From Acidimicrobium sp. (GTDB taxonomy: Bacteria; Actinomycetota; Acidimicrobiia; Acidimicrobiales; Ilumatobacteraceae), in NCBI GenBank assembly GCA_002737635.1, contig NSIC01000002.1, forward strand, positions 1-46,063: a stretch of 46,063 nt of DNA, read 5' to 3'. A program made the translations under genes and the position numbers. The notes under the pieces are model-generated. The model was not told the origin of the DNA. It searched no databases and worked only from the letters and a program-made list of their open reading frames with translations. Shown here in pieces: positions 1 to 46,063 of the stretch (position 1 is the stretch's first letter; each line of letters starts with the position of its first letter).

Positions 1-45
1 GCAATCTCAAAAGGCGAAGCGGCTTGGCCAAAACCTAGAAAATAA

Positions 46-1014
46 CTAGTCGGTTCTTTGCGAACACTTCGCCAAGACGGCCGAGAAATCTTGCGGCAAC
101 TCAACTGTAAAATTCATTTCTTTACCCAACGCAGGATGAGTGAACTGCAAACTCGTGGCGTGCAGCATTGGTCGCGGTGACGAAAGCACGCTACGAGCGC
201 CACCATAGACAACATCGCCGACAACACTGTGACCGAGTGTGGCTAGGTGTACGCGGATTTGATGCGTGCGCCCGGTTTCTAATCCGCATTTGATCAACGA
301 GCAATCAACCGGAACATTGAAAGCCTTTCGCACTTCATATGTCGTGCGCGCAACTTTGCCATCTCTAAGCACTGCCATTTTTGTTGGGTCGCGTTGATCT
401 CTACCAAGTGGGGCATCAATCACGCCTGAAACTGCACTCATATGACCCCACACCAGCGCCAGATACTGACGCGTCACTGCGCGTCGCGAAAGTGCATCAA
501 CGAGCGAATCGTAAGCACGAGAAGTTCTGGCCATCATCATCAAACCAGTGGTGCCCGCGTCTAGGCGATGCACGACACCAGGTCGAAACGGATCGCCGAC
601 ATTTGCGATTTCAGGATATTTTGCCAATATTGCATTGACCAGAGTGCCTGTTGGGTTTCCGGCACCTGGGTGCACGACAATGCCAGCGTGTTTATTGATC
701 ACGAGAACATCGGCGTCCTCATAGACGATCTCAACAGCAAGGTTTGGCTCGGGCAACGGCAATTGTTTCTTGGGCAACATTGCGAGCTCAACTTTTAGAT
801 GTTGTCCTTCTGTGGCTTTGAGTTTTCCGGCTTTGACGGCGACTCCGTCTAAAATGACGGCGCCAGCTTCGATAAGCGCCGCGGCGGCGGCTCGAGGAAT
901 GTCAGCGACCAGCGAAACAATTCGGTCGACTCTTTGACCAGCGAGTGCCGCTGGTACGTGCTCGTCGATTATTCGTGAATCAGATTCATCACCCAAAAAC
1001 TTGTCTTGACTCAC
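46..1014 (-). CDS. rluD: 23S rRNA pseudouridine synthase, RluD family
   Basis: The 322-residue product should convert uridines of 23S rRNA helix 69 to pseudouridine in the cytoplasm. An S4-type RNA-binding region covers roughly residues 20-75. The RluA/RluD catalytic region follows, with the HRLDAGTTGLMMMART motif, whose Asp is the catalytic residue of the family, and RTHQIRVHLA further on. Length is normal for RluD. The GTG start overlaps the TGA stop of lspA by 4 bases (GTGA), so the two are translationally coupled. The lspA-rluD order after the dcw cluster is common in actinobacteria. Family assignment is secure; RluD rather than another RluA-family member is inferred from context. Confidence 0.93.
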   Translation of the reverse strand: MSQDKFLGDESDSRIIDEHVPAALAGQRVDRIVSLVADIPRAAAAALIEAGAVILDGVAVKAGKLKATEGQHLKVELAMLPKKQLPLPEPNLAVEIVYEDADVLVINKHAGIVVHPGAGNPTGTLVNAILAKYPEIANVGDPFRPGVVHRLDAGTTGLMMMARTSRAYDSLVDALSRRAVTRQYLALVWGHMSAVSGVIDAPLGRDQRDPTKMAVLRDGKVARTTYEVRKAFNVPVDCSLIKCGLETGRTHQIRVHLATLGHSVVGDVVYGGARSVLSSPRPMLHATSLQFTHPALGKEMNFTVELPQDFSAVLAKCSQRTD

Positions 1015-1505
1015 AATTGTGCTTTCGATCGAGATGCTTTAACGGCAGACATGATCAACATCGCAGCACCGATTGTGACTGCCGAATCAGCAATGTTAAA
1101 CACCGGGAACCACTGAAAGTCGATGAAATCAACCACTGCGCCGGCCAACCACTTTTCGCCACGAAACAAGCGATCACCCACATTTCCGAGCGCGCCACCA
1201 ATCAACATTGAAGTGGCAAGGAGAGACATCTTCGTACTTGCTTTTCGCAAACTAAACCACAGCCACAGTGCGACACCAACCGCAAGCAGTCCGATCAGGC
1301 GTCCTGCACCTTGCCCTTGAGAAAAAGCCATGCCCGAGTTGAAAACCAAATTGAATCGCAATGTCCAGAACAGATCGATCGTTCGACCGTCGCCCAGCGA
1401 ATTAAGCGCCCAGTTTTTAGTCGCCTGATCGACAACCAAAACTGCGACGATAATAATTTTGGGTGTTGAGCCAATCGCCCTAGTAAGAACCAATGCCACC
1501 TGCAC
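1011..1505 (-). CDS. lspA: Lipoprotein signal peptidase (signal peptidase II)
   Basis: This 164-residue membrane aspartic protease cleaves signal peptides from prolipoproteins after lipid attachment. The family motifs are all visible: VDQATK near the N-terminus, NSGMAF, GGALGNVGDR, VVDFIDF with one catalytic Asp and FNIADSAV with the other. Four hydrophobic membrane segments can be traced. The GTG start at 1505 lies inside the end of the upstream DksA-like gene (26-base overlap); an in-frame GTG two codons later is also possible. The gene is coupled to rluD downstream. A predicted Tat lipoprotein at 44838-45650 is one likely substrate. Confidence 0.93.
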   Translation of the reverse strand: MQVALVLTRAIGSTPKIIIVAVLVVDQATKNWALNSLGDGRTIDLFWTLRFNLVFNSGMAFSQGQGAGRLIGLLAVGVALWLWFSLRKASTKMSLLATSMLIGGALGNVGDRLFRGEKWLAGAVVDFIDFQWFPVFNIADSAVTIGAAMLIMSAVKASRSKAQL

Positions 1506-2514
1506 GCTCGACTACTAATTCAGTTGTCCATGGAATTGCCTTTAATCGCTCACGCGGAATCGGCAACCCAGAACGCGCCGAGTAGCCATAATCGCCGGTC
1601 TCAAGTCGCTTAAGAGCTTCATCGATTTCTTCGACTGTCTGGCGTGCTGAAGCTGAAAGAGTCAGGCCGCGCTCACGCTCGACAACCATGGTGTCACCCT
1701 CGCCACCTTCGTCGTCAAACTGCACATCACCCATCTCTGAGTTTTCGACGATCGCATTTGCTTCGCTCTCAAGATGGTCGGCTTGACCAAGAAGATTGCG
1801 TCGTTCAACAGTCAACAATTCGCGTTGTGAGATCAAGAACTCAATATTGAACTCTTTGGTCGGCGTTATGCCATCTTGCATCACACCTTTAATAATTGGT
1901 GGCTTTGGTGGCGCAACTGGTTTGCGGTTGGCTTCGATTTCTGCCAGACGAACCGCTTCGCGCGCGGCGATCTTGGCGGCCTTCACGGCTTCGCGCGCCT
2001 GCTTTTCTTCTAAATGCTGCATTTCTTTAGCGACCTTCAGCGCCAACCGCTCGGCCATTTGTTGTGCCTTGAGCTTTGCGCGTTCTTTGGCTAAGCGCTG
2101 TGCTTCTCTTTGCTTTTCTTTTTGCGATCGCTTGCGCTCGGCAAGCGCACTGCGCTTATCAAGTTCTTTTTGCTTCTTGAGTGCTTTGATCTGGGCGAGC
2201 TTCTTCTTCAGTTCGAGCTTCTTCTTCAGTTCGAGCTTCTTCTTCAGTTCGAGCTTCTTCTTCAGTTCGAGCTTCTTCTTCAGTTCGAGCTTCTTCTTGA
2301 GTTCGAGCTTCTTCTTGAAAGCCAGTTTTTTCTGAAGTTCAAGCTTCTTCTTGAAAGCCAGTTTTTTCTGAAGTTCAAGCTTCTTCTTGAACGCCAGTTT
2401 TTTCTGGAACTCGATCTTCTTCTTCAGAGCAAGCTTGTTTTTGAGCATGACCTTTTTACGCGCTACAAGTTTCTTTTTAGCCATTGCCTGCTTTTTTTTC
2501 TTAGCAGATGCCAT
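1480..2514 (-). CDS. DksA/TraR-family protein with lysine-rich hexapeptide repeats
   Basis: The 344-residue protein has three parts. Residues about 20-110 are a tandem hexapeptide repeat of the type KKKLEL or QKKLAF. A charged Lys/Glu/Ala-rich helical region follows to about residue 200. The C-terminal third resembles the DksA/TraR domain, ending in GDYGYSARSGLPIPRERL and an IPW motif. The family's zinc-finger cysteines are replaced (GYS instead of GYC; no cysteine at the end), so zinc is probably not bound. The start is taken as the ATG at 2514 because a GAGAGGTG ribosome binding site precedes it; an in-frame GTG at 2520 lies within that site. A dksA/traR gene before lspA is typical in actinobacteria. 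RNA polymerase binding is inferred; the basic tail may bind nucleic acid. Confidence 0.82.
   Translation of the reverse strand: MASAKKKKQAMAKKKLVARKKVMLKNKLALKKKIEFQKKLAFKKKLELQKKLAFKKKLELQKKLAFKKKLELKKKLELKKKLELKKKLELKKKLELKKKLELKKKLAQIKALKKQKELDKRSALAERKRSQKEKQREAQRLAKERAKLKAQQMAERLALKVAKEMQHLEEKQAREAVKAAKIAAREAVRLAEIEANRKPVAPPKPPIIKGVMQDGITPTKEFNIEFLISQRELLTVERRNLLGQADHLESEANAIVENSEMGDVQFDDEGGEGDTMVVERERGLTLSASARQTVEEIDEALKRLETGDYGYSARSGLPIPRERLKAIPWTTELVVERAGGIGSY
2197..2448 (-). repeat. 18-bp tandem repeat inside the DksA-like gene
   Basis: About fourteen 18-bp units run in frame. Six nearly identical units cover 2197-2304 (plus-strand unit gagcttcttcttcagttc). The rest, to about 2448, alternate between two 18-bp variants, giving a 36-bp higher-order period. 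Each unit encodes a Lys-rich hexapeptide. The homogeneity of the first six units suggests recent expansion by slippage or unequal recombination. Confidence 0.95.
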
Positions 2515-2562
2515 TTTCACCTCTCAAGTGGCTCAATTTTAGAACGCACCAATTTGACCGCG

Positions 2563-5500
2563 TTACGATATCCGATTTACCGCAACAAACACTGCTACTC
2601 CATCTAAATCGGCATTCGGTAACTGTTTATCTGACAAGACGGTGACTTCTAAATCAACAGCCAGAGTCTCGGCCTTGATCGTTTCGTGGTGAGCAGAAAC
2701 CTGCACACAAAGTTCTTCAGGTAGACCAAGACGCAATTGAATGCGATCAGAAACATCTAGACCGACGTCGCGGCGCTGTTGTTGCACCAAGCGAATCACG
2801 TCGCGTGCCGCACCCTCGGCCTCAAGTTCGGGTGTCAACTCAATATCTAGAACTACGACGCCCGTCGCGCTACCCAATGCTGCACTTGCACCTGAAGCCT
2901 TCGGAACGAGTTTTAGTTGATATTCGCCTGGGTGCAAGTCGATCGAACCTGCCGTGACGACATCGCCGTTACGAACCCAGTCACCAGTTTTCACAGCTTT
3001 GATCACTGCTTGCGTATTCGCCCCAAGTCTTGGCCCGACGACACTCGGCACTACCTGCAACTCGAATTCTGCAACCGACGAAACATCATCAGAAAACTTC
3101 AACGAACGCACATTTACTTCGTCTTTGATGATGTCTTCAAACGCTGCAAGTGCCGCCGAATTTTCAGTGGCGATGATCAATGTCGCAAGCGGCTGTCGCA
3201 CTCGTCGACCGTGGCTCTTGCGCAAAGACAATGTTGTTGAGCAGACATCGCGAACCCGATCCATTGATGCGCCAAGTTTCGCATCGTGACGCAAGTTTTT
3301 AGTTGTTGGCCAAGACTGCAAATGAACACTTCGCTCACCTGTGAGCCCACGAAAGATTTGCTCGGATACGAGTGGTAAAACCGGCGCGGCGATGCGGGTC
3401 AAATAATGCAGAACCGTGTGCAACGTGTTGATCGCCGCGACATCACCCTTCCAGAATCGATCGCGACTGCGACGGATATACCAGTTGGTCAAAACGTCGA
3501 GAAAGGTTCGAATCTCAGCACATGCCGCGAACAAGTCGTATGCGTCAAAACTCTCGGTCGTTGCTTCGACTAAACCGTGCAATTTAGAAATGATGTAACG
3601 GTCTAGAACATTGTCGCTTGAAGCATCAAGAGTGCCAGAAACCGATTCTGCGTTCGCATACAACGACAAGAAATACCAGCTGTTCCAAAGCGGAAGAATC
3701 ACCTGACGCACGGTGTCGCGCATGCCTTCTTCAGTTACCGCAAAGTCAGAGCCACGCAAAATTGACGACGACAGCAAATACCATCGCATTGCATCCGCCC
3801 CATGGCTATCGAATACCTTCATCGGGTCTGGATAATTGCGCAAACTCTTAGACATCTTGGCGCCATCTTCGCCGAGCACGATGCCGTGGCTGACACAATT
3901 CGAAAATGCCGGGCGATCGAACAACGCGGTTGCTAAAACATGCAGCGTGTAAAACCAACCGCGAGTTTGGCCTATATATTCGACGATGAAGTCGCCAGGA
4001 TAGTGATTTTCGAACCATTGCTGATTTTCAAACGGATAATGCACTTGAGCAAACGGCATAGACCCACTCTCGAACCAGCAGTCCAGCACTTCAGGCACTC
4101 GACGCATCATCGACTTTCCACTTGGGTCGTCTGGGTTCGGGCGAACTAAATTATCAATTGTCGGTCGATGCAATTCTTGAATATCGACACCAAAATCACT
4201 GCGCAATTCTTCGAGGCTTCCGTAGACGTCGATGCGCGGAAAATTCGGGTCGTCACTTCGCCATACCGGTATTGGCGAACCCCAGAATCGATTGCGACTA
4301 ATTGTCCAGTCGCGCGCGTTCTCGAGCCACTTGCCGAAACTTCCGTGCTGCAGGTGATCTGGCACCCAGCGCACTTGCTCGTTGAGTTCGACCATACGAT
4401 CACGAATTGCCGTGACCTTGACGAACCACGACCCGACTGCTTTATAAATCAGCGGTTTTCCGGTGCGCCAACAATGAGGGTAGGCGTGATCGTAGGTCTC
4501 ATGACGAAACACGACACCGCGTTCTTTGAGCACCCGAATGATCGCCGGATTGGCGTCAAAAACTAATTGTCCGGCAAAATCGGCAACCTCGCTAGTGAAA
4601 CATCCGCGTGAGTCGACGGGCACGACTAATTCGATTCCTTCTTCTTGACAGACTCGCTGGTCGTCTTCACCAAATCCAGGCGCCAAGTGCACGACGCCCG
4701 TGCCATCTTCTGTCGTGACGAAATCTCCGGCGATTACTCGAAACGCCCCTGGTTGATCGGCAAAATAATTAAACAACGGCTTATATGTACGACCAACTAA
4801 TTGCGCACCAGAAATTGTTTCGAGAATTTTTGGTTCAGCAAACTCGCGTTCATAAGCCGACAATCTCTCGGCGGCGATAATCAATTTGCGGCCGGCATGC
4901 TCGATGACGACATAATCGACATCGGGCGCGACTGCCAATGCCAAGTTCGACGGCAGAGTCCAAGGGGTGGTTGTCCATGCCAACAAAAGTTCACCGGACG
5001 AGAGTTCAAAACCAACTGTCAGCGCCGGATCTTGCACCTGCTTGTAGGCATCGTCCATTCGTGTTTCGGTGTTTGAAAGCGGCGTTTCAAGTGCCCATGA
5101 ATATGGCAAAACTCTGAAGCCTTCGTAAATTAGACCCTTGTCCCAGAGAGTTTTAAACGCCCACATCACGCTCTCCATGTATGGCGTATCGAGGGTCTTG
5201 TAATCGTTTTCGAAATCAACCCAACGCGCTTGACGAGTTACATATCGTTCCCAGTCGCTGGTGTATTGCAACACCGAAGTGCGGCAATAGTCGTTGAATT
5301 TGTCGATGCCAAAATCGGTGATTGCTTGACGACCAGAGATGCCGAGTTGGCGCTCAGCTTCGGCTTCGGCAGGTAGTCCATGACAGTCCCAACCGAAACG
5401 ACGCTCGACTCGTTGACCGCGCATCGTGCGATAGCGAGGCACTGTGTCTTTGACGAACCCCGTGAGCAAGTGACCATAGTGTGGCAAACCGTTGGCGAAT

Positions 5501-5658
5501 GGTGGGCCGTCGTAAAAAACAAATTCGTTTTCGCCGTTCTTTCCGGCATCGCGCATCTCGATTGACGCAGCAAAAGTTTTGTCGGTCTTCCAATATTCGA
5601 GAACTCGATTCTCGAGCGATGGAAAGTTTGGTTGTGGTTCTACCTGCGGGTAAGACAC
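2563..5658 (-). CDS. ileS: Isoleucyl-tRNA synthetase, long eukaryote-like type
   Basis: The 1031-residue class I synthetase charges tRNA-Ile. The HIGH motif appears as PHYGH with the following [10 protein letters not shown] block, the KMSKS loop is intact ([12 protein letters not shown]), and the editing domain carries [15 protein letters not shown]. Length, the HYGH form and lack of a C-terminal zinc finger fit the eukaryote-like IleS clade, which in other bacteria is often mupirocin tolerant (family knowledge, not tested here). It starts at a GTG, 7 bases after the yggT stop, so there is no room for a T-box leader. It occupies the place where divIVA commonly follows yggT. Confidence 0.96.
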
Positions 5659-5665
5659 GAGTTAT

Positions 5666-5917
5666 TTAACACTTCAAAATCATGCGCTGCACAACGATTT
5701 GCAAAAACAGCAAGACAACCAGTGGCGATAGATCAAGAGCTCCCGTGCGCGGCATGATTCGGCGAACCCATTCAAGAACGGGTTCGGTGAATCTGCCAAC
5801 GAAGTACGAAACTTGCGCGACTACCCCACCGCTAGTGGATGGAAACCACGACAAGACCACACGAACAATGATCATGTAGATAAATATTTGAACAACACTG
5901 CACAGAATTCCGGTCAT
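5666..5917 (-). CDS. yggT: YggT family membrane protein
   Basis: This 83-residue protein has two hydrophobic segments, about residues 5-25 and 60-80. The intervening loop contains the YggT-family patterns VLSWFP and TEPVLEWVRRIMP. It lies between sepF and ileS, the usual place for yggT near ftsZ in Gram-positive bacteria. The molecular role is not well defined; links to division or envelope stress are inferred from conserved context. Confidence 0.9.
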   Translation of the reverse strand: MTGILCSVVQIFIYMIIVRVVLSWFPSTSGGVVAQVSYFVGRFTEPVLEWVRRIMPRTGALDLSPLVVLLFLQIVVQRMILKC

Positions 5918-5936
5918 TTATGAAACCCAATCTGCA

Positions 5937-6467
5937 CTAACCGCGCGTAATGCGTGCGCCAAAAGGCTTCATCATAAAAACACCATTGCTCATTTTCTCC
6001 ATGGTGCCGTTATTGGCGTAGCAAACACCACTTGCAAAATCGATGATTCGACGCATCGTCTTTGGGTCGGTTGATTGCACATTGATGATCACTGGGTTGC
6101 CTTCTTTGAAGCGATCGGCAATATCTTTCGCGTCTTCGTAACTTGTCGGACGAATCGTCACCGGGTCACTGGCCGGCAACACCGGACGAGCCACAGCTTC
6201 GGTGCGACGCCCCGAAACTGGTCGAACGGTTACACCTGAATCGTGCTGCGCTTGTTGTGTGCGCATGCCACTTGAACGAGAGTCAACAGCCGCTCGATCG
6301 TCGTATTCGTCGTAACCTTCATCTGAATCGTCAAATTGTTCTTTTCGCTGGCGACCGCGACTCGGCATGCGTCGATCACGCTCTACGGCAATCGATTCGT
6401 CGTAATCGTCATATGCCTCATCTGGCCCTAAACCCAAGTAATCCATCGCTCGGCGGAACATTGACAT
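5937..6467 (-). CDS. sepF: Cell division protein SepF
   Basis: The 176-residue protein fits SepF, the membrane-tethering partner of FtsZ in Gram-positive bacteria. It has an N-terminal amphipathic membrane-binding segment (MSMFRRAMDYLGLG), an acidic, Arg-rich disordered linker of about 85 residues, and a C-terminal SepF domain with EGNPVIINVQ, the RRIIDFASGVCYA helix, and FMMKP near the end. As FtsA is absent from actinobacteria, SepF is expected to anchor the Z-ring. A second in-frame ATG lies two codons downstream. The gene is in the ftsZ-yggS-sepF-yggT run. Confidence 0.94.
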   Translation of the reverse strand: MSMFRRAMDYLGLGPDEAYDDYDESIAVERDRRMPSRGRQRKEQFDDSDEGYDEYDDRAAVDSRSSGMRTQQAQHDSGVTVRPVSGRRTEAVARPVLPASDPVTIRPTSYEDAKDIADRFKEGNPVIINVQSTDPKTMRRIIDFASGVCYANNGTMEKMSNGVFMMKPFGARITRG

Positions 6468-6508
6468 GATCCAAGGATAGTTCAGAATTCGCCGCTAAAT
6501 ACGGACTA

Positions 6509-7183
6509 TCAAGAGTCGCGAGGCCCGAAAAGCGCTGAACCGACTCGAATCATCGTCGCGCCTTCGGCGATAGCGATTTCAAGATCGCCAGTCATGCCCA
6601 TGCTGCACTGCTTTAGACCAAGATCATCGGCGAGCTTGCGCGTAGTTCGAAACGCCTGACGCGCTTGTTGCGGCTCGTTATTCGTTGGCCCGACTGTCAT
6701 TAGACCCAAAACATCAAGACCTTTGGACGTCGCCAGTTCAAGCAGAGTGCTCGCATCGGCTGGCGAACAACCCCCCTTGTCGGGCTCGCTAGTGGCATTG
6801 ACTTGCAACATAATCTGCGGCTTGACACCCGTGTTTTGTTTGATGCAACGCTTGGCAATTTCATTGATCAACTCGGCGCGATCAACGGTCTGCCACACAT
6901 CAATTATCTCGGCGATCGATTTAACTTTGTTGGTTTGCAATCGACCGATGAAGTGCACGGGCAATCGCTTTGTGTTTGGCAATTCACGCACCTTGGCGAT
7001 CAGCTCTTGGGCGTAATTCTCACCGACGCCGTCACAACCAGCGTCAAACGCCGCAACTATCGCCGCAGCATCAAAAGTCTTTGTGACAGCAATGAGTTTT
7101 ACTTCGTTGCCGCCCGCCGCGACTATGCGCTGGCGAATTTGCGCTACTCGCGACGCAACTTGCGATGTATCAACCGCCGTCAT
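6509..7183 (-). CDS. yggS: YggS family pyridoxal-phosphate homeostasis protein
   Basis: The 224-residue protein is a PLP-binding protein of the YggS/PROSC family, a single-domain relative of alanine racemase that buffers vitamin B6. Visible motifs are KLIAVTKTF with the PLP lysine, GENYAQE, HFIGRLQTNK and the C-terminal SMGMTGDLEIAI block. An upstream in-frame TTG at 7201 would add six residues but has no ribosome binding site; the ATG at 7183 has GGTGA a few bases upstream and gives a normal N-terminus. In many actinobacteria a PgeF/YfiH gene separates ftsZ from yggS; here there is none. Confidence 0.92.
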   Translation of the reverse strand: MTAVDTSQVASRVAQIRQRIVAAGGNEVKLIAVTKTFDAAAIVAAFDAGCDGVGENYAQELIAKVRELPNTKRLPVHFIGRLQTNKVKSIAEIIDVWQTVDRAELINEIAKRCIKQNTGVKPQIMLQVNATSEPDKGGCSPADASTLLELATSKGLDVLGLMTVGPTNNEPQQARQAFRTTRKLADDLGLKQCSMGMTGDLEIAIAEGATMIRVGSALFGPRDS

Positions 7184-7204
7184 GTCGTCACCGACATGCA
7201 AACT

Positions 7205-8323
7205 TTATTTCAGAAATGATGGAAGATCGTCGTCATCATCGGCACCACTTAGTGGATCAGATGTGCCGCCGAACAAATCTTTCAACCGTCCACCCTTAGA
7301 GTCGGGGCGAACAGTGCCAGATGTCGCCGTGCTACGACCGTCACCGCGGGTGGCGGTGCGTTGTGCGGCACTGTCCCAGCGTTCAAAACCAGCTGCTACA
7401 ACTGTCACGCGAACTTCATCGTTGATATCGTCGTCAATGACCAAGCCGTGAATGATGTTTGCATCTTGATGAGCGACACCTCGCACGATCTCCATCGCGC
7501 TGGTCACTTCGAACAAGCCCACGTCTGACGGCCCGGTGATGTTCACGACTATGCCCCGTGCACCCTCAAGTGAGGCTTCGAGCAACGGCGAGTTGATCGC
7601 CGCATTTGCAGCCAAGACTGCTCGGTTGTCGCCGCTTGCGGCACCAGTGCCCATCAATGCCGTACCAGCATTTGCCAACACGGTTTTTACGTCAGCAAAG
7701 TCTGTGTTGATCAAACCTGGTGTGGTGATCAACCCTGTGATGCCTGAGACGCCCTGCACCAAAACTTCGTCAGCTTTTTTGAACGCATCCAGCATGCTCG
7801 TCTTGTCGGTCGAAATCGCCAGCAATCGCTCGTTCGGAATAACGACAAGCGTGTCTACTTTTTCTTTAAGTGCAGCGATACCGGCATCTGCCTGCACCGA
7901 ACGACGACGACCCTCAAATGCAAACGGTCGCGTAACAATCGCAACTGTCAAAGCACCTTCAGCCTTGGCGATCTCAGCAATCACCGGTGCGGCACCTGTA
8001 CCTGTGCCACCACCCTCACCTGCAGTAATGAACACCATGTCTGCGCCTGCGACAACTTCTTGAATCTCATCGCGATGTTGTTCAGCGGCTGCGCGACCAA
8101 CTTCTGGGTCGGCACCAGCGCCGAGACCACGGGTTAATTCACGACCAATATCAATTTTAACGCTTGCATCGCTCAACAACAGCGCTTGTGCATCGGTGTT
8201 GATCGCCACAAACTCGACGCCACGCATGCCTGACTCCATCATCCGATTGATTGCGTTCACACCGCCACCACCAACACCGATGACTTTGATAACTGCCAAA
8301 TAATTTTGTGGTTGACCGACCAT
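7205..8323 (-). CDS. ftsZ: Cell division GTPase FtsZ
   Basis: The 372-residue tubulin homologue forms the Z-ring. The N-terminal GTPase domain has [13 protein letters not shown], the tubulin signature [10 protein letters not shown] and NTDAQAL. The T7 synergy loop reads [10 protein letters not shown] with both catalytic aspartates; Leu is replaced by Thr compared with the usual NLDFADV. After a short variable linker comes an acidic C-terminal peptide [11 protein letters not shown], expected to bind SepF. The start is an ATG preceded by a 123-base intergenic region, suggesting its own regulation. Confidence 0.98.
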
Positions 8324-8446
8324 TTAGGATTAACCCCCGCTGCTTGCGCTTGTTTTGCTCACTTGTTGTGAGTGCAGATATTCTGCCACATCAACACCTC
8401 GGCACCAAACATCACCTCGACGTTCAGGCAGGTTGAGAGAAAGTCT
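8324..8446 (-). promoter_or_regulatory. ftsQ-ftsZ intergenic region with two inverted repeats
   Basis: This 123-base gap is large for this cluster and lies directly upstream of ftsZ. It holds an inverted repeat gcagatattctgc at 8374-8386, a possible hairpin ctcacttgttgtgag at 8359-8373, and a looser ACCT...AGGT inverted pair further upstream on the minus strand. I could not pick a convincing -35/-10 pair. A separate ftsZ promoter here is typical for actinobacteria, so the regulatory role is inferred. Confidence 0.45.
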
Positions 8447-10552
8447 CTACTTCGACTTTACAGTTGGCGTCCGTGGGTCTGTTAAGTCGATTGCGATGAT
8501 CTGCTTGGCATCTTGTCTTCGCAACAATACGAGCAAAGAAATCAACTTGTTCTGCATATCAACCGGCGGACCAAAATTAATTAGAGTACCCGTGCGCAAA
8601 GTCATCACTAGTTGATTTGGTCCACCCACACCGACATTTAAGACTCGCTCCCTCAACTCATCAGGCAACCCCGCCGCAAGTTGCGCCGCGGCTTTATAAA
8701 CAGTGCCGGCGCTCGCACCTGGCGCAAGGTTTGGCCCAACACCCGTGATCTGTAAATACTGAGTTGGTTGACCGGTTTCAACAGCCAAAACACGACCTTG
8801 CGGATCGACGACTCGCGACCGGTTATCTACTCCTATATAGAAGGCCACTGGTTTGCGTTCAACGATCTCAATAACGAGTCTTGACGGAAAGAATGATTTG
8901 ATTCGTACTGACTCAACCCACGGGTCACCTTCGAGTCGGCGCTCGGCGGCTCGCGTATCAACTGTCAAAATTGACTTGCCGTCTAATGACTTCTCTACTG
9001 AGATCAATAAATCAGCGCTGACATATCGAACACCTTCAATTTCAATCTTGCGCACACCGATAATCGGCGAAGCCAGAACAATCAGCACCAGCGCCACTAC
9101 GCCCATCACTGATCCAGCAGCGACCAACAACCTACGGCGGTTGGAGGCAAGATTTCTGATGACATCTCTGCGTCGGTCTTCGAGGCGTGAATCACGAATG
9201 ATATTACTCGGATCAGAAGTGGGTGCAACATTTACAGAGCTCGTCAACTCGTCAATTGGATAATCAGAATCGACTGGCAATCGAAGATCTTCATCAACAA
9301 TGACTATTCGACCATTATTAGTTTTGAGCGTTAACGATGTGTTCGTCGTTGCCGAAAGTTCGTCTTTTGTTTTGTCGTGCGAGTTAGTTGAGTCACTAGG
9401 TTGCACGACTCTTAAATTGCCAGTTGGTGTTGCGTCACCCTCGAAGGCATCTTTGAGTTCTGCTAATACGTCGTCTGAAAGTTGTTCGGCAAAAGACGGC
9501 ACCGGAATCGACAAGTCGGTGTTGTTCGCCGAGCCAAAAGCAGATTCAATTTGTGTATGACGCAAGATCTCGGTCTGATAAAGCGCACCTGCATCTTGAG
9601 AAACAGCCGACGAAAAACCAGCCAAGCGAATTTCACTACGAAGATCTATGCCGTGCGTCTCAGATACGCGTTGGCGAATGAACGTCATCAACTCGACGAC
9701 ATCGTCGGCATTGCCGTCTTCATCGGCTTGAATAAAATTCGCGTGTTTTTCAGAAACTATGGCAGTGCCGACACGATAACCACGCAGACCTAAACCATCA
9801 ATCAATGCACCAGCCGACGCGGCGCCCGAAACTGGGTTGACAAAGACCGAACCAGCGTTTTGACCACCTGGCTGATTTTCGCGCCGCCATTTGACAATTT
9901 CGGCTAAACGCGATTCGCTTTCGGCTTTGTCTCCCCACGAGAGTCGCAAGGTCGCCGAGATGACGATGTGTTGGTCGTTCAGATCAGAACCTCGAAATCG
10001 CAACCCCAGATTTGCGGCCGAAACATTGGCCTCAATACCCCGTTGAAGATGGAACAATCGCACGCTCAACAAAGACGCAATCATGTCTGAGCCGTGACCA
10101 CCCGCATTCATTCTCACTGCCCCACCGATTGAACCTGGCACACCAACTGCCCATTCGAAACCGCGCAAACCTGCAGCAACACTTTGACGGGCAACAACCG
10201 GTAGCGACGCCATTGCCCCAACGACGACCACCGGCTCTTGACCAGTGCTCGGGAGATTTATTTGTTCGGCAAATGGTCCTAATGCGATTGCCAAACCGCG
10301 AAAGCCACTGTTGCTGATCAAAATATTGCTGCCACGACCGAGCATTAGAACAGGGATTCTGACTTTCGCAAGCGCACGCGATGCGGCGTGCAAATCATCG
10401 ATACTTATTGCCCGCATGAACAGCGCCGCCGAACCGCCGACTCGATATGTCGTGTATGGGCCAATTGGTTCGTCTTTCGTGATGCGATCGCCAAGCAAGG
10501 CCGCAAAGCGGTTCAAATCTTTTTCGCTCGGGTGCGCCAATTGTGAAATCAA
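8447..10552 (-). CDS. Fused UDP-N-acetylenolpyruvoylglucosamine reductase and FtsQ
   Basis: The 701-residue protein joins two normally separate proteins. Residues 1-312 are MurB, the FAD enzyme that reduces enolpyruvyl-UDP-GlcNAc to UDP-MurNAc: YTTYRVGG, LGRGSNIL, GVPGSIGGAVRMNAGG, catalytic Ser in NAGSVFVNP (about 235) and the Glu in RSEIRL (about 307). Residues 313-470 are a polar, probably disordered linker. Residues 475-497 form a membrane helix, 498-567 a POTRA domain (VRKIEIEGVRYVSADLL) and the rest the FtsQ beta domain. MurB would be on the cytoplasmic side, tethered to the divisome. The start is TTG, overlapping the murG-murC stop as TTGA. An internal TTG just before the membrane helix exists but lacks a good ribosome site. 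Confidence 0.92.
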   Translation of the reverse strand: MISQLAHPSEKDLNRFAALLGDRITKDEPIGPYTTYRVGGSAALFMRAISIDDLHAASRALAKVRIPVLMLGRGSNILISNSGFRGLAIALGPFAEQINLPSTGQEPVVVVGAMASLPVVARQSVAAGLRGFEWAVGVPGSIGGAVRMNAGGHGSDMIASLLSVRLFHLQRGIEANVSAANLGLRFRGSDLNDQHIVISATLRLSWGDKAESESRLAEIVKWRRENQPGGQNAGSVFVNPVSGAASAGALIDGLGLRGYRVGTAIVSEKHANFIQADEDGNADDVVELMTFIRQRVSETHGIDLRSEIRLAGFSSAVSQDAGALYQTEILRHTQIESAFGSANNTDLSIPVPSFAEQLSDDVLAELKDAFEGDATPTGNLRVVQPSDSTNSHDKTKDELSATTNTSLTLKTNNGRIVIVDEDLRLPVDSDYPIDELTSSVNVAPTSDPSNIIRDSRLEDRRRDVIRNLASNRRRLLVAAGSVMGVVALVLIVLASPIIGVRKIEIEGVRYVSADLLISVEKSLDGKSILTVDTRAAERRLEGDPWVESVRIKSFFPSRLVIEIVERKPVAFYIGVDNRSRVVDPQGRVLAVETGQPTQYLQITGVGPNLAPGASAGTVYKAAAQLAAGLPDELRERVLNVGVGGPNQLVMTLRTGTLINFGPPVDMQNKLISLLVLLRRQDAKQIIAIDLTDPRTPTVKSK

Positions 10553-13086
10553 ATCGACTTACCTCGTCGAAGCGAAATCACTTCGCGGGGCAATGTGGCG
10601 ATGTCGCCACAGCCCATCGAGATGCACAGGTCGCCAGATTTGATTTCATCTGCCAAGAACTCTACGAGATTTGCGCGGTTGGGTTGATACACGACACGAC
10701 TTTCGGGGTGCGATTTAAGAATTGCGTCAATAACAAGTTGGCCCGTCACACCTGCGATTGGTTGTGTGCCAGAAGAATAGATATCAGTCACCACGACCAG
10801 ATCGGCGGCGGCAAACGCGTCGGCGTATAAATGCGACATCACCGACATTCGGTTGAATCTGTTGGGCTGAAACACGGCGACGACACGAGACCATTTGTCT
10901 GACTCATCACGCACCCCCGAGAGCACCGCAGCAATCTCATTGGGAAGATGTGCATAGTCATCGACAAATGTTGCGCCACTGTCAACACCTTGAACATCGA
11001 ATCGTCGAGCTACCCCACCGAATCTACTTAGAGCATCAGCGGCTTGATCAAATTGAACACTGAATTGCATCGCCATGACGATTGCGCCGAGCGCATTGCT
11101 GACATTATGCATGCCGCGTTGTGGCAGATTGACGCGACCGAGTTCAATTTTTTGTTCGCCAATATTTTGCACAACCCTGAAAAAGGCGCTCGCGTCTTTG
11201 AACTGCACCTCAGTTGCGACAAAATCGGCCGATGAGCGAAAATTCGTCGAATAAGAAACCGATTTGTGTGTTTTGGCAATCAATGCGCAAACTGGGTCGT
11301 CGAGACATAGAACTCGTGGTCCCGAAATATTGCCGACATAGTCAAAGAAACTTTGCTCTATTGCCGCCTGAGTCTTGAAATGGTCCAAGTGGTCGATATC
11401 GACATTCGTCAAAATCGTTGCCGAGAGCGGCAACTGCGAATGTGTGCCGTCGCTTTCGTCGGCTTCAACAACGAATAAGTCACCGTTAGTCCATGTCGCG
11501 CCGCGATTAAACGAAACAACATCGCCGCCAATCAGATAACTCGGGTTCTTGTCTGCGCCAAATAAAATACTTGCCAACATTGACGAAGTCGTTGTCTTGC
11601 CGTGTGTTCCGGCGACACCGATACTTGTGGCGCATCGACAAATGCCGGCCAACATCTCGGCTCGCGACAAAACTTGAATGCCCAGTTTTCGTGCGTGCTG
11701 GTATTCGATGTTTGATGCTGCGACCGCCGGCGAACCAGTGACAAAATCACAACCTTGAACAACTTCACGATCGTGCCCGATATTGATCTTGATGCCGACA
11801 CTTGTGAGTCGAGTAATTAGATCTGACTGACGAATGTCGCTGCCTGAAACTTGATGTCCCATCTCGGCCAGCACTGTTGCGACTGCCGACATGCCAGGGC
11901 CACCCACGCCCACGATATGTATTCGCTGTGGTTTTCTTAGATTCAGAACTTTATTTTTCTGAGACGCAACACCGAATATTAAACCAGCGAGTGTCGTTTC
12001 GCGATGTTGTGTGCCAGCCTTACGCGCGGCTATCGCAAGAAGATGAAGTTTGTTTTGATTATCAACCAATGAAATAATCTTGGCAGCCATTAGGGCGTTA
12101 GAAGTTTGAGTTTCGTCGACAACAATTGCGCCGTCAATGTCGCCAAGCCAATTGGCATTTGCTGTTTGATGATCTTCTGCCGCGCCACGCCATGGCACAA
12201 GAACACTGGCAATGCCGATTGTTGAGACTTCGGCTACCGTGCTCGCACCTGCGCGAGCAACAACCAGATCAGAAGCGCTATAGACATCTTGCATCGCCAC
12301 AGTCGACTCAAGTCGTTTATAAATAATTTTTGCGTCGTCATTAATGAATGGCAGATCGTCATTGATGTATCTCTGACCAGTCAAATGAATTATGCAAATG
12401 TCGTTGCGTTGTTGATTAATCTCAACAATTGCTCTGGCGACGCTATTGAGCTTGGCTGAACCAAGCGACCCACCCATGATGCACACAACTTTTCGATCGC
12501 GTGGCACCGACAAACGATCCCGTGCTTGGGCCCTCGTTGCTGACACGTCGAGATTGCGTAGCGCTCGGCGTACCGGCGCACCTGTGAGGGTCGCATTTTT
12601 TAACTTCGATGGCAGATACGCCACGGCACTCGCTGCAGCATTGCGCGCTTGAAGTCTTGTTGCCAAGCCTGGTTGTCGGTCGTAAGAAACAGTCACCACA
12701 GGTATGTTCAACTTCTTTGCCGCGCGAGTTGCTGGCACACTCACATAACCGCCAACAGAAATGACGACCGCTGGTTTCAAACTTGCCAATAATCGCTGGG
12801 CGTGTTGCGTGGCTTTTCGCAAAACTCCAAAAGTTCGAATATTTTTTTGCAGTGCACTAATCGACAGGTCACGACGAAAACCTTGTACGGTCAGCAACGA
12901 GAGTGCGAGACCTGCGGCTGGCACGAGAGTCGTTTCGATGCCGTTGGTTGATCCAATGAAGTGAAGTTGATCTTTGTTGACGCCTGAATCTTGCAACAAC
13001 TCTGCGATTGCGATTGCGGGAATTACATGACCACTAGTTCCCCCGCCGGTGATGACGGCAAAGACGGGGTGGCTGGTGACGGTCAA
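10549..13086 (-). CDS. Fused MurG glycosyltransferase and MurC ligase
   Basis: The 845-residue protein carries MurG (residues 1 to about 372) and MurC (about 386-845). MurG, which adds GlcNAc to lipid I, shows GGGTSGHVIPA, GGYVSVPA, GGSLGSAKLN, RAGASTVAE and AAEDHQTANA; the usual HExN motif near residue 133 reads SYDRQPG. MurC, which adds L-Ala to UDP-MurNAc, shows GVGGPGMSA, the P-loop GTHGKTTTSSML, EADESDGT and DIYSSGTQPI; the usual DYAHHPTE reads DYAHLPNE and FQPHR reads FQPNR. No start codon lies at the domain junction, so the fusion is continuous. The start is TTG with an in-frame stop two codons upstream and no clear ribosome site. It is 23 bases after ftsW. Confidence 0.93.
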   Translation of the reverse strand: MTVTSHPVFAVITGGGTSGHVIPAIAIAELLQDSGVNKDQLHFIGSTNGIETTLVPAAGLALSLLTVQGFRRDLSISALQKNIRTFGVLRKATQHAQRLLASLKPAVVISVGGYVSVPATRAAKKLNIPVVTVSYDRQPGLATRLQARNAAASAVAYLPSKLKNATLTGAPVRRALRNLDVSATRAQARDRLSVPRDRKVVCIMGGSLGSAKLNSVARAIVEINQQRNDICIIHLTGQRYINDDLPFINDDAKIIYKRLESTVAMQDVYSASDLVVARAGASTVAEVSTIGIASVLVPWRGAAEDHQTANANWLGDIDGAIVVDETQTSNALMAAKIISLVDNQNKLHLLAIAARKAGTQHRETTLAGLIFGVASQKNKVLNLRKPQRIHIVGVGGPGMSAVATVLAEMGHQVSGSDIRQSDLITRLTSVGIKINIGHDREVVQGCDFVTGSPAVAASNIEYQHARKLGIQVLSRAEMLAGICRCATSIGVAGTHGKTTTSSMLASILFGADKNPSYLIGGDVVSFNRGATWTNGDLFVVEADESDGTHSQLPLSATILTNVDIDHLDHFKTQAAIEQSFFDYVGNISGPRVLCLDDPVCALIAKTHKSVSYSTNFRSSADFVATEVQFKDASAFFRVVQNIGEQKIELGRVNLPQRGMHNVSNALGAIVMAMQFSVQFDQAADALSRFGGVARRFDVQGVDSGATFVDDYAHLPNEIAAVLSGVRDESDKWSRVVAVFQPNRFNRMSVMSHLYADAFAAADLVVVTDIYSSGTQPIAGVTGQLVIDAILKSHPESRVVYQPNRANLVEFLADEIKSGDLCISMGCGDIATLPREVISLRRGKSI

Positions 13087-13109
13087 GAGGTTCTACTTGT
13101 GAAGATTGC

Positions 13110-14330
13110 TCACTTCATATTACGCGCGACGTTCATCAACAGCCCGGCTGCCGACATGCAAACCAATAGAGAGCTTCCACCGTATGAAATAAGCGGCAGT
13201 GTTAAACCGGTCACGGGCATCGAACCGGTGACTCCACCGATGTTGATTATTGCTTGGATTGCGAACCACATCGTTACGCCACCCGCAAGAAGTGCGCCGA
13301 ATCTTTCTTCTGCGCCCAATGCCGCGCGCAAACCAAAAACCACGAGCGTCAAGAAGCCACCAATCACAACCGTCACGCCGATTAGTCCCATCTCTTCGGC
13401 GATCGTCGAAAAAATAAAGTCGCTGTGCGCTAGTGGTACGTAGCCCCACTTGCCCGTGCCTGCTCCGACACCGACACCAGATATGCCGCCATTCGAAATT
13501 GAAAGTATTGATTGCCAAACTTGGTAGCCGAATGAACCTTTGGTCTCATCTAAGTTCAAGAATGCAGTCCAACGATTTCGACGTGACGATGTGATGAGTG
13601 TGAAAAACAATGCAGCCAGAACGCTCGAACCCGCAATGGTGTTGATGATTCGCATCGGAATGCCCGACATGCACATCACTGCCAAAACGATGCATGTCAT
13701 AACAATGGCGCCGCCAAGGTCGCGCTGTATCAGGCACAGAAATACAGATGCCAACAAAGCAACGACAACTGGTCGTGTTGTGCGATTGATATCGGTGACT
13801 TCTTTTTGACGTCGCCCTAGCAAGTTTGCGCAATAGACCAAGAGTGCCAGCTTCAAAAATTCAGATGGCTGAAAACCGACGGGCCCGATCGCAACCCATG
13901 CACGAGCGCCGTTGATGCTTACCCCGATATTCGGCGCGAAAGGCAAGAACATTAGACCGAAAGCAAAGATCAAAACGGGAAGTACAAACCGACGCATCAA
14001 TGAATATGGAAAGCGGAAGAAAAATGCCATCCCTAATCCGCCCACTGATGCCCACATCAACTGCTTAAAAAACATCCTCCAGGGCGACATGCCGCGATTC
14101 AATGCGACAATCGAAGACGACGACATCACCATTACGAGACCAAATGTCACCAGTGTGAGCACCGTTAAAAAGATCATGAAGAACGTCGTATTGGCAGGTT
14201 TCTGCGCGATACGACGAGACGACAGCAAACCACCGCGATCAAGAACAGCGCGACGACGTTGCGCGAGTGTCATCGTACGATTTGATTGTGTGGTTGAAGT
14301 TTTATTTGAAACTGTGGTTGCTGTGCTCAT
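13110..14330 (-). CDS. ftsW: Peptidoglycan glycosyltransferase FtsW (SEDS family)
   Basis: The 406-residue polytopic protein polymerises lipid II at the division site with its partner FtsI. A basic cytoplasmic tail of about 50 residues precedes roughly ten membrane segments. SEDS motifs are present: GPVGFQPSEFLKLALL, LIQRDLGGAIV with the catalytic-type Asp, HSDFIFSTIAEEMGL, and PVTGLTLPLISYGGSSLL near the C-terminus. It lies between murD and murG-murC; its stop and the murG start are about 23 bases apart. FtsW rather than RodA is supported by the dcw position. Confidence 0.96.
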   Translation of the reverse strand: MSTATTVSNKTSTTQSNRTMTLAQRRRAVLDRGGLLSSRRIAQKPANTTFFMIFLTVLTLVTFGLVMVMSSSSIVALNRGMSPWRMFFKQLMWASVGGLGMAFFFRFPYSLMRRFVLPVLIFAFGLMFLPFAPNIGVSINGARAWVAIGPVGFQPSEFLKLALLVYCANLLGRRQKEVTDINRTTRPVVVALLASVFLCLIQRDLGGAIVMTCIVLAVMCMSGIPMRIINTIAGSSVLAALFFTLITSSRRNRWTAFLNLDETKGSFGYQVWQSILSISNGGISGVGVGAGTGKWGYVPLAHSDFIFSTIAEEMGLIGVTVVIGGFLTLVVFGLRAALGAEERFGALLAGGVTMWFAIQAIINIGGVTGSMPVTGLTLPLISYGGSSLLVCMSAAGLLMNVARNMK

Positions 14331-14337
14331 GATTTCT

Positions 14338-15684
14338 CTACTTTCTTTGTTTCTGCTTGGTCTTAATTAATGCATTTACTTCGTTTTTAAAATCAACGCC
14401 CCGTTCGCCATAGTTCTTGTACCAGTCGTAACTGGTGCAGCCGGGCGAAAGCATTACGACATCGCCTGCTACGGCGAGTTGCTCAGCACATCTGACCGCA
14501 TCGTGCATTGAATCTGCCAGACGAACTTCGCACACACCAGAAAACGCTGCTGCGATTTCTTGAGCAGCGTTGCCAATCGCCACGACAGCCTTGATGCTTT
14601 CTGATTGGCTTGCCATCTCGGTGAGATCTAAACCTTTGTTTTTGCCACCAGCGATTAGCACAATCGATTTAAACGATTTCAACGCGACACTCGTAGCATG
14701 CGGGCTAGTTGCTTTTGAGTCGTTGAACCATCGCACTCCTGCACTTTCGGCGACGAACTCAATTCGATGCGGCGCGTTGACGAAGCTTCGCAAAGCTTGT
14801 GCCACTTGATCACAGTTGGCAAGACCAGACTCAATCGTGATTGCCGCAGCAGCCAAAGCATTGGTCACATCGTGCGGCAAGCTTCGGGCCATTTCGCTGC
14901 GATGCAAAATCTCACCATCTGGGCAAGTCAACACGCCGTTGACTGTGTGATAGTCGCCTGAATCTTGACCGAAACTGACAACTCGAGCACCAGACTTCGT
15001 GGCGAATTTTGTGATCAACTCGTCGCACGCGGGCACGACGGCAACATCTGAAGGCAACAAGTGGGCCCAAATTTTTGCCTTTGCCGCCGTGTATGTGTCA
15101 AGCGAAGAATGCCAATCTAAATGATCGGGCGCGAGATTTAACCACACCGAAGCTTTGGTGCGAAAAGTTTGTGTCAGTGCCAAACGAAAACTTGAACACT
15201 CAACGGCAAACGCTTGGGCGTCGCTTCGCAAGGCAGCGATCAACGGCGTTTCGGTGTTGCCAACGGCCAAAGCCTTAAGACCTGCTGAATTCAACATTGC
15301 GGTAGCCATCAAAGTCGTCGTGGTTTTACCGTCAGTACCGGTTACTGCGACCATCGGTCGCAATGATGACGACTGCTGTTCAAATTGATAAGCAAGTTCG
15401 ATTTCTGACATCACTGGCTTCTGCAGTTTTCGTGAAGATTCAAACAACTGATGACCCTCAGCGATACCTGGTGATGGCACCACGCGGTCAGATTGTTGCA
15501 GTAGATCTCTCAGTTCTGAAACAGTCGGTTTGAACGAAATCATGCTCTTAAGGCTGAGCGCAAATTCTGAGTTGCTATCAGTTTGCAGATCATCGACCAG
15601 AATGACTTTTTCACCGCGCGAAATAAGTTCAGTAGCCACTGCTTGCCCTGCGACAGCCAGCCCATAAACAAGAGTAGTAGTCAT
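14338..15684 (-). CDS. murD: UDP-N-acetylmuramoylalanine--D-glutamate ligase
   Basis: The 448-residue Mur ligase adds D-glutamate to UDP-MurNAc-L-Ala in the cytoplasm. It has an N-terminal UDP-binding Rossmann-like domain, the ATP P-loop VTGTDGKTTTTLM (TDGK is the MurD form), the central LAPDHLDWH block, and C-terminal NDSKATSPHAT and LIAGGKNKG motifs. The end LSPGCTSYDWYKNYGERG matches the family's SPACASFD-type motif with Gly-Cys-Thr substitutions. The start is ATG, two bases after the mraY stop. Confidence 0.96.
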   Translation of the reverse strand: MTTTLVYGLAVAGQAVATELISRGEKVILVDDLQTDSNSEFALSLKSMISFKPTVSELRDLLQQSDRVVPSPGIAEGHQLFESSRKLQKPVMSEIELAYQFEQQSSSLRPMVAVTGTDGKTTTTLMATAMLNSAGLKALAVGNTETPLIAALRSDAQAFAVECSSFRLALTQTFRTKASVWLNLAPDHLDWHSSLDTYTAAKAKIWAHLLPSDVAVVPACDELITKFATKSGARVVSFGQDSGDYHTVNGVLTCPDGEILHRSEMARSLPHDVTNALAAAAITIESGLANCDQVAQALRSFVNAPHRIEFVAESAGVRWFNDSKATSPHATSVALKSFKSIVLIAGGKNKGLDLTEMASQSESIKAVVAIGNAAQEIAAAFSGVCEVRLADSMHDAVRCAEQLAVAGDVVMLSPGCTSYDWYKNYGERGVDFKNEVNALIKTKQKQRK

Positions 15685-15686
15685 TA

Positions 15687-16751
15687 TTAGCGGCGCATTT
15701 CAGAGAGGCTTTGCAAATTGGTGAAGTCGGCGATGAAGATAGCCACGGCAGTTGAGACGCAGATCGCAGAAATAATCCAAAAGCGAATAATCACAGTTGT
15801 CTCTGGCCAACCGCTTTGTTCGAAGTGATGATGAATCGGCGAGTTTTTAAACAAACGCTTTTTTCGCCCTGACGCTTTGAACACACCCATCTGCACCGCG
15901 ACCGACCCTGCTTCGATCACATTGATGCCACAGATAATTGGCAGCAGTAAGTGAGTGTTGGTTGTGACTGCGAGCAGACCGAGTGCGGTGCCAAGCCCGA
16001 GCGCACCGACATCGCCCATGAAGATTCGCGCTGGTGCTGCATTCCACCAAAGAAAACCACCGCAAGCGCCAGCCAACGATGCAGCGAGCACCGCAAGATC
16101 AAGCGGGTTGACTACATCGCCGTAAAACTGCGGATTTCTAAATGCCCAGTATGCGATAACAGTGAAGGCTATGAAACCAAATGATGCAGAACCCGCAGCC
16201 AAACCGTCGAGACCGTCTGTGACATTGACGGCGTTTGAAGTGCCCCAAACCATTAACGCCGTCCAGATAACGAATAGTGGCCAAGTAAAAGTGATACCAG
16301 GCAAATCGGCGCGGGTGAACGAAAGGGTTTCGCTGACGCCAGTCGCGGCCGTCAACCACCAGGTCAAGACGATGCAAATTGCAAAAGTAATGTAGCCCTT
16401 TTTCTTCCAAAAAAGTCCACGATTGTGTTGGCGCTGAACTTTAAGAAAGTCATCCAGAAAGCCGACAAAGCCCAACACAAATACTGCCGCCCAAATGATC
16501 ATCGACTGATCAGAAAATGGCAAACCGTCTCTGAAGTGGGCAATAAACCAACCAAACGCCGCCGAAAACAAAATAGCGATTCCGCCCATTGTCGGCGTGC
16601 CTTGCTTTTTCATGTGTTGCACCGGACCACGGTCTTCAGCACCAAGAATTGGTTGACCTTTGCCGAGGCGCTTGAACACCAAAATTAAAACACGAGTGCC
16701 AATGAGCGACGCAATCATCGCCACTGCGGCGGCTGTCAAAATTGCAATCAC
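15687..16751 (-). CDS. mraY: Phospho-N-acetylmuramoyl-pentapeptide transferase
   Basis: The 354-residue membrane enzyme transfers phospho-MurNAc-pentapeptide to undecaprenyl phosphate, making lipid I. About ten membrane segments are seen. Family motifs include QGTPTMGGIAIL-type sequence near residue 50, FLDDFLKV, NVTDGLDGLAAG, FMGDVGALGLG and HHHFEQSGWPE. The GTG start overlaps the murE stop as GTGA, so murF, which normally lies between them, is cleanly absent. Confidence 0.97.
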   Translation of the reverse strand: MIAILTAAAVAMIASLIGTRVLILVFKRLGKGQPILGAEDRGPVQHMKKQGTPTMGGIAILFSAAFGWFIAHFRDGLPFSDQSMIIWAAVFVLGFVGFLDDFLKVQRQHNRGLFWKKKGYITFAICIVLTWWLTAATGVSETLSFTRADLPGITFTWPLFVIWTALMVWGTSNAVNVTDGLDGLAAGSASFGFIAFTVIAYWAFRNPQFYGDVVNPLDLAVLAASLAGACGGFLWWNAAPARIFMGDVGALGLGTALGLLAVTTNTHLLLPIICGINVIEAGSVAVQMGVFKASGRKKRLFKNSPIHHHFEQSGWPETTVIIRFWIISAICVSTAVAIFIADFTNLQSLSEMRR

Positions 16752-18196
16752 GACGCGACTCTCAACAATTCGCGAGAAACTTCGACGTCACTGAAGGGCA
16801 GTTCGTTGGCGCCGATCGTTTGGGTTGCCTCATGGCCTTTACCCGCGATGATCACGATGTCACCTGGTTTCGCCGATACGAAGGCAGCAGCGATCGCATG
16901 GCGACGATCTAAGTCAACAGTCACTTTGCTTGAATCATTCAAGTCTTTAGAAGCCCCTTGTAAAATTTCGTTGGCGATTGTTAGGGCATCTTCATGGCGG
17001 GGATTATCTGAGGTGATGTAAACCAAATCTGCAAACCTCACCGCAACCGCACCCATCTTAGGTCGTTTCAAGTGATCGCGACCACCACCACAGCCAAACA
17101 CGAGAATTACTCTGTCGTTGCTGCTGACAATTTGTCGCGCGGCGATCAATACATTTTGCAATGCCTCAGGTGTATGCGCATAGTCAACTACAACTGAAAA
17201 ACTTTGACCGACGCTGACAGATTCGAATCTTCCCGGAACTGCGCTTGCAGCAGCCAAACCTTTAGCGATGTCACCAAGAGTGACACCAAGTTTGGCTGCT
17301 GCAGTCGCGGCAGCTAGCGCGTTCATTAAATTGAATTGTCCACCCATTTGTATTTCGAATTTTTGGTCTCGCCAAACGAACGAGACTTTTGTGGCGTCTG
17401 CGTGAATTTCTCGTGCATCTTCGACGCCAAAAGATTCGTACTGCATAAGTTTGTCTTTCGCAACTGAATCAATCAAAAGAGACCCATGAACATCGTCTCG
17501 GTTGATGATGCACGTATTTGTAAACTGTTTCGTGAATAGCCCGGCTTTGGCGCCAAAATAGTCTTCGGTTGACTTGTGAAAATCTAAATGATCTTGACCA
17601 AGATTTGTGAAGAGAGCGGCTTTGAACGATGTGCCTTCAACGCGTCGCAAAGTAAGCGCATGCGATGAAACTTCCATCACGACTGCTTGACAACCGCGAT
17701 CTAACTCTTGGGCCAAGAGTTGTTGCAAGTCTGTCGATTCTGGCGTTGTGCGTGCGCCTGTAAGTGTGCCAATCACTGAGGTCGACCAGCCGTGTTGATG
17801 CAAGATCGCCGCCAACATGTGGGCCGTCGTCGTTTTGCCGTTTGTGCCAGTTATGCCGATGACATTCAGTTTTTGGCTTGGTCGATTAAATAATTCAGCG
17901 GCAAGAAACCCCATCGCTGAGCGCACATCACTGACTACGACCTGTGTGATACCAATTTCAATCCGTCGCTCAACAAGCAATGCAACCGCACCATTGGCCT
18001 CAGCAACTTTGGCAAAATCATGACCATCGACATTTTCGCCGACGATGCAACAAAATATTGCGCCACTAGAAACTTTTGACGAGTCGTGAGTGATGCTCGA
18101 AACTTTTACTGTTGCGCTGCCAATTATTTGAGTGATAGCAACCTCAGATGTACTTGCCAGCAATTCATCTAACTGGCGTTCTAATCTGACCGACAT
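16748..18196 (-). CDS. murE: UDP-MurNAc-L-Ala-D-Glu--meso-diaminopimelate ligase
   Basis: The 482-residue Mur ligase adds the third stem-peptide residue. The P-loop is ITGTNGKTTTAHML; EVSSHALTLRRV and NLGQDHLDFH follow. The substrate signature DNPRHED is the meso-diaminopimelate form (Lys enzymes lack the DNPR Arg). The C-terminus has VDLDRRHAI and IAGKGHE. The ATG at 18196, just after the ftsI stop, is chosen over the GTG at 18238 that would overlap ftsI by 41 bases, because it gives a normal N-terminus; neither has a strong ribosome site. Confidence 0.95.
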   Translation of the reverse strand: MSVRLERQLDELLASTSEVAITQIIGSATVKVSSITHDSSKVSSGAIFCCIVGENVDGHDFAKVAEANGAVALLVERRIEIGITQVVVSDVRSAMGFLAAELFNRPSQKLNVIGITGTNGKTTTAHMLAAILHQHGWSTSVIGTLTGARTTPESTDLQQLLAQELDRGCQAVVMEVSSHALTLRRVEGTSFKAALFTNLGQDHLDFHKSTEDYFGAKAGLFTKQFTNTCIINRDDVHGSLLIDSVAKDKLMQYESFGVEDAREIHADATKVSFVWRDQKFEIQMGGQFNLMNALAAATAAAKLGVTLGDIAKGLAAASAVPGRFESVSVGQSFSVVVDYAHTPEALQNVLIAARQIVSSNDRVILVFGCGGGRDHLKRPKMGAVAVRFADLVYITSDNPRHEDALTIANEILQGASKDLNDSSKVTVDLDRRHAIAAAFVSAKPGDIVIIAGKGHEATQTIGANELPFSDVEVSRELLRVAS

Positions 18197-18197
18197 C

Positions 18198-20120
18198 TCA
18201 GTGGCTCGGTCCAAATTCTGCTGGGCGCGAACCAACACAACCCATATCGTCGCCCTCAGGGCGAATGTTCAACTCGTTAATTAGCACTTGGCCAATGCGC
18301 GCAAAAACTGGTGCGGCCGCGGTGCCACCAAATCGGTCTCGAGAATATGGATCCGGCTCGTCGATTGAAACAAGCACAGTCATGCGTGGATTATTCGCCG
18401 GCAGAAAACCGACGAATGACGCAAAGTAAGTTCTCGCGCCCTCGTCGTTCATATATGTGCCATTTTCTTGCAACTTATAGGCCGTACCAGTCTTGCCGGC
18501 GACACTTAATCCGGGAAGTTTCGCAAGAGTGCCCGTGCCATGGCAAACAACATCGGTCATCAGCGAAGCCATCGTTTGCGCGGTTGATTCTGAAATTACT
18601 TGGCGTGTCGGCGATTCAGGAGTCGCAGTCTCTAATCCGTTTTTGTCGGTTGTCTTAAGCACCAACTTGGGTGCGACATACACGCCCTTATTGGCAACTG
18701 TGTTTACCGCTGCGGCAAGTTGCAGCGCGGTCGATGTATAGCCATAGCCATAGGCAAATGTAATTTTCTCGGTACCTTGCCATTTTGACGCGGGTCGTAA
18801 CGCCCCACGAGATTCACCTGGATATTCAACAGCAGTCTTGACACCAAAACCGAAAAGCTTTAGATATTCGTGGTTCTTTTTGGTGTCAAGCGTTCGCGAG
18901 ACAAGCACCGTACCAAGGTTTGAAGAGTCGACGAAAATTTTTCGAACTGACATTTCTTCAAGACCGTGTGGATATGCATCAGTAACTTTGTACTCCCATT
19001 GGGTTCCTTTATCGAACATTTGATAGCCGGGAACGCTAAATGTTGAACCAATGTTGACCGAACCTTCGTTGATTGCCGCAGCGATGCTGAAAACTTTGGC
19101 AACTGAACCTGGCTCGTTTGCTTCGACCGAGGAGAAGTTGCCAGACTGACTTGAATAACTTCCGTCTTCGTTGCGACGTATATTTGACATCGCATAAATT
19201 TCACCCGTTTTTGTATCCATGACGATCGCCATGCCGCCACGGGCGCCAAGTCGCTCGACTTGTTGTTTGACGATGCCGTCCACTTGAAACTGAATCGTGC
19301 GATCAATGGTCGTCGTCAGTTGACCACCAGACTGCGGTTCGAGCACCTCACCTGATCCTGCAGCGATTGATTTGCCACTGCTATTTACTTCTCTAACGAT
19401 TCGGCCATCCACCCCAACGAGCAGATCGTGATACTTCAACTCAAGACCTGAGATACCGACGCCATCAACATCGGTGCGACCGACGACAGCCAGCAAACTC
19501 TCACTCGAAAGAGCGCGACCCGATTCACGATATGAAGAAACACCCTTCAACCCGAGCGCCAAAATTGCATCGGCTACTTCTTTGTCGACCTGGCGGGCGA
19601 TATAAACAAAACTCGAAGTTTTATTCTGCAACTTGGTCGCAAGTTCAACTTCGGCTTGCGGGTCAAGCTGCAACACCCCGGCCACTACATGAGCCACGCC
19701 AACTGGGTCAACCACAGATCGAGGATCAGCGAAAACAGTTCTAGTCGGCACAGGAAGCGCCAACTCTCTACCGTTGCGATCCAAAATTGAGCCGCGCTCG
19801 GCGCGAATTACCTGCACGCGAGTTCGTTGTGAAACACTCGCCTCGCGATAGTCGCTGGCCCAAACTGTTTGCAAAAGTGCGACTCGCACGCCAAGTAGCG
19901 AGAGCAAAATTGCTACAACCATGAACATCGAAACAATGCGCTTTTGCATATTGCCGCCGCGCAAGTCTTTTGTGAAAAAATCTCTACCTTTTGTAGTTAC
20001 TGACGTCGCTCGATACGAGATCTCAGAGTTGCGCACACGATTTGCATCTATGCGTCGCCCACCACGCGATCGACCCCGCGTGCGAGAACCGGTGTTGTCT
20101 CGGCCAGCTATTGTGCTCAT
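18198..20120 (-). CDS. ftsI: Penicillin-binding protein, FtsI (PBP3) type transpeptidase
   Basis: The 640-residue protein cross-links septal peptidoglycan. A basic cytoplasmic tail of about 57 residues leads to a single membrane helix (about 60-82), then the PBP dimerisation domain with RGSILDRNGRELA (about 109-121). The transpeptidase domain has the active serine in SVAK (339-342), SSN (399-401) and KTGT (543-546). It overlaps the ftsL-like gene by 4 bases. The basic N-terminal extension is common in actinobacterial FtsI. Confidence 0.96.
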   Translation of the reverse strand: MSTIAGRDNTGSRTRGRSRGGRRIDANRVRNSEISYRATSVTTKGRDFFTKDLRGGNMQKRIVSMFMVVAILLSLLGVRVALLQTVWASDYREASVSQRTRVQVIRAERGSILDRNGRELALPVPTRTVFADPRSVVDPVGVAHVVAGVLQLDPQAEVELATKLQNKTSSFVYIARQVDKEVADAILALGLKGVSSYRESGRALSSESLLAVVGRTDVDGVGISGLELKYHDLLVGVDGRIVREVNSSGKSIAAGSGEVLEPQSGGQLTTTIDRTIQFQVDGIVKQQVERLGARGGMAIVMDTKTGEIYAMSNIRRNEDGSYSSQSGNFSSVEANEPGSVAKVFSIAAAINEGSVNIGSTFSVPGYQMFDKGTQWEYKVTDAYPHGLEEMSVRKIFVDSSNLGTVLVSRTLDTKKNHEYLKLFGFGVKTAVEYPGESRGALRPASKWQGTEKITFAYGYGYTSTALQLAAAVNTVANKGVYVAPKLVLKTTDKNGLETATPESPTRQVISESTAQTMASLMTDVVCHGTGTLAKLPGLSVAGKTGTAYKLQENGTYMNDEGARTYFASFVGFLPANNPRMTVLVSIDEPDPYSRDRFGGTAAAPVFARIGQVLINELNIRPEGDDMGCVGSRPAEFGPSH

Positions 20121-20647
20121 GGCATCACGCTCTTCATTGTTTTTGAAACCAAATCTTCGAGCATCGGTGGATTCAAAATCTCTTTATCCATATCGCCGGT
20201 GGCAGCAATAACACTCGCCACTACATCAGCTGGAATCTCTTCAAATTGTGCCGACAAACCCTGCGACATTCCGAGCATCATCGCCTGCTCACGCAAATGG
20301 TCGGGTGCCCGAAGTTCGGCGCGATTCTGGCGAAGTTCGTCATAGTGAAAACGAGCGAGTCGCACATCGGTGGTGACTTTGTCTAAACGCAATTGTTGCT
20401 CGGCAATGACAGTTTGAAAGACAACAATCAAAGTCAACACGGCGGCGATGCCGATAAGCACTGAGGTAACTTTTGAGAACTTTTTGACTCGAATAGTTTC
20501 GATAATCCGCAAATCAGGGCGCTCACCTGGTTCAAATTGTTCTTGCGAATTTGCTCGACCCTGAGAATTGCGAACTGGTCGAACTACCGAACCGGCTGGT
20601 CGACGAAGTCGAACTGGGGCTGGTCGAGCTGCAAGTGCTGCTGCCAT
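20117..20647 (-). CDS. ftsL: FtsL-like divisome protein
   Basis: The 176-residue protein is a bitopic membrane protein: a basic, Pro/Arg-rich cytoplasmic region (1-55), one membrane helix (about 60-82, SVLIGIAAVLTLIVVFQTV), and a coiled-coil-like extracytoplasmic segment (about 83-130) with RAELRAPDHLREQAMMLGM, typical of FtsL/DivIC. A C-terminal extension of about 45 residues follows. Sequence identity in this family is low, so the call rests on topology plus position between rsmH and ftsI. It abuts rsmH (TAA then ATG). Confidence 0.8.
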   Translation of the reverse strand: MAAALAARPAPVRLRRPAGSVVRPVRNSQGRANSQEQFEPGERPDLRIIETIRVKKFSKVTSVLIGIAAVLTLIVVFQTVIAEQQLRLDKVTTDVRLARFHYDELRQNRAELRAPDHLREQAMMLGMSQGLSAQFEEIPADVVASVIAATGDMDKEILNPPMLEDLVSKTMKSVMP

Positions 20648-21622
20648 TTAGTTACCAACTTCAACAAGTGTTTTTTCAAGCACGCGCAATCGCGCTGATT
20701 TAGCGCGACGATTAAGCGTCTGCTCTTTGCTTGACGGATACTTTGGTGCTCGAACACGGCGAGTGCGGCGCACGCCCGATTGTGATTCGTGAACATACGG
20801 CGATGCGTGGGTCGATTCGTTTGCGTCGCGCTCAGAATCAGAAAATACACGCTTGACGATGCGATTTTCACCTGAGTGATATGTCAGCACGGCGACTCGA
20901 CCGCCAGATTTGGTCGCGTTGATTGCGATCTGTAACGCACGCTCAAGAATCTCTAGTTCTTTGTTGACTTCAATTCGAATTGCTTGAAAAGTTCGCTTGG
21001 CTGGGTGCCCACCAGTACGACGCGCCGGCGCAGGAATTGCCGCGACTATCACTTCGGCAAGTTGTGTAGTTGTAGCAATTGGTCGAGCCGCAACAATCGC
21101 TTTGGCGATTCGACGGGCAAACTTCTCATCGGCGTTGTCGGCAATCAGCCGCGATAGTTCTGATTCTTCATAACTATTGACAACTTCAGCGGCACTCAGT
21201 TGACTGCGCTGATCCATACGCATATCAAGTGGACCTTCATGGCGATATGAAAAGCCGCGTTCAGCAACATCTAACTGCGGCGAAGAGACACCTAAGTCAA
21301 ACAACGCACCCGAAATCTCACTAATTGATAGTTCTTCAAGAACTTCATCAAGCGAATCAAATCGCACGCGACGAACCGTGAGCCGACCCTGCAGACTTGA
21401 GTCTTCGGCGATTAATCTTTCGGCGTTGGCGATCGCATCGGCGTCTTGATCAAGTCCGAGAATTTGCAGGTTCGGATACGCGTTAAGTATCGCCACTGCA
21501 TGACCACCAAGGCCAAATGTTGCATCAACGACGACACCTTCTGGAACTGAAGCAAAGCACTCAACGATTTCATCGACCATGACGGGCAGATGCGAACTGA
21601 CTTGCGAGTTTTGATTTGTCAT
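20648..21622 (-). CDS. rsmH: 16S rRNA (cytosine-1402-N4)-methyltransferase
   Basis: The 324-residue SAM-dependent enzyme (formerly MraW) methylates C1402 of 16S rRNA. Visible motifs are HLPVMVDEIVE, VVDATFGLGGHA (SAM binding), GALFDLGVSSPQLD, GFSYRHEGPLDMRMD, RTFQAIRIEVNKEL and LTYHSGENRIVK (usually YHSLEDRIVK). The ATG has no clear Shine-Dalgarno sequence; instead, a long structured RNA lies just upstream, which could control its translation. Confidence 0.96.
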   Translation of the reverse strand: MTNQNSQVSSHLPVMVDEIVECFASVPEGVVVDATFGLGGHAVAILNAYPNLQILGLDQDADAIANAERLIAEDSSLQGRLTVRRVRFDSLDEVLEELSISEISGALFDLGVSSPQLDVAERGFSYRHEGPLDMRMDQRSQLSAAEVVNSYEESELSRLIADNADEKFARRIAKAIVAARPIATTTQLAEVIVAAIPAPARRTGGHPAKRTFQAIRIEVNKELEILERALQIAINATKSGGRVAVLTYHSGENRIVKRVFSDSERDANESTHASPYVHESQSGVRRTRRVRAPKYPSSKEQTLNRRAKSARLRVLEKTLVEVGN

Positions 21623-21641
21623 ATATATTGCGCAACTTGCA

Positions 21642-21805
21642 AACTGTCACTATTTGATGCCTCGCTTATCAGCAGCCCCCCGGCCAACGGTGCCTCCGGG
21701 ATTTCTCCCCGGATAGCGAGATGAAAAGCGGGCGGAGTTGGGGGCTATCCATCTTGTTAACCGGGAGACTGCTGATAAGCGAAACTCGTGCAACCTGTGA
21801 CAGTT
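21642..21805 (-). ncRNA. Structured leader RNA between mraZ and rsmH
   Basis: The transcript between the mraZ stop and the rsmH ATG can form an extended structure. A perfect 14-bp helix pairs 21662-21675 with 21769-21782; it continues inward for 8 pairs (21676-21683 with 21761-21768, two G-U). An outer 9-bp helix pairs 21642-21650 with 21797-21805. Inside are two hairpins: 21711-21717 with 21744-21750, and 21696-21700 with 21708-21712, which share two bases. It ends 20 bases before rsmH. An mraW RNA motif has been described upstream of this gene in actinobacteria; whether this is the same family could not be checked. Confidence 0.75.
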
Positions 21806-21837
21806 GCGAAAAGTTTGTTGCTTGGCCCCCTTTTGCT

Positions 21838-22251
21838 CTACTCGGTGCCAGCTAGTTCTTGCGTGCCAGAGTCGCTGATGCGCTGGTGGCGCTCTGGATC
21901 CCAAATTTCAACCCGATCAAATGAACCGCTGACAATCACGCGCGAATTAAGTTCGAGCCCCGCGTATTGACGCAATTTTTCGTCGACATTGATGCGACCT
22001 TGAGCATCAACAGATACTTCAACCATGTTCGAAGACAACGCTCGCTGTTCTTTGCGATCCATTTCGCCGCGACGAACTTTTTCCATTACATCGTTGGCAA
22101 CTGCCAAGAAAGTCTCAGTTGTTAAGACATCGACGCACTTGTCTCGACCCAGAGCCAAATAACATTTCGGCTCGAATTTTGGCCGAAAAGATGCAGGCAA
22201 GGCGATGCGACCCTTTGGGTCCAACTGCCGCTCATGCGCACCTACAAACAC
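21838..22251 (-). CDS. mraZ: Transcriptional regulator MraZ
   Basis: The 137-residue protein has two SpoVT/AbrB-like swapped-hairpin domains: MFVGAHERQLDPKGRIALP at the N-terminus and VSVDAQGRINVDEKLRQYAGL in the second. MraZ proteins form rings that bind tandem promoter repeats and repress the dcw cluster. The start is the GTG at 22251, with GGAGG at 22256-22260; the longer TTG start at 22272 has no such site and gives an abnormal N-terminus. It is the first gene of the division cluster and is preceded by its apparent operator. Confidence 0.96.
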   Translation of the reverse strand: MFVGAHERQLDPKGRIALPASFRPKFEPKCYLALGRDKCVDVLTTETFLAVANDVMEKVRRGEMDRKEQRALSSNMVEVSVDAQGRINVDEKLRQYAGLELNSRVIVSGSFDRVEIWDPERHQRISDSGTQELAGTE

Positions 22252-22270
22252 TGTTCCTCCGCCTTGTCCC

Positions 22271-22295
22271 AAAACCCCATCAATTACTGGGTTTT
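22271..22295 (-). promoter_or_regulatory. 5' UTR hairpin before mraZ
   Basis: On the transcribed strand AAAACCC (22289-22295) can pair with GGGTTTT (22271-22277) around an 11-base loop. The hairpin ends 10 bases upstream of the GGAGG ribosome site. It may stabilise the message; a regulatory role is only a possibility. Confidence 0.4.
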
Positions 22296-22321
22296 AGAGC
22301 TCCCCCTAATACCCAACAATG

Positions 22322-22374
22322 ACTATATCCCCACTAGTCCCCACTGTCAAACACCTTTCACCACTTTTCCCCAC
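22322..22374 (-). promoter_or_regulatory. mraZ promoter overlapped by five phased MraZ boxes
   Basis: On the minus strand a near-consensus sigma-70-type promoter is seen: -35 TTGACA (22345-22350), 17-base spacer, -10 TATAGT (22322-22327), giving a start near 22315. GTGGGG-type boxes occur at exact 10-bp steps: GTGGGG 22369-22374, GTGGTG 22359-22364, GTGTTT 22349-22354 (degenerate, abutting the -35), GTGGGG 22339-22344 and GTGGGG 22329-22334. Such direct repeats are the known target type of MraZ, so autorepression is expected. Confidence 0.88.
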
Positions 22375-22393
22375 TTTTTTTGGATATTTTTGG

Positions 22394-22429
22394 GCGCCGA
22401 AAATAGCAGCTAATTAACAGTTTCGGCGC
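22394..22429. other. Stem-loop between lplA-like gene and mraZ promoter
   Basis: A perfect 9-bp inverted repeat, gcgccgaaa (22394-22402) and tttcggcgc (22421-22429), encloses an 18-base loop. It lies between the stop of the lplA-like gene and the mraZ promoter. It is not followed by a U-run on the minus strand, so a standard intrinsic terminator is not shown. Three GGCGCC sites cluster at 22393, 22438 and 22462. Confidence 0.4.
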
Positions 22430-22489
22430 TGGTCATCGGCGCCACGATTAGCGCCGCGGTTGGCGCCGCAACTTACGACTGTTTAGCGA

Positions 22490-23182
22490 CTAAACAAACG
22501 CTGCGAGTTCGACTACCGCTTCGGCAATCTGGTTCAACCCAGAAGCCTCGGCCACGACAATATTCGAAATCTCGGCGTCAAGCGAGATTGATCGTTCACT
22601 TGCTTGCTGTTCAAATTTTTCAAACAAAAGATATTTTCGATACGCATCGGGCGACCAGCGCTGGTGCACGACACATTGAAAACGGGCCATCTCACGGGTG
22701 CGACGCTGCGAGATGCCGACGAGTTTCTGTCCGTGCAAAGTGACCTCGCCTGGGCCGAGCCCGCCAAAACAAATCAAATCTGAAAGTGCTGATCGCTCGA
22801 GACCGCCACGGTGCACACGCAGTTGATCACGGTCTGCGATTTCGCATTTTGCCAAAGCATCTGCCCAAAGTTCACCCACCCACCACATTGATTCGCCAAC
22901 ATCATCTCGCCAAAGTTCGTCGTCACGCGGCACAACAAAATCGATCCATAAATGCGCATCGGCATTCAACACGACAACCCCACCGCCACTTCGTCGTCGC
23001 ACAGCCGAAATGCCGTCGCGTTCACAGGCGGCTTGGTTAACGATGTCTAGGCTTTGTTTTGAGCCCAATACGACGGCCGAATCGATAATTGAGGCTCGCC
23101 AGATTGCGCGCTCTGCCGGCAGTTCACGACCGTGAATTGATTCTGCAGAATCGCGCAAGTGATTAAACCGCCATGAGGTCAT
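22490..23182 (-). CDS. Lipoate-protein ligase A-like protein
   Basis: The 230-residue protein belongs to the biotin/lipoate ligase fold (BPL/LplA catalytic domain). RRRSGGGVVVL matches the family's RRxSGGGAV motif and is followed by LWIDFVVP; KLVGISQRRTR holds the conserved lysine, with HQRW further on. Family members attach lipoyl or octanoyl groups to carrier domains; this one is shorter than E. coli LplA and lacks the accessory domain, so it could be an octanoyl/lipoyl transferase. No lipoylated target is in the window. It is a stand-alone gene before the dcw cluster. Confidence 0.75.
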   Translation of the reverse strand: MTSWRFNHLRDSAESIHGRELPAERAIWRASIIDSAVVLGSKQSLDIVNQAACERDGISAVRRRSGGGVVVLNADAHLWIDFVVPRDDELWRDDVGESMWWVGELWADALAKCEIADRDQLRVHRGGLERSALSDLICFGGLGPGEVTLHGQKLVGISQRRTREMARFQCVVHQRWSPDAYRKYLLFEKFEQQASERSISLDAEISNIVVAEASGLNQIAEAVVELAAFV

Positions 23183-23218
23183 GAATGCGTCGCCATCTTT
23201 TGATTGAAACCAGTTTTG

Positions 23219-23716
23219 TTACGAGGCAAACGCCAAATATTGCTTCCACTCTTCGGGCACTCTGCCTACAGAAACCGTGACCCATGCGAGTTCACGAGGC
23301 GTATGTGGCTGATTAGCAAGAGCCATGCCCGCTTCTTGCGGGGTTCGATCGCGCTTTTTCAGATTGCAACCTCGACATGCAGCAGTGACGTTCTCCCAGA
23401 CGTGCATGCCGCCTCGAGAACGCGGCATCACATGATCGATGCTGTCAGCGTGCGCACCACAATATTGGCAACGGTGATTATCACGAGCGAAAATTGCCCG
23501 CCTCGACATTGCTGTACGTCGGTGATACGGCACCTTGACGACATAGCGCAGCCTGATGACCAGAGGCCCGGGCATGACAAAAGTTTCTGCTCGAATCTGT
23601 GTGCCGTCTTCTTCGATGATTTCGGCTTTGTCTGACAGCACCAAACAGATTGCGCGTCGCGCCGGCACAATCGACAGTGGTTCGAATGTTGCATTTAGAA
23701 CAAGTGCGCTTCTCAT
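23219..23716 (-). CDS. HNH endonuclease family protein
   Basis: The 165-residue protein has an N-terminal region of about 75 residues (LVLNATFEPLSIVPARRA), then an HNH domain: CQYCG, DSIDHVMPRSRGG, WENVTAACRGCNLKK, with two CxxC zinc pairs and the HNH histidine. This form is widely conserved in actinobacteria as a single housekeeping copy, without phage or restriction genes nearby, as here. DNA cleavage is inferred from the fold. It overlaps the upstream small gene by 4 bases. Confidence 0.88.
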   Translation of the reverse strand: MRSALVLNATFEPLSIVPARRAICLVLSDKAEIIEEDGTQIRAETFVMPGPLVIRLRYVVKVPYHRRTAMSRRAIFARDNHRCQYCGAHADSIDHVMPRSRGGMHVWENVTAACRGCNLKKRDRTPQEAGMALANQPHTPRELAWVTVSVGRVPEEWKQYLAFAS

Positions 23717-23970
23717 CGAAAATCTCGCAACCAGTTTAAATAACTGAGAACATCTCTGACTTCAATTTGATGAGCATCGCCACCATATTGAGTTTGTGTC
23801 CGAAAACGTAAATACTGCTTATTCGGTATCGGCAAGAACGGCGACCGCCGCCACCAACTTCGCGGTGCAAGACGAAATAGTTGAGTCACAGCGACACTCC
23901 AAAGTTTTGGTCGGATCGCAACCGCGCAGACAATCGACGTACCCGATTTCATAGTCGAAAGTGTCGCCAT
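23713..23970 (-). CDS. Small conserved actinobacterial protein
   Basis: The 85-residue protein has no recognised domain. Its centre is rich in Trp and Arg (RSWWRRSPFLPIPNKQYL) and it ends YLNWLRDFR. I recognise this pattern as a short protein found in many actinobacteria. It overlaps the HNH gene by 4 bases (ATGA-type), indicating translational coupling and perhaps joint function. The first ATG is followed by another at codon 7. No function is proposed. Confidence 0.72.
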   Translation of the reverse strand: MATLSTMKSGTSIVCAVAIRPKLWSVAVTQLFRLAPRSWWRRSPFLPIPNKQYLRFRTQTQYGGDAHQIEVRDVLSYLNWLRDFR

Positions 23971-23973
23971 GGG

Positions 23974-25194
23974 TCAGTTGGGTTTTGGCTCTTTGGGTAA
24001 CCCGAGCACCATCTCACCAATGATATTGCGCTGAACTTGCGAAGAACCTGCATAAATTGTGCCGGCACGAGCATTCAAAAAAGTCATCGCCCAACTCATC
24101 GTGCTGTTCTTCGCCCCAGCCTCATCGGTTTGAAAAGTCGTCATCGGCTTGCGACCCTCGGGCACCAAGCCGTCGGCGCCGAGAATATCCATTGCCAACT
24201 CAGTGACTGTTTTGTGATATTCGCTCCAATAAAGTTTCGAGATCGCACCGTCTGGTCCGGGGTGATGACCTGCGACAAATTTCGTCAGCGTGCGCAAGCC
24301 GAGATATTTCATGATTTGAACTTTGCCATAGCAGTCGCTTAGGCGCTGCCGAATTCGTGGGTCATTGGCAACACCGCGTTCTTGAGCCAGTTCAATCAAT
24401 CGATCAATTTCCGCTTGATACTTGATTGAAAGTGTCGCTGCTGCCTCACCGCGCTCGTAGCCGAGCAATGACATCGCCACCGCCCAGCCATTGTTCAGCC
24501 CACCGACGATGTTGTCTTTCGGGCATGTCGCATCTGTATAAAACACCTCGTTAAATTCGCTCTCACCCGACAGCATCTTGATCGGTCGAACTTCGATGCC
24601 TGGTTGGCGCATATCGACCAACATGAACGAAATACCTTTGTGCTTCGGTGCATCGGGGTTGGTGCGCGCGAGAGTAAAAATATGGGTTGCATACTGCCCG
24701 GCTGAAGTCCAAATTTTTTGTCCGTTTAAAATAAATTGATCACCGTCGAGAGCAGCCTTTAAACCAACATTGCCAAGGTCGGAGCCGGCGTTTGGCTCGC
24801 TGTAACCCTGACACCAAACATCTTGTCCAGAAATAATTCTCGGTAAGTAATCACGCTTTTGCTCTTCGGTGCCCCAAATCAACAAAGTGTTGCCGAGCAT
24901 TTGAATGCCGAATGTGTCGTTAAAAGAACCTGTCGGCACACCAGCGCGCGCAAACTCTTCGGCGACGATAACTTGTTCGAGCGCAGAAAGACCACCGCCT
25001 CCGTATTCGACTGGCCAACCAGGAGCAAGATAAGGACTCGTAGCCAAAATGTTGCGCCACTGGGCAACAAACTCTTCGACTGCTTTTCCTTCCATTGAGC
25101 CGATGCCCTGCCAATTAGATGGGAGTTTTTCTGCCAAAAACGCTTGCACCTTCTCGCGATATTCTTCGGCTTGCAGATCGTAGACAGGTCTCAT
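23974..25194 (-). CDS. Acyl-CoA dehydrogenase
   Basis: The 406-residue flavoenzyme oxidises an acyl-CoA to the trans-2-enoyl-CoA. Motifs: WPVEYGGGGLSALEQ near residue 60, the FAD/substrate block CQGYSEPNAGSDLGN, GQKIWTSAGQYA, and C-terminal TIYAGSSQVQRNIIGE. Where MCAD-type enzymes have the catalytic Glu in the YEGT motif, this protein has Ala (YAGS), so the base must be elsewhere, as in several actinobacterial FadE proteins. Substrate is unknown. The start codon overlaps the ROK gene stop by 4 bases. Confidence 0.9.
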   Translation of the reverse strand: MRPVYDLQAEEYREKVQAFLAEKLPSNWQGIGSMEGKAVEEFVAQWRNILATSPYLAPGWPVEYGGGGLSALEQVIVAEEFARAGVPTGSFNDTFGIQMLGNTLLIWGTEEQKRDYLPRIISGQDVWCQGYSEPNAGSDLGNVGLKAALDGDQFILNGQKIWTSAGQYATHIFTLARTNPDAPKHKGISFMLVDMRQPGIEVRPIKMLSGESEFNEVFYTDATCPKDNIVGGLNNGWAVAMSLLGYERGEAAATLSIKYQAEIDRLIELAQERGVANDPRIRQRLSDCYGKVQIMKYLGLRTLTKFVAGHHPGPDGAISKLYWSEYHKTVTELAMDILGADGLVPEGRKPMTTFQTDEAGAKNSTMSWAMTFLNARAGTIYAGSSQVQRNIIGEMVLGLPKEPKPN

Positions 25195-26051
25195 GTTTCA
25201 CAGCCTAGATTGCGAGCCACTGCTGCTGCCCCAACGAGCGGCGAAAGTGGGCCAAGCCCCGCAGGGCAAACAGTGAAACCCTGCACAAAGCCGATTTTCG
25301 CCGAACGATCTAACTCGCTTTGCACTGAGTCAAAAAATGGTTTGCCAAAGCCAAAGGCAACCGAGCCGGCAATAACCGCACTGCGTAAATCAACTGCGAC
25401 CCCAACACTGACCAAAGCACGAGCCACGAGTCGGCCTGTTTCGGCGATGACCTGCGCACTTGCTTGAGCCGAAGGTTTACCGGTGATCGCTTCGATCGAT
25501 CGACCAGAAGCATGAGCCTCGAGACAACCCCGCGAACCACAGGCGCACAATCTGCCGTCAGGCACGACAATCACATGACCGATGTGTCCGGCGTTGCCAC
25601 TTCGTCCGTCCAAAACTTTGCCCTGCGAAATAATTCCGCCGCCCACACCAGTTGAAACAACCAAACCGATGACATCTGTCTGACCAACTACCGCCCCACA
25701 CCAAACTTCGCCTTGCACCAGAGCTTTGGCATCGCCGTCTATATATACAGGCATCTGAACTAAATCTTGCAGCCTTGCGCGGAACGGAAAGTCGCGCCAC
25801 TCGGGGATATGCAACGTCGAAACCAACTCGCCGTGCGGCGACATCGGTCCACCACACCCGACACCACAAGCAATTAAGTCGACGCTTGATTCAGCGACTT
25901 GCGATTTGATCAGTTCTTGCAGAGCTTGCCAGACATTAACTTGCGGCGTCAGCACTCGACCATGCGATAAAACTTCGCCAGTTAACGAAACGATCCCGAC
26001 AGAAAGTTTGGTACCACCGATATCGACTGCAAGATAGCCGCGCTTGCTCAC
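25191..26051 (-). CDS. ROK family sugar kinase or regulator-like protein
   Basis: The 286-residue protein starts with the ASKHA phosphate motif AVDIGGTKLSVGIV and has the ROK signature GHIGHVIVVPDGRLCACG followed by CLEAHASG, the zinc-binding CxCGxxGCxE pattern. No helix-turn-helix is present, so it is more likely a kinase (glucose, mannose, GlcNAc or similar) than a ROK repressor. It differs clearly from the second ROK protein at 30327-31187. It is coupled to an acyl-CoA dehydrogenase gene; the relation between the two is unclear. Confidence 0.85.
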   Translation of the reverse strand: MSKRGYLAVDIGGTKLSVGIVSLTGEVLSHGRVLTPQVNVWQALQELIKSQVAESSVDLIACGVGCGGPMSPHGELVSTLHIPEWRDFPFRARLQDLVQMPVYIDGDAKALVQGEVWCGAVVGQTDVIGLVVSTGVGGGIISQGKVLDGRSGNAGHIGHVIVVPDGRLCACGSRGCLEAHASGRSIEAITGKPSAQASAQVIAETGRLVARALVSVGVAVDLRSAVIAGSVAFGFGKPFFDSVQSELDRSAKIGFVQGFTVCPAGLGPLSPLVGAAAVARNLGCET

Positions 26052-26060
26052 GCGAACTCT

Positions 26061-26414
26061 TTACCGCTCGCGCGTGAATTTTTCGCGCATACGCTGCGCG
26101 TTGGCGCGTTGAGCCCGCAACGACTCAGCGACATCACGAAGGCCCACCTTCGACATTGCCCGCAATTGACGCTCGACGATTAGCGCACAACCCAACATCG
26201 CCAAGAACCCCGCAAACGCCATAAGAAAATGAAACTGCAGACCAACTATCGTCAAACCAAGAGATGCGACAATGCCGACACCTGCCCACCATGCTGTGCG
26301 TGCCGAGTGACGATACAAACCTTTTGAAGAAACGGCCTGTGCGAATTTCTCGTCAGTCTTGAGATCTTGCTCAATCTGGCGAAGAATCTGCTGTTCGTTA
26401 TCTGATAATGGCAA
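26061..26414 (-). CDS. DUF3040 membrane protein
   Basis: The 117-residue protein begins MPLSDNEQQILRQIEQDL, the conserved DUF3040 opening, followed by two adjacent membrane helices (about 42-60 and 64-80) and a basic C-terminal tail. DUF3040 proteins occur almost only in actinobacteria; function is unknown. The start is a TTG at 26414 with GGAGG four bases upstream, which decides it. Confidence 0.88.
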   Translation of the reverse strand: MPLSDNEQQILRQIEQDLKTDEKFAQAVSSKGLYRHSARTAWWAGVGIVASLGLTIVGLQFHFLMAFAGFLAMLGCALIVERQLRAMSKVGLRDVAESLRAQRANAQRMREKFTRER

Positions 26415-26486
26415 AGTGCCTCCGATGAGAGTGTTGCTCGCTATACCTTCTCACGAGTTTAGACACTTCGCAAGAGAAATTTCTTA

Positions 26487-27764
26487 CTAGTGGGGATCGC
26501 TGGGCCCCCATTTAGATGAGCCTGGTTTGCGCTTATGACTTAATGCACTTGCCGGTTTGATCGCCGCGTCACCAAATTTGTCGCGAATGTCGTCAATTGC
26601 CGATGTTGTCGAACTCCATGCGGCATCAAGTTCATTTGCCGTTGATTTATCGGTTACATCATCAAACAGGCTCAGTTGCATTTCGGGCTCGACCAGATTT
26701 CGCGCGCTGATGCCCAGAAGTCGCACACCTCCAGAGATATCGATTTCTCGCAATAATGGCTCGACAAGACGCATCATCGCCTGCGTAGTCGTAACCGGAA
26801 ACTCGACACTTGCCGCGCGAGTTATGACTTGAAAATCTGCAAACTTGATCTTTAGCGAAATCGTCCGTGCACCGACACCTGCATTTCGGCATCGCGCCGA
26901 AACGGCGTCAGCAAGTCGCAATAATTGCCCGTGAGCAACAGCAAGATCTTTGATGTCTGTCGAAAAAGTCTCTTCATGACCAATTGATTTTGCATCACGG
27001 TCTGGCTCGACCGATCTGTCGTCGATGCCTTGTGAAAGTTCGAACAAGTGTTCACCAAGAGAATCGCCAAGCACTGTGAGCAAGATCTTGCGATCAAACT
27101 TGGCAACATCACCGACCGTCTTGATTGACAGCGCCGCAAGTTTTTCGAGCGTCACCGGGCCAACTCCCCACAGCGACTCGACTGCCAGTGGGTGAAGAAA
27201 TTCAAGTTCACGACCAAACTGCACTTCATAAACACCGTGCCCTGGTTCAACCCCATCGCGATTCGCTCGCGGTTTCGCGAAGACAGAAGCAAGTTTCGCC
27301 AGAAACTTATTCGGTGCGACCCCGACACTGCATGTCAATTGAGTCGCCTGCTTAACTCGAACTCGAATCTCTTCAGCTATTTTTGTGCCTTCACCCAACA
27401 GCCGACGCGCACCAGTGACATCGAGAAACGCTTCATCCAAAGACAGCCCTTCGACGAGTGGCGTGATCGTTTGAAATACTTCGAACACTTCGGCACTGAC
27501 CTCTGAATAAAGATCGTGATCGCCAGGCAGAAAAATTGCTTGCGGACAAAGTCTTTTGGCCTGAGCCGAGGACATTGCCGAGAACACCCCGAACCTACGA
27601 GCCTCATATGAAGCAGCCGCCACGACACCGCGTGACCCGTCGCCACCGACGACTACCGGTAGACCGCGCAATTGTGGATTTCGACGAAGTTCAACGGCGA
27701 CATAAAACATGTCCATATCGACATGCAGAATCGTTTTAACGGTTGCAGGTCGAGAAATCTCCAC
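26487..27764 (-). CDS. dinB: DNA polymerase IV (Y-family)
   Basis: The 425-residue translesion polymerase has ILHVDMDMFYVAVE with catalytic Asp residues, the SYEARRFGVFSAM finger motif, SLDEAFLDVTG with the second catalytic acid pair, a helix-hairpin-helix region (LWGVGPVTLEKL), and the little-finger domain. A short C-terminal tail contains MQLSLFDD, a good sliding-clamp binding motif (QLSLF). GTG start; divergent from the membrane protein at 27795 with only 30 bases between. Confidence 0.95.
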   Translation of the reverse strand: MEISRPATVKTILHVDMDMFYVAVELRRNPQLRGLPVVVGGDGSRGVVAAASYEARRFGVFSAMSSAQAKRLCPQAIFLPGDHDLYSEVSAEVFEVFQTITPLVEGLSLDEAFLDVTGARRLLGEGTKIAEEIRVRVKQATQLTCSVGVAPNKFLAKLASVFAKPRANRDGVEPGHGVYEVQFGRELEFLHPLAVESLWGVGPVTLEKLAALSIKTVGDVAKFDRKILLTVLGDSLGEHLFELSQGIDDRSVEPDRDAKSIGHEETFSTDIKDLAVAHGQLLRLADAVSARCRNAGVGARTISLKIKFADFQVITRAASVEFPVTTTQAMMRLVEPLLREIDISGGVRLLGISARNLVEPEMQLSLFDDVTDKSTANELDAAWSSTTSAIDDIRDKFGDAAIKPASALSHKRKPGSSKWGPSDPH

Positions 27765-27794
27765 GATTCAGACGCTAGTCATAAACTCATACCC

Positions 27795-28058
27795 ATGAAT
27801 CAACAAGACCGTCGGTTGTCGGCCCTGCCATCTGTTTTGGCTCGCGTGGTCGCTTTCGTTTCGATAATTGTTGCGGGTGTCGCCGGAGCGTTGATCGGGT
27901 TCACACTCGTCGATTTGCAATGCCAAGGTGACTGCGACATTCCAAACTCGATTGGTTTAATTCTCGGCGCCGTAACTGGTGCCTTTGGCATGGGTGTGGT
28001 CGCAGTTTTGGTCTTGCGTGCAACAGGAGAATGGAAAGAACTTGAGGATCGTAAGTGA
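27795..28058 (+). CDS. Small two-helix membrane protein
   Basis: The 87-residue protein has two hydrophobic segments (about 13-35 and 50-75) separated by a loop with CQGDC. No family is recognised. The ATG at 27795 is chosen because the longer reading frame runs back into the start of dinB on the other strand. Its stop overlaps the GTG start of the downstream phosphatase (GTGA), suggesting one transcription unit. Confidence 0.65.
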   Translation: MNQQDRRLSALPSVLARVVAFVSIIVAGVAGALIGFTLVDLQCQGDCDIPNSIGLILGAVTGAFGMGVVAVLVLRATGEWKELEDRK

Positions 28059-28864
28059 GCAAAACTAATGGTCCGCAATTAGCCAACGAACTTCTAGAAA
28101 TTTGCAAGACACTTGCCACGACCGGTGGCAAGAATGCGCTAGCCGGCAGGCTCGCTGGCCTGACTCAAGTTGAAACAAAAAGCACGAGCACCGACATGGT
28201 CACCGAATTTGATCGAGCCACCGAAAAATATATCGTTGGCGAAATTCGCAGTCGTCGACCAAACGATGCGATCGTCGGCGAAGAAGGCGCCTCAATCCCA
28301 GGCACGAGCGGTATCACTTGGTGTATAGATCCGATTGACGGTACGACGAATTTTCTGTATGCCCTGCCAGGTTGGAGCGTCTCAATTGGTGTCAGCGATG
28401 ACAACGGCCCATTAGTTGGTGCGGTTTTCATTCCGGCACTTGATGAGATGTTTCATGCGGTTCGTGGGCAGGGTGCATTCTTGAACAACAACCAGATTTT
28501 TTGCAATACAACCAGCGATATTTCGAAAGCGCTTGTTTGCACCGGCTTTAGCTATTCGCCTGAACAGCGAACAATCCAGTCGAAGCGCGTGGCAAAATTT
28601 ATTCATCAGGTTCGCGACATTCGGCGCTTCGGCGCAGCGAGTATCGACATCTGTTTTGTGGCTTGCGGCAGACTCGATGCATACTTCGAAGAAAATTTGC
28701 ATCAATGGGATGTCGCTGCGGCTGAACTAATTGCGGTTGAATCTGGCGCGAAATCTGGGGATTTTTCTGGCGGAAAATCTTCACCCAAAGAATTTATGGT
28801 CACCTGCCCCGAGATTTTCAGCCAACTCAGCCAACTAGTGATCTCAAGTTCTTCGACAGATTAG
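28055..28864 (+). CDS. Inositol monophosphatase family protein
   Basis: The 269-residue Mg-dependent phosphatase shows GEEGASIPG (metal-binding Glu), CIDPIDGTTNFLY (the DPIDGT metal motif) and the C-terminal HQWDVAAAELIAVESG. In actinobacteria such enzymes make free myo-inositol for phosphatidylinositol, or dephosphorylate histidinol phosphate; both fit, and the PimB-like gene at 31667 makes inositol supply plausible. GTG start coupled to the membrane protein upstream. Confidence 0.9.
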   Translation: MSKTNGPQLANELLEICKTLATTGGKNALAGRLAGLTQVETKSTSTDMVTEFDRATEKYIVGEIRSRRPNDAIVGEEGASIPGTSGITWCIDPIDGTTNFLYALPGWSVSIGVSDDNGPLVGAVFIPALDEMFHAVRGQGAFLNNNQIFCNTTSDISKALVCTGFSYSPEQRTIQSKRVAKFIHQVRDIRRFGAASIDICFVACGRLDAYFEENLHQWDVAAAELIAVESGAKSGDFSGGKSSPKEFMVTCPEIFSQLSQLVISSSSTD

Positions 28865-28875
28865 GGTTTCGTTAA

Positions 28876-30330
28876 ATGGGTGTTGTAATTGCAATAGACG
28901 CCGGCACAACTGGTGTTAGATCTCGAGCTGTTTATGCGTCTGGGCTATCAGAGATAAGCGCGTATCGCGAGTTCACTCAATTCTTTCCACAGCCTGGTTG
29001 GGTCGAGCACGATGCCGAAGAAATTTGGCAAGCCGTGATGGTCACGTTGCAAGAAGTGATCGGCCAGTTGAGCGAGCCAATCTCGGCGATCGGCATAACG
29101 AACCAACGCGAAACTGTCGTCGCCTGGAGTCGTAAGTCGGGCAAACCATATGGTTCGGCGATCGTCTGGCAAGATCGTCGCACCGCTGATCGTTGCGAGC
29201 AACTTGCCGATCACCTGACAGTGGTGCGACAGCAAAGCGGTCTTGTGATTGACCCTTATTTTTCGGGCACCAAATTCGAATGGTTGATCAGCAATCGCAA
29301 AATTAAAGTCGACCAAGATTTATGTCTCGGCACTATTGACTCGTGGCTGATTTTCAAACTGACGGGCCACAAATCGTTTGTTACTGATGTAACGAACGCA
29401 AGTCGCACAATGTTGTTTGACATCAACAAAATGTGCTGGAGCGAAGAACTTTGCACACTGCTGAACGTGCCGATCAAAAACTTACCGACTGTTTTGCCAT
29501 CGAGTGGCAGATTCGGTTCAACAGTCAAACACGGTGCATTACCCGACTCAATTCCGATTTCTGGCGTTGCCGGCGACCAGCAAGCCGCGCTTTTTGGTCA
29601 AGCATGTTTCGCCGCGGGCGCAACGAAAAATACATATGGCACAGGCAGTTTTGTGCTGATGAATGTCGGCACAAAGTGTCCTGAGCCACAAAATGGCATC
29701 TTGACAACCGTTGCATGGCAGATTGAATCGCAAGAGCCTGTGTATGCACTCGAAGGAGCAATCTTTGTAACCGGTGCAGCAATTCAGTGGCTGCGTGATG
29801 GTCTAAACATTATTGATCACGCCAGCGAGATCGGCCCACTCGCCCAGTCGGTCGCAGATTCTGGCGGCGTTGTTTTGGTACCTGCGTTCACGGGTCTTGG
29901 CAGCCCATGGTGGGACCCATACGCACGGGGTTCAATTTTTGGCATCACTCGCGGAACAACCCGCGCTCACATCGCTCGCGCAACGATCGAATCAATAGTT
30001 TTTCAAACTCGTGACGTAGTCGAAACAATGAGCGCAGTTTCTGGCATAAAAATTAAAGACCTTCGAGTTGATGGTGGTGCTGCAGTGATCGACTTTATGT
30101 TGCAACTACAAGCCGATCATTTGGGCGTCACCGTGCTGCGACCCAAACAACTCGAGACAACCGCGATGGGCGCTGCATTCTTGGCCGGACTCAGCGAAAA
30201 AGTCTGGAATTCAACCGACGAGATTTCAACGGCATGGCAGCTTGATAAAAATTTTGAACCAAAATCTGCCGCACTCGGCTACGAGACTTGGCAAACGGCG
30301 ATAAAGCGCTCAATGAATTGGATTAACTAA
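28876..30330 (+). CDS. glpK: Glycerol kinase
   Basis: The 484-residue FGGY kinase converts glycerol to sn-glycerol 3-phosphate. The ATP motif is IAIDAGTTGVRSR. Glycerol-binding residues of the family are intact: Arg78 and Glu79 in TNQRET, Tyr128 in DPYFSGTKFEWL, and the Asp in VAGDQQAALFGQ. The C-terminal motif GLGSPWWDPYARG and RVDGGAAV are also present. Its product would feed glpD at 39709, on the same strand but 9 kb away. Its stop overlaps the stop of the convergent ROK gene. Confidence 0.95.
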   Translation: MGVVIAIDAGTTGVRSRAVYASGLSEISAYREFTQFFPQPGWVEHDAEEIWQAVMVTLQEVIGQLSEPISAIGITNQRETVVAWSRKSGKPYGSAIVWQDRRTADRCEQLADHLTVVRQQSGLVIDPYFSGTKFEWLISNRKIKVDQDLCLGTIDSWLIFKLTGHKSFVTDVTNASRTMLFDINKMCWSEELCTLLNVPIKNLPTVLPSSGRFGSTVKHGALPDSIPISGVAGDQQAALFGQACFAAGATKNTYGTGSFVLMNVGTKCPEPQNGILTTVAWQIESQEPVYALEGAIFVTGAAIQWLRDGLNIIDHASEIGPLAQSVADSGGVVLVPAFTGLGSPWWDPYARGSIFGITRGTTRAHIARATIESIVFQTRDVVETMSAVSGIKIKDLRVDGGAAVIDFMLQLQADHLGVTVLRPKQLETTAMGAAFLAGLSEKVWNSTDEISTAWQLDKNFEPKSAALGYETWQTAIKRSMNWIN

Positions 30331-31187
30331 ACGCCCGCACCCAAAAGCGCCGCGCCTATTGCGCCTGCATGTTCGCCAAGTTGTGCCACGCGCAATTCTG
30401 GATGATCACGATTGTTTGGGGCGTAAAGCAATTCTTTGAACCACTTCTTGATGTGCGGCATCAAAGTGTCTGCGGCTTCAGCCAAGCCACCACCGATGAC
30501 GATCACATTTGGGTCGGTGATGTTCGTCAAATTAACTAAACCAACCGCGACCCAGCGACCAAACGTATCTAAATAGCCGAGCGCCTGCTTGTCACCTGCA
30601 ACAGCGCGGGCGATAACTTCTTCACCACGCTTGCCGCCAGCAATAGTTGCCAAACCCGAACCTGAGGCATAACGCTCCCAGCATCCTCGTTGGCCACACC
30701 TACACAAAATGCCCTGCGACTCGACGACCATATGTCCGATCTCGCCAGCGAAACCGTGACTTCCTCGTTGCAATTTCGAACCCGAAACAAAACCGCCACC
30801 AATGCCCGTGCCCAATGTGACCATCCACATGTCGGTCGCACCGCGCCCTGCACCAAACTGCCATTCGGCATGCGCCGCACAAGTTGCGTCGTTTTCAACA
30901 TCAATCGGGTGAGCCAATTTTTTTTCTAATTGCGTGCGCAAATCAAGTTCAATTGCACCAGTCAAATTGGGTGACTCGCGCACAACACCTTGAGGCGTAA
31001 TCAAACCAGGCACACCGATGCCCAACGTTTTGTAGTCACCAAGTTCGCAGGCAATTTCTGCGAGCGTTGCAATTAAATCATCGGCGTGTGGCGTCGGGCG
31101 GCGCACAGAATTGACGATTTGCCCGTCTTCGAATAAAACCCCTAGACACTTAGTCCCGCCGACATCGATGCCGGCAACGGCGGTCAC
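30327..31187 (-). CDS. ROK family glucokinase
   Basis: The 286-residue protein has AGIDVGGTKCLGV, IDVENDATCAAHAE, VTLGTGIGGG and the ROK zinc motif CRCGQRGCWERYASG. This pattern fits actinobacterial glucokinases of the ROK family (ATP or polyphosphate dependent). It overlaps the SRPBCC gene by 4 bases and lies in a run with a PimB-like gene, an arrangement I recall from other actinobacteria. Convergent with glpK, with stop codons sharing bases. Confidence 0.87.
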   Translation of the reverse strand: MTAVAGIDVGGTKCLGVLFEDGQIVNSVRRPTPHADDLIATLAEIACELGDYKTLGIGVPGLITPQGVVRESPNLTGAIELDLRTQLEKKLAHPIDVENDATCAAHAEWQFGAGRGATDMWMVTLGTGIGGGFVSGSKLQRGSHGFAGEIGHMVVESQGILCRCGQRGCWERYASGSGLATIAGGKRGEEVIARAVAGDKQALGYLDTFGRWVAVGLVNLTNITDPNVIVIGGGLAEAADTLMPHIKKWFKELLYAPNNRDHPELRVAQLGEHAGAIGAALLGAGV

Positions 31188-31615
31188 GACTCGCAGCGAA
31201 CCTTTAGTTCTTTCAGTGTATGCAAAATGCGGCCTTCGGCTCTGCGCTTGATGAAACCCGGAAGTGGAACTATCAATTCAACCGCCAACGAATAAGTCAC
31301 TTTCGTGTTCGCATCTGATTGCTCGAACTTGTATGAACCATCAATCGACCGCATGATGTCGCCTTGAGCGAGATGCCACGAGATCTGCTTGGGCGCATTG
31401 GCGTAGTCATATTTCAGGGTGTAGTGGGTGCTGCGACCCAAAGCAGAAGCGCGGTATTCAACTAACACGGGGCGATTTTGCGAATCTCGCTCGCGCACGA
31501 CGGCTTCTTTGACATCTGGCGCCCACTCCGGATATCGCTCAACATCGATTGCGACATCAAAACACTTGTCGGCAGATGCAGCGATTACTTCTGATTTAGA
31601 TGCTGAATCAACCAC
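31184..31615 (-). CDS. SRPBCC family (polyketide cyclase-like) protein
   Basis: The 143-residue protein has the START/SRPBCC layout: an N-terminal strand, the helix CFDVAIDVERYPEWAPDVKE, alternating strands and a long C-terminal helix (KRRAEGRILHTLKELK). The YPEWAPDV motif is typical of actinobacterial members. The cavity probably binds a lipid or other hydrophobic ligand. A homologue next to pimB is conserved in mycobacteria as far as I recall. GTG start without a clear ribosome site. Confidence 0.85.
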   Translation of the reverse strand: MVDSASKSEVIAASADKCFDVAIDVERYPEWAPDVKEAVVRERDSQNRPVLVEYRASALGRSTHYTLKYDYANAPKQISWHLAQGDIMRSIDGSYKFEQSDANTKVTYSLAVELIVPLPGFIKRRAEGRILHTLKELKVRCES

Positions 31616-31666
31616 ACTTATATTTAAGCACTATTTTGAGACTATTCAGACACTCTGCAACAACCA

Positions 31667-32785
31667 CTAAGCAATGCGCAACAATTGCCCCAGATTCAAG
31701 GCAAGTTTGTCGTAGTCGAACAGGCTCTCCGCGCGCAATCGCGAGGCCTGACCCATTTGCAAGCGTTTCGGCTTGTCGACCAGCAGCCCCCGCAACGCCG
31801 AGATTACGTCATCGACTCGTGTGGGGTTTTCAACGACCAAACCTGTCTTCAAGTGCTCAACAGCGTCGGCCGCCCCACCACTGCGACCAGCGATCTGCGG
31901 CACACCACATGCTGCAGCTTCGGCGAACACGATGCCAAAACCTTCTTGCTCAAGACCCATCCATCGCGAACGGCACAGCATCGCATTGACATCAGCGCAG
32001 CCATAAAGTTTTGGCAAGTCGTCATCGGCAACTCGCCCCAAAAAAGTTGTCGGTGATCGTAACTCGCGCGCAATTCTTTCAAGCCGTGCGCGGTCACGAC
32101 CGTCGCCGCCGATAATCAAACGCAATTTAGGATGCTCATTTGCGAGATGTGAAACCGCTCGGATCAAGACATCAAACCCTTTTCGCGGCACTAATCGACT
32201 GACACCAACGATTAGTTCTGTGTCGTCAGCAACGCCAAATCGATTGCGTGATTCAATTTTTTGCTCGGGCGTTAAAACTTTGAATCTCTGAGTATCTACA
32301 CCTGGTGTGATAATTTTTATTTTCTCTTTAGAAACAGAGATGCGAGACGCCTCTGCCGCCGGATAACTGCCTGAAGCAATAATCATTTCAGCTTTATTTA
32401 AAACTCGCCCGAGCATTCGTGAAACAACTGGCAATCGCCCAGGCACAGTTATCTCGGCGCCATGCAAAACAACTATGTAGGGCAAACTTAAATGCGGCCC
32501 AACTAAACCGAGTGGCAACGCCGGATCTAGGACGACAAGTTCAGCACCAACCTCTGCCGCCATTTTGTTTATCTTGCGAACCATCAGCGGATGTGGTAAT
32601 AAAACCGGCTCGCGAGTGCGACGAATTTCAAAGTCTTGCGCCGCGTCGAATGTCTCGCTACCCAAGTATGGGCTGGTCAAAACTGCAAAACTTTCTGGCG
32701 GCAATCGTCGCCACCACTCGAACAACAAATTTTGAATACCACCAATTTTTGGTGGAAAGTCGTTGGTGACTAAAAGATGTTTCAC
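31667..32785 (-). CDS. pimB: GT4 glycosyltransferase, PimB-like mannosyltransferase
   Basis: The 372-residue GT-B enzyme starts LLVTNDFPPKIGGIQNLL, as in the actinobacterial PimB that adds the second mannose to phosphatidylinositol mannosides from GDP-mannose. Other motifs: VLHGAEITVPGRLP, PGVDTQRF, VSRLVPRKGFDVLI, and the donor-site EGFGIVFAEAAACGVPQIAG. The neighbouring SRPBCC and ROK glucokinase genes support this. Substrate specificity within GT4 is inferred. GTG start. Confidence 0.85.
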   Translation of the reverse strand: MKHLLVTNDFPPKIGGIQNLLFEWWRRLPPESFAVLTSPYLGSETFDAAQDFEIRRTREPVLLPHPLMVRKINKMAAEVGAELVVLDPALPLGLVGPHLSLPYIVVLHGAEITVPGRLPVVSRMLGRVLNKAEMIIASGSYPAAEASRISVSKEKIKIITPGVDTQRFKVLTPEQKIESRNRFGVADDTELIVGVSRLVPRKGFDVLIRAVSHLANEHPKLRLIIGGDGRDRARLERIARELRSPTTFLGRVADDDLPKLYGCADVNAMLCRSRWMGLEQEGFGIVFAEAAACGVPQIAGRSGGAADAVEHLKTGLVVENPTRVDDVISALRGLLVDKPKRLQMGQASRLRAESLFDYDKLALNLGQLLRIA

Positions 32786-32791
32786 TGCCCT

Positions 32792-33934
32792 TTACTTTAC
32801 GCTTGGCAAAGACTGCAACTCTGCCTGCACGAGTTGATCGTCGTCATCTCTATTGATCAACTGATGCAGCCCCAAGCGGGCCGCCGCCCAAACGGCATGC
32901 GCGCGAAGCACCGGGTCTGCGTGATGCAAATATTGTTTTAGTAAATCAACGACTAGGACATCGTTGGCGTCGCCAATGTTGCCAAGAATGATCAAGGCAT
33001 TGCGTCGCAACCACTTTGGGTCGCGATTGGCGATGTACCAAGCGCCAAACTCTTTGATCAGCGCCCCGTCGTCGCTGGTCAAGATTTTTGCGACCGAGAC
33101 CCATGCCTTAGGTTGCTTAACCGACATCGCAACCGTTGAAATATTTGATTTTTTCTCAAACCGAATGGTCGGAGGACAAACCTCTTGACAATCGTCGCAA
33201 CCGTAAATGCGATCGCCGAGAGCGACGCGATAATTGCGGTCGAATACACCGGGTTTTTGCAACAACCACGCCAGACATTTATTGGCATCAATCACCCCTG
33301 GGGCAACTATTGCGTTTGTCGGGCAGTTGTCGAGGCATCGCCGACAAGACGCGCAACCCTCTTCGACTGGCTGAGCTGCCACCGCCAGTTCGGCGCTAGT
33401 AATGACACATCCCAAAACAAAATAACTGCCAGCACCAGAAATTAAAAGGTTTGAGTTTTTTCCGAACCAACCCAAGCCGGCCTGATATGCAACTTCGCGG
33501 TCGACCATTGCGTTGTCATCTGCAAGCACGACAGCGCGATGACCATCGAGTTCGAGTTGACGCGCGATTTGACCGAGCGACTGGCGCAACTGCGCATAAA
33601 AATCTGACCATACATACCGGGCGATCCGTGCCGATAGCTCGTTAATTTTTTCTGGAGCCTGTGAAGAAGAGTATGAATACGCGCCGACGATGACCGATCG
33701 TGCTGAAGGCAAGGTTTTGGTCGGGTCGGTGCTGCGCTCTGGGTTGCGATAAGTGAACTGCATTTGATTATGCAGACCTTGTTCTTTGCGCTGATTGATC
33801 GCCTGTCGTGCGCGATGCAAAACTTCGGCGCTAGCGACACCAACGTGATCAAGCCCGGCCTTACGGCCAAGACTCAAAAGTTGGGCTGTATAACCTGAGT
33901 TGTCGGTTGAACCTGTTTCGTCAGCTAACTGCAC
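32792..33934 (-). CDS. queG: Epoxyqueuosine reductase
   Basis: The 380-residue iron-sulfur enzyme makes queuosine in tRNA, using cobalamin. The N-terminal DUF1730 region is followed by the ferredoxin-like pair CASCRRCLDNCPTNAIV and CDDCQEVCPP, and a C-terminal HEAT-like helical region (DPVLRAHAVWAAARLG). The GTG start lies 14 bases inside the end of the cysteine-rich gene upstream. No other queuosine gene is in the window, so the precursor may be salvaged or made elsewhere. Confidence 0.93.
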   Translation of the reverse strand: MQLADETGSTDNSGYTAQLLSLGRKAGLDHVGVASAEVLHRARQAINQRKEQGLHNQMQFTYRNPERSTDPTKTLPSARSVIVGAYSYSSSQAPEKINELSARIARYVWSDFYAQLRQSLGQIARQLELDGHRAVVLADDNAMVDREVAYQAGLGWFGKNSNLLISGAGSYFVLGCVITSAELAVAAQPVEEGCASCRRCLDNCPTNAIVAPGVIDANKCLAWLLQKPGVFDRNYRVALGDRIYGCDDCQEVCPPTIRFEKKSNISTVAMSVKQPKAWVSVAKILTSDDGALIKEFGAWYIANRDPKWLRRNALIILGNIGDANDVLVVDLLKQYLHHADPVLRAHAVWAAARLGLHQLINRDDDDQLVQAELQSLPSVK

Positions 33935-34178
33935 GATGCCGAAGCGTAGGCACTAAACCAGCATTTGCAAGCATTCGCAGGGTTCTTTGCTCTTCTAGGT
34001 CTAAAACAACGGCTTGAGCGCCTGAATCTTCACAGAAAAACGAAACGACGCAGTCGTCACAGGCCGCACTCGCCCGCATAGCGCAGTCATCGCAACTGAT
34101 CGATAGAACATCGACCGAAATGTCAGTGTTGCCAGACGCAGTGTTGTTAGTTGCTTTGATCGAGGGGAAATCTTGCAC
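33921..34178 (-). CDS. Small cysteine-rich protein
   Basis: The 85-residue protein has two CxDC motifs close together, ISCDDCAMRASAACDDCVV, plus one more Cys (FFCED), suggesting metal binding. The C-terminal half is a Leu/Arg-rich helix. Similar CDDC proteins occur in other actinobacteria; function is unknown. The GTG at 34178 is chosen because AAGGAG lies eight bases upstream at 34187-34192; the longer reading frame to 34250 has no such site. It overlaps queG. Confidence 0.75.
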   Translation of the reverse strand: MQDFPSIKATNNTASGNTDISVDVLSISCDDCAMRASAACDDCVVSFFCEDSGAQAVVLDLEEQRTLRMLANAGLVPTLRHRAVS

Positions 34179-34252
34179 GAACTTTGCTCCTTTTTTTGGG
34201 ACTTGTTGATGTTTTTCTATATCTTCAACATTGCCCGAAGCGTGTTGCACAG

Positions 34253-35104
34253 TTATATCGCGAAAAGTTCAGCCCCTTGTTGCGCGATACCTAAAACCAT
34301 TTTCGCGCCGTTGGCTGGCAACGCATCGTCAACCCGTTGCGCTGAACCGCGATCAACCATTGCCGCAATCGTTGGCCCCGAACCAGACAACCAGGCGCAC
34401 CACGCGCCAGCATCGACGGCTGCTTGAAGTGCCATTTTTGATTCAGGTGATTTAATGAATCGCAAATCTTGATGCAGACGGTCTCCGGTTGCAACCGACA
34501 ATGCACGAATGTCACCTGCAGCCAGTGCGGCCACCAAAAGCGCAGTGCGCCCGACGTTGAAAACTGCATCTTCGAACTTAATTTCTGTTGGCAATTTTGT
34601 CCGCGACTCTTTGGTCGAAGTCTGTTTTTGCGGCACCCAAACGATGATTGCCGGATCAAGCGGTGTTGGTATTCGCACAGCGAAACCACCGACACTGGCG
34701 ACAAAACCGCCAAACATCGACGCCGCTGCATTGTCGGGGTGACCTTCAAGTTCGCTGGCTGTGCGCAAGATGTCGAGTTTGGCTTCGTCGAATTCTTTTT
34801 CGCCTGCACCGTGTTTTTCGGCGTGCGCCAAAATGCAACCAGCAACTCGAGCCGCGCCACTAAAACCCAGACCCTTGCCCATCGGCATTTGTGAACGCAC
34901 CCACAAATCTTGCGTGCCACCACAATGGCGAAACGCAACTGTCAGCGGATGATTTTCATCGGCGTCGTTCGATTCAGCGGGAGCATTGCCGAACCCCGCT
35001 TCGAGATGCAAGTCAAGCGCCAACCCTAAGACATCAAAACCAGGGCCAAGGTTTGCCGAACTCGCGGGCACGCGAACAGCAACTGGTTTTTTCTTAACAC
35101 TCAT
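34253..35104 (-). CDS. thrB: Homoserine kinase
   Basis: The 283-residue GHMP kinase phosphorylates homoserine for threonine synthesis. Motifs: VRVPASSANLGPGFD, the ATP-binding PMGKGLGFSGAA (PxGxGLGSSAA type, with Phe replacing one Ser), GHPDNAAASMFGGF and the C-terminal LSGSGPTIAAMV. It is slightly shorter than typical ThrB. thrC and hom are not in the window. Lies 5 bases from trpD. Confidence 0.93.
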   Translation of the reverse strand: MSVKKKPVAVRVPASSANLGPGFDVLGLALDLHLEAGFGNAPAESNDADENHPLTVAFRHCGGTQDLWVRSQMPMGKGLGFSGAARVAGCILAHAEKHGAGEKEFDEAKLDILRTASELEGHPDNAAASMFGGFVASVGGFAVRIPTPLDPAIIVWVPQKQTSTKESRTKLPTEIKFEDAVFNVGRTALLVAALAAGDIRALSVATGDRLHQDLRFIKSPESKMALQAAVDAGAWCAWLSGSGPTIAAMVDRGSAQRVDDALPANGAKMVLGIAQQGAELFAI

Positions 35105-35109
35105 AGCTT

Positions 35110-36174
35110 TTATTGTGCCATCTGTTTGGCGGCATCAACGCTGACGCGAATTAATTCATCAAGAACATCTCGTGCTGCGCCAGAATCAATTGAGTCAAAT
35201 GCAATTTCGAGACCTTGATGCATGTCATCGGCTTTGCCGGCGACCACGATTCCAGCGGCAGCATTGAGCGCGACAATATTTCTGACCGCACCTTTTTGAC
35301 CGTCTAACAAATCGCGAAAAATCTTGGCGTTATCTTTCGGTGAACCACCGCGCACCGCGGCAACATCGGCATACTCAAGGCCGAATAATGTCGCGTCAAT
35401 TTCGAACTCACGCATTTTTCCAGAGTTCACTTCGACCACTCTGCACGGGCCACTGAGCGATAGTTCATCCATTGAGCCGTGTCCGTGCACAACCCAAGCA
35501 CGCTTGACGCCGCGTGTCGCGAGCGCCTTGGCCATCACATTGGCAGCCGCCGGGTCACCGACGCCGACGACCATATAAGAAATCAGTGCAGGGTTGGCCA
35601 TTGGTCCGAGCAAGTTGAAAACGGTCGGCACGCCGATTTCACGACGAGACGGACCAGTAAATCTGAACGCCGGATGAAACCTCTGAGCGAAACAAAAACC
35701 AAAACCAGTTTCTTCGACGCACTTGGTCACGCCGACGCCGTCTAATTCGATCGCCACGCCGAGCGCCTCGAGCACATCAGCGGCACCGCTCTTCGACGAC
35801 GATGCTCGACTGCCGTGTTTGCAAACCGGAATCTTCGCACCCGCAGCGACGAGACCCGCCATCGTCGAGATATTTACCGAGTAACTGTGATCGCCGCCAG
35901 TGCCGACAATGTCTAATGCACGTTGGGCAACTTCGTCTGGCAAGAAGACGCGCTCGGCGGCGCGACGAACCTCGGCCAACATGCCCTCGAGTTCAATTTC
36001 GGTTTCCCCTTTGGCGCGAAGTGCCACGATGAACGCCGTTATCTGCGATGGTGTCGCCTCACCCGAAAGCACCGAGCGCATCGCCGCGCCAGCATGACTT
36101 GCGCTTAAATCTTTGGCGGCCAAAAGTTGCGAAATAACTTGCGGCCATGAACCGGCAACGTCGATTTCGCTCAT
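35110..36174 (-). CDS. trpD: Anthranilate phosphoribosyltransferase
   Basis: The 354-residue enzyme makes N-(5-phosphoribosyl)anthranilate in tryptophan synthesis. The PRPP motif is DIVGTGGDHSYSVNIST; CKHGSRASSSKSGAADVLE and FCFAQRFHPAF (anthranilate site) follow, then VFNLLGPMANP. Other trp genes are absent nearby. Stand-alone trpD genes next to unrelated biosynthesis genes are common in actinobacteria. Confidence 0.95.
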   Translation of the reverse strand: MSEIDVAGSWPQVISQLLAAKDLSASHAGAAMRSVLSGEATPSQITAFIVALRAKGETEIELEGMLAEVRRAAERVFLPDEVAQRALDIVGTGGDHSYSVNISTMAGLVAAGAKIPVCKHGSRASSSKSGAADVLEALGVAIELDGVGVTKCVEETGFGFCFAQRFHPAFRFTGPSRREIGVPTVFNLLGPMANPALISYMVVGVGDPAAANVMAKALATRGVKRAWVVHGHGSMDELSLSGPCRVVEVNSGKMREFEIDATLFGLEYADVAAVRGGSPKDNAKIFRDLLDGQKGAVRNIVALNAAAGIVVAGKADDMHQGLEIAFDSIDSGAARDVLDELIRVSVDAAKQMAQ

Positions 36175-36186
36175 GCGAAAAGCCTC

Positions 36187-36423
36187 TTAAGCGCTGCGGC
36201 GGGTCCGCAACAACTTGCGGCGTTCACGGGCAGATGTGCCACCCCAAACGCCTTGTTTCTCACGACTGTCGAGTGCATACGTCAAACACGCTATGCGCAC
36301 TTTGCACTCACTGCAGACTGATTTTGCTTGACTGCAGTTTTCTTCATTATCTGGGTAGAAAATCTGGGGGTCAAGACCCTGGCAAGCGCCGTTGCTGCGC
36401 CAACTCAAGTCGATTTCAGGCAC
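36187..36423 (-). CDS. WhiB family iron-sulfur regulator
   Basis: The 78-residue protein has the four cysteines of the WhiB [4Fe-4S] site (GACQG, ENCSQ, CSECKVRIAC) and the GVWGGTSARERR turn, followed by a basic tail RRKLLRTRR for DNA contact. WhiB proteins act with the main sigma factor. The GTG at 36423 is chosen because AAGGGGG lies five bases upstream; a GTG at 36450 without a clear site would add nine residues. The WhiB subtype is not resolved. Confidence 0.94.
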   Translation of the reverse strand: MPEIDLSWRSNGACQGLDPQIFYPDNEENCSQAKSVCSECKVRIACLTYALDSREKQGVWGGTSARERRKLLRTRRSA

Positions 36424-36452
36424 GCGAACCCCCTTGTTCTCGTCGCGCACAG

Positions 36453-36481
36453 ACTAGAACTTGGGTGTAACGCCACGCCAA
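36453..36481 (-). promoter_or_regulatory. Candidate whiB promoter
   Basis: On the minus strand TTGGCG (36476-36481) and TCTAGT (36453-36458) are 17 bases apart, 30 to 50 bases before the whiB GTG. Both hexamers are partial matches to the sigma-70-type consensus, so this is only a candidate. The 118-base gap holds no other feature I can support. Confidence 0.4.
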
Positions 36482-36541
36482 TCGGCTATTTTCTGCGCCA
36501 CTGCACGCCGCAGCGACTGTTGATGGTTCGCGTCTAAGTTT

Positions 36542-37156
36542 CTAGTCGCGCAAATCTGTGAGCAATTCGGTGACGGTGAAATCAGCGAGTTGCACTACTT
36601 CGAGATAATTCGACAAAGTCGAGACAATCTGCACATCACCCTTTGCGAACTCGGCGACCTGTTGGGGTGTGAATTCAAAGCGGATGTAATGCACCGCGGC
36701 TGTCACAGTCTCGCGGGTCAATTGTTCGGCATGCGCCTCGTCGGCTATTGATTTCACAACTTCGCCATTTGCCAGTTTGATCGCGATCGATTTTTCGATG
36801 TCGACAAGTTTGGTCAGCCACTCGCGCATCTGATCGTCTGTCACCAATTCGATAAACACGGTTGCGCATAGTTGACCCGCCTCGGGGATCAACGGGTTAT
36901 AGGCCTTCAATTCTTCGAGTACGCCCTCATCGCTGACGACTCGCTCGACTCGCAACATCTCTTGAATTTGAGACTGCATCGTCGCACGATTTTCAAACAT
37001 CACGGTGACGATCGTGCCGAGCGCAATTCGGCGCCGACGCTTCAACTCCATGATTTCTGCACGACGCGTCTCACGAATTCGTTCGTAGGCGCGTTGCTCT
37101 AAAATATCGCCGAGCACTAATTTTCGGTTGCTGTTTGTTTGGGTCATTGTTGTCAT
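36542..37156 (-). CDS. DUF3501 family protein
   Basis: The 204-residue protein is mostly helical, with RREEIMELKRRRRI-like basic text near residue 35 (here RRAEIMELKRRRRIALG) followed by VTVMFENRATMQSQIQEML, and HYIRFEFTP near the end. These fit DUF3501, a family regularly encoded beside an iron-sulfur CCG-domain protein and rubrerythrin, as here. The biochemical role is unknown. It starts 2 bases after the iron-sulfur protein's stop, so the two are probably co-translated. Confidence 0.85.
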   Translation of the reverse strand: MTTMTQTNSNRKLVLGDILEQRAYERIRETRRAEIMELKRRRRIALGTIVTVMFENRATMQSQIQEMLRVERVVSDEGVLEELKAYNPLIPEAGQLCATVFIELVTDDQMREWLTKLVDIEKSIAIKLANGEVVKSIADEAHAEQLTRETVTAAVHYIRFEFTPQQVAEFAKGDVQIVSTLSNYLEVVQLADFTVTELLTDLRD

Positions 37157-37158
37157 AT

Positions 37159-38466
37159 TTATTTTCCTTCTGGTTTGATTCCGTAGGCGCGAGCCACAAC
37201 TTCAAGTGGATGAAGCGGTGTCTCGCCTGTTTGTTCTGTAATCGCAGTATTTGCAAGGTGGCAGTCGCCCGCTACAACTTCTGAGGCGGCTTCGCGCACC
37301 ATCTCACCGAGTTTTGCAGCGATCGGCAACGAGAGTTCGGCATTTTCTGCGCGCAACCCCCACATGCCGTCGATGCCCGAACATTGCTGCACAAGTTTTA
37401 TCTTTGTGCCTGTCAACTTCATTAGATCGCGACTTTTCAAACCGATGTTTTGCGCGCGCAAGTGACACGGCGTGTGATAGGTAACAGACTCTGGCACTTC
37501 TCCGACGAAATTCGTGTCGAGCGAAGAGCCTTCGGTCTTGTGAACCTTCATCAGATATTCGGCTGCATCGTAGGTATTCTCGGCAACGAGTTTGGCGTCC
37601 GGCCCACCGACATAGTCGAGATAATCTTTTTTCAAGACATAACCACATGTGGGTTGCGGCACGACGATGTCTGTGCCTTTGCGCACTTCTGCAGCAAGCA
37701 TTGCGACATTTTTAATGGCAACTTTTGTGAACTGCGCCATGTCACCGCTGTGCAAGAACGGCGCACCGCAACAACCTGCGTCGCTGAGACTGCACTCGAT
37801 GCCATTGCGCTCGTAAACATTGACCAGTGCGTGGCCAATTTTTGGTTCTTGATATTCGACAAGACAAGTCGGATAGACAGTGACTTTGCCCTGCAACTTT
37901 TCGATAACCGCTTTGGGCCGACGATTGAACCAAGTCGAAAAACGCTGGCGCGCAAACGCCGGCAACAATCTGACGCTCGACACGCCTGCAGTTTTTTCGA
38001 CAAGTTTGCGCACGATCGAACCAGCTTTGGCGCCCATCACCATGTTGGCAATCGGTCCAGAAGAAGTCGCCGCCATACCCAATGCATCAGTGCGACCGAG
38101 CATTGCAGTCGTCACTTTGTTGCGCACCGACATATGGCCGTTGGCGCGGCGCATTGCATCAACCCGCAACATCAAACGCGGAAAGTCAAGCGCCCATTCG
38201 TGCTGGCCGGGTGTATACGGACAATTGACATAGCAAAGCTTGCATTGAAAACATTCGTCGGCAACATGGTCTTGCTGCGCTGGCGTCATCTTGCCCGCGT
38301 CTTGATCATCGTGTTGGTCGATATAACTGAATAAAGTCGGAAAGCTCGGACAAAACTTGAAGCACAAACGACATCCATGACAAAGGTCGTAGACCCGGGT
38401 CAGCTCTTCGCGAGTGTCTGCTTCATTTAAATAAACCGGTGTGAGCGGGTCATATGTAATTGTCAT
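37159..38466 (-). CDS. Iron-sulfur oxidoreductase with two CCG domains (GlpC/HdrD-like)
   Basis: The 435-residue protein has two [4Fe-4S] motifs near the N-terminus (CHGCRLCFKFCPSFP and CFQCKLCYVNCPYTP), then two cysteine-rich CCG domains: CCGAPFLHSGD with PTCGYVLKK, and TPCHLRAQNIG with QCSGIDGMWG. Such proteins pass electrons between a membrane or flavoprotein partner and another acceptor. With rubrerythrin upstream and DUF3501 downstream, a role as electron donor in peroxide reduction is inferred. The glpD here is of the aerobic type, so the anaerobic GlpABC role is unlikely. Confidence 0.9.
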   Translation of the reverse strand: MTITYDPLTPVYLNEADTREELTRVYDLCHGCRLCFKFCPSFPTLFSYIDQHDDQDAGKMTPAQQDHVADECFQCKLCYVNCPYTPGQHEWALDFPRLMLRVDAMRRANGHMSVRNKVTTAMLGRTDALGMAATSSGPIANMVMGAKAGSIVRKLVEKTAGVSSVRLLPAFARQRFSTWFNRRPKAVIEKLQGKVTVYPTCLVEYQEPKIGHALVNVYERNGIECSLSDAGCCGAPFLHSGDMAQFTKVAIKNVAMLAAEVRKGTDIVVPQPTCGYVLKKDYLDYVGGPDAKLVAENTYDAAEYLMKVHKTEGSSLDTNFVGEVPESVTYHTPCHLRAQNIGLKSRDLMKLTGTKIKLVQQCSGIDGMWGLRAENAELSLPIAAKLGEMVREAASEVVAGDCHLANTAITEQTGETPLHPLEVVARAYGIKPEGK

Positions 38467-38530
38467 GAACTAAAAATCTCTCATGCCGTCAGGCAAAAAA
38501 TCAAAATATAAAAATTGAAAACAATCTCGA

Positions 38531-38589
38531 TGTTGGTGCCACAAGCCTGAGCCTATGACACCAACACGACACCAACACGACACCAACAC
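38531..38589. repeat. Three 11-bp tandem repeats plus inverted copy
   Basis: The 162-base gap between rubrerythrin and the iron-sulfur gene holds three exact copies of gacaccaacac at 38557-38567, 38568-38578 and 38579-38589. An inverted 8-base copy (tgttggtg, 38531-38538) can pair with the first repeat around a 20-base loop. The rest of the gap is A/T rich with stop codons in several frames. The repeats could be a regulator-binding array for the iron-sulfur/DUF3501 genes. Confidence 0.75.
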
Positions 38590-38629
38590 GAAATAATCGC
38601 TGGCGAGTTACTAATTAACTACTAATTAA

Positions 38630-39049
38630 TTAACCGAGCGCCTTAAGGCCCTCACCAAATCGACCAGCATGGCTCTTCTCTGCTCGCGCAAGAGTTTCGA
38701 ACCAGTCGGCAATTTCTGTGAATCCTTCTTCGCGCGCAGTCTTGGAAAAACCTGGATACATCTGCGTGTATTCATATGTTTCACCGGCAACCGATGCTTT
38801 GAAGTTGTCTGCGGTCTCGCCGATTGGCTCGCCTGAAGCTGGGTCGCCAACTTCTGCGAGATAGTCGAGGTGACCGTGTGCGTGACCGGTTTCGCCTTCA
38901 GCAACAGATCGGAACAATGCCGCTGCATCTGGGTAGCCCTCTATGTCTGCCTTCTGTGCGAACCACAAGTATCGACGATTTGCTTGGCTCTCGCCGGCAA
39001 ACGCATGCTTGAGATTCTCATGTGTTTTCGTGCCATTTAGCTTGGCCAT
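38630..39049 (-). CDS. Rubrerythrin-like diiron protein without rubredoxin domain
   Basis: The 139-residue four-helix ferritin-like protein shows the expected diiron ligands: [48 protein letters not shown] and [12 protein letters not shown]. The C-terminal rubredoxin domain (two CxxC) of classical rubrerythrin is absent, so electrons must come from another protein, possibly the iron-sulfur protein downstream. Peroxide reduction is the known family role. ATG start with GGAG six bases upstream. It follows a Fur-family gene. Confidence 0.93.
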
Positions 39050-39097
39050 GATTTTCTCCGTTTCTATTTTGGTTGTTGTTTATTTCTTGAATTGCAC

Positions 39098-39598
39098 TTA
39101 CTTGGTTTTTGCTACTTGCTTTTTCGCCTGATGACCAGGAGATCTCTTGGTTGATTCACCGCATCGAGTGCACTTGCCGTGAAACACCACGCCGACATCG
39201 TTGACTTCGTAGCCAGCACCCTCACCACGAATTTTTGGTGTGGATGAGATCTCGACATCGTGAATCGAACCGCACGATTCGCAAACGAAGTGGTGATGCT
39301 CACCCATGTTCGGGTCGAAGCGTTTTGCACCATCGCCCACATCGACCAACTGCAACTCGCCCATTTCGGCAAGTTCACCCAATGTCTGATAAACCGTGCG
39401 CAACGAAATGCCGGGCATTTGCTTGCTGGCAACTTCGAACAGGCTCTCGGCCGATGGATGGGCCTTGTTTTCGTGCAATAGACCGAAAAGCAGCTGCCGC
39501 TGGGGGGTGAGCTTCAGCTGCTTTTCGCGAAATATTTGGGCCAATTGCGTTGGTGAATGCACGCTTTTGAAGTTACTCGGTTCAGAGCTAATTTGCAA
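39098..39598 (-). CDS. Fur family regulator, PerR-like by context
   Basis: The 166-residue protein has a winged-helix DNA-binding domain (LTPQRQLLFGLLHENKAHPSAE, GISLRTVYQTLGEL; shown here in parts) and a dimerisation domain with EHHHFVCESCG and the second CxxC, CTRCG, forming a structural zinc site. A Lys-rich tail follows. Its place upstream of rubrerythrin suggests a peroxide sensor. The start is uncertain: TTG at 39598 or GTG at 39562, neither with a clear ribosome site. Confidence 0.9.
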   Translation of the reverse strand: MQISSEPSNFKSVHSPTQLAQIFREKQLKLTPQRQLLFGLLHENKAHPSAESLFEVASKQMPGISLRTVYQTLGELAEMGELQLVDVGDGAKRFDPNMGEHHHFVCESCGSIHDVEISSTPKIRGEGAGYEVNDVGVVFHGKCTRCGESTKRSPGHQAKKQVAKTK

Positions 39599-39608
39599 GT
39601 ATTGCTAA
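39592..39608. promoter_or_regulatory. Candidate operator in the fur-glpD divergent region
   Basis: The inverted repeat tttgcaagtattgctaa has 7-base arms matching at six of seven positions around a 3-base centre and covers the putative fur start. It could be an autoregulatory Fur/PerR site, though its 7-3-7 spacing differs from the classical 7-1-7 box. The remaining 100 bases to glpD must contain both divergent promoters; I could not assign them. Confidence 0.35.
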
Positions 39609-39708
39609 CTAACAATTGATGTGACATTGGCTACTTGGCCAGGCTGATCAAACAATTTGCACGCACCACGAGCCCAACAAAATTGCATTGCTCGTTTAGG
39701 CTAAAACA

Positions 39709-41364
39709 ATGTCCGATATTGATGTTGCCGACCAGCGTCGTCACGCCCTAGACCAATTGCAGACGCAGCAATTTGATGTACTGGTGATCGGCGGGGGCAT
39801 CACCGGTCTTGGCGTCGCCGTCGACGCGGCCACACGCGGCTTAAAAGTTGCGCTTGTCGAGCGCGGAGACTTCGCTTCAGGCACATCTTCGAAAAGCAGC
39901 AAGTTAATTCACGGCGGGGTCAGATACTTGCAACAGGGTGAAGTCGCACTCGTCTACGAGGCACTGCACGAGCGTCATCGACTCAAGCGCAATGCACCTC
40001 ACTTAGTGCAAACGCTGCCATTTATGATTCCGATTTTGAAGCGCGATGGCGTTGTGTCGCGCAAAATCGCTCGTGCTCTTGGCACTGCTTTATGGATGTA
40101 CGACCTGACCGGTGGTTGGCGAATCGGCAAGTTTCATCGTCGACTCAAAGCCGACAAAGCCTTCGCTCACCTGCCGACCATGGACCGCAAGCGACTCGGC
40201 TCGGCATATTTATATTTTGATGCCATGGCCGACGACGCAAGAATCTGCATCGCACTCGCCCGCACGGCTAAAAGTTACGGCGCGTCAGTTCTTAATTACA
40301 CGCGAGTTGAAAAAATACTCCACGACGAGCAAGGCCGTGCATGCGGCGCGATTGTCAAACCTCATGATGGCGACGCTTTCACAGTCAACGCGCGAGTTGT
40401 CGTCAATGCTGCCGGTGTTTGGTCTGACGAAGTGATGACAACCGATGCGGGCAAAAACCCTGAATCGATTCGCCCAGCCAAAGGCGTTCACTTGACTGTG
40501 CCATGGAAACTCGTTCGCAACGACATTGCCGTCGTTATTCCGGTGCCAGGCGATAAACGCAGTCTGTTTTTGGTGCCATGGATCTCAAATTACGACGGCA
40601 CTTATCAATACACATATATAGGTACGACAGATACTGACTACCAAGGCTCAATTGACGACCCACAGTGCACAAACGTCGACATTAATTATGTACTCAAGGC
40701 ACTCAACGCCGCAGTAACTACAAATGTGACTGCCGATGATGTGACCGCAGTGTGGTCGGGGTTGCGACCACTAGTCAAAAGCGTGAGTGGCGAAAAGATC
40801 AGTTCGCGCACGGCCGACTTATCGCGGCGACACAAAGTTTCGAAATCGTCTTCTGGTGTGATCACGATCGCCGGCGGCAAACTGACGACATACCGCAAAA
40901 TGGCACAACATACGGTCGATCAAGTTCTTGAAACTCTGAACATCTCGGCTCGATGCAAGACTAAAAGTCTCAAATTGACTGGCGCCGAAAACAGCTCAAC
41001 AAAGCTCCAGGATAAAACCGCGATGCATCTTCGTGACCGCTTCGGCAGCGAGGCAAAAATTCTCACCGAAATGATCCAGCAAGACCCGAGTCTCGGCGAA
41101 CCATTGATCGCTGGTCTGCCATATTTGCGAGTTGAAGCAGTTTTCGCGGTGCAACACGAAATGGCTCGCGACCTTGACGACATTCTTTCGCGACGCACTC
41201 GGGCGCGAATCATCAATCGGCGCGCAAGCGTCGCCAGCGCCCGAATTGTTGCCGAATTGATCGCACCGTATCTCGGTTGGAGCGACCAAGAGATCAACAA
41301 TCAAGTTCTCAGTTACTGTGATTCGTGTGCAGACGAAGACCACGCGGCGCTCGCATTGCAATAA
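39709..41364 (+). CDS. glpD: Glycerol-3-phosphate dehydrogenase (FAD, aerobic type)
   Basis: The 551-residue flavoprotein oxidises sn-glycerol 3-phosphate to dihydroxyacetone phosphate, passing electrons to quinone at the membrane. The FAD motif is VLVIGGGITGLGVAVDAA, followed by the family signature FASGTSSKSSKLIHGGVRYL, IGTTDTDYQG, and TIAGGKLTTYRKMA. The C-terminal GlpD domain is present. It begins a plus-strand run with the AGPS-like gene (3 bases later) and the second FGGY kinase. Confidence 0.95.
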   Translation: MSDIDVADQRRHALDQLQTQQFDVLVIGGGITGLGVAVDAATRGLKVALVERGDFASGTSSKSSKLIHGGVRYLQQGEVALVYEALHERHRLKRNAPHLVQTLPFMIPILKRDGVVSRKIARALGTALWMYDLTGGWRIGKFHRRLKADKAFAHLPTMDRKRLGSAYLYFDAMADDARICIALARTAKSYGASVLNYTRVEKILHDEQGRACGAIVKPHDGDAFTVNARVVVNAAGVWSDEVMTTDAGKNPESIRPAKGVHLTVPWKLVRNDIAVVIPVPGDKRSLFLVPWISNYDGTYQYTYIGTTDTDYQGSIDDPQCTNVDINYVLKALNAAVTTNVTADDVTAVWSGLRPLVKSVSGEKISSRTADLSRRHKVSKSSSGVITIAGGKLTTYRKMAQHTVDQVLETLNISARCKTKSLKLTGAENSSTKLQDKTAMHLRDRFGSEAKILTEMIQQDPSLGEPLIAGLPYLRVEAVFAVQHEMARDLDDILSRRTRARIINRRASVASARIVAELIAPYLGWSDQEINNQVLSYCDSCADEDHAALALQ

Positions 41365-41367
41365 TTT

Positions 41368-42870
41368 ATGACGATCAAATCGAAATCACCGATCGAGTTT
41401 TTAAACGCAGTTGATAGCGTCACCGATCGAATAAAGACTGTCGCCACAGAATTATCGCCTGAGTTCTTGAGTTCGCTAAGCAAAGTTTGCCCATGTTCAA
41501 CTTCGACAAGCGACCTCGTCGAGCACGCGCGCGACTGGTGGCCACTGGCGATGCATTGGTCACTGAACGGTATGACGACCCGACGACCAGGCGCCGTGTG
41601 TCGACCGACTTCGACCAAGCAAGTCAGTGAAGTTGTTTCGCTTTGCGCAAAACACTCGGTGCCCGTCACGGTGTCTGGCGGTCGTTCTGGTGTGTGTGGT
41701 GCAGCGGTGCCACTTTTTTCTGGCGTCGTTATCGACACGGCAGATCTGCACGGCGTCGTCAGCGTCGACCAACTCTCTGGCTTGATCGAAGTGCTACCTG
41801 GCACCTTTGGTCCAGATCTCGAAAACGAAATCAACGACAAACACCAACTTAGTGTCGGTCACTTTCCGCAGTCTTTTGATATTTCTACTGTCGGCGGATG
41901 GATTGGTTCGCGTGGTGCTGGTCAATTTTCAACTCGCTACGGAAAAATCGACGACATGGTTGCCGGCCTCGAGGTCGTGCTGGCTGACGGTTCGATAATT
42001 TTGACCGGCACAGAACCAGCGGGTGCCGCGGGGCCGAATTTAACTTCGCTGTTCATCGGTAGCGAAGGCACGCTAGGCATCATCACCAAAGTTTGGTTGC
42101 GCGCGCATCCACTACCTGCCTGCACCAAAAAAACTGCGTTTCGATTCAAGACTTTCGCTGCTGCAGTCGAAACGATGCGCACTGTGATTAGAAATGGCGC
42201 TACGCCTGCCGTGTTGCGGCTTTACGACGAACGCGAGAGCAAACGCAGTCACGGTGGCGATGGCACGACCTGCACGCTGTTGGTTCTCGATGAAGGCGTC
42301 GAAATCTTGGTTGACGCGACACTGAAAATAGTCGGTCTAGCAGCACTCGACAATCATGGCGAAATTGCCGACACGCAACTCGTCGACAACTGGCTTAGTC
42401 ATCGCAACGACACAAGTGGATTGCAGATTCTTTCGAAAAAAGGCTTCGTCATCGACACCATGGAGGTCGCGGTCGCCTGGTCACGCGTAAACCAAGTTGC
42501 TGACTCGGTTAAATCTTCGATCATGAAAGTGACTGGTGCGCGCAGCGCAACTTGTCACATTTCGCACAGCTACACAGACGGCGCGTGCATCTATTTCACT
42601 TTTGTGGGCGAACCACGCGACAAAGATCTTGCCTCGATCGAACTCGCCTACTCACAGATTTGGGATGCCGCCCAGAACTCGGCGTTGCACGCGGGCGCAA
42701 ATCTCACGCATCACCACGGAGTCGGCATCAACCGCGCCAAATATATGAAGCGTGCGCTCGGCTCGGCTCACGGCGTTTTGGCATCCATAAAAAATGTTCT
42801 TGACCCACAAGACATTTTGAACCCCGGCAAATTCGGTATTGCGTCAAAACGCGGTGAATACAAAATTTAA
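41368..42870 (+). CDS. FAD-binding oxidase of the alkyl-DHAP synthase (AGPS) type
   Basis: The 500-residue protein has the VAO/PCMH FAD fold: PVTVSGGRSGVCGA and the PPxxxE-like block STVGGWIGSRGAGQFSTRYG, then LFIGSEGTLGIITKVWL. The C-terminal domain has SHSYTDGACIYF and the His triplet THHHGVG, with YMKRALG and LDPQDILNPGKFG, as in alkyldihydroxyacetonephosphate synthase. AGPS makes ether bonds from acyl-DHAP and a fatty alcohol; in bacteria many relatives are of unknown substrate. Proximity to glpD, which makes DHAP, makes a three-carbon substrate plausible. ATG start, 3 bases after glpD. Confidence 0.85.
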   Translation: MTIKSKSPIEFLNAVDSVTDRIKTVATELSPEFLSSLSKVCPCSTSTSDLVEHARDWWPLAMHWSLNGMTTRRPGAVCRPTSTKQVSEVVSLCAKHSVPVTVSGGRSGVCGAAVPLFSGVVIDTADLHGVVSVDQLSGLIEVLPGTFGPDLENEINDKHQLSVGHFPQSFDISTVGGWIGSRGAGQFSTRYGKIDDMVAGLEVVLADGSIILTGTEPAGAAGPNLTSLFIGSEGTLGIITKVWLRAHPLPACTKKTAFRFKTFAAAVETMRTVIRNGATPAVLRLYDERESKRSHGGDGTTCTLLVLDEGVEILVDATLKIVGLAALDNHGEIADTQLVDNWLSHRNDTSGLQILSKKGFVIDTMEVAVAWSRVNQVADSVKSSIMKVTGARSATCHISHSYTDGACIYFTFVGEPRDKDLASIELAYSQIWDAAQNSALHAGANLTHHHGVGINRAKYMKRALGSAHGVLASIKNVLDPQDILNPGKFGIASKRGEYKI

Positions 42871-42899
42871 GTAGGCAATCGAATATGAGAGGTTGAACT

Positions 42900-44363
42900 T
42901 TGAGCGTTCTAGTCATTGACATCGGCACTAGCTCTTTGCGAGCCGCAGTTGTGCGACATGATGGCTCGTTACACTTTTTAAATCACGAAAATTGTCGACC
43001 GAATACGCCGGCACCCGGGCTGGTCGAGTTTGATGCACAACAAATGGCCGACGCGGTATTGCGAGTCTGTTTAAGGACAATCGAACAGGCACGAGCAACA
43101 GACAAAATCGTCAGTGTCGGCATTACCAATCAGCGAGCGTCGACAGTGATCTGGAGCAAGTCAACCGGCAAACCTCTTGGCCCTGCATTAGGTTGGCAAG
43201 ATCTGCGTACTGTCGGCGAATGCATGACGGTCGCGGCCAAACATGGCATCAAACTGGCACCAAACCAGACTGCAACAAAAGCCGCGTGGATGTTGCGGCA
43301 ATACGTCGATGCAAACAAGATTGATATCCGTGATGTTCGTATCGGCACTGTCGACTCGTTTGTTGCGGCTGTGCTTTCAAACAATCAACTGCACACGACC
43401 GACTCAAGCAATGCGGCAGTTACTGGTCTGTGTGAACTTAATGCGTTGTCATGGTCGCCGCGACTTTGCGAACTTCTTGGTGTCGACATCAACACACTGC
43501 CTAAGATCGTTGCTTCAAGTGGTGTAATCGGCAACGCGACTGCACTACCAGGCTCGCCACCGATTGCGGCGCTAATCGGCGATCAGCAGTCATCGTTAAT
43601 CGGTCAGGCTTGCATCACAAGCGGTGCGACAAAAATTACTTTTGGCACTGGTGGCATGCTCAACACTTATACCGGTCAACTAAGCCCGACAAAGTTCGCG
43701 CGCAACGAAAATGGCACCTACCCGATTGTTGCTTATCGCGATGCGAGACAAACTCATTGGGCGTCTGAGGCGATAATGCTTGCCGCTGGCACGAACATCG
43801 ACTGGCTTCGAGAGGATCTGCAATTGATCAATTCGCCTGAAGAAAGTCACGAACTTGCCGCTCAAGTTGCCGATAGTGCGGGCGTCGTATTTGTGCCCGC
43901 GCTTTTTGGTCTGGGCACCCCACATTGGGATTACGGCGCGCGCGGCACTTTGCTCGGCATCACGCGTGGCACGTCTCGCAGCCACGTTGTTCGCGCCGTA
44001 TTAGAAGGTATCGCCCACCGCGGCGCCGACATGGTCGAATCGGTCGTCGCCGCGACACAACTTGAGGTGAACTCGATTCGCATCGATGGTGGCATGAGTC
44101 GCAACCCAACTTTTGTGCAGGCACTGGCCAATGCGACCGGACGAAATATCGAGGTTTCACCAGTTACCGAAGCCACGACGCTCGGTGCGGCATTTTTGGC
44201 GGGCGTTGGCGTTAATTTCTGGTCGTCGCTCGAGCAAGCAACAAGCACATGGACTCCAGCAAAAATCGTTAGCCCCACCAACCGACTCGATCGTGCACAA
44301 TGGCACGAGGCGGTTTCTCGCGCACGCAATTGGATCCCCGCGTTGTCGAGTCTCGACTTCTAA
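42900..44363 (+). CDS. Divergent glycerol kinase-like FGGY carbohydrate kinase
   Basis: The 487-residue FGGY kinase resembles glycerol kinase: VIDIGTSSLRAAVV, GITNQRAS, GWQDLRT, IGDQQSSLIGQ, FGLGTPHWDYGARG and IRIDGGMSRN. Two glycerol-contact residues of GlpK differ: the Glu of NQRET is Ala80, and the Tyr of the YFSGTK motif is Asn122. The catalytic-type Asp remains. Substrate may therefore be a different polyol or triose. TTG start with GAGAGG seven bases upstream. It lies 29 bases after the AGPS-like gene. Confidence 0.87.
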   Translation: MSVLVIDIGTSSLRAAVVRHDGSLHFLNHENCRPNTPAPGLVEFDAQQMADAVLRVCLRTIEQARATDKIVSVGITNQRASTVIWSKSTGKPLGPALGWQDLRTVGECMTVAAKHGIKLAPNQTATKAAWMLRQYVDANKIDIRDVRIGTVDSFVAAVLSNNQLHTTDSSNAAVTGLCELNALSWSPRLCELLGVDINTLPKIVASSGVIGNATALPGSPPIAALIGDQQSSLIGQACITSGATKITFGTGGMLNTYTGQLSPTKFARNENGTYPIVAYRDARQTHWASEAIMLAAGTNIDWLREDLQLINSPEESHELAAQVADSAGVVFVPALFGLGTPHWDYGARGTLLGITRGTSRSHVVRAVLEGIAHRGADMVESVVAATQLEVNSIRIDGGMSRNPTFVQALANATGRNIEVSPVTEATTLGAAFLAGVGVNFWSSLEQATSTWTPAKIVSPTNRLDRAQWHEAVSRARNWIPALSSLDF

Positions 44364-44382
44364 ATTCGTCTAGATTTATCAA

Positions 44383-44841
44383 ATGCTTTCAGACAACGAC
44401 ATCAACCTTCTCGTTGCCGCCCAGGCACTCGAACTGGCCGCACGAGATATTTATGCAATTGTAGTTTCGCGAAAATCAAAGTCTGACGACGAACAGGGTC
44501 TGCTCGCGCTGATGCACAGTCACCACGCCGCTTATGAGCAAACCCTCAATGGTGTGCTCAGCAAGCGTGCGGCAACCGAGCGCGATAACGATGCCTACAC
44601 CAAGTTTTTTGCGCTGCTGGCAGATGCAAGCAAATTTTGGGAAACACTGCTCGAGCTTGAGAACACCGCAATCGCGACGCATACGGTGATCATTTCGAGA
44701 CTTACATCAGCCAAGAACGCGGCGCTACTCGCCTCGATCACCACGGTCGAGGCACGGCATGCAGCGATGCTCGCTACACGCATCTCTACAAATTTAGATC
44801 TCGCACTTGAAAACACGGCACAATCGTTGGTGGCGCAATGA
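44383..44841 (+). CDS. Ferritin-like protein (soluble member of a pair)
   Basis: The 152-residue all-helical protein has the four-helix ferritin-like layout: LELAARDIYAIVV, HSHHAAYEQTL, ELENTAIATHTVII and TVEARHAAMLATRI, each offering Glu/His at likely metal positions. There is no signal peptide. Its stop overlaps the start of the next gene, a secreted ferritin-like protein, by 4 bases. The role may be in iron or oxidative metabolism; no enzyme activity is known for such proteins. Confidence 0.75.
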   Translation: MLSDNDINLLVAAQALELAARDIYAIVVSRKSKSDDEQGLLALMHSHHAAYEQTLNGVLSKRAATERDNDAYTKFFALLADASKFWETLLELENTAIATHTVIISRLTSAKNAALLASITTVEARHAAMLATRISTNLDLALENTAQSLVAQ

Positions 44842-45650
44842 ACCATCTGAATCAACTCAGTCGTCGCGAATTGTTGCGCTTGAGCGGTTTGTCGCTGGCG
44901 TCAGGTTTAGTTTTGGCTGCATGCGGCAAACAAGCAGGCGTTGTTGATGACGGCGCAATTGCGCGTCTCGGCGAGGCGCCGTCGACTACCGCATTGGCGG
45001 AGGCCGAAGTCACCGATGAAGTTCTTTTGCGCACGGCAGCATCCCTCGAATACAACGCGATAGATACGTATACGGCGGCGCTCGGTCTTGGCGTGTTCAC
45101 CGGCGACCTGGCTGGCGCAACCGAAATTGCCAAACGATTTCGCGATGATCACCAAGCGCATGCTGACGCCGTAAATAGTTTGGTTCGTGCGTTGGGCGGC
45201 AAAGAACATCGCTGCGCCAATGTGCGCATCAACGATCTATACATCACTCCGGCGCTGGCGTTGATCACCGACGACAAAAATCCAAATGTCGGCATCGATG
45301 TCGTCGCACTCGCCCACGCCCTCGAGAATCTTGCTGCACAGACTTATCAAGGTGTTGTTGAACTGATTTCTGATCCAAAATTGCGTGCCGATGCAATTCG
45401 TATCGGTCAACAAGAGTCGCGACACGCGGCGTTGCTGGCCCAAGTGCTCAATCCGGGCATCGCCGCGATGGGCCCGACGAATGACGCCACCACAGGCAAA
45501 CCAAACATCGCCGCGATTCCGGCTGCATTTGGCTCGCAGGCCAACATTCAGTTGATTGTTGGCGCACCCAAAGCCGATGGCACTCGCGCCACGCTGTTGC
45601 TTGAAACCCCGAGTTTGAACTCGCTTATTTACGACAACGTCTCTTGCTAA
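44838..45650 (+). CDS. Ferritin-like predicted Tat lipoprotein
   Basis: The 270-residue protein starts with a Tat-type signal, SRRELLRLSGLSLASG, followed by a lipobox LAAC at about residue 30, so it should be exported folded and lipid-anchored. Two ferritin-like helix pairs follow: LEYNAIDTYTAALG and DDHQAHADAVNSL; LENLAAQTYQGVVEL and QQESRHAALLAQVL. The ExxH-type spacing suggests a metal centre. The C-terminal 70 residues are less ordered and have no recognised domain. ATG start coupled to the soluble paralogue. Confidence 0.82.
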   Translation: MNHLNQLSRRELLRLSGLSLASGLVLAACGKQAGVVDDGAIARLGEAPSTTALAEAEVTDEVLLRTAASLEYNAIDTYTAALGLGVFTGDLAGATEIAKRFRDDHQAHADAVNSLVRALGGKEHRCANVRINDLYITPALALITDDKNPNVGIDVVALAHALENLAAQTYQGVVELISDPKLRADAIRIGQQESRHAALLAQVLNPGIAAMGPTNDATTGKPNIAAIPAAFGSQANIQLIVGAPKADGTRATLLLETPSLNSLIYDNVSC

Positions 45651-45673
45651 GCGATTAATTTCGCTAATACACT
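45644..45673 (+). promoter_or_regulatory. Candidate rnpB promoter
   Basis: TTGCTA (45644-45649) and TACACT (45668-45673) are 18 bases apart and end about 7 bases before the predicted 5' end of RNase P RNA. Both hexamers match the consensus at four of six positions. A small inverted repeat, agcga and tcgct (45650-45654 and 45661-45665), lies in the spacer. Confidence 0.5.
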
Positions 45674-45681
45674 TAAAGCAA

Positions 45682-46056
45682 CGGTGAGTCGGTCGGTCGA
45701 CCGCAGTGTTGTGGTGTTCACATTGCAACATTGAGGAAAGTCGGGACTTCACAGGACAAAGTGCTGGCGAAAGCCAGGTCGGGGAAACCTGATATCTCGT
45801 GCAACAGAAAACAAACCGCCGATGGATGTGTCGCAAGACCTGTCACAGGTAAGGATGAAACGGTGCGGTAAGAGCGCACCAGCGTGGTTGGCAACAACCG
45901 CGGCTTGGTACGTCACTTGAAGCAAGGCCGCGCAGAGGGTATGAACTGTCCGTTCGCTTTCGAGCAACCCTCGGGTAGGCCGCATAGATGGATGGTCGTC
46001 GGTATCAGCAGGAAACTGCTGGTGCTACAAAATCCCGCTTATAGACCGACTCACTG
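45682..46056 (+). ncRNA. rnpB: RNase P RNA (bacterial type A)
   Basis: This is the catalytic RNA that removes tRNA 5' leaders. The P1 helix is a perfect 11-bp pair, gtgagtcggtc (45684-45694) with gaccgactcac (46044-46054). Conserved blocks are present: gaggaaagtcgggacttcac (the P4 5' side), acagaaaacaaaccgcc, the aacggtgcggtaagagcgc segment, and the 3' block acaaaatcccgcttatagacc. The RNA ends just before a T-run. It is complete within the window and about 375 bases long. Confidence 0.95.
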
Positions 46057-46061
46057 TTTTT
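46044..46061 (+). terminator. Possible end of rnpB transcript
   Basis: The 3' strand of the P1 helix is followed within two bases by five T residues (46057-46061). P1 itself could act as the terminator stem or the 3' end could be processed. The window ends here, so more downstream sequence is not visible. Confidence 0.35.
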
Positions 46062-46063
46062 AT

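Follow-up and report, generated by a model that had tools for sequence, protein, structure and literature searches.

An apparently obligatory, single-copy fusion of MurB and FtsQ in members of the Ilumatobacteraceae

The division gene cluster of Acidimicrobium sp. (Ilumatobacteraceae; assembly GCA_002737635.1) encodes MurB and FtsQ as a single protein, and, judging from the genomes of its relatives, this is apparently an obligatory natural fusion that is present in a single copy. The best explanation as a whole, to which we assign a probability of about 0.8, is that one stop-loss event joined the two genes and that the product is a bitopic protein carrying MurB tethered to FtsQ. The stretch of DNA analysed here (the window) comprises 46,063 nucleotides and is contig 12 of a 0.98-Mb bin with a completeness of 71%. 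The features that were identified are listed in Table 1.

Table 1. Features of the murB-ftsQ fusion gene and its neighbours in the window
Feature	Coordinates	Strand	Basis or remarks
murB-ftsQ fusion gene	8447..10552	minus	one open frame, TTG start, 701 aa, no internal stop
TTGA overlap (murG-murC stop / murB-ftsQ start)	10549..10552	minus	GAGGT upstream
MurB domain, residues 1-313	9614..10552	minus	FAD_binding_4, MurB_C, TIGR00179, PDB 1hsk, Foldseek
Junction, residues 314-357 (MurB end and start of FtsQ tail)	9482..9613	minus	MurB C-end and FtsQ N-end of unfused relatives fall here
Motif A, residues 358-376 (LSDDVLAELKDAFEGDATP), predicted short helix	9425..9481	minus	core pattern in fused and unfused sequences
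Variable disordered tail, residues 377-411	9320..9424	minus	gaps, pN/pS, pLDDT <50
Motif B block, residues 412-450 (RIVIVDEDLRLP ... APTS)	9203..9319	minus	pN/pS; P444 and S446 invariant
Membrane helix, residues 477-497	9062..9124	minus	hydropathy and charge count; arginine-rich cytoplasmic side
FtsQ-type POTRA_1 domain, residues 500-566	8855..9055	minus	Pfam, 51.1 bits, cut-off 23
FtsQ/DivIB C-terminal beta domain, residues 576-690	8483..8827	minus	Pfam FtsQ_DivIB_C, Foldseek
murG-murC fusion gene	10549..13086	minus	845 aa; Pfam, NCBIfam
ftsZ, next gene downstream, separate	7205..8323	minus

Gene organisation

The murB-ftsQ open reading frame lies on the minus strand only, the plus strand over the same positions being full of stop codons, and Pfam domains of both proteins are found in this one frame, as had been proposed in the initial annotation of this DNA, where MurB and FtsQ were described as parts of one bitopic protein. 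The sequence GAGGTAAG precedes the TTGA overlap, in which TGA is the stop codon of murG-murC and TTG the start codon of murB-ftsQ; this overlap, which had also been noted earlier, is seen directly in the sequence. The ribosome-site duplex energy at the TTG start is -7.2, and GAGGTAA followed by TTGA is also present at four other loci (L034, L036, L042 and L047).

The adjacent gene was rightly recognised as a second fusion, since one frame encodes both enzymes: Glyco_transf_28, Glyco_tran_28_C and three Mur ligase domains were identified by Pfam, and the frame scored 410 bits with TIGR01082 (murC; above 335) and 229.5 bits with TIGR01133 (murG; below its 250). Four consecutive dcw genes are indeed present as two proteins, with the murG-murC and murB-ftsQ frames joined by TTGA. 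Read along the minus strand, the genes are mraZ, rsmH, ftsL-like, ftsI, murE, mraY, murD, ftsW, murG-murC, murB-ftsQ, ftsZ, yggS-like, sepF and yggT, where the names ftsL, murD, murE, mraY and yggS are our assumption, based on position and general sequence features rather than on a family call. The absence of murF between murE and mraY is not due to the loss of this gene, which was found on another contig of the same genome (C20, positions 7868-9079) and was above the cut-off in 22 of 29 genomes of the genus.

Domains of the MurB-FtsQ protein

The MurB half contains the Pfam domains FAD_binding_4 (residues 44-166; 47.1 bits, cut-off 26.4) and MurB_C (residues 214-310; 89 bits, cut-off 27), and scored 171.3 bits with the NCBIfam model TIGR00179 (murB), above its cut-off of 144.5, and 255.2 bits with PRK13905, slightly below the cut-off of 259. 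It matches MurB of Staphylococcus aureus (PDB 1hsk) with an E value of 1.5e-40, and the Foldseek comparison with the same structure gave a TM-score of 0.90 by target length. R187, S235 and E307 are invariant in all 30 rows of the alignment and are aligned to R, S and E of 1hsk; we take them to be the active-site Arg, Ser and Glu of MurB, with the respective catalytic roles.

Residues 477-497 form the only strongly hydrophobic stretch of the whole protein and are preceded by eight lysines and arginines within 24 residues (455-478). This is in agreement with the topology suggested earlier, with MurB inside and the POTRA and beta domains outside. The beta domain scored 23.0 bits with FtsQ_DivIB_C, a margin of 2 bits over the cut-off of 21, and was matched by Foldseek to the FtsQ structures 6h9o, 5z2w and 8hhf (6h9o with a TM-score of 0.54 by target length). 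The NCBIfam equivalog models of FtsQ remained far below their cut-offs (NF004039, 67 of 353 bits); since NF004039 is an equivalog model of one narrower FtsQ group, the C-terminal half is referred to here as an FtsQ-family protein and not as that equivalog.

The AlphaFold2 model, built from the 30-row alignment (mean pLDDT 74.2, pTM 0.48), has pLDDT values of mostly 80-90 for the MurB and FtsQ domains and below 50 over residues 371-462. A helix at residues 458-494 covers the membrane segment, and a short helix at residues 360-370 was modelled with low confidence. From the sequence and the model, both halves look functional.

Occurrence of the fusion

Nearly all source genomes are metagenome bins. 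Among the 29 genomes of the genus to which the window belongs, 28 contain a single MurB_C match and 27 a single POTRA_1 match; one genome (G027) had neither match, and in another (G009) the contig ends inside MurB. In all 27 genomes holding both domains these share contig, strand and open frame, and therefore neither chance nor an assembly error can account for the fusion. In one of them (G018, which carries the same gene as locus L040), 100 N are present within the fusion gene and the tail is partly unread. No second copy of MurB or FtsQ was detected in the 29 genomes, only four of which reach a completeness of 90% with no more than 5% contamination. The initial annotation had named a stop codon within the linker in related genomes as evidence that would speak against the fusion; no such stop is present in any of the 27 genus genomes spanning both domains (G018 has N there).

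In a wider genome collection, MurB and FtsQ share a frame at 40 of 79 loci, some of which are truncated by contig ends, and the fusion is kept in 38 distinct loci of the clade, which are less than 98.5% identical to each other and come from one-genome-per-species collections. Outside three genera (g1, g5 and g9), no full-length MurB-FtsQ was present among the matches listed for 397 genomes of the order and 396 of the phylum, a search in which distant FtsQ proteins were weakly matched. Likewise, 20 of the genomes containing a long MurB frame were inspected, and MurB was not continuous with FtsQ in any of them; two of these (L135 and L139) had MurC joined with MurB.

The stretch between MurB and FtsQ

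The initial annotation described a linker of 160 residues. The stretch exists, but most of it is FtsQ's own cytoplasmic tail, to which about 45 residues of the junction are added, as indicated by the presence of motif A in unfused relatives. The core of this motif, approximately [VIA]L[DE]EL..[AV]F (residues 362-370 in the window protein), was found in 41 of 41 fused linkers and in 33 of 43 tails of unfused FtsQ; among the latter it occurs in 33 of 35 tails from Ilumatobacteraceae and in none of eight others, a count that includes L097 and L105, which are absent from the tree described below. The pattern was composed post hoc, after inspection of the sequences, and it matched 4 of 8600 and 3 of 8200 shuffled sequences. 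Within the window it was not found outside the MurB-FtsQ protein.

The comparison of the tail profiles of fused and unfused proteins was weak overall (probability 72) and aligned them at motif A, and the motif B block (RIVIVDEDLRLP) resembles, by eye, the (T)IVI.D.D.PD of unfused tails. A long N-terminal tail is typical of unfused FtsQ in the Ilumatobacteraceae. In the fusion protein, residues 314-454 are acidic, with 24 aspartates and glutamates against nine lysines and arginines. The possibility that the linker newly evolved for the fusion was rejected on the strength of motif A in the unfused tails. As most of the stretch is an ancestral FtsQ tail, the novelty of this protein lies mainly in the joint, at about residues 314-357.

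Translation through the joint

Codon evolution was compared for 17 sequences of the genus; L040 was excluded from the corresponding alignment (A2) and from the codon sets owing to its run of N, and the row of L047, which starts with TTG, was trimmed at the wrong codon. The pN/pS values, which are approximate because synonymous changes are close to saturated (pS about 0.7), were 0.160 for MurB, 0.465 for residues 314-345 (without any gap cell), 0.143 for 346-374, 0.477 for 375-412 (with 333 gap cells), 0.182 for 413-446, 0.497 for 447-475, 0.310 for 476-498 and 0.130 for 499-695. Third codon positions hold most of the differences in every part of the fusion. In a protein-blind nucleotide alignment the lengths of all 51 gap runs were multiples of three. 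The net lengths had to agree because the members were picked for one open frame, but local compensating gaps, which are possible despite this selection, were absent. Judged from these alignments, the data show that the whole stretch is translated as one in-frame coding sequence under selection.

Origin of the fusion and other fusions in the block

A FastTree tree was built from MurC, MurB, the extracytoplasmic part of FtsQ and FtsZ; the 100 loci with at least 60% of MurC, MurB and FtsQ, minus five near-identical ones, gave 95 rows, and some long branches were flagged. The MurB-FtsQ state changes once on this tree, on a branch that leads to 38 rows and has a support of 100. Three changes were counted for MurG-MurC (the window genus; L111; L112-L114) and two for MurC-MurB (genus g2; L135 and L139 of another family), where the state of L111 rests on an open frame in one bin and that of L135 and L139 on two bins. 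These changes are read here as gains, the count alone being blind to gain or loss. At L112, L113 and L114, a single frame of 1164-1185 aa encodes MurG, MurC and MurB, and FtsQ is separate; all three joints of the murG-murC-murB-ftsQ block are fused somewhere within the order, and neither an FtsW-MurG nor an FtsQ-FtsZ fusion was detected among the loci examined.

The genes murB and ftsQ are adjacent in 43 unfused relatives, and in 24 of them an ftsQ start could overlap the murB stop by 4 bases (ATGA or GTGA). Among the closest sister genera, the first plausible ftsQ start is mostly located 10-48 bases past the murB stop, or overlaps it by a few bases. It is probable that these neighbours merged once, in a common ancestor of three Ilumatobacteraceae genera (freshwater Actinomycetota, 'acIV'), through loss of the separating stop codon, presumably as the result of a point mutation or a short indel.

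Possible explanations of the fusion

One MurB-FtsQ chain is almost certainly made, and from its sequence it quite probably stays uncleaved and active in both parts. In such a protein, MurB would be held at the cytoplasmic face of the membrane by a flexible, acidic tether some 140 residues long, and FtsQ would carry it to the divisome. UDP-MurNAc, the substrate of MurC, which is joined here to MurG, would then be made at the membrane, with MurB in a fixed 1:1 ratio to FtsQ; the tether might set the place and the dose of MurB without restricting its product to the septum.

Whether the organism gains from this arrangement is a separate matter, and we regard it as an even chance that the fusion is a neutral outcome of genome streamlining, in which the stop codon was lost and the flexible tail let both domains work, with no gain. 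It would then persist because splitting the gene again needs a new stop codon, a new start codon and a new ribosome site simultaneously. The two genes are adjacent and often overlapping in unfused relatives, and such tight spacing favours drift; the genomes with the fusion (bins of g1, g5 and g9) are small, 0.9-2.2 Mb; MurG and MurC catalyse non-consecutive steps and yet their joint changed state three times; and the long tail, flexible in the model, decouples the parts. However, six state changes are concentrated on the three joints of murG-murC-murB-ftsQ, with none seen at FtsW-MurG and FtsQ-FtsZ, and small genomes without the fusion exist among relatives (g3, L115 and L125; g34, L150).

The same six changes within a single four-gene block favour contact between the products, and a tentative explanation, to which we give less than even odds, is that the fusions record contacts of MurG, MurC, MurB and FtsQ in a tethered precursor complex, UDP-MurNAc being handed on at the division-site membrane. 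Different joints of the block are fused in related lineages, including the MurG-MurC-MurB chain, and co-localisation of Mur enzymes in Caulobacter and the binding of MurE-MurF to MurG, given in an excerpt of PMC6420597, point in the same direction. On the other hand, mreB is present in all 29 genomes of the genus, which means that the product must leave the septum too, and the tail is disordered in the model.

It is improbable that the protein is a polyprotein that is cut in the variable tail (about residues 377-411) into free MurB and a short-tailed FtsQ. Residues 375-412 are the most gapped, are among the least conserved and are disordered, but no conserved cleavage site was seen by eye in the alignment, and motif A, which would remain on the MurB side of the cut, was inherited from the ancestral FtsQ and is conserved (pN/pS 0.14).

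It is very improbable that most FtsQ arises by internal initiation, the fusion being an effect of annotation; the initial annotation had pointed to a TTG near residue 475 as a candidate, and it is not conserved. In-frame GTG, ATG and TTG codons do occur in the linker, and 12 of the 17 genus sequences have a start codon at position 351. However, columns in which 60% or more of the 17 sequences have a start codon are less frequent in the linker (1 of 176) than across the MurB core (13 of 280), the junction upstream of position 351 is in frame and gap-free, and readthrough into FtsQ is unavoidable where MurB has no stop codon. Ribosome-site energies of internal starts reach -3.2 at best, compared with -7.2 at the TTG start, so that no strong internal ribosome site is present, though several real starts in the window are equally weak and likewise lack a ribosome-site-like sequence, which makes this comparison by itself less than decisive. 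A minor FtsQ product of such a start may be made besides the full-length chain. The chance of an assembly or frameshift artefact is negligible, for although nearly all of the genomes are metagenome bins and broken frames occur nearby (murC of L040; ftsW and ftsZ of L045), the fusion is repeated in 27 of 27 genus genomes with both domains and in 40 separate loci from many differently named assemblies.

Comparison with known fusions

Fusions between Mur enzymes are known. The MurC-MurB fusion enzyme of Verrucomicrobium spinosum was reported to be essential (excerpt of PMC12283558, citing PMC4803751); there, as here, MurB is chained to a dcw neighbour, but the V. spinosum protein combines two cytoplasmic enzymes of consecutive steps, whereas the partner of MurB in the window is a membrane protein of the divisome. 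An excerpt of PMC6420597 describes MurE-MurF of Bordetella pertussis, lists MurB/MurC, MurG/MurC, MurC/Ddl and MraY/MurG fusions, and gives MurB, MurC, MurE, MurF, MraY and MurG as co-localised in Caulobacter. The fusions in that excerpt join adjacent mur genes and are of the same kind as MurG-MurC of the window; unlike MurB-FtsQ, the list as excerpted contains no Mur-Fts pair. MurC-MurB and Ddl-MurC fusions are also on record in the available text of PMC5814848. In the Mur-Mur fusions known so far, each partner is a precursor-pathway enzyme (Mur or Ddl); here the second partner is FtsQ.

The closest case among divisome proteins is the FtsB-DUF501 fusion of Mycobacterium smegmatis, as presented in a passage of PMC9846249. 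It also joins an actinobacterial divisome protein to the product of a neighbouring gene, but in that passage the partner is a protein of unknown function and not a precursor enzyme. In the passages seen of PMC3762067 and PMC4324946 the term 'murB-ftsQ' denotes transcripts or a gene region, in that of PMC7231273 'murG-murC' is an operon, and PMC8871954, to judge from its excerpt, treats gene order. Unfused Ilumatobacteraceae (for example L073-L075, L081-L087, L112-L116 and L125) share the gene order, with adjacent or overlapping genes, and the motif in the FtsQ tail, but make MurB and FtsQ as two proteins instead of one. Neither MurB-FtsQ nor another fusion of a Mur enzyme with a divisome protein was found in the literature searched, which consisted mostly of titles, abstract openings and passages and included few subscription papers and no bioRxiv. 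Within the reach of this search, the present protein is the first in which a Mur enzyme is fused to a component of the divisome.

Implications for wall synthesis

The production of UDP-MurNAc at the septum through the fusion, as proposed in the initial annotation, is plausible as a hypothesis. Synthesis of the wall at the septum only, in which case the placing of MurB on FtsQ would be a trivial matter, was rejected, as mreB (TIGR00904) is above the cut-off in all 29 genomes of the genus; a broader MreB model, which also matches controls such as Corynebacterium, is not sufficient alone. The case for RodA is less strong: at least two matches of the FtsW/RodA family, some of them fragments, were found in 25 of the 29 genomes, and the RodA equivalog TIGR02210 reached its cut-off in none of the 29 (best 305 of 336.7 bits); in the genome of the window the better-scoring FtsW/RodA copy is located about 4 kb from mreB, on contig C45. 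Since the only MurB found is the one fused to FtsQ and mreB is present throughout, UDP-MurNAc production at the septum cannot be exclusive, and MurB must serve elongation too.

In cells with mreB, an enzyme on which the synthesis of the entire wall depends is thus locked 1:1 to a divisome protein, from which it follows that either free diffusion of UDP-MurNAc is enough to supply elongation or FtsQ also occurs outside the septum. A broader interpretation, which we consider possible but doubtful, is that the MurB, MurC and MurG steps run from membrane-tethered fusions anchored to the divisome by FtsQ, with the sole MurB permanently on FtsQ, and that the fusions at the different joints are a record of a MurG-MurC-MurB-FtsQ assembly that is weakly held in other bacteria. 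The question whether the cytoplasmic Mur enzymes and the division machinery act together as one complex is of long standing, and the MurB-FtsQ protein, together with the separate MurG, MurC and MurB fusions of its relatives, provides natural constructs for testing such a complex.

MurC-MurB fusions and reading frames in relatives

Among the relatives' loci compared for the murG-murC-murB-ftsQ block, MurC and MurB share one frame in L090, L092, L093, L094, L100, L102 and L117-L119, where L118 is a near-copy of L100 and L119 of L092. Separate MurC-MurB fusion frames occur in L135 and L139, from another family; there FtsW lies immediately ahead of the fusion, and a domain search of the same stretch found no MurG. 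Frames neighbouring murB-ftsQ are broken in single assemblies (murC in L040, ftsW and ftsZ in L045), probably through sequencing or assembly errors, while the murB-ftsQ frame remains open in both, the L040 copy containing 100 N.

Other genes of the window and its genome

The window's genome (G000) carries murF on another contig, and 22 of the 29 genus genomes have a murF above the cut-off. Two of its mreB-family genes exceed the mreB cut-off, and a RodA-like gene lies about 4 kb from one of them. On the minus strand of the window, no divIVA-like ORF was seen between yggT and the IleRS-like gene. The C-terminal part of the KKKLEL-repeat protein appears TraR/DksA-like by eye; a Pfam search with this protein gave zero matches at E 0.001.

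Coordinates of the features discussed
Feature	Position	Strand	Remark
KKKLEL-repeat protein	window 1480-2520	minus	346 aa; long lysine-rich repeat
yggT, then directly IleRS-like gene	window 2563-5917	minus	
VLxELxxAF, predicted short helix motif	window 9425-9481		cytoplasmic FtsQ tail; also in FtsQ tails of unfused relatives
murE, then directly mraY	window 15687-18238		murF missing between
murF	G000:C20:7868-9079		
mreB family	G000:C45:8450-9424		
mreB family	G000:C34:16233-17204		

Conserved motif of the FtsQ tail

The VLxELxxAF motif is strongly constrained. Among unfused relatives, motifs of this type were found in 33 of 35 Ilumatobacteraceae tails, as against none of the eight other tails. 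The motif is a candidate binding site, and may serve the attachment of a partner.
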